In this document: positions 1-42,829 of the stretch, piece by piece
Position numbering within the stretch: the first letter of the stretch is position 1
Layout of the letters: every line of letters begins with the position of its first letter
IMG/VR virus record: IMGVR_UViG_3300036832_001095
Span: 1-42,829 of that record
Direction: 5' to 3' (one strand)
Length of the DNA stretch: 42,829 nucleotides
From: a virus
Translations under genes and position numbers: made by a program
The notes under the pieces: model-generated
Database searches by the model: none
Seen by the model: only the letters and a program-made list of their open reading frames with translations
Told to the model about the DNA's origin: nothing

Positions 1-137
1 CCGGCCAGTCGCGATTTGAGGTGGCGGCCGACCAGATCACGGCAGACTGCATCGCCTACGAGAAAGAGGCCGAGGCCGTGCTGAGGGAACGCCAGCTCGA
101 TCCCGAGCCGGACGCCCCGGCCACGCTGCCGAATTAG
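1..137 (+). CDS. C-terminal fragment of a small phage protein (5' end outside window)
   Basis: The open frame enters from the left edge (codons begin at base 3) and stops with TAG at 135-137. It is the last 44 residues of the same protein encoded complete at 41427-41801, with one visible amino-acid change (D for E in the C-terminal proline-rich tail) and one nucleotide difference over the 137 bases. The function is unknown. In both copies it sits upstream of a 74-residue protein and the portal gene, and in the right-hand copy it lies downstream of the terminase, so it belongs to the packaging/head cluster. Confidence 0.8.
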   Translation, partial: GQSRFEVAADQITADCIAYEKEAEAVLRERQLDPEPDAPATLPN

Positions 138-170
138 CATATGATCGATCCATGAAGGGAGGCAGCGCCC

Positions 171-338
171 ATGGCGCTGACCGCTGTTCGCGTATGCCTG
201 TACTGTCGCCGTTCGTTCCGCGGCTGGAATGCGCGTATGAAATATTGCAGCAGTCAATGCAGGCGGTCATACAATGATGTAAAGCGCCCGCCCCGGAATA
301 CGCGGGCGAGATTGAAGCCAGAGCGCGCCCAGCCATAA
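171..338 (+). CDS. Small Cys-rich, probable zinc-ribbon protein (55 aa)
   Basis: ATG at 171 follows a purine-rich stretch (GGGAGGCAGCG) and the frame stops with TAA at 336-338, just before the next gene. The product has a CLYC motif at residues 9-12 and C26, C30 (CSSQC), giving four cysteines in a CxxC-n13-CxxxC pattern, followed by a strongly basic Arg/Lys tail. This looks like a small zinc-binding nucleic-acid-binding protein; the function is inferred only from the motif. The gene is absent from the related right-hand copy (between 41801 and 41809), so it is an optional cassette. Confidence 0.6.
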   Translation: MALTAVRVCLYCRRSFRGWNARMKYCSSQCRRSYNDVKRPPRNTRARLKPERAQP

Positions 339-343
339 AGGGA

Positions 344-568
344 ATGACCGATTCCGAGAAGATCATGTCCGAGGTCGACCGCATGAAGCCGGCCATGCGC
401 GCGCTGGTGCATGCCTATGGCTTCGTGATCGTCCGCAACATGATCGCTGAGGGCCATACCGACGCCAAGGCGCTGCGCCCGATCCTCGAAACATGGCGGC
501 AACGACGGCAGAGTGAGTGGCTGAACTCTTTGCCCTTCCAGAAACAACAATCACCCATTCACCCTTAG
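344..568 (+). CDS. Conserved small phage protein (74 aa)
   Basis: The ATG at 344 follows AAAGGG at a suitable distance. The product begins MTDSEKIMSEVDRMKPAM and is helical and charged, with no recognised domain. A close paralogue lies at 41809-42033: the first ~55 residues are nearly identical, then the sequences diverge before both end in PIHP. Those last codons lie in a palindrome that spans the stop codon (558-574). The function is unknown; its position before the portal gene in both copies suggests a role linked to packaging. Confidence 0.75.
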   Translation: MTDSEKIMSEVDRMKPAMRALVHAYGFVIVRNMIAEGHTDAKALRPILETWRQRRQSEWLNSLPFQKQQSPIHP

Positions 569-574
569 GGTGAA
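558..574. promoter_or_regulatory. Palindrome across a stop codon
   Basis: TTCACCCT-T-AGGGTGAA is a perfect inverted repeat with a one-base centre. It includes the TAG stop of the 74-aa gene (566-568). The same palindrome, one base pair longer on each side, is kept at 42022-42040 even though the DNA just before and after it differs between the copies. It could be an operator or a recombination boundary. There is no U tract, so it is unlikely to be an intrinsic terminator. Confidence 0.5.
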
Positions 575-591
575 CACTCATTAGGTGATCG

Positions 592-810
592 ATGATCGGC
601 ACAGTGATCGGACTGATCCTCCTCGTCATCTTCCTGGGCGTGGTCTGGTATTGCATCCAGATGCTGCTACCGCTCATTCCCATGGCGGAGCCGTTCCGCA
701 CCATTCTCCGGGTGCTGATCATCCTGCTGGTCGCCGTGATCGTGATCTATGTCGTCATTCAATTGCTCGGCATGGCCGGGATCCACGTGCCGATATCCGG
801 ATTGAGGTAA
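592..810 (+). CDS. Small two-helix membrane protein (72 aa)
   Basis: The product has two long hydrophobic stretches, about residues 2-24 (MIGTVIGLILLVIFLGVVWY) and 39-60 (TILRVLIILLVAVIVIYVVI), separated by a short proline-containing turn, and almost no charge. This fits a small inner-membrane protein. A holin or a lysogenic-conversion protein is possible, but it is far from the lysis genes at 24-25 kb. The equivalent slot in the right-hand copy (42076-42252) encodes a different two-helix membrane protein. Confidence 0.65.
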   Translation: MIGTVIGLILLVIFLGVVWYCIQMLLPLIPMAEPFRTILRVLIILLVAVIVIYVVIQLLGMAGIHVPISGLR

Positions 811-825
811 CGCCTTAAACGAAAT

Positions 826-1026
826 GTGGGCAATGTGGCCACGATCGATGAATTGAAAACAGAGCTGGCGCGGCTTGAGGAAATCCTGCGCGAAGAACCA
901 GACCACGCCAACCTGGATTTCTATGATGGTGCGCGGATGTCATTGTCATGGGCGCTGGGGATTGAATGCGCTCCCAGCGATTTGAATAATGCCATCCAGC
1001 ACCATTTTACCAAACGCGACGGCTGA
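826..1026 (+). CDS. Small acidic hypothetical protein (66 aa)
   Basis: A GTG start at 826 (a second GTG at 835 is possible) opens a frame ending in TGA at 1024-1026. The N-terminal half is a likely amphipathic helix (ATIDELKTELARLEEILRE). The rest has no recognised motif. It is missing from the related right-hand copy, where the membrane protein gene is followed directly by the Cys-rich gene, so it is an accessory gene. The function is unknown. Confidence 0.55.
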   Translation: MGNVATIDELKTELARLEEILREEPDHANLDFYDGARMSLSWALGIECAPSDLNNAIQHHFTKRDG

Positions 1027-1030
1027 TAAA

Positions 1031-1231
1031 ATGATCACCGGGGCGCGATCCGACACCAGTGATGTGGGCCTCGCAAAGAATGCCGATGGCATCGCGTTCC
1101 GTTGCGGCACCTGCGAATACTTCGACCGCGGCCTTTGCCGTAATCCCAATCCCAAGCTGAACAAGCGAGAGGTCGGGGCGCATTGGTGCTGCAATCTGTA
1201 CGACCATAAGGGAATGAAGGTCATCGTATAA
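1031..1231 (+). CDS. Conserved Cys-rich small protein (66 aa)
   Basis: I chose the ATG at 1031, a few bases after the previous stop, over an upstream ATG (989) that would overlap it. The product has a CGTCEYF motif, then GLC, then WCC: five cysteines in a CxxC...C...CC pattern, with a conserved basic/aromatic tail (YDHKGMKVIV). This suggests metal binding. A close homologue lies at 42255-42458, immediately before the second portal gene. The last ~38 bases of this gene are repeated just before the portal start (see 1199-1377). Confidence 0.75.
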   Translation: MITGARSDTSDVGLAKNADGIAFRCGTCEYFDRGLCRNPNPKLNKREVGAHWCCNLYDHKGMKVIV

Positions 1232-1377
1232 TGGCCTTCTAATCTCGCGTCGAGCAAACAGCGCGCCAGAGTGCGGAGCAGGGGCGCTGCCTCAACTGCC
1301 CGCCGCTTTATGCCGGTTGGTCCGGTGGCGCGAGACTTCTACGATCATAAGGGAATGAAGGTCATCGTATAATGGCC
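1199..1377 (+). repeat. Direct repeat flanking a ~105-bp insertion before the portal start
   Basis: Bases 1201-1236 and 1342-1377 are the same apart from one C/T difference. They cover the end of the Cys-rich gene and the TATAATGGCC around the portal start. In the right-hand copy the Cys-rich gene runs directly into the portal (42458/42459) with no such duplication. The inserted segment (about 1237-1341) contains a degenerate frame with RCLNC, possibly the remains of another Cys-rich gene. The first portal-like ATG (1231) now runs into a stop after three codons. Confidence 0.7.
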
Positions 1378-3450
1378 GAACTGCTGCGAATGCCAATGCG
1401 CCGCCCGCGGCCGTCAGGCATGCCAACTGCCGAAGCGACACTGGCTAGCCCCAGTAGCGAGCCATGGGACGGCGACGAGGAAGGCTTCCTGCCGGTCGAG
1501 CGCCTGCGCGACAAATACCTCGCTTATCTCACCGTCAAGGTGCAGGAATACGAAGAACAGAAGCTCAGCCGGCATTACTACCACGGCAGCCAATGGACGC
1601 CGGACGAGATCAAAACCCTACGGCAGCGCCGACAACCCATCATCACGTTCAATGAGATCAGCCCTAAGATCGATAATCTCGTATGGATATCCCAGCGGTT
1701 CCGCGCCGATCCCAAGGCATATCCGCGCAATCCGAACAATGCGAATGGCGCCGAGATCGCCACCCAATGCATCCGAGCCGTGCTCGATGGTTGCGAATGG
1801 ACATTCCTCGATGGCTATTGCGCCGGCCAGGCAGCCACCGAGGGCATCGCGGGAATTGAACTGAAGCTGATCGAGGGCGACCACGGCGACCCGGACATCA
1901 GCGCGGATTTCATTTTCGGGGACGACTTTTTTTATGATCCGACGAGTTTCAAGCCGGATTTCAGCGATGCGCGATACAAGGGCATCAGCAAATGGCTGCA
2001 CGAAGATGCGGCGATTGAGTTATTCCCTGACAAGGAAGAAGAAATCAAGTCGCTGATGGTGGAAACGGGCTTTGACCTTACTACACACGCAGATCGCGAG
2101 TTTAAGTGGGTTTATGCGAATGAACATAGGGTGAGGTTAGTTGAGCATTGGTATAAAAACCGCGGGCGGTGGTACTGGGCTTTTTACATTTCAAACATAC
2201 TCCTGGACCAAGGGGTGTCGCCTTTCTTCGATCACCGTAAGAGGTCAACGGATCGTTTTATCATGTTTTCTGCCGCCGTTGATCACGATGGTGATCGATA
2301 CGGATTTGTACGAAATCTCAAGGGACCACAGGATGAGGTCAATCAGCGTCGGAGCAAAGCACTTCATATCAGTAATACAACGCGCCTTACGGTGGAAAAA
2401 GGGGCTGTCGACGATGTCGAGACGGCACGCCGCGAGGCGGCTCGTCCGGATGGCGTCATCGAGTTTAATAAGGGCTTCGAGCCGCCGGCCGAAAAGGATA
2501 GGCAGGAGGATCTACAGGCCCACCTGGCGCTGATGCAGGATGCGCGGCAGAAGATCGTCGGCTTTGCCAACATCATGCCGGACCGCGTCACCGCGGCAGA
2601 GCAAGGCGAGCATTCCGGCGTGGCTATCGACCGGCTTCAAAAAGCGGCCAGTGCGGACCTAGGCACATTCCTGCGCAATTACAAGTCATGGAAGATGCGG
2701 GTTTATCGTGCGGTGTGGTCCGCTATCCAGCATAACTGGACATCCGAACGATACATCCGCGTCAACGCCGGCGATAACGAATTGGCGCAGTTCCTGCAGA
2801 TCAATGCGCTCGCCCTCAATCAATGGGGCCAGCCGACGATCGAAAACATGGTGGGATCGATCGATGTCGATATCGTCATGGACGAGGGGCCAGACACCGC
2901 CAACCTGATGCAGGACGCCTACGAGCTGATTAAGGACGACCCGACCATTCCTTGGAGCATCAAGCTCGAATTCATGCCGATGCCGGCGTCGCTGAAAGCC
3001 TCGCTGCAGCAAAAGCTGGCGCAGCAGGCGCAGCAGCCCGACCCGAAGATGCAGGCCGAGCAGCTCAAGGCCCAGTCGCAGCAAGCGAAGACCCAGGCCG
3101 ATATCCAGTCGCAGCAGATGAAGAGCCAGTCCGATCAGCAGAAGGCCGCGCTCGATCTACAGGCGAAGCATACGCAGGCGCAGGCCGAGATCGCCAATGC
3201 GCAGCAGGACGCGCTGGCCCGCCAGCAGGACGCCCAACGTGCCCGTGAGCAGCATGCAGCCGACATGCGGATTGAGGCGATGCGCGCCGAGACCGAGCGG
3301 CAGAAGCTGATGCTCGAAATGGAGCAGACGCGGCAAGAGCATGCCTTCCGGATGCGCGAGCTGCAGGAGCAACACATTACCACCATGGCCCAGCATGCCG
3401 CCAAGCGCAAAGAAGCGGCGGCGCGACCAAAGGCGAGGACCGAGGCATGA
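1372..3450 (+). CDS. Portal protein, P22-like
   Basis: This 692-residue protein has the length and layout of the P22 gp1 portal family (about 725 aa). It has an N-terminal segment with RHYYHGSQWTPDE and QPIITFNEISPKID, a conserved central body (FIFGDDFFYDPTSF; RYKGISKWLHEDAA), and a C-terminal region from about residue 535 that is a long Gln/Ala-rich coiled coil (many QAQ, AKQ and REQ repeats). It would form the dodecameric ring at the packaging vertex. The start is ATG 1372, overlapping the stop of the duplicated upstream frame. It overlaps the next gene by 4 bases (ATGA). The first ~123 codons recur diverged at 42459-42829. Confidence 0.9.
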   Translation: MAELLRMPMRRPRPSGMPTAEATLASPSSEPWDGDEEGFLPVERLRDKYLAYLTVKVQEYEEQKLSRHYYHGSQWTPDEIKTLRQRRQPIITFNEISPKIDNLVWISQRFRADPKAYPRNPNNANGAEIATQCIRAVLDGCEWTFLDGYCAGQAATEGIAGIELKLIEGDHGDPDISADFIFGDDFFYDPTSFKPDFSDARYKGISKWLHEDAAIELFPDKEEEIKSLMVETGFDLTTHADREFKWVYANEHRVRLVEHWYKNRGRWYWAFYISNILLDQGVSPFFDHRKRSTDRFIMFSAAVDHDGDRYGFVRNLKGPQDEVNQRRSKALHISNTTRLTVEKGAVDDVETARREAARPDGVIEFNKGFEPPAEKDRQEDLQAHLALMQDARQKIVGFANIMPDRVTAAEQGEHSGVAIDRLQKAASADLGTFLRNYKSWKMRVYRAVWSAIQHNWTSERYIRVNAGDNELAQFLQINALALNQWGQPTIENMVGSIDVDIVMDEGPDTANLMQDAYELIKDDPTIPWSIKLEFMPMPASLKASLQQKLAQQAQQPDPKMQAEQLKAQSQQAKTQADIQSQQMKSQSDQQKAALDLQAKHTQAQAEIANAQQDALARQQDAQRAREQHAADMRIEAMRAETERQKLMLEMEQTRQEHAFRMRELQEQHITTMAQHAAKRKEAAARPKARTEA

Positions 3451-4931
3451 GATTTGTCATAGTGGCGGCCCTTACTCTTCTGGCGGCGCCGGCGGCGGCG
3501 CAGAATTCATTCCCTACCGCTGGCAGGCAGACCGTGCCGGGGATTGTCAGCATGTGCCTTACCGCCGGAAAAGCCTATCCGTGCGGCGCGATCGCGGCCG
3601 GTCCGGATGGGGAATTTGTCACCGCCGGCGGCCAGACCGTCCCCGGGATTGTGAGCATGTGCGTCGAATCACGCGTCGCTGTGCCATGCTCGTCTTTAAC
3701 GACGCTGTCTTCTATGCGTTCGGCTGATTTTGTTGATACAATTGGAACTGTTACGAGGCTCTTTGGTGGAGCGCAAAGTCCGTCCACGGTTATTACCAAC
3801 ATGGCTTATCTTGGAATTAATAATACTAGAGAAATTATGGGCGCTGGAGCTGATATTACACCTTTTATTGCCGCTGGAAATGCCGGCATCAGATTTGATC
3901 TTTTTTTCGGCGGCAGCCCACAAGATACCACTTTTCTTAATAACACTGTAACGAATGCTGCTAATCTTCAGATAGCGTCGCCGGGCAGTATTTATTCCAT
4001 TGAGGGGGCAAATGAAGTATGTGGGTTTGGTTTTGTCTACAATGGTGTGGGCGGTGGTAGCGGTACGACGCCTCCTTGTGGAGGTTCCTACGCAGCGGCG
4101 CAGGCCTTTCAGGCCGATCTTTTTTCTGCGGTTAGGGCAAATAGCAACTTGAGCAATGTCCGCATTGCGGAATTTACTATAGGTGCCGACTACATTCCGC
4201 CTACGCCGGATATTTCGGTGACGCCGAATATAGCTGATCTTTGGACCAGTCATCCATATCCCACTAACGGTTTTTACCCCGGAGTATTTGTCGATCCAAA
4301 ATTGACGCTTAATTATGCCGGTGCCAATACTTGGTTTATTCCCGCAACGATGCCTGCCCCTCAGGCGCTGTATTTCCCCTATATCTACACCGAGATTGGC
4401 ACGAGCAGCACGAGCACAAACGACTATGTGCAGGTGGCCTACACTCTTGATCAGATAGCTGATTGTGCGTTTTTTCGTGCAAGAAAATGCTACATTTACG
4501 AAATGATCGAAGAGGGTGACGGATTAGGATTATTTAGCTCTGGAACAACCCCCAAAACAGTCGCGACAGCAATCCATAACCTGACCACGATCATCAAAGA
4601 TTCAGGCGGAACAGCAAAGACGTTCGCTCCGACGATTTTGAATTACACCCTGACCCCTTCGTGGCCAGATACGCCTTATGGCGGAAGTTTAGTGCTGCAA
4701 AAGTCTAACCGGACTTATGAATTGCTCGTGTGGCATGAGCCACTCATATGGAGTGGAGGAGTGTACGTTCCCTCAACGCCAGTTAACGTCACCGTACATC
4801 TTGCATCCTCTGCTAGTGCAATTAATGTGTATAATCCAACAATGGGAACTTCTCCAATCTCGTCCACCAGTGGAACTAGCGTGACAGTTAGTGTATCTGA
4901 TTATCCAATGATTATTGAATTAAGTTTTTGA
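3447..4931 (+). CDS. Secreted glycoside-hydrolase-like protein with repeated N-terminal adaptor motif
   Basis: Residues 1-19 form a Sec signal peptide ending AAPAAAQ. Residues 24-46 and 59-81 are two copies of a motif around QTVPGIVSMC...PC. The body resembles a clan-A-type TIM-barrel hydrolase: an IEGANE segment with an N-E pair (N189-E190) as likely acid/base, SHPYP (H269), and YTEIG (E316) as likely nucleophile. A C-terminal beta-sandwich follows (about 390-494), as in several such families. The exact GH family is not assigned. Probable role: degrading host surface or extracellular polysaccharide. The DNA from about 3680 to 4930 is clearly more AT-rich than its neighbours, suggesting an imported module. 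Its start overlaps the portal stop (ATGA). Confidence 0.6.
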   Translation: MRFVIVAALTLLAAPAAAQNSFPTAGRQTVPGIVSMCLTAGKAYPCGAIAAGPDGEFVTAGGQTVPGIVSMCVESRVAVPCSSLTTLSSMRSADFVDTIGTVTRLFGGAQSPSTVITNMAYLGINNTREIMGAGADITPFIAAGNAGIRFDLFFGGSPQDTTFLNNTVTNAANLQIASPGSIYSIEGANEVCGFGFVYNGVGGGSGTTPPCGGSYAAAQAFQADLFSAVRANSNLSNVRIAEFTIGADYIPPTPDISVTPNIADLWTSHPYPTNGFYPGVFVDPKLTLNYAGANTWFIPATMPAPQALYFPYIYTEIGTSSTSTNDYVQVAYTLDQIADCAFFRARKCYIYEMIEEGDGLGLFSSGTTPKTVATAIHNLTTIIKDSGGTAKTFAPTILNYTLTPSWPDTPYGGSLVLQKSNRTYELLVWHEPLIWSGGVYVPSTPVNVTVHLASSASAINVYNPTMGTSPISSTSGTSVTVSVSDYPMIIELSF

Positions 4932-4959
4932 ACACCCCTTAAACTTGCGAGCCCCCTGC

Positions 4960-5331
4960 ATGCGCGCCTTGATCAGACTGCTCTCGCTGCTGGTTGCTAC
5001 CGCTCCGCTTGCCCTCGGCCCCGACCGGGGGGCGCTGGCGCAGAATTCGTTCGGGACCCCGGGGGGCGCGACTGTCCCGGGCTATGTCACGATGTGCATC
5101 GTCACCGGCGTGGCGGTCCCATGCAGTCCGTCCACTGCGCCGTTGCAGCAGCCCTTGACGCTCTATAGCGCGGCTGGCACGCCCTTGCCGACATGCAATT
5201 TCGGAACTAACGGCGCCACTGCGACGGTATCAGACACCACGGCGCCAACCTATCGCAGCGCATACACCAGCGGCGGCACTATCACCGGACGCGTCCTCTG
5301 CGTCAACGGCACCGGATGGGTTAACGACTGA
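4960..5331 (+). CDS. Small secreted protein with the PGxVxMC adaptor motif (123 aa)
   Basis: I chose the ATG at 4960; a TTG at 4945 in frame would add five residues. Residues 1-~28 are a signal peptide (ALIRLLSLLVATAPLAL...GALAQ). The following segment, ATVPGYVTMCIVTGVAVPCS, matches the motif found twice in the preceding protein. The rest is a Thr/Ser/Gly-rich beta-type region with three further cysteines. The gene overlaps the tailspike start by one base (TGATG), so the two are probably co-translated. It may be a tail or tailspike accessory or adaptor protein; the exact role is unknown. Confidence 0.65.
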   Translation: MRALIRLLSLLVATAPLALGPDRGALAQNSFGTPGGATVPGYVTMCIVTGVAVPCSPSTAPLQQPLTLYSAAGTPLPTCNFGTNGATATVSDTTAPTYRSAYTSGGTITGRVLCVNGTGWVND

Positions 5332-8159
5332 TGAACATTCCAGCCAATATCCGCGTCAACGCGGCATTTCCGTTCCCGGCGCAGGTCGCCGGATCGGGTC
5401 CGATCTCGATCGCCAAGCAGTCCGGTGTTTGGACGGTCGGCTATGATGTCAGCCGGTTTGTGCCGACCACGCCACCCCCATCGGCGCTGGCAACGGACTA
5501 CACGCTGGTCTGGGACAGCGTCGCGAAGACGTTCATCAATGTTCCGCTCTCGGCGCTAGGCAGTGGTGGGGGCGCCGGCGCCGGCACCGCAATCGTCTAT
5601 GATACGGCACACGGCGCCAATTCACTGGCCTCTGCGCACGTGCCAACATCTGCAAACATCGTGCAGACGGGTGGCTACGCGAGGGCCGGCGATGGTGGTG
5701 GCGCGTTCTATTACAGGGTCGGAGGGGCTGCGCCATTTCCGAGCTATGCGGTCACGGATGCCGATGGTCACGCCTGGCAGTATATTCCTGAGCCAAGCGG
5801 CTGGAATGCCAAGGTCGCTGGCGTGGTAGCTGACGGCGCGACGGAAGATGGCGCCAACCTGATGAAGGCGTTGCTGCCGTTTCAGGACCCGACTTATATT
5901 GTGGGCGGCGGCAATCTTTCTGGGGCGCTGATTTTGCCAGCCGGCGTCATGAAGGTGAGTTCTGCTGTCATAGTGGCGGGCAACAACGGCACCGGTCTTG
6001 ATTTGCTCGGGCAGAGCGCTGGAAACCAAAGCGCAGCAAATAGCACAACCCTGCAATGGCACGGGACCGCCAGTTATCCTGGCAATTACCCATCCATGTT
6101 TATTGTGTATGCTGCCAACAACTTTCACTCGGTCGGCGTGAACTATGACGGGAGTGCGGTTGCCAGCGCACTGCTGAACTGTGTTCATTTCACTGCCGAC
6201 AACACCTATCGTGATACTTTGGGTGTCGGTGTCGCAGCCGCAGCAGGGCAGACGTTCCAGGTCACGTCCACTGCCGGCCTGTTCGCTGGCACATCGTTGG
6301 GGATCGGCCAGGGGACGCCGAACTTCGAAATCATATACATAAAGTCGGTTACAGATGGCACTCATTTTGTCGCCGATTGCAGGAATCCGCACGGAGCCGA
6401 GGTGGTTGGCGGCGGATTTGCTTGCAATAGCCTGTTCGTAGAAAAATCGACATTGACTCCACAGGTTTCCAGCAAGTCGACGTTTCAAGGACACATGTCC
6501 GGGAGCAACCTCGTGGTCGAGGCAATGATTTCCGGAACGATCAATTTTGCGGATGCTCTTTTTGGCCATGGAATTGCTGAGGGTTCAATCATCGGATCAT
6601 ATTTGAGCGGCTCAACACCCGGTGGCGTTGGCACCTATGCAACAACTTTTGCCGGGCTGCCAACAAGCACCGTTGGCGATGTGCTGTCTACATGCACACC
6701 CACCACTGCAATACTGTGCGGGACTCCGCTCAATCCGAGTGTTCAAGCAGCAGAGTTCACGTTCCATAATTGCAACTTTATCAGCCCCGTTGTGAGTAAC
6801 GGCATTGGCATTGGCTATTCCGGCATCCGGATGATTGGCGGTGGAAATATTAAGAATTACACCATAGACAATTGTTCGTTTTTATTCTTGAGATATGGAA
6901 TCGCGGGAGAGAGTTGCTCAGGCAACATCAAGATTACGTATCCTACTTTTTTGGGTACCGCTCTCGCAGACATCATGGCGAATAACGGGAATCTCACTCT
7001 GGATAATATGGAGACTGAAGGCGGTGGTCAAAGGATGCTGGTGGGGTCCGGCGGTGCCACTCCGCAGAATGCGACATTGACCAACTGTCAATTCCAGTCG
7101 GGCTTGCCGGCCGATTTTTATGTGATCAAGTGGGCCGGTAGTTTGACTTTGATCAACAATCTATTTGATAGCGCGATAATTGTGCAGACGCCGGCATTCA
7201 CCGCCTCTATCAACGGATTTTTTATGAGCGTCACTGGTATTTCGAGCGGAGTGTTGGCGAAAGGTCAGACGCTCAATTATCCCGGTGTCGTGTCCGGCAC
7301 GATCATAGTAGACGGCCCCGGTGGCGGCGGCCCCGGCACATATACAGTGAGCAAGAATCAAGGCATAGTTGCGTCGCAGTCGATGACTTCGACGGACGCA
7401 ACTTATCAGAAATCAGCTCGTATACAGAGTGCCAATGTTTGGAACGGTCTGGCCGCCGGTCTCAATCCAGCCGGGATTGCCAGTATTGGCAATTATTTCC
7501 AATTCGGAGGACCACTCATCCCGGTGTTCTATGACGGATCAGATCATCCATATAATTTTGGTGCCTTTGTTACTGACCCAACGCAATCATTATGGAATGT
7601 TTTTCAGATAAATGATTATGGGGAGTTCGGATGCTATAATTTCAGCGCCGGTAGATTAGTGCTCCCGACTGCGGCCATGTCTGGAGAAACAGTCCCGACA
7701 GGAATATCGATACAACATCTTGGTTATATCAGTGAAGGGGTTAATGTTATACAAATACCATATACATATTTTTCGGGAGTCTCAAGTTCGTCATCGCCTT
7801 ATGCCCCGGTGATTGGTATTCCTCCGAAGGCTTTCATAACCGCTGTCATTGCTGATGTTGTTCAGGGTTTTAGCGATGCGTCACTCACCTTAAAGTTTGG
7901 AGACATAGCGATCGACGTTGCCGGCTTCCTAAAGCCGTTCAACGCCCATACAGCGGGGGCGTTTGGCTTGCTGGATACCGATATAGGCAGCCACTTGGCA
8001 CGACAAAGTAATACAAATGCAGATGTCACGAGCTGGGGATGGAGCGGCGGTTGGGCGGGCACGCAGAGTATTTGCATGCAAGCGAATGGTTCGGCTAATT
8101 TGAATACTCTGACACAGGGAAAAGTGAATTTATACATAGTTTCGAAAAGGTTCAATTAA
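5331..8159 (+). CDS. Tailspike/tail fibre with pectate-lyase-like beta-helix (942 aa)
   Basis: The first ~75 residues (NIPANIRVNAAFPFPAQV...; VWDSVAKTFINVPLSAL) look like a virion-attachment domain. A Gly-rich linker is followed by the pectate-lyase-superfamily entry typical of tailspikes (AGDGGGAFYYRVGG; VAGVVADGATEDGANLMKAL). A long central region of short beta-rich repeats then fits a right-handed parallel beta-helix. The C-terminal ~200 residues form a separate domain, probably for trimerisation or receptor binding. The second half of the gene is noticeably AT-rich. Role: host recognition, possibly with polysaccharide-cleaving activity. Its place between portal and scaffold, away from the other tail genes, suggests a module insertion. 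Confidence 0.8.
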   Translation: MNIPANIRVNAAFPFPAQVAGSGPISIAKQSGVWTVGYDVSRFVPTTPPPSALATDYTLVWDSVAKTFINVPLSALGSGGGAGAGTAIVYDTAHGANSLASAHVPTSANIVQTGGYARAGDGGGAFYYRVGGAAPFPSYAVTDADGHAWQYIPEPSGWNAKVAGVVADGATEDGANLMKALLPFQDPTYIVGGGNLSGALILPAGVMKVSSAVIVAGNNGTGLDLLGQSAGNQSAANSTTLQWHGTASYPGNYPSMFIVYAANNFHSVGVNYDGSAVASALLNCVHFTADNTYRDTLGVGVAAAAGQTFQVTSTAGLFAGTSLGIGQGTPNFEIIYIKSVTDGTHFVADCRNPHGAEVVGGGFACNSLFVEKSTLTPQVSSKSTFQGHMSGSNLVVEAMISGTINFADALFGHGIAEGSIIGSYLSGSTPGGVGTYATTFAGLPTSTVGDVLSTCTPTTAILCGTPLNPSVQAAEFTFHNCNFISPVVSNGIGIGYSGIRMIGGGNIKNYTIDNCSFLFLRYGIAGESCSGNIKITYPTFLGTALADIMANNGNLTLDNMETEGGGQRMLVGSGGATPQNATLTNCQFQSGLPADFYVIKWAGSLTLINNLFDSAIIVQTPAFTASINGFFMSVTGISSGVLAKGQTLNYPGVVSGTIIVDGPGGGGPGTYTVSKNQGIVASQSMTSTDATYQKSARIQSANVWNGLAAGLNPAGIASIGNYFQFGGPLIPVFYDGSDHPYNFGAFVTDPTQSLWNVFQINDYGEFGCYNFSAGRLVLPTAAMSGETVPTGISIQHLGYISEGVNVIQIPYTYFSGVSSSSSPYAPVIGIPPKAFITAVIADVVQGFSDASLTLKFGDIAIDVAGFLKPFNAHTAGAFGLLDTDIGSHLARQSNTNADVTSWGWSGGWAGTQSICMQANGSANLNTLTQGKVNLYIVSKRFN

Positions 8160-8344
8160 ATTGAACCGCACATGTGATCGCCGGCCCCGAGCGAAATAGG
8201 GGCAACCTCAGCGGATGGGTCAAATCCGCCCCCGGAAAACACCGCCGAAACAGGTTTAGCCGCCGCCGGGCTTGACTGGGCGCCTCGCATCTCAGCGCAA
8301 CGAGACGCCCCTCTCGGCGACACGAGAACCTATGAGGACACACC
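8149..8344. other. Intergenic region between tailspike and scaffold, with stop-spanning palindrome
   Basis: GGTTCAATT-A-AATTGAACC (8149-8167) is a perfect inverted repeat centred on the TAA stop of the tailspike. Downstream (about 8279-8313) is a GC-rich imperfect hairpin, GGGCG(c)CTCG...CGAG(a)CGCCC, without a U tract. I see no gene in 8160-8344. The region may hold the promoter or leader of the scaffold-coat genes, but no convincing -35/-10 pair was found. The scaffold start at 8345 is preceded by GAGGACACACC. Confidence 0.4.
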
Positions 8345-9313
8345 ATGGCACCGCAGCAAGTTCCACTTGAGGACACATTTTCCGAGGCCGACATCGCCGA
8401 AGCGCTGGCTGGAACCGAGAAGGAAAAGTTCCAATCTGCGTTTGGTCACGATGACGACTTGGATGGACCTGCTGAGGAAGCATCGTCTCATGAAACCGAC
8501 ACCTCCTTAGAGGAGATGGAGGATATTCTTGACGATGACATTCCCCAGGAGGAAGAGGAAGGCGAGCAAGAAGGCGACGATACCGATGCTCTGGACACCC
8601 AGGAAGCCGAGGCCCCGGACCAGACCCCAGAGGGGCGAGGCCGGACATCCAGCGAGCGCCTGCGCACGGTCATCGAGCAACGTCGCCAGATCGAGCAGGA
8701 ACGCGATACCCTTCGCGCCCAGCTCGCAGCCATCCAGGCGCATGCGCAAATGCAGCAGCGCCCGCAATCTCAACAGGAACAACCTGCAGAGCCAGACCCT
8801 TGGAATGATCCGAAAGCCTGGGCGGAAAACGAGCGCAAAGAAACACTGCGCATCTGGGAATCCCGCCAAGTCAATTCCGCTCTCGCAGCTGCCCATAGGC
8901 AATATGGCGACGAGTTTGTTGCGGCATACAAGGAATTGACTTCGCTCAACCCCGGCGATCCCCTCTCCAGGGCCACCGTGCAACACATCTGGGACTCGCA
9001 CAATGCGGGTGAGTCGCTGATGGAGTGGCACGCTGAGCATCAGGCTCTTCAGACCATGCGGAAAGCTGGCGGTGTTTCTGCCTACAAGCAGAATATCGTC
9101 AACGAAATCATGTCCGACCCCGAGATGCGCCGGCAAATCCTCGCGGATATGCGCGGCGAAGCACAACGGGGCGATGGTGGCCGTCCTCGCACATCAACGC
9201 GACTCCCGAAGTCTCTCAACGGGGCGAGTGGTGGCGGATCTGTACGCGTATCCGATCCCGATCTCTATGATGGCTCCGATGCTTCGGTTTTCGCCTATGC
9301 AATGAAGCCCTGA
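8345..9313 (+). CDS. Scaffolding protein
   Basis: The 322-residue product has an extremely acidic N-terminal third (many E/D, for example EEMEDILDDDIPQEEEEGEQ), then a helical coiled-coil segment (about 100-150: SERLRTVIEQRRQIEQERDT, Gln-rich), and a basic C-terminal stretch (QRGDGGRPRTSTRLPKS) of the kind that binds coat protein. This composition, together with its place directly upstream of the coat gene, identifies a P22 gp8-type internal scaffold that guides procapsid assembly. The start ATG 8345 is preceded by TGAGGACA. Confidence 0.85.
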   Translation: MAPQQVPLEDTFSEADIAEALAGTEKEKFQSAFGHDDDLDGPAEEASSHETDTSLEEMEDILDDDIPQEEEEGEQEGDDTDALDTQEAEAPDQTPEGRGRTSSERLRTVIEQRRQIEQERDTLRAQLAAIQAHAQMQQRPQSQQEQPAEPDPWNDPKAWAENERKETLRIWESRQVNSALAAAHRQYGDEFVAAYKELTSLNPGDPLSRATVQHIWDSHNAGESLMEWHAEHQALQTMRKAGGVSAYKQNIVNEIMSDPEMRRQILADMRGEAQRGDGGRPRTSTRLPKSLNGASGGGSVRVSDPDLYDGSDASVFAYAMKP

Positions 9314-9361
9314 CACTTGACGCCGCTAAAAGTCGACGGGCCACCTCCATAGGAGATGGCC

Positions 9362-10195
9362 ATGGCCGTCACAACGGTACAGAGTAATAACAAACTTATC
9401 GTCTTCACTAAACAGATTACCCGGGAATATATCCGGCAAAATCTGTTCGCACCCTATATCGGGGAAGAATACACCGCCATCATTCGGGTTCTCAACGACC
9501 TGAAAAAGGGCGGTGAACAAATTAACATCCCGCTGATCGCGAGGCTCAAAAACAATCCCGTCGCGACCGGTACCCTCGTCGGCAATGAAGAGAATATCGA
9601 TAACTACGGCGATCGAGCCTGGATCGATTGGGCGCGAAATGCCGTCCGCATCCCGCGATCGGAAGAGCAAAAGTCGAGTATCGATTTGTTTGCTCAGGCG
9701 CGCCCATTACTCGAGGACTGGGGCAAGGAACTCCAGCGCGACGAGATCATCGACGCCTATTATGCAGTGCCGCTCGCGTCTACCGCACCGGCCGGTCTTG
9801 GCAGCTCGGGAGGACAGCGCGTCAACGGCGCCCTGTTCGATCAAGCTACCGCCGGTCAGCGCAATACTTGGCTGAGCGACAACCAGGACCGCGTGTTGTT
9901 CGGCGGCGCAGTCGGAAACTATTCGACGATCTGGGTAACCGCCGCCAGCAACGTGACTGCGGCAATGACGGCTTCGGCCGCGAGCTTGATGAAAATGAAA
10001 AGGCTCGCGAAGAAGGCGAATCCCAGGATTCGACCGTACAAGCTCCGGAACGGCAGAGAGTATTTCGTGGTGTTTGCAGGATCAAATTGCTTCCGCGACC
10101 TGCAGAACGACACCACGATTATCTCCGCCAACACGCAGGCCCGCCCGCGCGAGGGCGATGGCATGGACTCAAATCCGCTGTTCCAAGATGGGGAT
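9362..10195 (+). CDS. Major coat protein, exon 1
   Basis: I prefer ATG 9362, since AGGAG lies 6 bases upstream; an in-frame ATG at 9356 is too close to it. Exon 1 encodes 278 residues from MAVTTVQSNNKL and includes segments typical of P22-like HK97-fold coat proteins (TKQITREYIRQNLFAPYIG; GGEQINIPLIARL; EYFVVFAGSNCFRDLQND; MDSNPLFQDGD). Without splicing the frame would run into the intron and stop at 10217-10219, giving a truncated protein. The end at T10195 is set by the predicted P1 helix of the group I intron and falls exactly between codons. The spliced product would be about 384 aa. Confidence 0.85.
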
Positions 10196-10444
10196 CAATC
10201 GGTCCCGCTCGCGGCGTGAGCTGCAAGTGATAACCGGGTGAATTCGGGGAACCTCTCTCTGAGAAAATCCCGAGCCAAGCCGCAAATGTAAGGCGAAAGC
10301 CCCAGGGTTGCGGAAGGTGTAACGACTAGGCGGTGACGAAAGAATAATCCGCCCACGAGCGCCCGGCCCTGAAAAATCAGGTGATGATATAGTCTGAGCT
10401 GGCGGGCGACCGTCAGAAATATCGGATAAAGAGCCGATATAGCG
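10196..10444 (+). ncRNA. Group I self-splicing intron in the coat gene (249 nt)
   Basis: Core elements are visible in order: P-like AATTCGGGGAAC (10241-), Q-like AATCCCGAGCC (10266-10276), R-like AACGACTA (10321-10328) and S-like GATATAGTC (10386-10394). P1: exon GGGAT (10191-10195) pairs with GTCCC (10202-10206), with the required U-G wobble at the splice site. P2: GCTC/GAGC (10207-10221). P4: TCGGG/CCCGA. P5: TCTC/GAGA. P7: GACTA (10324-10328) with TAGTC (10390-10394). A 3' hairpin pairs ATATCGG with CCGATAT (10419-10440). The intron ends in G10444. Removing it joins two coat reading frames at a codon boundary. It carries no homing endonuclease. Confidence 0.88.
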
Positions 10445-10765
10445 AACAATCTGCTCATCTATGCGGGTCTCATCATCCGGGAAATCCCGGAGATGGATAT
10501 CCGGTTGCCGGTCACCTATACGACGGCAGGCGGGTCCGGCGGCCAGATCGCGCCAGTGTTCCTTTGCGGCCAGTCATCGTTGGCATGGTGCTGGGGCAGG
10601 ATGCCGATGCCGACATTCCTGCGGGAAGACGATTATCAATTCTACCGGGGCGTCGGCATCATGATGGCCTATGGAATGAAGCGGATCGCGAAACTCAACC
10701 CCGCCGGTCAGTACAAGGACTGGGGAACATTCACGGGCTATTTCGCATCTGTGGCCGATACCTAG
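10445..10765 (+). CDS. Major coat protein, exon 2
   Basis: The frame from AAC at 10445 encodes NNLLIYAGLIIREIPEMDIR and continues to TAG at 10763-10765 (106 residues). LIYxGxIIREIPE is the expected continuation of P22-like coat proteins after the NPLFQDGD segment that ends exon 1. The C-terminal part includes WCWGRMPMPTFLREDDYQFY and GTFTGYFASVADT. There is no ribosome binding site or sensible start at the head of this frame (the first ATG, 10493, would lose the conserved segment), so it is an exon and not a separate gene. The 100 bp after it (10766-10867) hold no gene I can support. Confidence 0.85.
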   Translation, partial: NNLLIYAGLIIREIPEMDIRLPVTYTTAGGSGGQIAPVFLCGQSSLAWCWGRMPMPTFLREDDYQFYRGVGIMMAYGMKRIAKLNPAGQYKDWGTFTGYFASVADT

Positions 10766-10867
10766 TCTCCCTGGCTAGTGCGACCACAGCGGGCGGCGGC
10801 GCGGGGTCCTCACGGGAGAGGGGCCGTAGCCGTCGCCCACATCCCCAATCCATGAAAGGACAATACC

Positions 10868-11416
10868 ATGTTGAAGAAATGCCTTCTTGCGCTGGCCGCA
10901 GTGGCCGCGCTCACCATGCCGGCGGCGGCGCAGCGTAGCTTCGCGCCGCGAAACTTCCCCGATCAGCAGACTACCTATCTGCGGTTCCCCATTAACTTCA
11001 ACTCGTGCGTTCCGGTGGCGCTGACCTGCACATTCAAGGTCGGCGCGGTGCCCTACAATTCGTTCCTGGTGAGGGCATTCACGCAGACGTTTACAACCTT
11101 TACCGGCGCTACCACGGCAACGGTGTCATTCGGGACGACATCAACCGCCGCCACCAACATCATGGCAGCCGCGACGATTCTGACCGCCGGCAATGCGGTC
11201 GCGCAGTCAATCGCGGCCGGTGGTCTTGGCGTCACCGTCACTGGCAACGGCATCGCCCAATCTGGCGCCCTCGGCGGCTTCGATATCTATGCGACGATCG
11301 TCTATACGGTCGCCGTAGCAACCGCCGGCGCTGCGGTTGGAATCATCGAATACATCCTGCCCAATGACGGCGCCTGTGCCCCGGTCCCGGCCGGCGCTAC
11401 CGCCGCCGGCTGCTGA
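10868..11416 (+). CDS. Putative secreted or capsid-associated protein (182 aa)
   Basis: ATG 10868 follows GAAAGGACAATACC. Residues 1-22 are a clear signal peptide (MLKKCLLALAAVAALTMPAAAQ). The mature part is Ala/Thr/Gly-rich, beta-type, with cysteine pairs near the start (SCVPVALTC) and end (GACAP...AAGC). Its position directly after the coat gene is where many phages encode a head decoration protein, but the signal peptide would send it to the periplasm, which is unusual. Decoration or an envelope role are both possible. A strong terminator follows directly. Confidence 0.65.
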   Translation: MLKKCLLALAAVAALTMPAAAQRSFAPRNFPDQQTTYLRFPINFNSCVPVALTCTFKVGAVPYNSFLVRAFTQTFTTFTGATTATVSFGTTSTAATNIMAAATILTAGNAVAQSIAAGGLGVTVTGNGIAQSGALGGFDIYATIVYTVAVATAGAAVGIIEYILPNDGACAPVPAGATAAGC

Positions 11417-11430
11417 GTTCCTCCCCAACT

Positions 11431-11462
11431 GGCGCGGCCATCCTCCCGGCCGCGCCTCTTTT
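11431..11462 (+). terminator. Rho-independent terminator
   Basis: GGCGCGGCC (11431-11439) pairs perfectly with GGCCGCGCC (11448-11456) around an 8-base loop, and the stem is followed by TCTTTT. This is a textbook intrinsic terminator after the coat and 182-aa genes. It lies inside the long late gene series, so it would reduce transcription of the downstream tail genes relative to coat, unless an antiterminator (for example the NusG-like protein at 36043) lets polymerase pass. Confidence 0.85.
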
Positions 11463-11476
11463 ATGGAGATCCACCA

Positions 11477-11851
11477 ATGTCTGCGACTAACGACGCCATA
11501 CGATTTGTTGCCGGAAATCGCTTCATGTCAGAAGTATCAGGCGGACCGGCGGCCGCCCAGGCTACAGCGATGCGGCTCAATAATACCTACTCTCGCTGCA
11601 CCAAGGCAGCCGCGAACGCAAGCTTCATCCTGCCGAGCATCGGAACCGGCGAGGCCAACGAGATCATGATGGTGATCAATGACTCGGCCAGCACCATCAA
11701 TATCTATCCGGCCGTCGGCGAGAAGAATAACGGCAGCGCCAATGGCGCGATCACCATCGCCGCCGGCACTACCGGCGTTTTCGTTCCCGTACTGAACTCG
11801 GTCTACAACTATCCCTCGACCCTGGACTGGCGTTCCGCATCTATCTCCTGA
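11477..11851 (+). CDS. Phage structural protein, unknown (124 aa)
   Basis: ATG 11477 is preceded by TGGAGATCCACCA. The product is a beta-rich protein (SFILPSIGTGEANEIMMVIN; STINIYPAVGEKNNG; AITIAAGTTGVFVPVL) of a type often found near coat genes. It has no enzyme motif. It lies between the terminator and the head-tail connector genes, so a head decoration or head completion role is a reasonable guess, not established. Confidence 0.6.
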   Translation: MSATNDAIRFVAGNRFMSEVSGGPAAAQATAMRLNNTYSRCTKAAANASFILPSIGTGEANEIMMVINDSASTINIYPAVGEKNNGSANGAITIAAGTTGVFVPVLNSVYNYPSTLDWRSASIS

Positions 11852-11861
11852 TGGAGTCATC

Positions 11862-12341
11862 ATGACAAAAGTCACCTATTCGCCGCCGAACGAGCCGGGC
11901 GCCCCCGCCTCCCTCATATGGAACGACATCACGTTTCAGGCCAATGTGCCGGTCGAGCTCGATCCGGATAACCGGGCGCATGGTTACCTTGTCCCTGTCG
12001 TGAACAGATGGTTCGACCCTGCAACTCAGGAACCCCGCACCAAGGCGACGGAAAAATGGATGTCCATGATCGATATAGCCCGCACCAACAAGAGCTTTAT
12101 TGTGGAGGGCGAGCCGATCCAGCGCCGTAGTCCTGGCCGCCCGCGCGCGCCAAAGACCTCCGATGAATATCGCGATCATGCCAGGACATGGATATCGGCC
12201 GCCGAGGATGTCGCAGACCTGGAGCGATGGAATGAGGAGCAGGCCCTGCGCGAAAAATGCGGCGTCGGCGATGACGACCTTGCTTTCCTGCGACCTTTCT
12301 TCGACGCCAAACTCCACGAACTTAAAGGGCAGGCGGCATAA
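11862..12341 (+). CDS. Phage protein with AT-hook-like segment (159 aa)
   Basis: The first ~85 residues resemble a small beta domain (ASLIWNDITFQANVPVELDP; AHGYLVPVVNRWFD). A basic RRSPGRPRAPK stretch follows, similar to an AT-hook, then a charged helical C-terminus (EDVADLERWNEEQALREKCG). The stop at 12341 is immediately followed by the gp4-like gene start at 12342, so they are co-translated. I do not recognise the family. It could be a head protein that touches DNA. Confidence 0.6.
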   Translation: MTKVTYSPPNEPGAPASLIWNDITFQANVPVELDPDNRAHGYLVPVVNRWFDPATQEPRTKATEKWMSMIDIARTNKSFIVEGEPIQRRSPGRPRAPKTSDEYRDHARTWISAAEDVADLERWNEEQALREKCGVGDDDLAFLRPFFDAKLHELKGQAA

Positions 12342-12725
12342 ATGCCCGGCGCATACCGCACCCAGACCGATCTTGTATATGCGGTGCTTGGAAACTTGGG
12401 CGCGCTCGCGATTGGGCAGATCCCCAATGTGGAGGATGTCGCCAGCATCAATAACTCGATCGACCCGATCCTGCGTGAGTTGGCCGGTCTCGACATCTGC
12501 TATATTGCCGATTCCAATGCCATTCCCGGCGCGTTGCTATCGCCGCTCGCCGATATCATTGCCGGCGAGGTCGCGAACGGCTGGGGCAAGACCGGCGATG
12601 ATTTCGCGCAACTGATCCAGCGCGGCCTCGGCGTGCCGCCGGGCTCAGGATCGGCCGCTATGGCCATCAAGCAAATCATGCGCGGCCGACCGACATTCGA
12701 GCCATTGCGGGCGCAGTATTTCTGA
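12342..12725 (+). CDS. Head-to-tail adaptor, P22 gp4-like
   Basis: This 127-residue, mostly helical protein begins with a segment (TDLVYAVLGNLGALAIGQIP; INNSIDPILRELAGLDICYI) typical of gp4-type adaptors that bind beneath the portal. The assignment rests on size, predicted helicity and position directly upstream of a gp10-like gene, the same order as in P22. The TGATG at 12723-12727 overlaps the next start by one base, indicating translational coupling. Confidence 0.65.
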   Translation: MPGAYRTQTDLVYAVLGNLGALAIGQIPNVEDVASINNSIDPILRELAGLDICYIADSNAIPGALLSPLADIIAGEVANGWGKTGDDFAQLIQRGLGVPPGSGSAAMAIKQIMRGRPTFEPLRAQYF

Positions 12726-14455
12726 TGCGCGGTCCCTTTCCAATCAATTGGCCGCTGTCGAGCTTCCCGGGTAACACCGCCCAGGAAGGCGCCGGAAGGC
12801 TGATAAACGTCTCCGCCGAACCAATCGGGCCGGGCGGCGCATCACCCGCAAGTTATCATCGGCAGCCCGGCCTGTCGCAACACGCGTCGACCACACAATC
12901 CGGATATCGCGGTGGCCTCATCGTCAATAATCTTTCCTACGAGATATGGACGCCCCCGCCCACTGGGACGAACCCAAACAATGCGGCGACGGTCGACGCC
13001 GGTGGGACTGTCGCTCTGCTCGGCCCGCTGGCAGGCACCAAACACGTCTCGATCGCGCGGAATCAGAACGTTGTTCCCGACGTGGTCGCTGTCGATATCG
13101 ACAACGGCGCTTTCGTTCTGTCGACCGGCGGCGCTCCAGTAGCATTCAATGCAGGCGGCATCCTGCCGCAACCGAATTCGATCTGCTTCCAGGACGGATA
13201 TTTCTTTTTCACGATCGCGGACGGGCGGTGCTTTGCTTCGCCCATCAATACGCTGGGGAGCTCCACCGCGCCATTCAATGCGCTCACATTCATCACGGCG
13301 CAGTCGCGCTCCGATGTCACCCTGCTGCGCGGGATTGCATTCTCCGGCCTGCTGTTCCTGTTCACGACCGGCCACTGCGAAGTATGGCAGGATGTGGCCA
13401 ATCCCGCGCCGGCATTTCCGTATGCCCGCCAGGTCGTGCTGCCGTTCGGATTGTTGCAAGCCAATGCGATCGCCGGCTGGGAAACCGGGTTCGATGATCT
13501 GTCATGGGTGGCGCAGGACTTCGGCGTGTGGCAGTTGCCTTATGGCAGCCTGCAGCCGCAAAAAATCTCGCCGCCAGATCTCGACCGTCTGATCGAGGCC
13601 CAGCACAGGGCCGGGAACGTGCTGGAGGCCTCAGTCTACATGTTCGCCGGCAAGAAATTCTGGGTGCTGTCGTCCCCGGCATGGACGTGGGAATTCAATC
13701 TAGGCACCCAATCCTGGAATGAACGGTGGTCGCTATCGCCATTTGGAACCCAAGGGCGCTGGCGCGGCACTGGTGGGCACCCGGCGTTCGGCAAGTGGCT
13801 CCTCGGCGATGTGCAATCGGGCACGCTTTGCTACATCGACGACGCTAACCGCACCGAGCTGGGCGCCCCCATGCTGGCACGCATGGAAAGCGCGCCGGTG
13901 GCGGATTTCCCAAACCGCATCCGGGTAGCCCGCGCCGATTTTAACTTCTCCGTGGGCTCCGGACAGGTCGTGCGGGCCATTACAATGCATGTGACCGGCA
14001 CGGCGGCCGGAACCGGCGGCGTCGTGCGGCTTGCGGTCGACCAGACCCAGCAAGTAAATACCAACGATACCGTTGTGGTGAGCGGCGTCGGGGGCACCAC
14101 GGAGGCCAATGGCACATGGGTAGTGACCGTTATCGATGCGACGCATATCGAACTGCAGGGGAGTGTTTTTGCTCACGCATGGAGCAGCGGGGGCCTGGTC
14201 ACCGATGTCACTGCGCCGCCCAATGTGATGGAGCCGCGAGTGGCGATAAGCTGGTCGGACGACGGCGGTCTGTCGTGGGGCAACCCGATCCTGCGCGGCC
14301 TCGGGCGGCAGGACGTGTCGAAAACTACTAGGATCACGCTTGCCCGCTGCGGACTTTCGGGGAACCAGGGCCGGAGATGGCGGATTGACGCCTCCGATCC
14401 CGTGAACTCGTCCTTCCTGTCGGCGACCCAGACCGACAGTTCGGCGAAATACTGA
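12725..14455 (+). CDS. Packaged DNA stabilisation protein, P22 gp10-like (576 aa)
   Basis: The N-terminus (INWPLSSFPGNTAQEGAGRL; YHRQPGLSQHA) and the repeated blade-like segments (GTKHVSIARNQNVVPDVVAV; ICFQDGYFFFTIADGR; WRGTGGHPAFGKWLLGD) match the propeller-like tail hub gp10 of P22-type phages. Residues about 415-480 add a small beta domain with VVVSGVGGTTEANGTW, a module common in phage tail proteins. At 576 residues it is longer than P22 gp10 (472), partly because of this insert. Role: plugging the portal channel and joining the tail needle and spikes. Confidence 0.75.
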   Translation: MRGPFPINWPLSSFPGNTAQEGAGRLINVSAEPIGPGGASPASYHRQPGLSQHASTTQSGYRGGLIVNNLSYEIWTPPPTGTNPNNAATVDAGGTVALLGPLAGTKHVSIARNQNVVPDVVAVDIDNGAFVLSTGGAPVAFNAGGILPQPNSICFQDGYFFFTIADGRCFASPINTLGSSTAPFNALTFITAQSRSDVTLLRGIAFSGLLFLFTTGHCEVWQDVANPAPAFPYARQVVLPFGLLQANAIAGWETGFDDLSWVAQDFGVWQLPYGSLQPQKISPPDLDRLIEAQHRAGNVLEASVYMFAGKKFWVLSSPAWTWEFNLGTQSWNERWSLSPFGTQGRWRGTGGHPAFGKWLLGDVQSGTLCYIDDANRTELGAPMLARMESAPVADFPNRIRVARADFNFSVGSGQVVRAITMHVTGTAAGTGGVVRLAVDQTQQVNTNDTVVVSGVGGTTEANGTWVVTVIDATHIELQGSVFAHAWSSGGLVTDVTAPPNVMEPRVAISWSDDGGLSWGNPILRGLGRQDVSKTTRITLARCGLSGNQGRRWRIDASDPVNSSFLSATQTDSSAKY

Positions 14456-14467
14456 TAGCGGGGAAAC

Positions 14468-14902
14468 ATGGCCGCATTTAACAAATTTGATAAATTCGTT
14501 GCCGACGTCGCAAATGGTATCCACCATCTCAATGTGGATACCCTGAAGCTGATGCTGACGAATGTTGCGCCGGTCTCAGGAAATACGGTCAAAGCCGATA
14601 TCACCGAGATCACGGCCGGTAACGGCTATGTTGCCGGTGGGCAATCGGTGTCGATCGCATCGAGTTCACAGACTAGCGGTCTCTACAAACTCATTCCTAG
14701 TCCTCCTGCCAATGTGACGTGGACAGCGTCCGGCGGCTCGATCGCCAGCTTTCGGTATGTAGTGATCTACAACACGATTCCGACAACCCCGCTCATGCCA
14801 TTGATCGCATGGTGGGACACCGGGTCAACGCAGACCATCACGGCCGGAAACAGCTTCACCGCCAATCTTGATGCGACCAACGGCATCCTGCAACTGCAGT
14901 AG
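14468..14902 (+). CDS. Phage tail-associated protein (144 aa)
   Basis: ATG 14468 follows GGGGAAAC. The sequence begins with a helical segment (FNKFDKFVADVANGIHHLNV) and continues as beta-rich (DTLKLMLTNVAPVSGNTVKA; WTASGGSIASFRYVVIYN; WWDTGSTQTITAGNSFTANL). This is a common type of phage structural protein without assigned function. It lies between the gp10-like hub and a Gly-rich tail protein. The structural role is an inference from context. Confidence 0.6.
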   Translation: MAAFNKFDKFVADVANGIHHLNVDTLKLMLTNVAPVSGNTVKADITEITAGNGYVAGGQSVSIASSSQTSGLYKLIPSPPANVTWTASGGSIASFRYVVIYNTIPTTPLMPLIAWWDTGSTQTITAGNSFTANLDATNGILQLQ

Positions 14903-14910
14903 GCACTGCG

Positions 14911-16101
14911 GTGGCGACCGTAACAGTTTTTCTCACGTCCGGCTCCGGCGCCTGGGTAGTACCGGTCGATTACGGTCATTTGATATCCGTGGAATGCCTC
15001 GGCGGCGGCGGAGGTGGTTCGAGGGCCGGAGGGCTTGCCGCGGGCGGCGGCGGCAGCGCCTATGCGAAGATCGCATCGACCACGACCCCGCTCGCCCCGG
15101 GCACTCTGGTCGCTTACAGCGTCGGGTCGGGTGGCATAGGACAGACGGCCCTTGACGCGTCTGGATTTGACGGCACCCCGACTGTCTGGAATGCAACGTC
15201 GCTCGCCGACGCGGTATCGAAGGGTAGCGCTGTTGCGTGCGCTGCCGACGCCGGCAAGGGCGGCACCACGCTCGCCGTTGGCGCAGGCGGTCTTGCCAGC
15301 GCAAGCGTCGGAACGACGACATTCGATGGTGGCGCGGGCAATCGCGGCAATCTATCGAGCTGCGGCGGCGGCGGCGCTGCAGGCCCGAACGGTGCGGGCG
15401 GAGATGCGCCGACGGGGTTCGGTGGGGATGCGGACAATGGCACGGTTGCCGGGGGCGCGCCGACGGCTCCTGGCAACTCGGGCACCGAATTTGACGCGAC
15501 ACACGGTTGCGGCAGCGGCGCAGGTCCGCAGCACACCAACAACAATGCCGGCAATGCGACCGGTGGCAAGTATGGCGGTGGTGGCGGTGGCGTGTTCTTT
15601 GGCGCCACATCGAGCGGCGCCGGCGGCGCCGGCCTCATCGTTATCACTTACGAGCAGAGTATCGGCGGTGAATATATCCTGACAGGAGGGGACGGGTCCT
15701 TCACCATTGTTTCGCCGTTCGCCTTTGGCTCCTACGTGTTGACGGGGCGGCCCGCGACCTTCGCGACCGTCACCGGGACCGGCGCAAACCTGAATTTCGG
15801 GCGTTACCTGCTCACTGGTGGACCAGGGACGACCTTTCTCAATACAACGCAGACGCCATCGCCGAATATACTCGGGCCACTGCCGCCGCTCACGGCCCGG
15901 TGGGTCAATGACCCGGATGGCAGCCCGGCCCAGATATGGCGGCAATATCTGCTCTCGCTCGATGCGCAGGTGCGCGCCCTGATGGGGGGCAACTTCGGGA
16001 CCCTTCCGCATGCCGCAAATGACCTGGCGGCGGCCGCGGCGGGCGTCAAGATCGGCGGATTGTATCAGTCCGGCGGCGCGGTCTTCATCCGGCTCACATA
16101 G
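14911..16101 (+). CDS. Glycine-rich tail/receptor-binding protein (396 aa)
   Basis: The GTG start at 14911 follows the previous stop by 8 bases. Residues about 1-245 are a Gly-rich domain with many GGGG runs (VECLGGGGGGS; AAGGGGSAYAK; KYGGGGGGVFFG), as seen in phage tail-tip adhesins. Short beta repeats follow (GGDGSFTIVSPFAFGSYVLT; GRYLLTGGPG), then a C-terminal segment LRAL-type helix and IGGLYQSGGAVFIRLT, a frequent end of phage virion proteins. A role in host contact is likely. High GC and repeats make this gene prone to assembly error. Confidence 0.6.
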   Translation: MATVTVFLTSGSGAWVVPVDYGHLISVECLGGGGGGSRAGGLAAGGGGSAYAKIASTTTPLAPGTLVAYSVGSGGIGQTALDASGFDGTPTVWNATSLADAVSKGSAVACAADAGKGGTTLAVGAGGLASASVGTTTFDGGAGNRGNLSSCGGGGAAGPNGAGGDAPTGFGGDADNGTVAGGAPTAPGNSGTEFDATHGCGSGAGPQHTNNNAGNATGGKYGGGGGGVFFGATSSGAGGAGLIVITYEQSIGGEYILTGGDGSFTIVSPFAFGSYVLTGRPATFATVTGTGANLNFGRYLLTGGPGTTFLNTTQTPSPNILGPLPPLTARWVNDPDGSPAQIWRQYLLSLDAQVRALMGGNFGTLPHAANDLAAAAAGVKIGGLYQSGGAVFIRLT

Positions 16102-16112
16102 GGAACGGCACA

Positions 16113-16571
16113 ATGGCGATATTCGATCAGGTGGGGAGGGCTCAGGCTACCAACGGCCTTGGGCCACTCAATATGCAGATGATGCAAGGCATCCCGGGAT
16201 TCACGCCCGGCTCCTGGGGCAATCAGCCTGGCGCAGGGGCGCCAAATTTTGCCGCCGGCCTACAACAGTATCAACAAGGTCCAGGTGGAAATCCGTTTAT
16301 GGACCGATTGCGGGCAGCGCTCGCGCAGAACCCACAGCTTGCGCAACTATTCCGTGGCGGACAGATGGGGCAAGTCGGTATCGACCGGCCCGCGCAGTTC
16401 GTGCCTCCGGCCAGCGCCATGCCGACCAGCCAATTGACGGCCGCAGGACAGACGCCTCCGGTGGGGCAAATGCCGGCTGGCATGATGGGGGCCACTCCGG
16501 GCGGTGTCACCGGGCCTGCAAATGCACCGCCAAATCTGGCCGGCGGCCTCGCCGCCTATCTTCGAAGGTAG
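16113..16571 (+). CDS. Pro/Gly/Gln-rich virion protein (152 aa)
   Basis: The start ATG 16113 has AGGGAACGGCACA upstream. The product is low-complexity, rich in Gly, Pro, Gln and Met, with one short helix (PFMDRLRAALAQNPQLAQLF). The gene ends 3 bases before the ejection-type gene at 16575. Such proteins are often packaged with the ejection proteins in short-tailed phages. There is no motif, so the function is unknown. Confidence 0.55.
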   Translation: MAIFDQVGRAQATNGLGPLNMQMMQGIPGFTPGSWGNQPGAGAPNFAAGLQQYQQGPGGNPFMDRLRAALAQNPQLAQLFRGGQMGQVGIDRPAQFVPPASAMPTSQLTAAGQTPPVGQMPAGMMGATPGGVTGPANAPPNLAGGLAAYLRR

Positions 16572-16574
16572 ACC

Positions 16575-17234
16575 ATGGGCATCTTTGATATCTTCTCGAC
16601 GGGGCCGGCGCAGCAGGCGGCGGCCGATCAGACTGCGGCCATCCAACAAGGGATGGCTGCGCTCAATAAGCAATATGGGGCTGGGCGGAATGCGCTAGAG
16701 ACGGATTACGCCAAAGGGCTGGCGCCATGGACACAGCAATTCGCATATGCTGGACAGGGCCAGAACACGCTTGCAGACGCACTTGGCATGAATGGCCCGG
16801 AAGGTAATGCGCGAGCGCAAGCCGCATTCCAGAATAATCCGGGCTATCAGTTCCAGTTGCAGCAGGGGGATAACTCGGTCTTGGCGAACGCCGCCCGGAC
16901 TGGTCAATTAGCCTCCGGAAACACCGATATCGACCTTGAGAAGTTTGCTCAAGGGTTGGCCGGAACGAGTTGGAACAACTACGTGAACAGCTTGCAGCCG
17001 TTCCTCGGCGCCGGACAAAGCGCAGCCGGCGGCATTGCTGGCGTCAATACCGGCCTCGGCAATGCGATCAATCAGAACTATACCGGCCTCGGCCAGGGTC
17101 TGGCGCAAGGCTATGGCGCGATAGGCAATGCGCAGGCCAATGCGGCGCTGGCGCCCTATCAGATAGGTTCAAACATTCTCGGCGCAGGCACTGGTTTAGC
17201 AAAGGCAGCAGCAACAGCGCTTCCTTTCCTATGA
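16575..17234 (+). CDS. Probable DNA ejection (injection) protein (219 aa)
   Basis: The N-terminus MGIFDIFSTGPAQQAAADQT and the Ala/Gly/Asn/Gln-rich helical body (NNPGYQFQLQQG; GNTDIDLEKFAQGLAGTSWN) are typical of P22 gp7/gp20-like internal proteins delivered into the cell with the DNA. The C-terminus has a hydrophobic Gly/Ala-rich stretch (GSNILGAGTGLAKAAATALP) that could insert in membrane. It lies with the two large proteins that follow, as in the gp7-gp20-gp16 gene set. Confidence 0.65.
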   Translation: MGIFDIFSTGPAQQAAADQTAAIQQGMAALNKQYGAGRNALETDYAKGLAPWTQQFAYAGQGQNTLADALGMNGPEGNARAQAAFQNNPGYQFQLQQGDNSVLANAARTGQLASGNTDIDLEKFAQGLAGTSWNNYVNSLQPFLGAGQSAAGGIAGVNTGLGNAINQNYTGLGQGLAQGYGAIGNAQANAALAPYQIGSNILGAGTGLAKAAATALPFL

Positions 17235-17245
17235 TGGCTTAACCT

Positions 17246-18877
17246 ATGGCAAATCTCTTCGACGTAAATCCTCCGCGAGGCCTCAGCTACGGCCCGCCGA
17301 ATATGGCGGAGCAGTTGTCAAACATGATCGGTGGCTTGCCTGCCGACTACCAGGCCGGCGTGGAAGCCAAGTTCAAGCGCGGCCAGATGGCGCGCACCGA
17401 GGAACTGCAAAAGCCGATCCTGGACCCGCAGACGGGGCAGCCAACGACAAATATTGAGGCTATTTTGCCGGAAATGCTGCGACGCTACCCTGACAAAGTG
17501 ATGGATACCATTTCGTCATCGATCAGCCTGAAGGCACTTCAGGAGCATTATAATAAAAGAGGCTTGGGCGGCGACGATTATGGCGAAACGGACCGGCCGG
17601 CGCCGTCTGGCCGCTCCGAGCCTTACACTGGGGAGCATGCCACCGATCCCGACTTGCTCAAACAATCCGCCGGCAATGCATATTCAATCAATAGTCTGGT
17701 GCAACGGTCTGGTCTGGTTGCTGATCCAAAAGAAACGGCGCGGATCATTAGCGGGCAACTGGGCATCGATCCGCAAGCGTCGCTCGACCCGCGCCAGACG
17801 GCGCAGGTCGCGGCTGAGATTGAAAATCAATTCGGCAGCCGTCCGGGCGCGCCAGAGGCAACAGGTAGCGCCGGTGTGGATATTCCCCAGCCGGTGGCCC
17901 CGAACCGGGTGCAGACTGTTCAACCGTCGCCGCAGCAATTTGGACAGATCGCTGCATCGCGGACGCCCTATGCAGCCCCGCTGCAGGCATTTCAGCCGCC
18001 GCCGCAACAGGCTTCGCCGGCGGCGCAGTCGCCTGGGCTGATGCAGCAGGACCAGATCGATCGTCTGCGCAACAATGCATCGAAGCTGTACAAAGACGCC
18101 GAATTTCTTCCAAAACAGATCGCGGAGCAAAACAAGGCGCGCGCCGACAAGATGATGGATGTTGCCAAGCAGGCGCAGGAGGCCCGTGACAAGGTCACTG
18201 AGCAAAGATTGCAATTGACACGTGGACAGAAAGAGGCCCCACCCGGTATGTCGGTGCCGCAGGCTGGAGCGTATGGCGAGGCTCTGAAAGAGCAAGCCAA
18301 AGCAAGCATGCAGAACGTCGCCGCGCGCATCCAAGGGGTCAGGCCTGCGCAGGACAGCATTCAGACGCTCGATGAAATGAGCGACGCATTCAAGGTCGGC
18401 GGCAAACATATCTCGACCGGTCCGGGTGCTCAGAACTGGCTTAAGGTCAAACAAGCGGTCAATAATTGGGCCGGAGCCGATATCTTCAAGGGCGTTCCGG
18501 AAAGTGAACAGATCGAGAAGCTCAACGCGCAGCTTTCTGCGGCCGTTGTCAAGGCAATGACGCCGCGGCCCACGCAGTACGAATTCAAGGCATTCCAGGG
18601 GCAACTTCCCGGTCTGCTGACTAGCCGGGGTGGCTCGGCAAACCTGATCGATATCCTTCGCCAAACCAAGGTGCAGGAACTCGAACTCGGCCGGATGGCT
18701 GACAAATTCAAGCCCGGAGAAGGCAAGAGTTGGTCTGAGGTCGAGGCAGAATATTTCGGCAAGCATCCGATCATCAGTCCGCTCACTCACAAGCCGATCG
18801 ATGCCATGCAGGCGAAGGACGGCAAATGGTACAGGCCTGATCCTGACCGGCCCGGAAAATACTTGCAGGAACGGTAA
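17246..18877 (+). CDS. Large internal/ejection protein (543 aa)
   Basis: No catalytic motif is recognised. The N-terminal third is mixed. The middle is Pro/Gln/Ala-rich (about 205-270), then a long coiled-coil-like region (about 270-330: DRLRNNASKLYKDAEFLPKQ; VAKQAQEARDKVTEQRLQL), and a helical C-terminus (KFKPGEGKSWSEVEAEYFGK). The composition and position match the ejection proteins of P22-like phages. Its TAATG junction overlaps the next gene by one base. The ejection role is inferred from context. Confidence 0.55.
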   Translation: MANLFDVNPPRGLSYGPPNMAEQLSNMIGGLPADYQAGVEAKFKRGQMARTEELQKPILDPQTGQPTTNIEAILPEMLRRYPDKVMDTISSSISLKALQEHYNKRGLGGDDYGETDRPAPSGRSEPYTGEHATDPDLLKQSAGNAYSINSLVQRSGLVADPKETARIISGQLGIDPQASLDPRQTAQVAAEIENQFGSRPGAPEATGSAGVDIPQPVAPNRVQTVQPSPQQFGQIAASRTPYAAPLQAFQPPPQQASPAAQSPGLMQQDQIDRLRNNASKLYKDAEFLPKQIAEQNKARADKMMDVAKQAQEARDKVTEQRLQLTRGQKEAPPGMSVPQAGAYGEALKEQAKASMQNVAARIQGVRPAQDSIQTLDEMSDAFKVGGKHISTGPGAQNWLKVKQAVNNWAGADIFKGVPESEQIEKLNAQLSAAVVKAMTPRPTQYEFKAFQGQLPGLLTSRGGSANLIDILRQTKVQELELGRMADKFKPGEGKSWSEVEAEYFGKHPIISPLTHKPIDAMQAKDGKWYRPDPDRPGKYLQER

Positions 18878-20883
18878 TGGGCGAGTTTGTTCCGGTCGAG
18901 CATGATCCATTTGAGACGGCGCCGCCGCGCGCCGCGCTGCCTCCCTCGTCGGCCTCCGATTGGGCCCCCGTCGAGCACGCTCCCGAGTTTCACGAGGGGA
19001 AAGACACGGGAGCGCCGCCGGAGGAACATCGCGGATTCCTGGATACTGTGTCGCAGGCCGCGAGAAGGTTCGCGAACGACCTCCACAGATCGCGCGCAGC
19101 AGCCTCGCAGGGCACCACGCCAATCCTCTCCGCCCATAAGGAAAACTTGATTTCTGAAGACGTGCAGGAGGGCGATGATGGCAACCTCTACTACAAGGAC
19201 GCTGAGGGCCGGCTGCAGCCTGCTGACACCAATAAGCACGTTGCACTTCCCGGCGATGATGGAAAGCTGAGGATCTACCAGCGCACCGCTGATACTGACG
19301 AGGGCCGGATATCTTCGGCCGGCCGATTGATGATGACGGGTATGGCAGCGGGGACGCCACGGTTCGGTACGGAACTCCCTGCGGCAGGCGTCCGGGTGCT
19401 TGGAATCGGTACTCGTGGCGCTCCGCTACCCGTGCATCCAGGATGGGTTCCATCGTCTTCCACTGGAGAAGCTATCGAAGCCGCCGGCCGCCTGGGTGTC
19501 GATCTGCCCAAGGCAATCGCGTCCGAGAGCAAGAACGTCAATTTTCTCGGCCAGGTCATGGCGAAGGCTCCCGGCGGCGCCCCACTGCACACCGCGATTG
19601 AGGAGGGCCTGCAGGGCGAAGAAGGGCTCGCTGGCGCATTGAAGCGTACGGGAGCGGAAGCCGGCGGCGTGGCAGACGCCAAGGCAGCCGGCACCGGCGT
19701 CACCACTGGCCTGGAGGACATTTTCAAGCCCGAGAGCCAAAAGGTGGTTCGATCATTCTATGATCGCCTGAAGACCCTGGTTGATCCAAACAAGACAGCG
19801 CCCTTGACCGAAGTGCAGAAAACGGTTGGCGATATCCTTGCCAGAAAGCAAGCCTACGGCAATGAAAAACTCGGGGGTGCGGTCGATGCTGTGGCTGGTG
19901 CGCTCCAGCGGCCTGGCGGCCTGACCTATGAGGCCATGCAAGACTTGCGAACCAGCGTTCGGGAACTGCAGAAAAAGGGCGAGCGGGGTCTTTTGCCGCC
20001 TACCATGTCGGAAGGCGAACTCAACGATATTTATGGCGCGCTCACCAGGGATCTGGGAAACGCCGCAGAGATCACTGGCGGCCCCAGAGGCCGGGCGGCA
20101 TGGGAAGTAGCAAACAGAGCTTCGAGGCTGCGGAAAGAAGCGCTCGACACGCTTAATAAGGTTGTCGGCCCCAAGTCGAGAAGCGACGAAGGCGTGATGG
20201 ATGCACTTCACAGGATGGCCGGTACGGGTGCCGGCGCGGACGTCGACACATTGAGCACGGTGCGGCAAGCGCTCACCGGCATTCCTGGCGCGGTGAAAGG
20301 CGCCCCTGGGGCATGGGAAAATGTGGCATCCACCGTGATCAGCAGACTCGGCAAGAACAGTCAGGGTGAATTCAGTCCCAACCTGTTCATCCGCGACTAT
20401 AACGATTTATCGCCGGCCGGAAGACGGATGCTTTTTAGCGGGGTGGGGCATGGCAACGTAGTCAACGCCCTCGATGATATTGCCAGGGTCTCCGACAAAT
20501 ATGTCAAAGCAGGTAAGCTTGCTAACACTTCCGGGAGCGCTGGCCATGGCGCTCTGATCGGCGCCATAGCTACGGGAGCGACACGGCTCGCCAGCGGAGA
20601 CGTGCTCACGCCAATTGGCATCGCTGCCGGTGTCCTTGGCGCCAATATGACTTCGCGTCTGCTTGGCGCTCCTGCCACTGCCGCCAGCGTGGCGCGATGG
20701 ACCCGGGCTGTCGACAGCCTGGCGCAGACTCCAGGGCTGCGGACTTGGGCGGCCTACAACGTGGCCAGCCGCAACCTTGGCAATACCACGGCCGCCGTCA
20801 CCGGAAATCCATCGCTCGCTCCACATCTCATAAATAAGCTTCAAGGCGCGGTACACCGACCAGATGAACGTCAAGATCAATAG
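18877..20883 (+). CDS. Large internal/ejection protein, gp16-like by position (668 aa)
   Basis: The N-terminal part contains an acidic/charged segment and a small beta domain (DVQEGDDGNLYYKDAEGRLQ). Long helical segments follow (FYDRLKTLVDPNKTAPLTEV; EAMQDLRTSVRELQKKGERG). Near the C-terminus is a hydrophobic Gly/Ala stretch (about 555-605: GALIGAIATGATRLASGDV; IGIAAGVLGANMTS) that could insert into the inner membrane during DNA entry. There is no recognised enzyme domain. It is the third of three probable ejection genes, and the next gene begins 20 bases after its stop. Confidence 0.55.
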   Translation: MGEFVPVEHDPFETAPPRAALPPSSASDWAPVEHAPEFHEGKDTGAPPEEHRGFLDTVSQAARRFANDLHRSRAAASQGTTPILSAHKENLISEDVQEGDDGNLYYKDAEGRLQPADTNKHVALPGDDGKLRIYQRTADTDEGRISSAGRLMMTGMAAGTPRFGTELPAAGVRVLGIGTRGAPLPVHPGWVPSSSTGEAIEAAGRLGVDLPKAIASESKNVNFLGQVMAKAPGGAPLHTAIEEGLQGEEGLAGALKRTGAEAGGVADAKAAGTGVTTGLEDIFKPESQKVVRSFYDRLKTLVDPNKTAPLTEVQKTVGDILARKQAYGNEKLGGAVDAVAGALQRPGGLTYEAMQDLRTSVRELQKKGERGLLPPTMSEGELNDIYGALTRDLGNAAEITGGPRGRAAWEVANRASRLRKEALDTLNKVVGPKSRSDEGVMDALHRMAGTGAGADVDTLSTVRQALTGIPGAVKGAPGAWENVASTVISRLGKNSQGEFSPNLFIRDYNDLSPAGRRMLFSGVGHGNVVNALDDIARVSDKYVKAGKLANTSGSAGHGALIGAIATGATRLASGDVLTPIGIAAGVLGANMTSRLLGAPATAASVARWTRAVDSLAQTPGLRTWAAYNVASRNLGNTTAAVTGNPSLAPHLINKLQGAVHRPDERQDQ

Positions 20884-20902
20884 AAACTCCTGGACGCAAG
20901 CA

Positions 20903-21946
20903 ATGAACAACGCCATGAAACTCTCCCTGGTTGCACTTTGTCTGTCGGCGTCTGCCGCCCAGGCCGCCGGCACCATTCCCCTTGCCCTGGCGCAGCAGTC
21001 TGATGCCAACGGCAGGCCATTGGCTGGAGCCCTATTATACATTTATCAAGTAGGCACGGTGGCCACACCTCAAGATTCTTTTCCAGATCCCAGCCTCACT
21101 GCCGGGACTGCACTTCAGTGGCCATTGCCTGCCGACAGCACCGGCCGCATTCCGATGTTTTATCTCGCCGACGGCTTTGTGCACGTGCGCCTGACGGACG
21201 CCAACGGCTCCCCGATCTTTGACAATCCAAGCATCCAAGTCGTTGGTCCATCATCAGGAACCGGGGGCGGCGGCGGACCGGGTGTTGATCCGACCGCCAT
21301 TGCGGTTACCGGTGACATCAAGTTTCGGATCACCGGCACTTCGGAAACGCAGACCGGCTGGGTCAAGCTGAATGGCCAGACAATCGGAGATGCGATGTCC
21401 GGTGCGAACACCGCCAACGCGACCACGCAGGCACTTTTTTCCTACCTGTGGCAATATTGCATCGATGCGCCTGGCCATTGTCCCGTTCCCGGCGGTCGCG
21501 GCACGACGGCGCTTAACGATTATAATGGGCATAAGCAAATTACCTTGCCGGATTTCCGTGGGCGCACGCCGGTTGGGCTCGATGACATGGGAGCGGTGGC
21601 TGCAAGCCGCATTGCAGCAAGCAATGTTACGAGCGGCGGGACCGATGGCCCAACGACGCCCCTCGCGACCGGCGGCGAGGCCAATCATGCGCTGACTGTC
21701 GCCGAGCTGGCGGCGCACAATCATACGGCGTCCGATAGCGGACACACCCATCAAATTTGGACCCAGCAAGCCAGCCCTGGAAATCCTGTCATGGCGTCTC
21801 CCGCGGTATCCACTGTGCAAGCAGTGAGCAGCGTGGCGCAAACGCTCAGCGGATCCGCCAATATTATCGTGAACTCCAATGGCAGTGGCACCGCGCACAA
21901 CACAATGCAGCCCTTCCTGCTTGGCACTTGGTACATGCGGCTATAA
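20903..21946 (+). CDS. Tail fibre with phage tail collar domain and signal peptide (347 aa)
   Basis: In-frame ATGs occur at 20864, 20903 and 20915. I chose 20903, just after the previous stop, which gives a signal peptide MNNAMKLSLVALCLSASAAQA. An N-terminal beta domain follows (LAGALLYIYQVGTVATPQDS; RIPMFYLADGFVHVRL), then a collar domain: GWVKLNGQTIGD, ITLPDFRGRTPVGLDDM, GGEANHALTVAELAAHNHT and the end AHNTMQPFLLGTWYMRL. Collar domains are found at tail fibre tips and their bases. A Sec signal on such a virion protein is unusual. The next gene starts 3 bases later. Confidence 0.75.
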   Translation: MNNAMKLSLVALCLSASAAQAAGTIPLALAQQSDANGRPLAGALLYIYQVGTVATPQDSFPDPSLTAGTALQWPLPADSTGRIPMFYLADGFVHVRLTDANGSPIFDNPSIQVVGPSSGTGGGGGPGVDPTAIAVTGDIKFRITGTSETQTGWVKLNGQTIGDAMSGANTANATTQALFSYLWQYCIDAPGHCPVPGGRGTTALNDYNGHKQITLPDFRGRTPVGLDDMGAVAASRIAASNVTSGGTDGPTTPLATGGEANHALTVAELAAHNHTASDSGHTHQIWTQQASPGNPVMASPAVSTVQAVSSVAQTLSGSANIIVNSNGSGTAHNTMQPFLLGTWYMRL

Positions 21947-21948
21947 CC

Positions 21949-22674
21949 ATGTACGGAAATCCTCCGATCTTCCTGCCGCCGGTTAGCAATCGCGAAGATT
22001 TGCTGATCTCGATCTCGATCTTCGATGACGATACCGGCCAGCCGGTCAACCTGTCGGGAACCGTGACTGCTCGCGGCGCGCCATTCTCTGGCGCCAATTG
22101 GGTCGTCACCGACGGTCCGATTGCCACGACTTCCATTACGCTGCTAACGATCCCGGTTCCGCCGATCGGCGGACAGACCTCGGGGACGCTGGTTGTGCCG
22201 CCTGGTCTCGGCATGCTCGGCGGTGACGCTGTCAAGATCGCCGACCCGACCGGGCTCAACTATATGCTCGGGACCGTTTCCAGTTACAACAACGCGACCG
22301 GATTGCTCGTCTGTCAGATCGGGTCGACCTTCCAGTTTGAAATCCGCCGCGGCCCGCCGCGCAACGACGGCTCGGGTTACGTGCCGTGGTATGATTTCGG
22401 CACTCCAGATGACCAGGGGCCTCTGCTATCGGCGGCGCTCGGCACCGGCATCACGATCGTCGATATCGGCTACCTGCAAGTGCTGATCCCCGCCGTGATT
22501 TTCCAGCAGCTCAACATCGGCACGTTCATGGCGTCGATGACGATGTCTGATGGGGTCGCGACCCGGCAAGTCTTCCTGGCCAACTTGCCGGTTCTTTACG
22601 GGGGTGTCAGGACGAGCACGTCTGCTATATCCGCTACAGCAGGCGCAGCCAGTGAGGGGCCAAGATGGAACTGA
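21949..22674 (+). CDS. Phage virion-associated protein (241 aa)
   Basis: The start at ATG 21949 (MYGNPPIFLPPVSNREDLL) is chosen because it lies just after the previous stop; an upstream extension would lie inside the collar gene. The protein is beta-rich, with TGQPVNLSGTVTARGAPFSG, GGDAVKIADPTGLNYMLGTV and a C-terminal NIGTFMASMTMSDG. This type of small beta-domain protein is common in tail fibre clusters. No catalytic residues are seen. It overlaps the second tailspike gene by 10 bases. Confidence 0.6.
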   Translation: MYGNPPIFLPPVSNREDLLISISIFDDDTGQPVNLSGTVTARGAPFSGANWVVTDGPIATTSITLLTIPVPPIGGQTSGTLVVPPGLGMLGGDAVKIADPTGLNYMLGTVSSYNNATGLLVCQIGSTFQFEIRRGPPRNDGSGYVPWYDFGTPDDQGPLLSAALGTGITIVDIGYLQVLIPAVIFQQLNIGTFMASMTMSDGVATRQVFLANLPVLYGGVRTSTSAISATAGAASEGPRWN

Positions 22675-24116
22675 AACACATCGTGCTTGTGTTTGCGCTG
22701 ATCTTGTCCATGCAGGCATCTGCACAGCAGACGCAGTCGACCATCGATCCAAATGTGCCCGTTCCCGGCACGCTGGTCGAGCAATCCGGGCCCCAGTTCC
22801 GCGCCAACTGGCAGCGTGCGATCAACGACATCAATGCGCTATTTGCGGGCGGTGCCGCCGTCCCACCGACCATGCCAGGGAATACCGTATTTGGGCGCAA
22901 CGGCGCCAGTGCCGGTCCCGGCGCATCGATCCCGTTCTCCACATTAGGGACGTTGATTCCCGGATTGTCGCCTGCCAGCCACTTGTCTTTCTATGGCGCC
23001 GCATGTAACGGGACGACAAATGACGATGCAGCGATCAGCGCATGGCTTGCAGCGACCGTTGCAGTGGGAAAGCCGGCCTATTTCTCCGGAACGTGTGCGT
23101 TCAACACGCCGATCGTCCTGCCGATCGTCAATGGCGTCTCCATCATCGGAGATTCACCCGCCACTTCCGTGTTGCTTTATACGGGAGCCAATACGACATC
23201 GGACATTATTTCAATTGGCAATAGCGCGACTGTTTGTTGCTCGGGCCAGCAAAATGGTCTTCATTTCCAGAACTGGCAGTTGAAATCCAACACGAACATG
23301 ACTGGCGGCGCAGCGATGCACTTCCAGCAGACTGTACGGTCGGCTTTGATCAATTGGTCGGCATGCGATCAAGATTGCCCGAACAACTTCTTTCATGGCG
23401 TATGGTTCGATCAAATCGATGTCATGCGCTGGTGCGGCATCAGCGCAAAGGCGAAGCAGGATGTCATTAGGGTCAACGGACATTCAGCACAAGCTGGAGC
23501 AGATTTGTTCCTGGATTGTGGCGGAAAAATAACCGGAGGAGCTGTTGGAGTTCATATTGGAGGCACTTTCGGGGGGTTCTTCTGCAATTCAGTCGACGTG
23601 ATTGCAAATAACACTAACATTTTGATAGACAACACCATCGATCCTGGGGCTAATCTGCAGATATTTATCAATCAACTATGTCCGTTGGACACTCCAACCA
23701 CAACCAATCTTAGATTGTCCGACACGGTCGGCACGCTAACTACAAGCTGGCTTGCGATCAACGGCGGGTGGCTGGCCTCGACTGGCAGCGGAGATTGCTT
23801 TGTCATCGACGCCAACGTCAATTGGCCGATTCAATTCAACGGCGGAACAATAATCAACTGCCACGGTAATGGCATAACGAACAATTCGACCAAAGTGCGG
23901 TTCATAATCTCGGGAACCAGGATCGTCAACAATACTGGTAGGGGCTTGCAATCGGTAGCCCAAGACCCCGGACTGTTCATGTTCGCGTCGGCCGATTTTG
24001 AGAATAACACCGGTGGAAATTTCTCCACCGGTACCAACATTTTCATAGGGCAATCTTGCTCTGGAACGCCTACTGGGGCATTTGCGAGCCAATTTGGCTA
24101 CGTGACGCAATGCTGA
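22665..24116 (+). CDS. Second tailspike, pectate-lyase-like beta-helix, with signal peptide (483 aa)
   Basis: Residues 1-21 form a signal peptide (LKHIVLVFALILSMQASAQ). Residues about 30-60 (PGTLVEQSGPQFRANWQRAI) are a typical phage tail linker segment. From about residue 105 (FYGAACNGTTNDDAAISAWL...) the pectate-lyase superfamily pattern begins, followed by beta-helix coils (VSIIGDSPATSVLLYTGANT; GGTIINCHGNGITNNSTKVR). Shorter than the 942-aa spike, it may recognise or cut a second surface polysaccharide. The 3' half is relatively AT-rich. Role in adsorption inferred. Confidence 0.7.
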   Translation: MELKHIVLVFALILSMQASAQQTQSTIDPNVPVPGTLVEQSGPQFRANWQRAINDINALFAGGAAVPPTMPGNTVFGRNGASAGPGASIPFSTLGTLIPGLSPASHLSFYGAACNGTTNDDAAISAWLAATVAVGKPAYFSGTCAFNTPIVLPIVNGVSIIGDSPATSVLLYTGANTTSDIISIGNSATVCCSGQQNGLHFQNWQLKSNTNMTGGAAMHFQQTVRSALINWSACDQDCPNNFFHGVWFDQIDVMRWCGISAKAKQDVIRVNGHSAQAGADLFLDCGGKITGGAVGVHIGGTFGGFFCNSVDVIANNTNILIDNTIDPGANLQIFINQLCPLDTPTTTNLRLSDTVGTLTTSWLAINGGWLASTGSGDCFVIDANVNWPIQFNGGTIINCHGNGITNNSTKVRFIISGTRIVNNTGRGLQSVAQDPGLFMFASADFENNTGGNFSTGTNIFIGQSCSGTPTGAFASQFGYVTQC

Positions 24117-24120
24117 CGCA

Positions 24121-24219
24121 ATGAGCCAAGAGAACGGCGCGGCGCTGATCGTCCTGCTGATCGTGGTCGCCGCCGTCACCGCGATCTTCATCCTGCTCAT
24201 CGGTCATTTTGCAATGTGA
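24121..24219 (+). CDS. Tiny single-helix membrane protein (32 aa)
   Basis: ATG 24121 starts 4 bases after the tailspike stop and the frame ends with TGA 24217-24219, 9 bases before the endolysin. The product is MSQENGAALIVLLIVVAAVT... followed by AIFILLIGHFAM: a short polar N-terminus and one strong transmembrane helix. Its place directly upstream of the amidase suggests a holin-like or pinholin-like lysis protein, but it is very short and this is an inference. Confidence 0.5.
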   Translation: MSQENGAALIVLLIVVAAVTAIFILLIGHFAM

Positions 24220-24228
24220 GGGACACAC

Positions 24229-25206
24229 ATGTATGACTCTGTCGTCATCAGCAGTGGCCACGGCAAGTACGTCCGCGGTGCGAGCGGCTATCTCGACGAA
24301 GTTGATGAGGCGCGGCGGGTGGTCGACCTGACGGCGGAAATGCTGCGCTCGCGCAACGTCAAGGTGAAGACCTTCCACGACAATACGAGCTACGATGTCA
24401 GCACTAACCTCAATACGATTGTCAATTACCACAATGCACAGACGCGACAGTTGGACATCAGCGTGCATTTCAACGCCTATGAAACCACGCAGAAGCCAAT
24501 GGGCGTCGAGTGCCTGTACGTCACGCAGGAAAGCCTGGCCCGGCAGATTTCGGCACAAATTGCCATGTGCGGATTCCTTGATCGTGGACCGAAATTCCGG
24601 AGTGATTTGAAATTTCTCAATTCCACGGAGATGCCGGCCGTCTTGATCGAGACCTGTTTCGTGGACTCCCGCGCCGACGCTGACCAATACGATCGCCAAT
24701 TCGAGATCGTGTGCGACGCCATCGCCGATGTCATCGGTGGCGATGATGCCGGGTCCAATCCGATTCCGCCCGAGCCGCCAGGGGCCGGCGCGCCGCTGTT
24801 TGCGGCCACTGGCAAGGTATCGTGGTTCGGAGGGCCGAACGACACCGGCGTGAGCCCGTCCGAGGGGCTGGCGTTCATTTACAACGTCGACCAGGCCCAG
24901 CACCTGTTCTTGCCATACCAGCCATCCGGGACATCGGGGCTCGCAAGGCGGCTGAATATGTGCGTGCCGTACGTGGCGTGCCGGTGGGACTATTCGGTCA
25001 CGCCCAAGCCGAGCCTGCTGCAGCATCTTGCCTATGTGTGCAATCCGCGGACTGGCCATGGCGCGCCGTGCTTTCCTGCCGACTGGGGGCCGCATGAGGA
25101 CACCGGACGCGTCGCCGATGTGAGCCGCGCCGTGATGGAGATCCTGGGGCTGGAGACTGACGACACTGTCGAGGTCGTCTATCCCTGGGGGGAAGGCGAG
25201 CCGTGA
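24229..25206 (+). CDS. Endolysin: N-acetylmuramoyl-L-alanine amidase fused to a DPBB/expansin-like domain
   Basis: Residues 1-~170 are an Amidase_3-type catalytic domain: SSGHGK with H11, a Glu near E24 or E27, SVHFNA with H80, and VLIETCFV with catalytic E141, consistent with a zinc amidase that cuts the peptide from the glycan. After a Pro-rich linker (IPPEPPGAG) the last ~140 residues resemble a double-psi beta-barrel as in RlpA/expansin proteins (VSWFGGPNDTGVSP; WGPHEDTGRVADVSRAVME; VEVVYP). That part may bind or loosen peptidoglycan. There is no signal peptide, so release would need a holin. The next gene starts at a GTGA overlap. Confidence 0.85.
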   Translation: MYDSVVISSGHGKYVRGASGYLDEVDEARRVVDLTAEMLRSRNVKVKTFHDNTSYDVSTNLNTIVNYHNAQTRQLDISVHFNAYETTQKPMGVECLYVTQESLARQISAQIAMCGFLDRGPKFRSDLKFLNSTEMPAVLIETCFVDSRADADQYDRQFEIVCDAIADVIGGDDAGSNPIPPEPPGAGAPLFAATGKVSWFGGPNDTGVSPSEGLAFIYNVDQAQHLFLPYQPSGTSGLARRLNMCVPYVACRWDYSVTPKPSLLQHLAYVCNPRTGHGAPCFPADWGPHEDTGRVADVSRAVMEILGLETDDTVEVVYPWGEGEP

Positions 25207-25514
25207 ACCCCGGTCCCGTCGGTCTCATTGTTCTGGCGGCCATGGTGCCGGCGGTCGCACAGACGACCGATCGCGGCAGCGACGAGCAGGTGCGGCGGGT
25301 CATCCAGGGCAGTCTTGATCAGGCGTTCCAAGCCCAGGTCTCCCTATTGTTCTCGAGCTGGATGAAAGACGAGCACGGCCAGCCGGCTCGGGCGGCGGCC
25401 GGCGTCCGCAAGGCTGTGCGGGCCTATCGGCATGCCATTGTGGCGATCGACACCGAGAATTTGGGACTTGCCGTTCCAGTCCCATTGCCGCGGCCTCGGG
25501 AGGCGAGACGATGA
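25203..25514 (+). CDS. Putative lysis accessory protein with N-terminal signal/anchor (103 aa)
   Basis: GTG at 25203 overlaps the amidase stop (GTGA), indicating coupling. The N-terminus VGLIVLAAMVPAVAQ is a signal peptide or membrane anchor. The remainder is helical and charged (EQVRRVIQGSLDQAFQAQVS; GVRKAVRAYRHAIVAID). Position after the endolysin and topology are compatible with an i-spanin-like protein, but no o-spanin partner is visible, so this stays tentative. It is the last late gene before the att-like region. Confidence 0.5.
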   Translation: MNPGPVGLIVLAAMVPAVAQTTDRGSDEQVRRVIQGSLDQAFQAQVSLLFSSWMKDEHGQPARAAAGVRKAVRAYRHAIVAIDTENLGLAVPVPLPRPREARR

Positions 25515-25715
25515 TCATTCTGGCGTTCTGCCTTCTCATGGCACAGAAATGGCACAGAAACGAGGTGGTGTTCCTATGGCGTTCCGTCAACGTTCTTATA
25601 TAGAACGTCAATGATTTCAACAAAAGCGCCATTTGGCTCTCGTTCTGGCCGAGACGGTCTAGACTGATATCATTGGCATATTTCTAGCATTGGCACAGAT
25701 TTGGCACAGGAACCG
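25515..25715. other. Probable attachment-site region with paired TGGCACAG repeats
   Basis: The octamer TGGCACAG occurs at 25539, 25550, 25691 and 25702: two pairs, each with start-to-start spacing of 11 bases and all in the same direction. Between them lies an inverted repeat ACGTTC-(7)-GAACGT (25597-25615). The region directly follows the 3' end of the integrase gene and separates the late genes from the early leftward operon. Such repeats are usual arm or core binding sites for tyrosine recombinases. The exact crossover site cannot be set from one sequence. No convincing gene is present. Confidence 0.5.
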
Positions 25716-26711
25716 CTACTCCTGATAATCCAGATGGTGGTGCCCATAGGTCTTCTCCAGAACGATCGCAGACATGCCGAGCGACTGCGCCGCATCCCAG
25801 ATCGTCGTGCCCGACTGCATGAGCCAAGTGGCCCGCGTATGTCGAAGCGTGTGCGGACTGATCCTGCCATCCAGGCCGGCCGCCTCCACAGCGGTGTTCC
25901 ATGAACGTTTCAGGTGCGTGATGCCACCATCGCGATAGTTGATGATAGGGCCCTCCGGCGCGGCGTCCTTGGCCGCCCACCGTCGCATGTGAGCGAGGAG
26001 GTTTCCCTTCTTCCCTAGCTGCCCGCGAATCCTTACCCATGGCGTTCTTTTGGACGTCTCGGCGGTTTCTGGAGCGCGACGGCGCATAACACCTGTGTCC
26101 CAGTTTACCCACCTCCACCGCGCATCCAGGATGGCGCGGGCGCGGCTGCCGGTGTAGAGCCCGATCAGGATGAACCGACGCAAGTGCTCGACGCGCCGAG
26201 CTGCCCATAAGAGCCGCGCCGCCTCGCTGCGCGTAAGCCAGCGTTCCCGCGGAGCCGGCTTCGCCGGCAGCGTCACAAAGGGGATCGCCGGCAGCGGTCC
26301 ATACTCCTTATGCCAGTACCGGATTGCAGCACGCAATGTTTCGAGATCGCGGCGAGCCGCCACCTTTGGACGGGCGGCAGCGTAGGCCCTACAGTTGCGC
26401 GCGGTGACATCTGTTAGCATCTTGTCTGCCCACCAGCGCGCCAGGTTGCGGATCGTGTGGTCGATCTTGCGAGGGGTCCGCTTGTGCGGGACATGCTCGC
26501 GGCCATAGGCGATCAGGATGTCGGCAATGGGCGGCGTCGCAGATGGGGTCGGCTGATGCTTGCTTCCAAGGTACTCGGCGAGAAGTTGCTCCGCTCGGCC
26601 AACATCTGACTCAGCGCAACCCGTGCGGACGAAAGCTTGTCCATCTCGGATGAGCCATTGTCGTCTCTTTGGGTCGAGATAGAGCCTTGGCGCGGAGCGG
26701 GGACGCGGCAT
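25716..26711 (-). CDS. int: Tyrosine recombinase/phage integrase (331 aa)
   Basis: The N-terminus (RPRSAPRLYLDPKRRQWLIR) is the usual start of Rhizobiales-type integrases. A SAM-like core-binding segment follows (about 60-135), then the catalytic domain: LYTGSR with R190, HTLRH with H287 and R290, and LEKTYGHHH with nucleophile Y322. The position normally holding the second His (LGH) is LGM here (M313), a variation seen in this branch. It catalyses integration and excision at the neighbouring att-like site. The gene is last in the leftward operon and its 5' 199 bases overlap the excisionase-like gene in another frame. Confidence 0.9.
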   Translation of the reverse strand: MPRPRSAPRLYLDPKRRQWLIRDGQAFVRTGCAESDVGRAEQLLAEYLGSKHQPTPSATPPIADILIAYGREHVPHKRTPRKIDHTIRNLARWWADKMLTDVTARNCRAYAAARPKVAARRDLETLRAAIRYWHKEYGPLPAIPFVTLPAKPAPRERWLTRSEAARLLWAARRVEHLRRFILIGLYTGSRARAILDARWRWVNWDTGVMRRRAPETAETSKRTPWVRIRGQLGKKGNLLAHMRRWAAKDAAPEGPIINYRDGGITHLKRSWNTAVEAAGLDGRISPHTLRHTRATWLMQSGTTIWDAAQSLGMSAIVLEKTYGHHHLDYQE

Positions 26712-26881
26712 TTGCGGATCATCTCCTCCACAGACGACTTGGTGGTGAACAGCCGGTGACCGATCCTGAAGATAGTCAGGTTGCCCCGAGCAGCCTCAGC
26801 TCGCAGAGTTGCGGCTTTAATTTTTCCGCCGAAAATTAACGCGCAGGCGTCAGCCAGCGTTAGTGGCGCGTCAGTGGTCAT
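26513..26881 (-). CDS. Excisionase-like winged-helix DNA-binding protein (122 aa)
   Basis: The first ~58 residues (LTLADACALIFGGKIKAATL...; LTIFRIGHRLFTTKSSVEEM) form a MerR/excisionase-like helix-turn-helix with a wing, a fold used to bend att DNA. The C-terminal ~65 residues are Ser/Arg-rich and lie entirely within the integrase gene in a different frame, so they are probably unconstrained. The start ATG at 26881 overlaps the stop of the gene upstream (ATGA-type). Position directly before int supports a Xis role, which is inferred. Confidence 0.65.
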   Translation of the reverse strand: MTTDAPLTLADACALIFGGKIKAATLRAEAARGNLTIFRIGHRLFTTKSSVEEMIRKCRVPAPRQGSISTQRDDNGSSEMDKLSSARVALSQMLAERSNFSPSTLEASISRPHLRRRPLPTS

Positions 26882-27315
26882 GCTGCCCTCCTATTCCGTT
26901 GCGGCTGGTCCGCCATCATCTCGTCCACGTCGATGCCGAGGTCACGGGCGATGACGTAGCGGCAGCGCGCTGTGAAGCGCCCAAACGCCAGCTCGTCCAT
27001 CGCGCCGAAGTTGATGCTCCTGGGCTCCCGTATCTCATGGCCGGTGAATCCATCGATCCGGCGGGTGACATGACCGACACGCTGCTTGAGGTCATCGAGG
27101 GCATGGGCTTCGTCGCTCCATCGGCCCGTGGCGCGCACCAATTGATGCAACATTGCGAAAAAAAACCGGTGATGCTCCGGACTGCGCGCCTTGCGGATCG
27201 TCACCAGCACCTCTTGGCCATCCTTGATGGCCGCGAGCATTTCCGAGGCGGCTTCATCCACGGGGATAAGCGCGCCGTCGCGTTTGCGGAATGCTCGGGC
27301 GTCGAGGTCGGTCAT
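26878..27315 (-). CDS. Phage protein resembling DUF1367 (145 aa)
   Basis: I chose ATG 27315 (MTDLDARAFRKRDG), directly after the RecT stop; a 22-residue longer frame would overlap recT. Segments VLVTIRKARSPEHHRFFFAM and FGAMDELAFGRFTARCRYVI resemble the DUF1367 family of prophage proteins, whose members often lie near recombination genes. The molecular function is unknown. The family assignment is from memory and needs a profile search. Confidence 0.55.
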   Translation of the reverse strand: MTDLDARAFRKRDGALIPVDEAASEMLAAIKDGQEVLVTIRKARSPEHHRFFFAMLHQLVRATGRWSDEAHALDDLKQRVGHVTRRIDGFTGHEIREPRSINFGAMDELAFGRFTARCRYVIARDLGIDVDEMMADQPQRNRRAA

Positions 27316-27322
27316 TGCGACT

Positions 27323-28576
27323 TTACTCCGCCTTGATCTGTTGTTCCCGTCGGCCATATGCGGCATCAATTTCATCTGCATCCGGCGGAAACATCCGGTC
27401 TCTTATCGGCTCGACAAGCTCCGCATAAGTAGTCGCCAACTCGTCCAGGTCTTTGGCCGCGTCAAACTTGACCACCACGTACCGATGGAACCCCTCCGGG
27501 TCTTCGTAGGAGGGCCGCCCATTGCCGTTTGCGACCTTGAGCGCAGTGAGGCGTTCTCTGGCGAAATCTCTCAACGATTGCAGTTCTGCGTCCGTCAGGC
27601 CGGCGGTTGCGAGAGCTTTTATTTGCGATTCACTGCCCAACCATGCGGTCAGTTTCTTGGCATCCTTCGCCGTACGGATCACATCACGTGTTACTGACAT
27701 GAACTGAAGGGCGGCGGTGGCTTGCTCTGCCGTTCGCTTCGGCGGCTCGATGATAACGCCATCCTCATCATGCGGTGGCAGGCCCTCAGGTTGTTTCCTA
27801 TTTTTCATGAGGAAGCGCTGCTTTGCAGCGGCGATCTCCGCATCGGTGGCGGGCCCGGGACGAGCATTCGCCGCCTTTATCATGCCTTGGCTGACATGCT
27901 CGGCGTCCCTCTCATGCGCGTACTCGGTCGCCGCCTCCCGCTCATCATCATCTTTAATGGCGGCGATCTCAGCCTTGCGGGCAACGGCGGTGGTCCTCGG
28001 CGGCTTCTCAAACTCCTCCGGTTCCGGAAATTCCTCCTCCGACCAGACGCCGAGCATAAGTTCCGGGGCGTGCCGTCGGCCCCAGACCCGGGAGCCGTGA
28101 TACATGAGTTGCTGATCCGGCTGGGTTTGCCATACGCGGTTATTCGTACGCGCATCGACCAGGCGCACATTGACGGTGCGTGCCTCGGTCTCGCCTTGCA
28201 TGTGGCCGATTACAGTAATGGTTCGTTTGTCGCCGTCGCCGTCGTATGAGAAAGACAGGCGATGGGCGAGATTGCCGCGGGCATTGATGACGGCGGCCGC
28301 CAGTTTTCCCGAATACATGAGTTTATTCTGAATGACAGAACACTCCTGGGCGACCGCGAATGGGTCCATTTGCCATCGCATGGCCTGCATGATGACCATC
28401 AGGCAATCAGCGGGGCTCTTTTGCAGAGCGGCCGGAACCAGTTTAGCGGTGGCCATCATGTCGGCGAGCCGCATGGCCTCGGCCATGTTCTGCGGCAGGA
28501 GCGACTGCGAGAGCTGATCAGGAGTGGCTCGGATCGAAGCCGCGCTCTCCGGCCTGACGGTGATTTGCGTGTTCAT
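27323..28576 (-). CDS. recT: RecT-family single-strand annealing recombinase with extended C-terminus (417 aa)
   Basis: ATG 28576 is preceded by GGAAATCGAACC and overlaps the upstream stop (ATGA); the longer open frame to 28954 is a shadow. Residues about 20-190 match RecT: LPQNMAEAMRLADMMATAKL, MVIMQAMRWQMDPFAVAQEC, IQNKLMYSGKLAAAVINARG, RVWGRRHAPELMLGVWSEEE. Residues 190-417 are charged and helical (DAKKLTAWLGSESQIKALAT) and are not part of classical RecT (about 270 aa). It anneals ssDNA in phage recombination. No RecE- or lambda-type exonuclease gene is visible beside it. Confidence 0.85.
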   Translation of the reverse strand: MNTQITVRPESAASIRATPDQLSQSLLPQNMAEAMRLADMMATAKLVPAALQKSPADCLMVIMQAMRWQMDPFAVAQECSVIQNKLMYSGKLAAAVINARGNLAHRLSFSYDGDGDKRTITVIGHMQGETEARTVNVRLVDARTNNRVWQTQPDQQLMYHGSRVWGRRHAPELMLGVWSEEEFPEPEEFEKPPRTTAVARKAEIAAIKDDDEREAATEYAHERDAEHVSQGMIKAANARPGPATDAEIAAAKQRFLMKNRKQPEGLPPHDEDGVIIEPPKRTAEQATAALQFMSVTRDVIRTAKDAKKLTAWLGSESQIKALATAGLTDAELQSLRDFARERLTALKVANGNGRPSYEDPEGFHRYVVVKFDAAKDLDELATTYAELVEPIRDRMFPPDADEIDAAYGRREQQIKAE

Positions 28577-28746
28577 GGTTCGATTTCCTTGAATGCGTCC
28601 TTCTCCGAGTGATGCTTGCACAGCGTTTCCCAAGTCTCGGCGGTGAATTCTGAAGCTGGCGTGAGGAGGCGGCGCTTCGCGACCCCGATTGCAAAATCGT
28701 TCATTGGGATGAACCGTTTGCAGATGTCGCACCTCAAGGGGGTCAT
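28573..28746 (-). CDS. Small zinc-finger-like protein (57 aa)
   Basis: Reading leftward from ATG 28746, the product is MTPLRCDICKRFIPMNDF... with CDIC at residues 6-9 and CKHH at 47-50, a plausible CxxC...CxxH zinc site. It ends in KEIEP with a TGA that overlaps the recT ATG (ATGA), and it begins in an overlap with the gene before it. This tight overlap on both sides supports a real gene. A nucleic-acid-binding role is possible; the function is not known. Confidence 0.65.
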   Translation of the reverse strand: MTPLRCDICKRFIPMNDFAIGVAKRRLLTPASEFTAETWETLCKHHSEKDAFKEIEP

Positions 28747-28994
28747 TGCGCGATCTCACGAGATGTATCGGCGGCAATCGCCGAAGTGAGGATCGACCCG
28801 AGGTCATGCAGCACCGCGGCCAATGCAGCCTGTTCGGCGGCGATGAAACGATGCTGGTGCGCGTCATAAAGCCAGCCATCGAGGAGATCGGCCACGACGC
28901 TGCGCAGAATGTACACATTGTGTCCCACGATGGTTCCGGCCTGGTGATAGTCATTCATTTTTATTACCCCTTTCGTCTGGTTGCTATCGTTCAC
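28743..28994 (-). CDS. Small hypothetical protein of the early operon (83 aa)
   Basis: GTG at 28994 has a strong GAGGAGGAG sequence a few bases upstream; an ATG at 28958 preceded by GGGG is the alternative. The product contains VYILRSVVADLLDGWLYDAH and QAALAAVLHDLGSILTSAIA, which look helical. No domain is recognised. It overlaps both neighbours in the leftward operon. Confidence 0.55.
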   Translation of the reverse strand: MNDSNQTKGVIKMNDYHQAGTIVGHNVYILRSVVADLLDGWLYDAHQHRFIAAEQAALAAVLHDLGSILTSAIAADTSREIAQ

Positions 28995-29187
28995 AATGCT
29001 CCTCCTCGTATACTTCGCGTTCGGCGATCTGGTCGAACAGGTCCATGACGGCCTCGGCCTCGGTCATGGCAAAACCGATCAGCGGCTTGCTCTCCCTCGC
29101 AGGCGGGGTCGTGAGTCTTGCGGTCCAATGGGGATCGCGCAGGTGAGCATGGTGGAACGTGCTGACGGTTACAGTGCGGAAACTCAT
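28984..29187 (-). CDS. Small hypothetical protein of the early operon (67 aa)
   Basis: The product begins MSFRTVTVSTFHHAHLRDPH and ends in an acidic helix (EAEAVMDLFDQIAEREVYEE). It shows no recognised motif. The 3' end overlaps the next gene by 11 bases and encodes its ribosome binding site (GAGGAGG), a sign of compact operon design. The function is unknown. Confidence 0.55.
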   Translation of the reverse strand: MSFRTVTVSTFHHAHLRDPHWTARLTTPPARESKPLIGFAMTEAEAVMDLFDQIAEREVYEEEHCER

Positions 29188-29204
29188 CGATTTTACCCTT
29201 CAAA

Positions 29205-29393
29205 CTATCGCCGATTGGCGGGTCGATCCCCAAGGCTGTCGTCATAGTCTTCGAGTGATTGCATCGTCCGCTCCCACCACGCAGCGCGGTCAAAGGCGAG
29301 TTGTCTGCGCGAGCGTTGCTCGGCCTTGATCTTCTCGACCTCGGCATCGAAGCCGGCCTGGTCGAAGGTCCATCTTGGGGTGCGGGCGAGCAT
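29205..29393 (-). CDS. Small charged hypothetical protein (62 aa)
   Basis: ATG 29393 overlaps the stop of the preceding gene (TGATG); a GTG at 29396 is also possible. The product is rich in charged residues, with a helical segment (FDAEVEKIKAEQRSRRQLAF). No motif is recognised. It is part of the leftward operon between the repressor region and recT. Confidence 0.5.
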   Translation of the reverse strand: MLARTPRWTFDQAGFDAEVEKIKAEQRSRRQLAFDRAAWWERTMQSLEDYDDSLGDRPANRR

Positions 29394-29566
29394 CACAGCA
29401 GTTCCTCACCCGATCCGCCATTGAGGTAATGCACGCGCCGCATCGCGCTTATCTCGTCGGGGAAATCGGTGATGCCTTCGAACTCGCCGCCCGGGTGGAA
29501 AAAGCCGACGATGTAAATCCAGTCCTTGTCGGTCTCGTTTCCCTTGGTAACGCGATAGATCCACAT
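29393..29566 (-). CDS. Small conserved-looking protein (57 aa)
   Basis: Leftward from ATG 29566 the frame reads MWIYRVTKGNETDKDWIYIV, then GFFHPGGEFEGITDFPDEIS, and ends GSGEELL with TGA 29393-29395. The aromatic-rich beta pattern is clearly protein-like. The stop overlaps the next start (TGATG). It has no known domain. Confidence 0.6.
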   Translation of the reverse strand: MWIYRVTKGNETDKDWIYIVGFFHPGGEFEGITDFPDEISAMRRVHYLNGGSGEELL

Positions 29567-29583
29567 GGTGATATCCGTCCCTG

Positions 29584-29856
29584 TCAGAAGTGGTGCTGGC
29601 GGGTGAACCGCATGGCTGCCTCAGCCCCGCGGTCCCATGCTTGGGCTTTCACGCCATCCCGCGGATCGGTGAACGGGTTTTCGTAGTTGCGGTCCATGTA
29701 GGCGTCCACGCCATCCGCAAAGCCCGGCAGCGTGTCGTAGGGCCGATATTCGTGGGCGATCTCGTTGAAGGTCTTGTTCAACTCTGCGAGCGCTTCGCGG
29801 CGCCGTTGGGCGGGCGTCTTTGCTTCGAGGCTCTTGAACTGGATGCGGTCGGTCAT
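29584..29856 (-). CDS. First gene of the leftward early operon, unknown (90 aa)
   Basis: ATG 29856 has GGGAGACACAC upstream; the longer open frame to 29916 would cross the operator and promoter, so I reject it. The product starts MTDRIQFKSLEAKTPAQRRR and contains NPFTDPRDGVKAQAWDRGAE, a pattern (Pro-Phe...Trp-x-x-Gly) that faintly recalls ribosome-modulation-factor-like phage proteins. That likeness is weak. As the first gene behind the repressed promoter it should be expressed at induction. Confidence 0.6.
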   Translation of the reverse strand: MTDRIQFKSLEAKTPAQRRREALAELNKTFNEIAHEYRPYDTLPGFADGVDAYMDRNYENPFTDPRDGVKAQAWDRGAEAAMRFTRQHHF

Positions 29857-29886
29857 GTGTGTCTCCCGATCTGATGGGAGCACTGT

Positions 29887-29923
29887 GGGGACTTTTTGTC
29901 CCCGTGTCAAGGACAAAAAGTCC
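29887..29923 (-). promoter_or_regulatory. Leftward early promoter with two repressor operators
   Basis: Two inverted repeats, GGGGAC-TTTTT-GTCCCC (29887-29903) and GGAC-AAAAA-GTCC (29911-29923), flank a TTGACA -35 box read leftward (complement of 29905-29910). Seventeen bases on is CACAGT, a weak -10. The first operator fills the promoter spacer, the same arrangement as at 30340-30368. Repressor binding would block the int-recT operon. The remainder of the 29857-30018 gap holds nothing else I can identify. Confidence 0.65.
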
Positions 29924-30018
29924 CGACCATCAAGAAAGAGCGTTCACGAAATGCCCCAGCCATCGCGAAGGATGCGCAATGGCAATGTTGACGGCAATGT
30001 TGGTTTCTGGTGGCTAGC

Positions 30019-30288
30019 TCAGCCCGCCCGATCGATAATTTTGCGAACTCTCGTAACGTCGTAGCCCATGAGCCAGTTCGCATCGATGCCCGTCAAGATG
30101 CAGAACTTGCGGATTTTTTTCGTCGGGATCACCGATGATTTCCGCGTCTCATACTTCTTATAGGCCTCGGTTGTCACACCGAGCGCCTTGGCCATGGTCT
30201 CAACATCCCAGCCCATGGCCATGCGGGCCTGGCGGGTGCGCTCGCGGATGATCTGTAGCGTTTCCGCTTCGCTGGGTTCTCTGGGCAT
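30019..30288 (-). CDS. Cro/CI-type helix-turn-helix repressor (89 aa)
   Basis: ATG 30288 gives MPREPSEAETLQIIRERTRQ; the longer open frame upstream runs through the operators and is rejected. An XRE-type HTH lies at about 13-60 (RQARMAMGWDVETMAKALGV; TTEAYKKYETRKSSVIP), and a short C-terminus ends NWLMGYDVTRVRKIIDRAG. It lacks the peptidase-type C-terminal domain of lambda CI, so RecA-dependent self-cleavage is not expected from the sequence. GGGAC-N5-GTCCC operators flank the gene on both sides, which fits a lysogeny repressor or a Cro-like antagonist. Confidence 0.75.
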   Translation of the reverse strand: MPREPSEAETLQIIRERTRQARMAMGWDVETMAKALGVTTEAYKKYETRKSSVIPTKKIRKFCILTGIDANWLMGYDVTRVRKIIDRAG

Positions 30289-30300
30289 GCGGTGCACTGT

Positions 30301-30368
30301 AGACAAATTGTCTCCGGCACGAGTGGCCCTAATTGTCCCTTGACCAAGGGACAAATCGTCCCTAAGAT
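30301..30368 (+). promoter_or_regulatory. Rightward early promoter and operator cluster
   Basis: TTGACC (30340-30345) and TAAGAT (30363-30368) are separated by exactly 17 bases, a good sigma70-type promoter firing rightward into the gene at 30377. The spacer contains GGGAC-AAATC-GTCCC (30348-30362). A further site, AGAC-AAATT-GTCT, lies at 30301-30313 near the repressor start, and TTGTCCCTTG-AC-CAAGGGACAA (30333-30354) is a perfect overlapping inverted repeat. Operators share the form RGAC-N5-GTCY with those at 29887-29923. Confidence 0.75.
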
Positions 30369-30376
30369 TTGCGGTC

Positions 30377-30580
30377 ATGGGAAAGACAACCACCTTGAAT
30401 TGGGCATTGATAGACGAAGCCGGCGAGAAGCTCGGCATCACGAGCGTTGCCCGCAAGAAATGGCGCAGGCGCGGGATTCCCCCGAAATGGTGGCTGCCGA
30501 TCGAGCGCGCGACGGAAGGCGAAGTGGAACTGGAACAGCTCGATGCTTTCAACCGGGAGCGTTTGGCATGCTCCATGTGA
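30377..30580 (+). CDS. Cro-like small DNA-binding regulator (67 aa)
   Basis: This is the first gene of the rightward early operon, 9 bases after the -10 box. The sequence LNWALIDEAGEKLGITSVAR and KKWRRRGIPPKWWLPIERA matches the HTH pattern of small Cro-type proteins whose recognition helix precedes a GIPPxWW segment. It probably competes with the divergent repressor at the shared operators. Specific operator order cannot be read from the sequence. Confidence 0.7.
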   Translation: MGKTTTLNWALIDEAGEKLGITSVARKKWRRRGIPPKWWLPIERATEGEVELEQLDAFNRERLACSM

Positions 30581-30879
30581 TGCACGCGCAATTCGAACCC
30601 GCCCCCCGGAATGGGGGTAATGCATGTGAGCTTCATGTGGGCTTCCCCGTAAAATCTCAGGACACCAACTGGGAATTTTACCGGCTGCCCATTCAACATG
30701 TCGGTTGTGCGACAAAGTGTCAACTATACCTGCAACCATACCCGCAATCCGCGCCTGATTCCCGTGAAGGAACCGGCGGGTTTCACAATGACACTCATTG
30801 TGAATCATTATTGGCATCGGGGCCTCTATGGGGCTGCGGCATACCAACCACATCATCTAGCGGAGATGTTGCGCGATGA
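30568..30879 (+). CDS. Hypothetical early protein (103 aa)
   Basis: ATG 30568 lies inside the end of the Cro-like gene, and the TGA at 30877-30879 overlaps the next ATG (ATGA), which supports this frame over an alternative one (30698-31009). The product contains GFPVKSQDTNWEFYRLPIQH and several cysteines. No domain is recognised. Confidence is moderate to low because a second frame in the same DNA is also open. Confidence 0.4.
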   Translation: MLHVMHAQFEPAPRNGGNACELHVGFPVKSQDTNWEFYRLPIQHVGCATKCQLYLQPYPQSAPDSREGTGGFHNDTHCESLLASGPLWGCGIPTTSSSGDVAR

Positions 30880-31325
30880 GAGCAACAATGACAAATGTGG
30901 CCGGTGGACCACAGGGCGCGCAAACCCACATAATATTTGGACATATCGAACGGTTACACGCCCTCATTCACGAATTATTTCCGGTGAAACCGGCGGCTTG
31001 CCTAGCTGATATCACCGGGCTTTCGATGAGCGCATGGCACAAGTCGTTGCGGGATCGCCGTGATTTCTCTTCCGCCGCCCTGCTGGGCTTGTTCCGCAGT
31101 GCATATGGACCGCGGTTCCTGCGGGCCTTCATAGGAGAAGATTATCGCGGGGATTGGTTCGTTGAATTTCAAATTCTGATCCGGCGTGCCGAAATAGAGC
31201 AGTGGGAACGCGATCTGAGGGGGATCGATGAAGGCCTTGCTCAAGCGAATTCTGCACGCCGCCACCAAGCTGATGGTACGCCTCGACAAGTGGGTGCACC
31301 GCCAGGCAAACGGCGGGCGTTCTAA
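30876..31325 (+). CDS. Early protein with possible HTH-like segment (149 aa)
   Basis: The segment PAACLADITGLSMSAWHKSL with DRRDFSSAALLGLFRSAYGP resembles a helix-turn-helix arrangement. The last ~35 residues are Arg/Gln/Gly-rich and overlap a short frame at 31228, so they may be out of the conserved part. The stop overlaps the GcrA ATG at 31325. A role in regulation is suggested only by the motif and the position among regulators. Confidence 0.55.
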   Translation: MRATMTNVAGGPQGAQTHIIFGHIERLHALIHELFPVKPAACLADITGLSMSAWHKSLRDRRDFSSAALLGLFRSAYGPRFLRAFIGEDYRGDWFVEFQILIRRAEIEQWERDLRGIDEGLAQANSARRHQADGTPRQVGAPPGKRRAF

Positions 31326-31350
31326 TGAGGGACGATCCAACCACCGATGA
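31228..31350 (+). CDS. Possible small basic protein overlapping two genes (40 aa)
   Basis: The frame reads MKALLKRILHAATKLMVRLD, then KWVHRQANGG and more, ending at TGA 31348-31350. ATG 31228 is preceded by GAGGGGGATCG, a good ribosome binding site. It overlaps the 3' end of the previous gene and the start of gcrA in another frame. Amphipathic and basic. It could be real because of the site, but the overlap makes it uncertain. Confidence 0.3.
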   Translation: MKALLKRILHAATKLMVRLDKWVHRQANGGRSNEGRSNHR

Positions 31351-31966
31351 TGGTTTCTGCGGGATCAGTGCTTTGCTCGCTCCCGCAGAAATGCCGCCCG
31401 TACCGGCGGGCGCGACGGCTGCCGTTCGTCACGACCGGGCGGCAGCCGACCGGGCTGCTTGGGCGCGTGGTTCGCCGCCCTGGCCGGCGGAGCGGACCGC
31501 CGAACTGTTGCGGCTGCGCGAGCGCGGCCTATCGGGGGGGCAGATCGCCAGGGAACTCGGCACAACGCGCAATGCCGTGATCGGCAAGCTGCATAGGCTG
31601 GGCCTGACGATAGTCGTGACGCGGGTGACATCTGAGGAGCACAGGCAGAAGCGCCGCGAGCAGAAGGCCCGGCTCAGGGAGAGGCAGCGGGTGCAGAGGC
31701 TGGTGCTCGCCGCACCTAAAAAAAGGTGCGCAGATGTCCCTTCTGCGCACCTGTTTAGCCAGAAACATAACATGCCTGCGAAGCTGGCCAAGCTCGGCAA
31801 GGTGCCGATCTGGGGCCTGACGGCACACTCCTGCCGGTGGCCGCTATTTGCTGGCGACGAGCCCTTCCATCGGAAATTCTACTGCGGGGACAAAGCCGTG
31901 CGGGGTGCGCCGTACTGCGGCGAGCATCTTCGTGTTTCATATGGGGGAAATCGTTCATGCCGCTAG
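31325..31966 (+). CDS. GcrA-family cell-cycle regulator homologue (213 aa)
   Basis: The N-terminal DNA-binding segment, at about residues 57-92 (ERTAELLRLRERGLSGGQIA; TTRNAVIGKLHRLGL), is the hallmark of GcrA. The C-terminal region has HSCRWPLF...KFYCGDKAVRGAPYCGEHL, the cysteine/histidine-containing region that in host GcrA contacts sigma70. In alphaproteobacteria GcrA activates promoters carrying CcrM-methylated GANTC sites. The phage copy has an extra ~55-residue N-terminal extension. Placed beside a DNA methyltransferase-like gene, it could redirect host cell-cycle transcription or drive phage promoters. Confidence 0.85.
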   Translation: MRDDPTTDDGFCGISALLAPAEMPPVPAGATAAVRHDRAAADRAAWARGSPPWPAERTAELLRLRERGLSGGQIARELGTTRNAVIGKLHRLGLTIVVTRVTSEEHRQKRREQKARLRERQRVQRLVLAAPKKRCADVPSAHLFSQKHNMPAKLAKLGKVPIWGLTAHSCRWPLFAGDEPFHRKFYCGDKAVRGAPYCGEHLRVSYGGNRSCR

Positions 31967-32037
31967 AAATGGCGTGTGCAGAGATCCGTGCCCCCGATCC
32001 CCCGGTCGAGCCGTGGGAGGGTCGAGGGCGTGCTTGA
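31957..32037 (+). CDS. Possible leader-type small ORF (26 aa)
   Basis: ATG 31957 lies inside the end of gcrA, preceded by GGGGGAAATCGTTC. The frame encodes a 26-residue acidic/proline peptide and stops at 32035-32037, overlapping the GTG 32030 start of the methyltransferase. It may only serve to couple translation between gcrA and the methyltransferase. No domain. Confidence 0.3.
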   Translation: MPLEMACAEIRAPDPPVEPWEGRGRA

Positions 32038-32608
32038 CCATTCCTGCCAGGTCCAGCGGCATTCGCTCGCCGAGCGCGGCGACGACGCCTACATGACTCC
32101 GCCGTGTGCCACCGAGGCGCTGCTGCGGCATGTGACGCTGCACCGCCGGATCTGGGAGCCGGCATGTGGGGATGGCACCGGCATCATCGATGTGCTGCGC
32201 TTCCATGGCCATGACGTAATCGGTTCAGACCTCGTTAATTATGGCCGGAAAGACTGCGTGGCCGGCCGCGATTTCCTGTTTGAGCGCACGGCGCCTGATG
32301 GCTGCGAGACGATCGTCACCAATCCCCCGTACAAGCTTGCTGAGGCGTTCGTGGCGAATGCGCTCTGTCTGTGCCCGACCGTCGTGATGCTACTGCGACT
32401 TGCCTTCTATGAGAGTGAGCGCCGCAGCTCGATCCTGGAGGGCCGCGGGCTGGCGCGCATTTTGTGCTTTCGCAAGCGACTGCCGATGATGCATCGCCGC
32501 AACTGGGACGGTCCGAAAGGAAACTCTGGGATGGCATTCGCATGGTTTGTCTGGGCCCGCGGGTATTCCGGGCGCACGATGATCGAGCGGATATCATGGG
32601 AGCGCTGA
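32030..32608 (+). CDS. DNA adenine methyltransferase-like protein (192 aa)
   Basis: I prefer GTG 32030, which overlaps the upstream small ORF; an in-frame GTG at 31976 would add 18 residues. WEPACGDGTG is motif I for S-adenosylmethionine binding, and TNPPY is the catalytic NPPY motif of N6-adenine/N4-cytosine DNA methyltransferases. DAYMTPPCATEALLRHV at the start is typical of phage enzymes of this kind. No separate target recognition domain is evident. The target base is inferred from the motif; the recognition sequence is unknown. It lies next to gcrA. Confidence 0.75.
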   Translation: MLDHSCQVQRHSLAERGDDAYMTPPCATEALLRHVTLHRRIWEPACGDGTGIIDVLRFHGHDVIGSDLVNYGRKDCVAGRDFLFERTAPDGCETIVTNPPYKLAEAFVANALCLCPTVVMLLRLAFYESERRSSILEGRGLARILCFRKRLPMMHRRNWDGPKGNSGMAFAWFVWARGYSGRTMIERISWER

Positions 32609-32655
32609 TCATGTCGGCGGGCGCAGCGTAAATTTAAAGTCCAGGGAGGAGAAAG

Positions 32656-33303
32656 ATGGCAATCGTAAAAATGTTGATAACCGGAAAATCGCCAGTGCTG
32701 ATGCATAACCCGGCCTCGATGCGGGGCGGCGACGAACTGCAGCGAGGCGGTAAGAGAATTCCAGCGCCGCTCGATGAAGCGAGGGCTGGATTATACGCGC
32801 TACCGGGTGGCCAGCTCTATATAAAATCGGATTCCTTCCGAGAGGCAGGGCTAGAGGCAGCTAAGAGTATCCGCGATCCGACACGCAAGGGCCGCGCGAC
32901 AATGCAGATCAGATTCGCAGCGTCTGTATTCCTTTGCACCGAATTTTGTCCACTCTACCGCGCGGACGATAATCATGCCCCCATCATGAACAAACCGGAG
33001 CCGGTAGATATCGAGGACAAAGAGGCGGAATGGGAAATCGACAGACGGCGCGCCGTTGTTCAAAAGCAAGGGATTGTGAGATCGCGTCCATTGGTGCGCA
33101 ACTGGTGCTGTCCGCTCGAATTTGAAATGGACGACGAAACAATTGACGGCAATCTTGTTCTGGCCGTCATGCAGCAGAGCGGCAAAACTCCTGGCGTGCT
33201 TGATTATCGTGTTGGGAAAAAAGGGCCATTCGGCCGCTACACGGTTGAATTTCTCAACGGTCAGTTGGACGAAGCCACATCGAAGAAGAGGGTGCGCAAA
33301 TGA
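32656..33303 (+). CDS. Unknown phage protein preceding ParB-like gene (215 aa)
   Basis: ATG 32656 follows GGGAGGAGAAAG, a strong ribosome binding site. The product begins VKMLITGKSPVLMHNPASMR, with conserved-looking segments GGQLYIKSDSFREAGLEAAK and VLDYRVGKKGPFGRYTVEFL. I have seen similar SPLLMHNP-type openings in other phage proteins but cannot name a function. The DNA is lower in GC than its surroundings, as is the next gene, and the two overlap by 4 bases (ATGA), suggesting they moved and work together. Confidence 0.6.
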   Translation: MAIVKMLITGKSPVLMHNPASMRGGDELQRGGKRIPAPLDEARAGLYALPGGQLYIKSDSFREAGLEAAKSIRDPTRKGRATMQIRFAASVFLCTEFCPLYRADDNHAPIMNKPEPVDIEDKEAEWEIDRRRAVVQKQGIVRSRPLVRNWCCPLEFEMDDETIDGNLVLAVMQQSGKTPGVLDYRVGKKGPFGRYTVEFLNGQLDEATSKKRVRK

Positions 33304-34004
33304 AAAAAGAATTGAACCAATCAATCCCGCTATCGGAACTAAAGTTTGATGAGAAAATCTATCCTCGCCAAAACATAGATGAGCATCACATCAAACAAAT
33401 GTGTAATGCGACCGAGGGAGGCATTGTGCTCCCTCCGATTGTTGTGGAGCACAAGACGAAACGGATTGTTGATGGTGTGCATCGATATCATGCTGCATTG
33501 AGGCGCGAAGCAAAGCGCATCAATTGTGTGCTCAAAACCTACGCAAACGAGACGGAACTGTTTCGCGAAGCGGTCATGCTCAATACCGGAGTTGGATTAA
33601 AACTTGGCGTTGACGATACACTGAAGGTCATTGAAATCGGCGAACGCTTGCACCTGAAAGAAATAGACCTGTCCGCAATGTTGCGCACGTCGATTGCGCA
33701 TTTACGCATGATTAGCAAGCGTTTTGGCACGCTTGAGGAAACAGTCGAGGGCGTGAAAAGGCTGCGCCGGATACCGCTGAAAGGATCGATCCGACATTTG
33801 TCTGGCGAGAAAATTTCGGCTGGGCAAATGAAAGCGATCGAAAGTGCGCCGGGACAATCGTATCTGCTCAGCGTCCGACAACTGCTCGATGCATGTCGAC
33901 ACGGTCTACTTCCACCGCCCAATAATAACCCTGTGCTTTGGGGTGATTTACAGCTTCTGCGCGATTTGATCGACGAATTGTTGCGCGAGCGCGCAGCAGC
34001 TTAG
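33300..34004 (+). CDS. ParB/sulfiredoxin-like domain protein (234 aa)
   Basis: Residues about 8-75 fit a ParB-type N-terminal domain: SIPLSELKFDEKIYPRQNID, GGIVLPPIVVEHKTKRIVDG, VHRYHAALRR. The central part is helical (DDTLKVIEIGERLHLKEIDL) with a possible HTH, and the C-terminus is helical. Phage ParB-like proteins may bind DNA, hydrolyse CTP or act as nucleases; which applies is not clear. Its TAG stop (34002-34004) is followed without a gap by the pentanucleotide array, so this protein is a candidate binder of that array. Confidence 0.7.
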   Translation: MKKELNQSIPLSELKFDEKIYPRQNIDEHHIKQMCNATEGGIVLPPIVVEHKTKRIVDGVHRYHAALRREAKRINCVLKTYANETELFREAVMLNTGVGLKLGVDDTLKVIEIGERLHLKEIDLSAMLRTSIAHLRMISKRFGTLEETVEGVKRLRRIPLKGSIRHLSGEKISAGQMKAIESAPGQSYLLSVRQLLDACRHGLLPPPNNNPVLWGDLQLLRDLIDELLRERAAA

Positions 34005-34620
34005 GGACTGGGCCCGGCGAGGCGCGGCACGGCAGGGCGTGGCTTGGCGAGGTAGGGCAAGGCAAGGACATGGTGAGGCGAGGCTGGGCCTGGCAGGGCA
34101 AGGCCTGGCAAGGCGAGGACATGGCGGGGCCGGGCAAGGCGAGGCTGGGCCTGGCAAGGCACGGCCGGGCGGGGCAGGGCCTGGCAGGGCAGGGCGAGGA
34201 CATGGCGTGGCGTGGCTTGGCTAGGCCGGGCTCGGCGCGGCGGGGCCGGGCAAGGCGAGGCGAGGACATGGCCTGGCTTGGTGAGGCCGGGCTCGGCTAG
34301 GCGGGGCAAGGCAAGGCAGGGCAGGGACGCGGCGCGGCGAGGTATGGCATGGCCTGGCACAGCCGGGCGGGGCTAGGCGGGGCAAGGCGGGGCAAGGCAG
34401 GGATGTGGCGTGGCGCGGCAGGTCCCGGCCGGGCAGGGCGAGGCGAGAACACGGCAGGGCGTGGCTTGGCGCGGCTGGGTCTGGCGAGGCGAGGCAGGGA
34501 CGCGGCGTGGCTTGGTGAGGCGTGGCAGGGTCAGGCGCGGCGCGGCCGGGTAAGGCAAGGCAAGGCGAGGACACGGCAGGGCTTGGCGCGGCTGGGCAAG
34601 GCGAGGCGAGGCAGGGACGA
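34005..34620. repeat. Phased pentanucleotide array: 110 five-base units (mostly GGCNN) in ten blocks with six-base separators
   Basis: From the base after the ParB-like stop, the sequence splits exactly into 110 five-base units and 11 six-base units (616 bases, no leftover). One hundred units begin GGC; the others begin GGT (8), AGC or GTC. Bases 4-5 vary freely. Six-base units (GGACTG, GGACAT x4, GGACGC x2, GGATGT, GAACAC, GGACAC, GGACGA) bound ten blocks of 11, 9, 15, 12, 11, 14, 8, 9, 13 and 8 units. Separators after a unit ending in A contain ACA; those after GGCAG contain ACG or ATG. The array has no start/stop structure of a gene and lies just upstream of the replication gene. Function unknown. 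Confidence 0.9.
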
Positions 34621-34666
34621 GGGAGAGTGACGCATGCTCAATTTGGCTAGTCGATGCGCTTGAGGA

Positions 34667-35560
34667 ATGGCGGCAATGAATCGCCCATGGATCAAGTTTT
34701 ATCCGGCCGACTGGCGATCCGACCCTCGCCTGCGCATGTGCTCGTTGGCCGCTCGTGGTCTATGGATGGACTTGATTAGCTACATGCACGAGGGGCAGCC
34801 TTATGGTCATCTCACGATCGATGGGGTCATGCCACCGATCGAGGCGATCTCACGCCTCGTCGCCTGCCCTTCGCCTGAAGTGAAGAAGGCACTCGCCGAG
34901 CTGGAGGCGATGCAAGTATTCAGCCGGTCACCCGATGGCGCAATCTATTCCAGGCGCATGGTCCGCGATGACCAGAAGGCAACATGCGACGCCGAGAACG
35001 GTAAACGGGGCGGTAATCCTAAATTGAGGGCTGTAGTTAACGGGGGGGTTAACCCCCCGGATGACCCCCCGGATAAAGCCCATATGCTAGATGCTAGAAG
35101 CCAGAGTCTAGATTCCTCGCTTCGCTCGGAAGTGCGCGCGGGGGCGCGCGAGCCCGAGCAAGGGATGAAAAATGGAAAAGTTCAGCAAAAACAAACACCT
35201 ATGCCGGAAAATTGGAGGCCATCAGAGGCCGGGTACGCCTATGCAGCGCACCTCGGTTTGAGCGTCAGCGAAACGTTCCGCGAGGTCGAGCGCTTCAAAA
35301 ACCACGCAAAAAAAACTGGAAATTTTTTCGCAGATTGGGACGCGGCCTGGAAAAATTGGGCGATAAAAGCCGCAGAAATTCTCGGAAAAAATTTCCCGAA
35401 ACCCGACGGCGCCCCGGCAGCAAAACTTGTCCACGTCCAAGCCGACACCCCCCAATGGGACGCCTGGACACGCCACCGCGGTAAGGCGCCGCCACGCGAC
35501 AGCCAGAACGGCTGGATGTTTCCGAGCGAATGGCCGCCGGGGGCAGAGGTATCCCCATGA
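34667..35560 (+). CDS. Replication protein with N-terminal winged-helix-like domain (297 aa)
   Basis: ATG 34667 and 34676 are both possible starts. Residues 1-~110 (WIKFYPADWRSDPRLRMCSL; RGLWMDLISYMHEGQPYGHL; AIYSRRMVRDD) match the N-terminal domain of many phage replication initiators of the O-like/DUF1376-like type. A low-complexity linker follows, encoded by G/C-run palindromes, then a C-terminal segment (PENWRPSEAGYAYAAHLGLS; FKNHAKKTGNFFADWDAAWK) similar to the helicase-loader interaction part of such proteins. Probable role: initiating phage DNA replication. The gene lies directly after the array. Confidence 0.7.
   Translation: MAAMNRPWIKFYPADWRSDPRLRMCSLAARGLWMDLISYMHEGQPYGHLTIDGVMPPIEAISRLVACPSPEVKKALAELEAMQVFSRSPDGAIYSRRMVRDDQKATCDAENGKRGGNPKLRAVVNGGVNPPDDPPDKAHMLDARSQSLDSSLRSEVRAGAREPEQGMKNGKVQQKQTPMPENWRPSEAGYAYAAHLGLSVSETFREVERFKNHAKKTGNFFADWDAAWKNWAIKAAEILGKNFPKPDGAPAAKLVHVQADTPQWDAWTRHRGKAPPRDSQNGWMFPSEWPPGAEVSP
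35041..35073. other. Candidate replication origin inside the replication gene
   Basis: GGGGGG-TTAA-CCCCCC (35043-35058) is a perfect palindrome, followed by two direct copies of CCCCCCGGAT (35053 and 35065). It sits in the non-conserved linker of the replication gene, like lambda-type origins inside gene O, and A/T-rich runs follow at 35305-35400. The origin role is inferred from structure and position. Confidence 0.4.
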
Positions 35561-35628
35561 CGCAATTCACCTCCGAGGTTGCATGTCGATTTTTGTCACC
35601 TACCGGTAGGGCGGAAAAATCGACATGA
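35557..35628 (+). CDS. Possible 23-aa ORF between two ATGA overlaps
   Basis: ATG 35557 overlaps the replication gene stop and TGA 35626-35628 overlaps the next ATG (35625). The 23-residue frame contains the symmetric hairpin at 35582-35627. Its translation would melt or hold open that hairpin, so it may work as a leader ORF for the next gene. No recognisable product. Confidence 0.35.
   Translation: MTQFTSEVACRFLSPTGRAEKST
35582..35627 (+). promoter_or_regulatory. Symmetric 46-nt double inverted repeat over a start codon
   Basis: CATGTCGATTTTT (35582-35594) pairs perfectly with AAAAATCGACATG (35615-35627). Inside is a second perfect palindrome, CCTACCGGTAGG (35599-35610), set off by four unpaired bases on each side. 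The right arm contains the ATG of the 62-aa gene (35625-35627) and its purine-rich upstream bases, so in RNA the stem would hide the start. As DNA it could be a protein-binding or recombination site. Confidence 0.7.
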
Positions 35629-35813
35629 GCGAATTCTCCGCCGAGGAAAAGCAAGCGGCTGCCGAGCGAGAGCTGGCCCGGCGCAGGCGGGTCTACCCCA
35701 ATCGGATGCTGACCCACCGCATGCGGCAACGCGAAGCGGATCGCGAAATCGCAATCATGGCGGCCATCGTCCGCGATTATGCCGCGGCCGCTGAGAAGGA
35801 AAATCTGCTGTGA
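35625..35813 (+). CDS. Small charged helical protein (62 aa)
   Basis: The product (MSEFSAEEKQAAAERELARR...; MRQREADREIAIMAAIVRDY) is almost entirely helical and rich in Arg, Glu and Ala. Its start codon lies in the right arm of the 46-nt hairpin and its end overlaps the next gene by 4 bases (GTGA). The function is unknown; it could be a small DNA- or protein-binding factor. Confidence 0.55.
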   Translation: MSEFSAEEKQAAAERELARRRRVYPNRMLTHRMRQREADREIAIMAAIVRDYAAAAEKENLL

Positions 35814-36043
35814 CGAGAAGACTGACGCTCTCAGTTGCCGCTGACATGCTGCGAAAGCCTGGCGCGCGGCTCATAATGACGCAACCCAGTGCGATCAATG
35901 GCGAAACGGTGACGCGGTGGTTCATCGTTCCGGGCCGGGAAATCTCGCCAGAAATGGCGACCAGGCTGATCGGTCGACCCGACGTGCGTGGCGGCCATGA
36001 TGGGATGTGGCCCGGCCATGACCAGACATGGCGGATCCGCTGA
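35810..36043 (+). CDS. Small phage protein (77 aa)
   Basis: The GTG start at 35810 overlaps the previous stop. The product has SVAADMLRKPGARLIMTQPS, VTRWFIVPGREISPEMATRL and DGMWPGHDQTWRIR, a compact winged-helix-like arrangement seen in small phage proteins, but the family is not certain. The TGATG junction at 36041-36045 couples it to the NusG-like gene, suggesting a shared regulatory role. Confidence 0.55.
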   Translation: MTRRLTLSVAADMLRKPGARLIMTQPSAINGETVTRWFIVPGREISPEMATRLIGRPDVRGGHDGMWPGHDQTWRIR

Positions 36044-36543
36044 TGCCCTGGGTGGCGGTGACCTCGACCCCGGCAGCGCAACGGCGCGTCTGCTATGCGC
36101 TTGGGGCTCTCCGGATTGATTGCTTCGCTCCAGCCGAATGCGCCTGGAGACAGCACCGCAATGCCAAGCGCGTCCGCATCGCCGAGCCGCTTTTCGCCGG
36201 CTACACGTTTGCGCGCGCCGAGGCCTGCCAAGTGGGCGAAATTCTCGACATTGAGGGTGTCCGCGGCGTGCTGCGGTCAACCACCGGAAAGCCTTTCACC
36301 GTGCCGGATGCAGTCATCGAGGCGCTTCGCCAGTCAGCCAATTGTGGCCTGTTCGACCGTACCAAGGTGCCGCCCTTCGCCAATGGCGAGCCAGTGCGCA
36401 TCCTTGAGGGCCCGTTTGCCGGAATGCTCGCCAAGGTCAAGTCGGCCACTGCAAGGCACCGGCCGCGCATTTTGTTGAAATTTCTCGGTCAGCTCACGGA
36501 AGCCGAGGTTCCGATTGACAAAATCGAACGGATTCGCGCATAA
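36043..36543 (+). CDS. NusG/RfaH-like transcription elongation factor (166 aa)
   Basis: ATG 36043 (MPWVAVTSTPAAQRR) is chosen over 36028 because it gives the normal start of the NGN domain and a TGATG junction. Residues ~1-105 follow the NGN pattern: APAECAW...KRVRIAEPLFAGYTFAR, EGVRGVLRSTTGKPFTVPDA. The C-terminal ~50 residues form a KOW-type domain: FANGEPVRILEGPFAGMLAK, IDKIERIRA. This family binds RNA polymerase and affects pausing, termination and ops-type recruitment. A phage copy could act as antiterminator for the late genes. Confidence 0.75.
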   Translation: MPWVAVTSTPAAQRRVCYALGALRIDCFAPAECAWRQHRNAKRVRIAEPLFAGYTFARAEACQVGEILDIEGVRGVLRSTTGKPFTVPDAVIEALRQSANCGLFDRTKVPPFANGEPVRILEGPFAGMLAKVKSATARHRPRILLKFLGQLTEAEVPIDKIERIRA

Positions 36544-36617
36544 GTCGCGCAGCGGCGCTTTGCGGCAGACCCACGGGTCGGCGATCGTTGCCGTCGCCTA
36601 GCCCAGGGAGGGCGGCT

Positions 36618-36884
36618 ATGGCCTTAAAGGCCTCGGGCCTTGGCCAAGGTACCACTTTGCCAGAAAAACGCATCAGCGGCCTTCCTATGAACGTGGCGGG
36701 GCATTCCAGCAAACGTCCGTCTTGGCTCCGCTGGCCCCCAAACTGCTGCGAGACCTGCACCGGGTGGATCAAGACGGATGATTGGGTCGGCCGCTGCGAA
36801 CAACCAGCCTCGCTCAACCGCGCCGAAATCACCGACGCCCGTTTCCGCTGCCAGGATTTCAAACGAAAACAAAAGGAGGGATGA
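36618..36884 (+). CDS. Cys-containing small protein (88 aa)
   Basis: ATG 36618 is preceded by GGGAGGGCGGCT, an excellent ribosome binding site, better than the upstream ATG at 36588. The C-terminal half has CCETCTGWIKTDDWVGRCEQ and later RFRCQDFKRK, a CxxC...C...C layout comparable with the Cys-rich proteins at 1031 and 42255. Metal binding is likely. The stop overlaps the next ATG (ATGA). Confidence 0.6.
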   Translation: MALKASGLGQGTTLPEKRISGLPMNVAGHSSKRPSWLRWPPNCCETCTGWIKTDDWVGRCEQPASLNRAEITDARFRCQDFKRKQKEG

Positions 36885-37333
36885 CCATGCTCAGCGCCAA
36901 GTCACTGCACGCCTCCGGCCGCATCAGCGACAAGCAAATGCACAAGTTGCATGCGCTGCGAGGAACAAAATCCCAGAAATCCAAAATGGCGCCCTTCGAG
37001 CAAAAGACCCGCGACGAGGGCCACGTCCGCAACAAGGGCATCGGCGAGATGGACGAGCGCGAAATCAACGATCGCACCGTCCAGGATAAGGGCAGGACGT
37101 ATGGGATCGGCGGCCGCCGCTCGCCCCCATCCACGGGCGGCAGAGCTGGGCCAGAAGGCCAGCTTCACGTGAAACATATCGATAATGCTCAGATGCAAAA
37201 GCCGAAATTCCCACGCAGCGGCGACATGCGGGCATCCAACCCAAAGACCGGAAACACCCGCATGAAGGGCGGCGCCGTCCAGCGGGCCGGCAACATGTAC
37301 GATGTGCCAAGCCGAAACGTCCGGCACCCGTAG
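36881..37333 (+). CDS. Basic hypothetical protein (150 aa)
   Basis: ATG 36881 lies in AAAGGAGGGATG and overlaps the previous stop; a second ATG at 36887 fits the AAGGAGGG site better. The product is strongly basic and Gly/Lys/Arg-rich (SGRISDKQMHKLHALRGTKS; GNTRMKGGAVQRAGNMYDVP), with little predicted globular structure. It may bind nucleic acid. The family is not recognised. Confidence 0.55.
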   Translation: MTMLSAKSLHASGRISDKQMHKLHALRGTKSQKSKMAPFEQKTRDEGHVRNKGIGEMDEREINDRTVQDKGRTYGIGGRRSPPSTGGRAGPEGQLHVKHIDNAQMQKPKFPRSGDMRASNPKTGNTRMKGGAVQRAGNMYDVPSRNVRHP

Positions 37334-37361
37334 CATCCGCAGGTAGCGGGTAAAACACGCA

Positions 37362-37559
37362 ATGGGATGGGATCAATATGCAACGGGACTATGGTTCTGG
37401 GCATCGTCAGATTGGGATCATCAACTTGAGCGTGAATGGTTCGGCATCCAGGTGGATGACTTGTTGGACGATCGCGCTTGGATTGCTTGGGCAAAGGGAA
37501 CAACGGCGGCCATGAATAAAGCACACGCCGCAAACCAAGTGGTTGACACCCATGCCTAA
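37362..37559 (+). CDS. Small Trp-rich hypothetical protein (65 aa)
   Basis: The product MGWDQYATGLWFWASSDWDH... contains seven tryptophans and an acidic DDLLDDRAWIAWA segment. No domain is recognised. The start is preceded by CACGCAAT, a weak ribosome binding site. It lies in the series of small genes leading to the terminase. Confidence 0.45.
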   Translation: MGWDQYATGLWFWASSDWDHQLEREWFGIQVDDLLDDRAWIAWAKGTTAAMNKAHAANQVVDTHA

Positions 37560-37588
37560 AAGGCCCGCAGAGAGGTAGGGAATAGTCA

Positions 37589-37792
37589 ATGCCTTGGACA
37601 GGCGCCAGCTTCAAAAAGCACAACAAATCGCTGAGCGGCCCAGCCGCGGCCAAGGCAGCCTCAATCGCAAGCGCTATTGTCCGCGGTGGCGGCGACGAGG
37701 GCGTGGCCATCGCGACAGCGAATAAGCGCGTGAAAAACCTCCGCAAACGCGGTCTCGTCTCAGACAAGCAGGCCGAGCGAATTCGACGGTAG
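37589..37792 (+). CDS. Small basic conserved phage protein (67 aa)
   Basis: ATG 37589 follows GAGGTAGGGAATAGTCA. The product MPWTGASFKKHNKSLSGPAA... with IVRGGGDEGVAIATANKRVK belongs to a recurring group of short basic proteins (W-x-x-x-FxKKHN...GDEG-A-x-TAN) found in phages and alphaproteobacterial genomes. The function is unknown to me. The assignment to that group is from memory. Confidence 0.55.
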   Translation: MPWTGASFKKHNKSLSGPAAAKAASIASAIVRGGGDEGVAIATANKRVKNLRKRGLVSDKQAERIRR

Positions 37793-37811
37793 CTGATAAC
37801 CATAGGAAAAC

Positions 37812-38147
37812 ATGCCTTTCGTCAAGGGACAGCCAGGCGGACCGGGACGGCCACGGCGCGATGTTGCCATTGTGCTGTACGACATCAAAAACGCCGCCCG
37901 CGGATACGGCGAAGAAGCGCTGATGACGCTCGTCAAACACATGCGCTCCGAGGAGTCGCGCGCATCGATCACCGCTGCTGTCGCTCTGATCGAGCGCGGT
38001 TATGGCAAGCCCGAGCAAAAGACCGATGTCGAGCATACCCACAAGTTCGTCATCGCGCCCGAAGTGATGGACAAAGCCGCTTGGATTGCCACAAAAGGCG
38101 ACGCGCGGCTGCTGCCAGCGCCAAAGCCAGATGAAAAACTCAATTGA
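37812..38147 (+). CDS. Candidate terminase small subunit (111 aa)
   Basis: The N-terminus FVKGQPGGPGRPRRD is the KGQxGxGRPR opening of DUF5681-type proteins, which often lie near terminase genes. The body (EEALMTLVKHMRSEESRASI; AVALIERGYGKPEQK) resembles small terminase subunits that bind the packaging site. The large subunit begins about 1 kb downstream. The assignment as TerS rests on context and this pattern only. Confidence 0.5.
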   Translation: MPFVKGQPGGPGRPRRDVAIVLYDIKNAARGYGEEALMTLVKHMRSEESRASITAAVALIERGYGKPEQKTDVEHTHKFVIAPEVMDKAAWIATKGDARLLPAPKPDEKLN

Positions 38148-38161
38148 GGCTGGCCCCTGTC

Positions 38162-38425
38162 ATGACCAACGATCTCGACTTTCCGCGCGACAAGTGGCCC
38201 CAGCATCATTACCCGCGCTTGCGTGGCGCGAGCGTCGGCGCCGATGGCGAGGTCACCGTGCACCTGTGCCTCGGTCTGCCGTGCTGCGGACTTGATCTGC
38301 TGATCGAGCACCCTGGTCACATGACAGCCGTCGAGCTGTATAAAATCGCCGGTGCGTTTGCCAACATGCGTAACGAGGTCAAGGAATTGGGTTGCTTCAA
38401 AGTGTGCCCAACCCAAATCAGGTGA
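38162..38425 (+). CDS. Hypothetical protein (87 aa)
   Basis: ATG 38162 (MTNDLDFPRDKWPQHHYPRL) is preferred to the open frame's earlier start at 38144. The segment VTVHLCLGLPCCGLDLLIEH contains three cysteines, with one more near each of the last two segments. No domain is recognised. It sits between the TerS-like gene and the terminase. Confidence 0.5.
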   Translation: MTNDLDFPRDKWPQHHYPRLRGASVGADGEVTVHLCLGLPCCGLDLLIEHPGHMTAVELYKIAGAFANMRNEVKELGCFKVCPTQIR

Positions 38426-38442
38426 AAACGGAGGAAACAGAC

Positions 38443-38994
38443 ATGACGAGGAAAAGCCACTCCTACGACGAGCCGCAGCCCGTGGATGCACAAACGGACG
38501 CTCCCCAGCCCGCAGAGCCCGATCCGCAAACGCGTGCCAGAGACCTCCTGAAGAGCATGAGGGAGGCACAGCGGCACAATGCGCCAGTCACGCCGCTGAT
38601 GCTCTCGGAGCTCGCGGCGATCGTCGGCAGTGTCACCGGCGAGCAGCCACAGGCGCCCCTGCATCCAATCCTGGATGAGCGCGGCCATTCGACCACCGTG
38701 ACATTCAAGAGGCCGGATGGCACAGTCGAGGTAATCGATAGCGCTGAGGAGGCACTCGCCTATGTGCGCTCGCTGCCGGCCGACGTGCAACAGCGCCCGC
38801 ACTGGGTGACCGCAGACGCCAAGCTTGAAGAAGCCGTTAAGTCGGTGCAAGGTGCGGACGTCTCGCCCGGCATTCGCGCTTTTGAGGCCGCGCTTGCGGC
38901 CGATCGCGATGCGACGCCGCGGCGCGTCGACATTCCGGCCAAGGCAGAGCCGCCCAAGCCAGTGCCGCAGCCGGAACCGGAATATGCTCGGTAG
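38443..38994 (+). CDS. Hypothetical protein (183 aa)
   Basis: ATG 38443 has GGAGGAAACAG upstream and is preferred to the longer frame. Both ends are Pro/Glu-rich and likely disordered. The middle has helices (RARDLLKSMREAQRHNAPVT) and VTFKRPDGTVEVIDSAEEAL. The function is unknown. It is in the terminase cluster. Confidence 0.5.
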   Translation: MTRKSHSYDEPQPVDAQTDAPQPAEPDPQTRARDLLKSMREAQRHNAPVTPLMLSELAAIVGSVTGEQPQAPLHPILDERGHSTTVTFKRPDGTVEVIDSAEEALAYVRSLPADVQQRPHWVTADAKLEEAVKSVQGADVSPGIRAFEAALAADRDATPRRVDIPAKAEPPKPVPQPEPEYAR

Positions 38995-38998
38995 AACC

Positions 38999-39139
38999 AT
39001 GGAAACCTCAACACCAGAAACCACGCTGCCGCCCGAGATCGCGCCGGAAGACGTGCCAGATCCCGAAACCGGCATCACGCCGCGCGAGCTCGCCATGATG
39101 GGCTGGCCAATGACCGCCGAGCCGGAACCATACGGATAA
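38999..39139 (+). CDS. Small Pro/Glu-rich protein (46 aa)
   Basis: ATG 38999 starts 5 bases after the previous stop and ends 4 bases before the terminase start. The product METSTPETTLPPEIAPEDVP... ends with ITPRELAMMGWPMTAEPEPYG-type residues. Probably disordered. Its tight packing between genes argues that it is translated. Confidence 0.45.
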   Translation: METSTPETTLPPEIAPEDVPDPETGITPRELAMMGWPMTAEPEPYG

Positions 39140-39142
39140 GCA

Positions 39143-40672
39143 GTGCTTGATGCCGCTGTCTGGGAGGCCCAGCCAGGGCCGCAATCCTCCCTGATCTCGT
39201 GCCCCATATTCGAAGTGTTCTTTGGGGGGGCGCGCGGCGGCGGCAAAACCGATGGCATGCTCGGCGAGTTCGCCCGGCACGCCATGGACTACGGCCAAGG
39301 CGCCATCGGCATCATGGTCCGCCGCGAACGCACCCAGCTCATGGAGACGATCGAACGCTCACGCGCGCTTTATGGCCCGCTGGGAGCCATCTACCATGAG
39401 CAGGACAAGCACTGGAGATTCCCGGGTGGAGCGCGACTGAGGTTCGCATACCTCGAACGCGACGCGGATGCCGAGGCTTATCAGGGCGCATCGTTTACCC
39501 GGGTCTACATCGAGGAGATCGGCAACTTTCCGACCGAGGGCCCAGTAGTCAAACTGATGGCCACCTTGCGCAGTAGCAGCGGCGTCCCAGTCGGCTTCCG
39601 CGCCACCGGCAACCCAGGGGGGCCAGGTCACTTGTGGGTCAAGCGCCGGTATATCGATCCCGCGCCCGGCGGCTGGTGCGTGATCACCGATCCGGCGACG
39701 AAGCTCGAACGCGTCTACATACCCTCACGCGTCGGCGACAATGCCTACCTCGGCGCCGACTATGTGCAGCGGCTGCGGGCATCAGGATCGGCCGAGCTGG
39801 TGCGGGCCTGGCTTGAGGGCGACTGGAACGCAATCGAAGGGGCATTCTTCCATGAGTGGTCGGCCAAGAATGTCGTCGAGCCGTTTGTTGTTCCGAAGGA
39901 TTGGATACGCTTTCGCTCGGGCGATTGGGGTTCTGCCTCGCCATTTTCGATCGGATGGTGGGCTGTTGTCCAGGATGATTTTGATGTGCCTTCCGCCCGC
40001 CTCCCTGACATGCATTCGGCTGAAAATGGAAAAGCAAGGAACGCATGGTCCGATCACGATGGCGGAAGTAGACGAATACTTCCGCGCGGGGCCTTGGTCC
40101 GTTACCGTGAATGGTATGGTTCCGAAAACCCTGCGGCGGGCGGCAAGGGTCTGAAACTCACGGCAGAGCAGGTCGGAGATGGGATTGCAAAACGAGAAGC
40201 GGGAGACCCCAAACTTTCTTATGCTGTTATGGACCCGTCTGCTTTTAAGGAGGACGGTGGACCCTCGATTATGGAGCGGCTCAACGGTCGCCTTATCGCC
40301 GCAAGTCTTGCTTCGTTTCGTCCAGCGGATAATACAAGAGTTGCAGCAAGCGGAAGCCATGATCGCAGAGGGCCGATGTCGGGATGGGATGCTATGCGTG
40401 CGCGAATCCGCGGTCAAAGCATGCGGCCTATGGTTTATTGCTTCGACACGTGCGTCGCCAGCATTAGAACAATTCCCGTTCTCCAGCACGACCCGAACAA
40501 AGCCGAAGACCTCGACACGGAAAGCGAGGACCACGCGGCCGATGACTGGCGATATGCCTGCAGCTCCCGGCCCTGGCGCCGCCACATAGCTCCGCCCGAC
40601 CCGGCAAAGGACGCCTACCGGCCGCCCGGCGATGACATGGACGGCGTGGCGAGCAGCGTGAAGTTGCTATGA
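39143..40672 (+). CDS. Terminase large subunit (509 aa)
   Basis: The start is GTG 39143. The ATPase domain has Walker A GGARGGGKT (G28-T36) and Walker B VYIEEIGN with E124/E125. The nuclease domain has acidic residues in RSGDWGSA (D261), AVMDPSAF (D364) and HAADDWRYA (D467, D468), the RNase H-like metal site. GNPGGPGHLWVKRRYID is a typical terminase segment. It packages DNA into the procapsid through the portal and cuts concatemers. The 3' end overlaps the next gene by 4 bases. Confidence 0.92.
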   Translation: MLDAAVWEAQPGPQSSLISCPIFEVFFGGARGGGKTDGMLGEFARHAMDYGQGAIGIMVRRERTQLMETIERSRALYGPLGAIYHEQDKHWRFPGGARLRFAYLERDADAEAYQGASFTRVYIEEIGNFPTEGPVVKLMATLRSSSGVPVGFRATGNPGGPGHLWVKRRYIDPAPGGWCVITDPATKLERVYIPSRVGDNAYLGADYVQRLRASGSAELVRAWLEGDWNAIEGAFFHEWSAKNVVEPFVVPKDWIRFRSGDWGSASPFSIGWWAVVQDDFDVPSARLPDMHSAENGKARNAWSDHDGGSRRILPRGALVRYREWYGSENPAAGGKGLKLTAEQVGDGIAKREAGDPKLSYAVMDPSAFKEDGGPSIMERLNGRLIAASLASFRPADNTRVAASGSHDRRGPMSGWDAMRARIRGQSMRPMVYCFDTCVASIRTIPVLQHDPNKAEDLDTESEDHAADDWRYACSSRPWRRHIAPPDPAKDAYRPPGDDMDGVASSVKLL

Positions 40673-40977
40673 CTAACCTCTGGCAATGGCGGGCAAAACA
40701 ACTCGGATTGCATACGAAACGGGATTATATAAATCGTATATTCCTCGATCTGGAAAAAGAAATATCGCCATCAGCAATTCGTTCTTGGCTCAACTCTGAC
40801 GATATGAAATGTGATCATATGATGTTCATGCTTTCAAAGCTTGAATCTGACACTCTTTTTAAAATTGCCAAGAAGAGATTAAGCGAGCTTGAGCGCCCCC
40901 CGCCTTCTAGTCCAGCATTAGCGTTTTGGTTGCCGGAACTGCCGCCGCCCTCGGAGTCATTGGAATTTTGGGCATGA
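40669..40977 (+). CDS. Hypothetical protein (102 aa), AT-rich gene
   Basis: The start overlaps the terminase stop (ATGA). The first 75 residues are helical (WRAKQLGLHTKRDYINRIFL; IRSWLNSDDMKCDHMMFMLS), recalling a helical regulator or adaptor. The C-terminus is Pro-rich. The base composition is more AT-rich than the terminase, pointing to separate acquisition. The function is unknown. Confidence 0.55.
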   Translation: MTNLWQWRAKQLGLHTKRDYINRIFLDLEKEISPSAIRSWLNSDDMKCDHMMFMLSKLESDTLFKIAKKRLSELERPPPSSPALAFWLPELPPPSESLEFWA

Positions 40978-41019
40978 ATATGCGGCGTGCAGTCGAGCGT
41001 GAAACTGTTGTGAGGACTC

Positions 41020-41253
41020 ATGCCATATCGACAATCGCTTGTTCAGATGAGGGTTCGGCTGCGCAAGAATGTTCTTAAAGAGCTTCGGACTGCGGCCAAA
41101 CAAAACGATCGATCGCTCAATGATGAAATCATGCGGCGCCTGGAACAGAGCCTAATGGAAGATCGCGTCGAGAGCAGTAACAAAAACCTGCTCACGGTAT
41201 GGCGCAAGGAGCTCGCGGTATGGCGCAAGGAACGCGATGGCGCGAATCCGTGA
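41020..41253 (+). CDS. Arc-like ribbon-helix-helix DNA-binding protein (77 aa)
   Basis: The segment LVQMRVRLRKNVLKELRTAA with KQNDRSLNDEIMRRLEQS matches the Arc-family ribbon-helix-helix fold: an N-terminal beta strand of alternating residues followed by two helices. The C-terminus carries two WRKE repeats. In P22, Arc and Mnt proteins control the immunity I region. Here it lies between terminase and portal and could regulate late or moron genes locally. Confidence 0.75.
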   Translation: MPYRQSLVQMRVRLRKNVLKELRTAAKQNDRSLNDEIMRRLEQSLMEDRVESSNKNLLTVWRKELAVWRKERDGANP

Positions 41254-41287
41254 ACTGACGCCTGCCGACTAAGCCGGACTGACTCAT

Positions 41288-41398
41288 ATGGAATTCTGGA
41301 TCTCCTTTGTAGTATGCTGGCTACTTATCCAAATACCACTAGGGATCGCTGTGGGTCGGTGTCTAAGATACAGGAGCACGCGGGCGCCTCTGCCGTAG
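41288..41398 (+). CDS. Tiny membrane protein (36 aa)
   Basis: ATG 41288 to TAG 41396-41398 encodes MEFWISFVVCWLLIQIPLGI... with one hydrophobic helix (about residues 3-24) and a basic tail (RCLRYRSTRAP), a positive-inside arrangement. It has no known family. The left copy's equivalent position lies outside the window. Confidence 0.4.
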   Translation: MEFWISFVVCWLLIQIPLGIAVGRCLRYRSTRAPLP

Positions 41399-41426
41399 GC
41401 TCGCTCGCGCCTTACCGGGACATACG

Positions 41427-41801
41427 ATGAAAAAAACGAATTCCAAGCGCAAACCCCTCATCGACAAACTCATGGCATCGCAGGCTGGGACCATGAGGCA
41501 AGACGATATCCCGCCGAACCTGAACGTATTCGCCACCATGGAGGCCGCATGGCTCGACTTGGCCTTAAAGTTCACCGCGAACTTGAGCCGCAAGCAGGTG
41601 CAGGATGCAAAGTTCATCTTCTTTCATGGCGTGCAGGCAGCGGCGAACCTGATGATCTACTGCGCCGGCCAGTCGCGATTTGAGGTGGCGGCCGACCAGA
41701 TCACGGCAGACTGCATCGCCTACGAGAAAGAGGCCGAGGCCGTGCTGAGGGAACGCCAGCTCGATCCCGAGCCGGAAGCCCCGGCCACGCTGCCGAATTA
41801 G
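41427..41801 (+). CDS. Small conserved phage protein (124 aa), complete copy
   Basis: The start is MKKTNSKRKPLIDKLMASQA, followed by a helical body (FATMEAAWLDLALKFTANLS; HGVQAAANLMIYCAGQSRFE) and a Pro/Glu-rich end (DPEPEAPATLPN). Its C-terminal part is nearly identical to the fragment at 1-137. The function is unknown. It marks the beginning of the duplicated stretch. Confidence 0.65.
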   Translation: MKKTNSKRKPLIDKLMASQAGTMRQDDIPPNLNVFATMEAAWLDLALKFTANLSRKQVQDAKFIFFHGVQAAANLMIYCAGQSRFEVAADQITADCIAYEKEAEAVLRERQLDPEPEAPATLPN

Positions 41802-41808
41802 CGACCGC

Positions 41809-42033
41809 ATGACCGACTCCGAGAAGATCATGTCCGAGGTCGACCGCATGAAGCCGGCCATGCGCGCGCTGGTGCATGCCTATGGCTTCGTGATCGTCCG
41901 CAACATGATCGCTGAGGGCTACCGCGACGCCAATGCGCTGCGCCCGGTCCTCGAAACATGGCGGCAACGACGGCAGCAAGAACTGCTGGATAGCGCGCCA
42001 CCACAATTCCGGCAATCATCCATTCACCCTTAG
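41809..42033 (+). CDS. Conserved small phage protein (74 aa), second copy
   Basis: Paralogue of 344-568. The first ~45 residues are identical, then there are substitutions (HTDAKALRPI versus YRDANALRPV) and a divergent C-terminal third, with the same PIHP end. The start lies 7 bases after the 124-aa gene stop, whereas in the left copy a zinc-type gene intervenes. The stop lies in the palindrome at 42022-42040. Confidence 0.75.
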   Translation: MTDSEKIMSEVDRMKPAMRALVHAYGFVIVRNMIAEGYRDANALRPVLETWRQRRQQELLDSAPPQFRQSSIHP

Positions 42034-42040
42034 GGTGAAT
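42022..42040. promoter_or_regulatory. Palindrome across a stop codon, second copy
   Basis: ATTCACCCT-T-AGGGTGAAT is a perfect 9+1+9 inverted repeat around the TAG stop of the 74-aa gene. It matches the 8+1+8 version at 558-574. It is conserved while its flanks differ, which suggests function or a recombination boundary. Confidence 0.5.
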
Positions 42041-42075
42041 CTTCATTCGTCAGTTTCGTCATGTAGGAGCCGGCA

Positions 42076-42252
42076 ATGAGTATCAGCTTGATATTCTGGA
42101 TTCTCATGTTGCTCTGGTTCGTGTTCGCTCTGATATGGCATTGGTATCCGAACACGATCGCACCATATGGTCCATTCGGCAATACGGTGCTGCTGTTCAT
42201 CCTGTTTCTGTTGCTAGGGTGGGCAGTGTTTGGTCAGCCTATTCGCGGCTGA
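42076..42252 (+). CDS. Small two-helix membrane protein (58 aa), different from the left copy
   Basis: ATG 42076 follows GTAGGAGCCGGCA. The product MSISLIFWILMLLWFVFALI... has a second helix (TVLLFILFLLLGWAVF) and an aromatic linker with HWYPN and PYGPFG. It occupies the same slot as the 72-aa protein at 592-810 but shows no clear sequence similarity. The shared topology suggests replacement by a functional analogue. Confidence 0.6.
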   Translation: MSISLIFWILMLLWFVFALIWHWYPNTIAPYGPFGNTVLLFILFLLLGWAVFGQPIRG

Positions 42253-42254
42253 CC

Positions 42255-42458
42255 GTGAAGATCACCGGGGCGCGATCCGACACCAGTGATGTGGGACTCG
42301 CGAGGAATGCCGATGGCGTCGCTTTCCGTTGCGGCACCTGCGAATACTTCGACCGCGGCCTTTGCCATAATCCCAATCCCAAGCTGAATAAGCGAGAGGT
42401 CGGGGCATATTGGTGCTGCAATTTGTACGATCATAAGGGAATGAAGGTCATCATATAA
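42255..42458 (+). CDS. Conserved Cys-rich small protein (67 aa), second copy
   Basis: GTG 42255 is just after the membrane protein stop. The product shares nearly all residues with the 1031-1231 protein, including CGTCEYF, GLC and WCC, with a few changes (R for K, H for R, Y for H). The stop TAA (42456-42458) is followed at once by the portal ATG, so the genes are probably translated together. Confidence 0.75.
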   Translation: MKITGARSDTSDVGLARNADGVAFRCGTCEYFDRGLCHNPNPKLNKREVGAYWCCNLYDHKGMKVII

Positions 42459-42829
42459 ATGGCCCAATTGCTGAAAATGCCAATGCGCCGCCCGCGGCCA
42501 GGAGGCATGCCAACTGCCGAAACGACACTGGCTAGCCCCGATAGCGAGCCATGGGACGGCGACGAGGAAGGCTTCTTGCCGGTCACGCGCCTGCGCGACA
42601 AATACGTCAGTTACCTCACTGTCAAGGTGCAGGAATACGAGGAACAGAAGCTCAGCCGGCATTACTACCACGGCAGCCAATGGACGCCGGAGGAGATCAA
42701 AATCCTGCGGCAGCGCCGACAACCCATCATCACGTTCAATGAACTCGGCCCTAAGATCGATAATCTCGTATGGATATCCCAGCGGTTCCGCGCCGATCCC
42801 AAGGCATACCCGCGCAATCCGAATAATGC
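42459..42829 (+). CDS. Portal protein, N-terminal part of a second copy (cut by window end)
   Basis: The first 123 codons of a portal gene like the one at 1372-3450. MAQLLKMPMRRPRPGGMPTA aligns residue by residue with the left copy, with about a dozen amino-acid differences concentrated near the N-terminus (for example RLRDKYVSYL versus RLRDKYLAYL). The RHYYHGSQWTP segment is the same. It continues beyond the window. Confidence 0.88.
   Translation, partial: MAQLLKMPMRRPRPGGMPTAETTLASPDSEPWDGDEEGFLPVTRLRDKYVSYLTVKVQEYEEQKLSRHYYHGSQWTPEEIKILRQRRQPIITFNELGPKIDNLVWISQRFRADPKAYPRNPNN

Follow-up and report, generated by a model that had tools for sequence, protein, structure and literature searches.

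How does a phage obtain full-length coat protein when the reading frame of its major coat gene stops early and resumes downstream? The locus that raises this question lies in the DNA analyzed here (the window), an entire IMG/VR virus record of 42,829 bases, the source of which is an uncultured tailed phage. The tailed-phage setting is indicated by profile matches of other genes in the window, namely portal (1372 to 3450), head closure (12725 to 14455), tail protein (20864 to 21946), endolysin (24229 to 25206), and terminase (39143 to 40672); a tRNA gene search of the window found none. Directly upstream of the coat gene, in the position usual for a scaffold gene, is a 322-aa frame (8345 to 9313) without a PHROG match, and downstream of it is a 182-aa frame (10868 to 11416) with a weak match to Rz-like spanins (E value of 0.0086).

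Two exons of a major capsid protein gene

The frame at 9356 to 10219 (287 aa), which closes at 10219, as the preliminary description stated, with a TGA at 10217 to 10219, matches the PHROG 334 "major head protein" profile (E value of 2.3e-43) and Pfam Phage_capsid_3 (E value of 7.7e-24). Residues 3 to 99 of the frame at 10445 to 10762 match positions 268 to 376 of the PHROG 334 profile (E value of 6.5e-12). Consecutive parts of this profile are matched by the exon 1 frame and then by exon 2, which alone scores 19.5 bits against Phage_capsid_3, under the cutoff of 23 bits. For the joined protein, the E values are 1.6e-59 (PHROG 334) and 5.7e-32 (Phage_capsid_3). The interrupted gene encodes a phage major capsid protein of PHROG 334/Pfam Phage_capsid_3.

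The exact junction was located by comparison with intronless relatives. IMG/VR was scanned with the coat protein, and the best 80 of 99 relatives were examined; 79 of these align to codon 280, and both exons are present in 78 (L077 and L078, with exon 2 unmatched, were left out). In 77 of the 78, within the best 80 of 99, the codons for ...GD are followed, with 0 nucleotides between, by the L codon of LIYAG, which lies at 10454 in the window; furthermore, exon 1 ends in Gly-Asp codons (GGNGAY) in 79 of the 79 aligned relatives. Therefore, the intron spans positions 10196 to 10453 (258 nucleotides), and the product, the mature coat after joining, comprises 383 aa. Exon 1 (9356 to 10195, plus strand; 280 codons, ending ...NPLFQDGD) is defined by the profile matches together with the junction in relatives, whereas the start of exon 2 (10454 to 10765, plus strand; 103 codons plus stop, beginning LIYAGLIIREIPE) is derived from the empty sites and from two other capsid loci, L214 and L093. 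These boundaries revise the preliminary description, which had the intron end at 10444 with 249 nucleotides (9 nucleotides off, by the 77 of 78 relatives and by L053, the only relative with an intron), exon 1 end at codon 278 (two codons off), and the unspliced coat comprise 280 rather than 287 residues.

When bacterial and archaeal genomes were scanned with the coat exon, 31 pattern matches and 0 confirmed relatives were obtained. BLAST of the coat gene against 50,697 phage records gave hits in just two Aeromonas records (E value of 1e-5), each a short match to the core, and the spliced protein matched five phage records at 26 to 37% identity, each uninterrupted. With the intron alone as the query, 30 phage records were found at an E value of 0.1, of which 0 covered 80% of it.

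A group I intron and its boundaries

The claim that a group I intron interrupts the major coat gene holds. Covariance-model comparison yielded a match to Rfam RF00028 at 10184 to 10416 (54.5 bits against a cutoff of 50; E value of 3e-11), the sole such match in the window at curated cutoffs. This E value and the 77 empty sites exclude chance, and the interruption of the major capsid gene by a group I intron is real. The match begins in exon 1 and halts at P9 and so gives no 3' boundary. The 5' splice site follows U10195. The 3' splice site is placed after G10453 because 77 of the 78 relatives are seamless at this point and L053 has no G matching G10444. The anticipated terminal G thus exists, along with the P9.0 pairs, which are kept in L053, but it is G10453 and not G10444. 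The 3' end is shared by the window (AACAATCTG), L053 (AACAAATCTG), and L214 (AACACAACTG). This L214 intron, of 252 nucleotides, lies after ...TAD and before DYVGVSH in a different capsid gene, a site at which the homologue in L093 is uninterrupted; its first 11 nucleotides (CAATCGGTCCC) are identical to those of the window intron, as is the AACA..CTG end.

The in-frame TGA (10217 to 10219, plus strand) lies 22 to 24 nucleotides into the intron and closes the unspliced frame after seven residues past exon 1, QSVPLAA; the counterpart in L053 is YTVPLAA with the same stop. In both the window (10196 to 10219) and L053 (3841 to 3864), the intron starts as a short open reading frame in the coat frame that ends in VPLAA-stop, and the second intron region of another capsid locus, L086, has a frame ending in ALAA-stop. 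This shared feature may come from the P1/P2 sequence, or translation as far as the stop codon may have some function.

No same-strand frame of at least 60 aa was found within the 258 nucleotides, which bears out the earlier view of the intron as endonuclease free. The internal endonuclease gene by which a homing intron is recognized is accordingly absent from the window intron, whereas the related intron of L094 contains one. The absence of an endonuclease suggests that one was lost or that transfer was aided by one encoded elsewhere.

Predicted fold

Fourteen helices were drawn on the window and then counted on the window-L053 alignment (all coordinates on the plus strand). P1 (10191 to 10196 with 10201 to 10206) includes the U10195-G10202 wobble at the 5' splice site, which is kept in L053, and P7 (10324 to 10328, GACUA, with 10390 to 10394, UAGUC) crosses P3 (10234 to 10240 with 10360 to 10366); both the U-G pair in P1 and the P7 pairing had been recognized in the preliminary description. 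The drawing further includes P4 (10244 to 10248 with 10269 to 10273), P5 (10254 to 10257 with 10261 to 10264), P6 (10274 to 10276 with 10316 to 10318), P6a (10280 to 10285 with 10308 to 10313), P6b (10292 to 10294 with 10299 to 10301), P8 (10368 to 10372 with 10377 to 10381), which is reshaped in L053, P9 (10399 to 10405 with 10410 to 10416), P9.1 (10419 to 10425 with 10434 to 10440), and P9.0 (A10397-U10452 and G10398-C10451), which sets G10453 as the terminal G. An extra hairpin lies between P7 and P3 (10329 to 10333 with 10349 to 10353); one or more such hairpins mark subgroup IA, of which the intron is a candidate member.

Across the 70 pairs, 95.6% of the cells in the window and L053 are paired, a percentage that leans toward the window because the helices were drawn on it, and 7 pairs are changed on both sides (3 in P9, 2 in P3, and 1 each in P6a and P9.1); this count rests on two sequences and is limited accordingly, the changes on both sides being its stronger part. 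When partners were slid by 1 to 3 columns, 30 to 39% were paired with 0 to 2 both-side changes, and in a shuffle control the observed values were reached in 1 of 500 cases. P3, P4, P6, P7, and P9 are 100% paired in both sequences. P2 as drawn, with 60% of cells paired, is not kept in L053, where another stem can be drawn by eye. Energy folding of the window intron gave a modest result (z score of -2.72, with 3 of 200 shuffles as low). Inspection of the window by eye revealed no P10, the pairing of the guide with the 3' exon, and CUCAUC has no partner in CAAUCG; in the third intron of L214, also by eye, a pairing can be drawn between GAUU in the 3' exon and AAUC in the guide loop. P10 is not a universal feature of group I introns, and because it is not required, membership in group I is retained.

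Distribution among coat-gene relatives

The one relative with an intron at the same site, L053, has an insertion of 255 nucleotides with its own Rfam group I match (E value of 2.5e-11), so that the occurrence of the intron in the PHROG 334 coat family is patchy. The two introns are 82.8% identical over positions 5 to 244 (17% divergence), and nucleotide identity of the exons is 70 to 90% by bin. Identity is 90% over the final 10 codons of exon 1 and 80, 70, and 70% in the downstream bins; the downstream bins of L053 are no closer to the window than those of intronless relatives, and these comparisons give no clear sign of flank co-conversion.

In a tree of the coat proteins, with 62 distinct rows out of 79, the window groups with the intronless L004, L006, and L002, and L053 falls outside these; support is 98/87 for the set of five and 95/68 and 94/80 within it. 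The best tree demands two intron changes. Taken alone, the strongly supported branches are also compatible with a single gain followed by losses.

Proposed splicing and alternative explanations

The reading that we consider very probable, judged from the sequence, is that positions 10196 to 10453 are a 258-nucleotide, endonuclease-free group I intron that is spliced to give the 383-residue coat. In the late transcript, the last exon 1 bases, GGGAU, would form pairs with the guide, GGUCCC. Attack by a P7-bound guanosine would come after U10195, and the freed 3' end of exon 1 would then attack after G10453, so that GAT and CTC would be joined and the coat frame restored. This two-step, guanosine-initiated route is expected from membership in the group I family, and catalysis, splicing in infected cells, and dependence of the intact coat on splicing would go with it. 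If the intron is spliced as predicted, every full-length coat protein derives from spliced message, and splicing must therefore match the output of a protein of which each virion needs hundreds of copies. Points against this reading are the lack of a P10 found by eye, P2 not kept in L053, the modest z score, and the presence of the intron in only 1 of 78 relatives.

The same intron could instead be spliced after G10444, which is in frame and would yield a coat of 386 aa that has NNL as additional residues; a 3-bp GCU/AGC pairing with the bases just 5' can even be drawn by eye. The extra residues are absent from 77 of the 78 relatives, L053 has an A where the window has G10444, and both the P9.0 pairs and the end common to L053 and L214 belong to G10453, which makes this variant very unlikely. 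A degenerate intron that no longer splices, leaving the coat truncated or split, is slightly less likely again: the failure to find P10 by eye would fit it, and the next in-frame ATG of exon 2, at 10493, would open a 90-aa frame, but the core pairings are intact and kept through compensatory changes, and a split product would be without the LIYAGLIIREIPE stretch that is conserved in relatives.

That the interruption is an assembly artifact or chimera might be suspected in a single metagenome contig, the virus record of an uncultured phage, with an intron in just one relative. L053, however, is a separate contig with the identical insertion point, 17% intron divergence, and 70 to 90% exon identity, and we regard this explanation as highly improbable. 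Ribosomal bypassing and inteins can each restore an interrupted frame; given the in-frame stop 22 to 24 nucleotides in and the strong group I match, either of them in place of RNA splicing is the most remote of the explanations weighed here.

Related introns in other capsid families

A 20-base motif from the P7 core of the window intron identified 15 IMG/VR loci, one of which, L082, is the contig of L053. In eight of the other loci (L083, L084, L086, L088, L089, L090, L094, and L096), the downstream frame belongs to PHROG 9953 "major head protein" (E values of at most 1.4e-52), and the L095 frame is the same as that of L094; in total, 9 of the 14 loci apart from L082 are major-head genes by profile or identity. 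The frame of L085 had no match among the PHROGs, and those of L087 and L092 are identical to it and that of L091 similar. In these four loci, introns with the same core lie just 5' of a frame of 790 to 813 aa, and the 790-aa frame has no PHROG match. The frame of L093 likewise had no PHROG match, and its protein resembles that of L214.

More loci were added with a second pattern, a looser pattern, and BLAST of the window intron against the collected loci. Five of these (L122, L178, L189, L215, and L218) belong to PHROG 9953, and L214 and L206 belong to PHROG 1357 (E values of 2.4e-8 and 3.8e-4). Thus, introns related to that of the window recur in genes for major head proteins, and these belong to no fewer than three families (PHROGs 334, 9953, and 1357), which bears on the question of which phage genes introns colonize. 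Rfam group I matches over the cutoff number three in L214 and two each in L086 and L206; the three in L214 (5959 to 7864, minus strand) are in one capsid-gene region with the PHROG 1357 match downstream, and a frame between them resembles, by motif, a LAGLIDADG endonuclease. The frame within the L094 intron is a GIY-YIG endonuclease (Pfam E value of 3.5e-7). GIY-YIG-like frames, by resemblance, are also seen in the introns of L083, L088, L089, L095, and L096, near the starts of the PHROG 9953 genes.

In the intron-core tree (27 rows, five strongly supported branches; L216 labeled by resemblance, L122 confirmed as PHROG 9953), the introns are not grouped by capsid family, and the row nearest to the window is L214a (82% identity), with L053 farther away. 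The window intron is related to a set found in several unrelated capsid families, and lateral arrival is therefore most likely; because the intron-core tree is poorly resolved, lateral transfer is likely rather than proven.

A wider sample of intron cores

The looser pattern GAAGGTGTARMGACTAG has at least 119 loci in IMG/VR, at each of which the longest frame on either side, where there was one, was compared with the PHROGs (100 entries upstream and 108 downstream, L198 supplying two of the latter). Among the matches listed for the upstream frames, which, like the downstream ones, lie near an intron and are not necessarily interrupted by it, PHROG 1328 "major head protein" is the commonest (12 of 100), followed by HNH endonuclease families (6), DNA polymerase 262 (5), and tape measure families (5). 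Among those listed downstream, where one locus may give two frames and one frame several families, an unnamed family comes first (11 of 108), followed by glycosyltransferase (8), tail fiber (7), PHROG 9953 major head (7), and tape measure (6); other major-head families listed are 1328 (5), 283 (5), and 267 (4). At the 57 sites (99 frames) with the window-type AC core, the matches listed include PHROG 1328 (17), PHROG 9953 (7), and DNA polymerase 262 (7), counts that reflect a motif that picks one kind of core. The PHROG 1328 frames are not independent events because several are near relatives (71 to 96% identity to the first row). This core-motif sample of uncultured viruses points to structural genes as intron hosts.

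Comparison with known systems

In the portions available of two recent papers, most split phage genes are assigned to the nucleotide and DNA metabolism class and the question is raised why introns colonize only such core genes (PMC11878797, 2025), and the preference is called mysterious (PMC12350094, 2025). Against this published preference, we tentatively propose that the lineage of the window intron has spread among major-head genes of unrelated capsid families, with or without homing endonucleases, and that capsid genes are a main reservoir of phage introns in nature, an idea toward which we remain somewhat more doubtful than confident. The description of a coat-gene intron as unusual holds only in part, given the precedent of mycobacteriophage LittleE (Pope et al. 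2013, PMC3706429) and the place of major-head genes among the commonest named hosts in the IMG/VR matches listed. A literature phrase search for an intron interrupting a major capsid gene found no paper within its coverage, which leaves out most subscription journals.

LittleE is among the closest known parallels. Its capsid intron was shown to splice by RT-PCR and N-terminal protein sequencing (PMC3706429). As in the window, it is probably of group I, interrupts a major capsid gene, and was found through intronless relatives, with an exon ending in U and an intron ending in G (PMC3706429) and an early in-frame stop, 30 bp in (PMC11855218, likewise in part). Unlike that of the window, it is about 819 bp long and has a frame for a LAGLIDADG-like endonuclease on its opposite strand, and the capsid is of the HK97 type, a different family (PMC3706429). 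The same source, in the part available, cites a group I intron in the capsid gene of lactococcal phage Tuc2009, as in the window, and reports for BAKA and Optimus an insertion of 265 bp that is spliced during infection, similar to the window intron in being short and in interrupting a virion gene; unlike the window intron, it is in a tail gene, and part of its sequence is reported to be shared with the LittleE intron. The DNA polymerase genes of Aeromonas phages Aes120 and Aes516 share an intron core of 48 to 62 nucleotides with the window at 84 to 90% identity, but the match is limited to this short core and the gene is different.

Further parallels are found among uncultured phages, where introns lie in or adjoin the major-head genes of L053, L084, L086, L090, L122, L178, L189, L206, L214, L215, and L218. 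The P7 core motif is common to most of these and the window, several are above the Rfam cutoff, and L214 also has the guide and 3' end of the window intron; except for L053, they differ from the window intron in being located at other sites, in capsid genes of PHROG 9953 or 1357. Capsid-gene introns are already known, and their recurrence across several capsid families is the less expected part.

What the first reader, a model, noticed from the sequence alone, without database searches (positions are those of the whole stretch)
34005..34620. A strictly phased array of 110 five-base units with a six-base punctuation code
Between a ParB-like gene and the replication gene, 616 bases divide without remainder into 110 pentamers and 11 hexamers. 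One hundred pentamers begin GGC, and their last two bases vary widely. Hexamers of the GGACAT/GGACGC type close blocks of 8-15 units. The hexamer type follows the unit before it (A-ending unit then ACA; GGCAG then ACG or ATG). Blocks share sub-orders such as GGCGT-GGCTT. No unit is gained or lost by a single base, so something preserves the five-base phase although it is incompatible with codons. Paired units are 10 bases long, which would put every second GGC on the same DNA face. Possible roles: an iteron-like origin or partition site bound by the ParB-like protein, a structured G-rich RNA, or a packaging or replication barrier. I know of no described element with this grammar.
Basis: seen in the sequence. 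Interest (0 to 1): 0.92.

Follow-up and report, generated by a model that had tools for sequence, protein, structure and literature searches.

The report
Phage VIPR guide-RNA array
The five-base array is a run of about ten back-to-back guide RNAs of a VIPR system, a phage weapon related to CRISPR in which only the two variable letters of every five-letter unit read the target DNA; the class was described in 2026, and this is a compact, punctuated example carried next to its RAMP protein and a ParB-like helper.

Summary
In detail: 34005-34620 is 110 pentamers plus 11 hexamers, with GGC/GGT in 108 of 110 pentamers. Its phase score is 165, against at most 10 in 300 shuffles. It is not an origin, iteron or partition site. 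The gene two upstream (32656-33303) encodes a Vipr, a Cas7-like RAMP protein. A profile of its array-linked relatives hits the solved SUSP1 Vipr at E=4e-49, and its predicted fold matches Csm3/Cas7. So this is a Viral Interference Programmable Repeat (VIPR) system (PMC13142463, 2026 preprint). Each block of 8-15 GGY-NN units is a guide RNA: GGY is scaffold, and the NN pairs read a gapped DNA target. Over 120 viral stretches carry such arrays, and 88 of 119 records also carry a Vipr-family gene. Four other contigs share the GGAC hexamer punctuation; three also carry this Vipr with the same ParB-like partner. In the closest (70-71% protein identity) the NN content is wholly different. Close terminase relatives lack the cassette, and the cassette-bearing phages share no other tested gene, so it moves as a unit. 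No natural target was found. Function here is inferred from the preprint's experiments. Verdict: new member of a known kind; possibly a distinct VIPR sub-architecture.

The parts
32656..33303 (+). vipr: Cas7/Csm3-like RAMP protein (215 aa, phrog_4652), predicted to oligomerise on the guide RNA
   Evidence: phrog_4652 E=3e-11; phmmer to PDB 36pp 'SUSP1 Vipr protein' E=0.0068; profile of 50 array-linked homologues headed by this protein hits 36pp at E=4.4e-49; AlphaFold2 pLDDT 87, pTM 0.84; Foldseek hits listed to E<5e-4 are CRISPR effector RAMP (Csm3/Cas7) chains, mainly type III-A and VII
33300..34004 (+). candidate vap: ParB_N-domain protein (234 aa), start overlaps the vipr stop by 4 bases
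   Evidence: Pfam ParB_N E=4.9e-6, phrog_1033; homologues beside the Viprs of G767 (69-71% id), G766 (44%), G765 (30%) and of L131, L110
34005..34620 (+). compact vrRNA (guide RNA) array: 10 blocks of GGY-NN units, hexamer-punctuated; starts directly after the vap stop codon
34005..34010 (+). opening hexamer GGACTG
34011..34071 (+). guide block 1: 11 units + GGACAT
34072..34122 (+). guide block 2: 9 units + GGACAT
34123..34203 (+). guide block 3: 15 units + GGACAT
34204..34269 (+). guide block 4: 12 units + GGACAT
34270..34330 (+). guide block 5: 11 units + GGACGC
34331..34406 (+). guide block 6: 14 units + GGATGT
34407..34452 (+). guide block 7: 8 units + GAACAC
34453..34503 (+). guide block 8: 9 units + GGACGC
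34504..34574 (+). guide block 9: 13 units + GGACAC
34575..34620 (+). guide block 10: 8 units + GGACGA

Best explanation
A phage-encoded VIPR system: vipr (32656-33303), a ParB_N-type accessory gene (33300-34004) and a compact array of about ten vrRNAs (34005-34620). Each block of 8-15 GGY-NN units is one guide. Vipr subunits, one per five-base unit, would coat the RNA and hold GGY, leaving the NN dinucleotides to pair with double-stranded DNA in steps of NN plus one skipped base, so that the complex blocks transcription of a competing phage, satellite or prophage. The hexamer (consensus GGAC-NN after two purine units) is most likely the short constant 3' end of each guide and, because it breaks the five-base register, the boundary between neighbouring guides. 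Shown here: the anatomy, Vipr homology and fold, linkage, a conserved cassette, and turnover of NN with a constant tail. Taken from the preprint: Vipr binds vrRNA, the NNx code, repression. Inferred: that each block is a separate guide, the role of the hexamer, and the role of the ParB-like protein.
For: Unit = GGY+NN, 8-15 per block, against 9-16 YNNGG repeats in described vrRNAs (PMC13142463). Profile of array-linked Viprs headed by the window protein hits solved SUSP1 Vipr at E=4.4e-49; RAMP fold. Linkage: phrog_4652 in 88 of 119 array-bearing viral records, 0 of 14 control genomes; by my own HMM a Vipr lies in 87 of 120 array pieces against 0 of 80 terminase-relative pieces (Fisher P=3e-29), and 83 of 87 have an array on the same strand, 61 of them beginning within 300 bases downstream. 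The same cassette with GGAC hexamers occurs in G767, G766 and G765. Between the window and G767 the proteins are 70-71% identical while no four-unit NN word is shared outside the two tail units, and those two units are purine-only in 20/20 and 26/26. Compact punctuated arrays with a median of 10 units per block recur with other punctuation (GGCA, GGAACGN, GGCGTTCAN) in many phages.
Against: No natural target was found. Exact 8-unit NNx seeds from blocks 3, 4 and 6 gave 6, 11 and 2 IMG/VR hits that do not extend; 12 units of block 3 at up to 3 mismatches gave 0 hits in 385 genomes of the class of a Methylobacterium; no self-target; no excess of one-base-skip matches over shuffles in the DNA at hand. 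There is no long structured 3' tail like that of SUSP1 or of L131/L110. Transcription and Vipr binding were not observed here.
Confidence: 0.93

Rival explanations
1. Iteron-like replication origin or partition site bound by the ParB-like and/or replication protein.
For: The array lies between a ParB_N gene and a replication-initiator-like gene; regular half-turn spacing.
Against: Arrays follow Vipr, not replication genes: they occur beside recombination, regulatory and unknown genes, often several per phage. NN turns over completely between cassettes with 70% identical proteins, which a protein-binding iteron would not do. The replication gene is not part of the mobile cassette.
Confidence: 0.02
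2. The array is one very long VIPR RNA (one filament) rather than ten separate guides; the hexamers are tolerated register slips.
For: No spacer or promoter separates the blocks; no promoter-like site was found near the array.
Against: The hexamer and the two purine units before it recur at guide-length intervals and are conserved in three to four other contigs; described vrRNAs have 9-16 units.
Confidence: 0.07
3. TRAP-like RNA: triplet-plus-two-base repeats wound round a ring protein to regulate the downstream gene.
For: Same triplet + NN grammar and about 11 repeats per block as TRAP sites (own knowledge); the array precedes the rep gene.
Against: No TRAP homologue was identified in the cassette; the linked protein is a RAMP; a TRAP site has no reason for complete NN turnover or multiple blocks.
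Confidence: 0.01
4. Decayed simple-sequence (GGCAA-type) repeat or sequencing/assembly artefact.
For: GGCNN microsatellite-like stretches exist in cellular genomes without Vipr.
Against: GGY is kept while NN is near-random; four other contigs carry the same hexamer grammar; individually sequenced mycobacteriophages carry arrays of the class at one locus, and the few substitutions between their matching blocks fall only in NN (4 of 4).
Confidence: 0.01

Closest known systems
VIPR (Viral Interference Programmable Repeat) systems, bioRxiv 10.64898/2026.04.26.720920 / PMC13142463
   Same: RAMP-family Vipr protein homologous to SUSP1 Vipr; minimal vipr + one accessory gene locus in a phage; GGY/NN tandem-repeat tracts of guide length beside vipr; DNA-binding-type accessory gene (types II, VI and VII are said to have predicted DNA-binding vaps)
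   Different: Ten guides packed with no long structured tail, separated by a GGAC hexamer; accessory is a ParB_N protein. Whether this equals one of the seven published types (for example the 'staggered arrays with overlapping vrRNAs') could not be checked, because the supplement is not readable here
Class 1 CRISPR-Cas effector subunits Cas7/Csm3
   Same: RAMP fold of the protein (Foldseek E~1e-5, TM 0.42-0.50); protein oligomer on a guide RNA
   Different: No repeat-spacer array, no cas operon; guide information is noncontiguous; sequence identity only about 10-13%
Compact GGCA-punctuated arrays of cluster F mycobacteriophages (Cheoctovirus: Saal, Donkeykong, Quico)
   Same: (GGCNN)n blocks, intergenic, vipr-family gene (phrog_4652) adjacent
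   Different: Four-base GGCA punctuation instead of GGAC hexamer; accessory is phrog_15946, not ParB_N
TRAP (trp RNA-binding attenuation protein) sites
   Same: Triplet + two-base spacer periodicity (own knowledge)
   Different: Different protein; regulatory leader, not a guide

Membership tests
VIPR system | Vipr protein with RAMP fold and G-loop, homologous to known Vipr | tested here: met
   PDB 36pp SUSP1 Vipr: E=4.4e-49 with family profile, E=0.0068 alone; Foldseek Csm3/Cas7; invariant G/R positions of the G-loop region
VIPR system | Intergenic tandem YNNGG repeats, GGY conserved and NN hypervariable, about 9-16 per vrRNA | tested here: met
   108/110 GGY; blocks of 8-15 units; NN turnover
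VIPR system | Accessory vap gene next to vipr | tested here: met
   ParB_N-like gene overlapping vipr and retained in three of the four other GGAC-array contigs; its identity with a named vap family was not checkable
VIPR system | Invariable 3' tail after the repeat tract | tested here: inconclusive
   Only a short constant end, GGCRR-GGCRR-GGACNN; no stable structure found at the array end
VIPR system | Encoded mainly by phages/proviruses | tested here: met
   Window is an IMG/VR virus record with terminase
VIPR system | vrRNA is transcribed and co-purifies with Vipr | not testable with these tools
   needs RNA work
VIPR system | NN dinucleotides match a DNA target with one-base skip | tested here: inconclusive
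   No target found in limited searches
CRISPR-Cas | Identical direct repeats with unique contiguous spacers plus cas genes | tested here: not met
   No identical long repeats; Vipr members match no Pfam family convincingly and only marginally a Csm3 model in PADLOC
Iteron origin / ParB partition site | Repeated identical protein-binding site, conserved with its binding protein | tested here: not met
   NN content unrelated between cassettes whose ParB-like proteins are 71% identical

The most novel reading that the evidence does not exclude
The vipr - ParB_N vap - GGAC-hexamer array is a VIPR lineage not among the described architectures: a mobile cassette of up to 13 tail-less guides in which a register-breaking hexamer alone ends one guide and starts the next, with a ParB-type (possibly NTP-dependent sliding-clamp) helper. 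G764, with several GGAC arrays on both strands and no vipr found, would be a guides-only element borrowing another phage's Vipr.
Probability: 0.3. Interest if true: 0.75.

Novelty: new member of a known kind. Interest (0 to 1): 0.58.

Why it matters
VIPR is a newly described, possibly pre-CRISPR way to read DNA with a gapped guide. This locus shows that such guides can be packed back to back with only a six-base boundary, that vipr + ParB-like helper + array moves as a unit between otherwise unrelated phages, and that guide content is replaced while the proteins stay 70% identical. That makes array growth, processing and the helper's role directly testable, and gives a simple sequence signature ((GGYNN)8-16 + GGACNN) for finding more.

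Tried and rejected
(1) Coding sequence: array frames on both strands contain stops and blocks shift frame; rejected. (2) Iteron/partition/origin: rejected, see rivals. (3) TRAP-like and diversity-generating-retroelement ideas noted; dropped once the RAMP link appeared. (4) Literature searches for 'GGCNN' and for pentanucleotide phage repeats gave nothing; the name came from the PDB hit 'SUSP1 Vipr protein'. (5) Related-locus search with the ParB-like protein, and the GGACAT-only pattern, found nothing. (6) Target search: pooled guides against 2.4 Mb of fetched phage DNA showed no excess for the one-base skip over other skips or controls; a first version was swamped by low-complexity repeats and discarded. 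IMG/VR seeds, 385 genomes of an alphaproteobacterial class sample and 251 genomes of a Mycobacteriaceae sample gave nothing above chance. Skip-3 'hits' are the arrays themselves in duplicate loci. (7) RNA folding of blocks is only modestly more stable than shuffles (z about -2.3) and the array end has no stable tail; not used as evidence. (8) Seven VIPR types: supplement not readable here, so no type assigned. (9) Only one window-based background test of phrog_4652 was made (80 terminase relatives); many of those pieces are fragments that may not span the locus.

Full report
Observation. 34005-34620 divides into 110 pentamers and 11 hexamers; 100 pentamers begin GGC, 8 GGT, one AGC and one GTC. 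The phase score is 165.5, against at most 10 in 300 dinucleotide-preserving shuffles. The hexamer follows the last unit as stated (A then ACA 6/6; G then ACG/ATG 4/4), and the last two units before each hexamer are purine-only in 20/20 against 37/90 elsewhere. Blocks share more three-unit words than chance (7 against 0.8).

The class is widespread. Many are long arrays in the same direction as the neighbouring genes, often starting 2-20 bases after a stop codon. Most of the regularly punctuated ones break the five-base phase at about every ten units, with an array-specific punctuation: GGCA most often, also GGAACGN, GGCGTTCAN, GGTTCGT and others. Isolated phages have them too: cluster F mycobacteriophages at one locus, with block gain and loss, and cyanophage Cy-LDV1 with two arrays.

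The protein partner. In the window and in two unrelated isolated phages (Saal and Cy-LDV1), a gene of PHROG family 4652 lies beside the array or one gene away from it. Counting only the viral records, phrog_4652 is found in 88 of 119 array-bearing records, many of them small fragments, and in none of 14 control genomes. With my own HMM, 87 of 120 array pieces encode one and 0 of 80 pieces around terminase relatives do; those 80 also lack arrays. The window protein (32656-33303) matches the only solved relative, PDB 36pp 'SUSP1 Vipr protein', at E=0.0068 alone, and the family profile headed by it does so at E=4.4e-49. AlphaFold2 gives pLDDT 87, and the best Foldseek hits are CRISPR Csm3/Cas7 RAMP subunits.

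Identity. A preprint (PMC13142463) describes VIPR: phage-borne vipr plus accessory gene, and vrRNAs of 9-16 YNNGG units whose NN dinucleotides pair with double-stranded DNA with one skipped base per unit, repressing competing phages and satellites. Every sequence-level feature that could be tested here is met, except that there is no long structured 3' tail and no target was found.

The window's own lineage. Scanning for GGCRR-GGAC punctuation found four other viral contigs. Three have the same vipr and ParB_N-like pair with such arrays. In G767 (Vipr 70%, ParB-like 69-71% identical) and G766 (53%, 44%) the order is vipr, ParB-like gene, array; in G765 (40%, 30%) an array precedes vipr and GGYNN runs also lie between vipr and the ParB-like gene. 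The terminase, portal, GcrA, Rep and NusG-like genes of the window have no match in these contigs, while the window's close terminase relatives L355 and L360 keep GcrA, Rep and NusG-like genes but lack vipr, the ParB-like gene and the array. The cassette therefore appears to move as a unit. Between the window and G767, no four-unit NN word is shared outside the two tail units, although the proteins are 70% identical and the tail units are purine-only in both. This is what guides under target-driven turnover would look like, and it speaks against a protein-binding iteron. ParB-like genes are a recurrent neighbour of Viprs (phrog_1033 in 5 of 56 tested neighbours, beside phrog_15946 in 12 and phrog_5926 in 10), and the window's overlaps the vipr stop by four bases, which makes it the candidate vap.

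Mechanism. Shown: anatomy, homology and fold, linkage, conserved cassette, guide turnover. From the preprint: Vipr-vrRNA complex, NNx code, repression. Inferred: one block is one guide; the GGAC hexamer and its two purine units are the minimal constant 3' end and, by breaking the five-base register, the boundary that keeps a Vipr filament on one guide from running into the next; the ParB_N protein helps on DNA. I put 0.93 on VIPR guide array and about 0.85 on one guide per block.

Limits. Targets were not found in self, in fetched phages, in three IMG/VR seed scans or in sampled bacterial genomes. The host is unknown; a GcrA-like gene suggests an alphaproteobacterium. The supplement with the seven types was not readable, so whether this architecture is already drawn there is open.

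Noticed in passing
window 1-1742 and 41665-42829: The two ends of the contig are 86-99% identical in several pieces: either terminal redundancy of a circular or permuted genome assembled from two strains, or an assembly chimera.
   Followed up: partly
window 10184-10416: Group I catalytic intron (Rfam RF00028, 54.5 bits).
   Followed up: no
L437, L438 / L450, L451 (contig G764): A 29.8-kb viral contig with GGAC-punctuated vrRNA-like arrays at five places on both strands but no vipr or ParB-like gene found: perhaps a fragment, perhaps a guides-only element.
   Followed up: partly
L250 3988-4374 (Mycobacterium phage Donkeykong gp48): An annotated 'hypothetical protein' gene lies almost entirely inside the vrRNA-like array; probably not a gene. 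Similar in other cluster F annotations.
   Followed up: no
Pfam-A, PADLOC-DB: Vipr proteins match no Pfam family convincingly and only marginally one PADLOC Csm3 model, so current pipelines would leave these systems unannotated; phrog_4652 is a usable marker.
   Followed up: yes
Genome-contig hits L129-L247: Many cellular (GGCNN)n stretches are microsatellite-like or inside genes, without Vipr; only L131 (Fibrobacteres MAG) and L217 had vipr in the fetched piece.
   Followed up: partly
window 34632-34661: A possible 9-codon leader ORF (ATGCTCAATTTGGCTAGTCGATGCGCTTGA) with a purine-rich site sits between the array and the rep gene, its stop just before the rep start.
   Followed up: no
window 36028-36543: NusG-like antiterminator gene downstream of the rep gene.
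   Followed up: no
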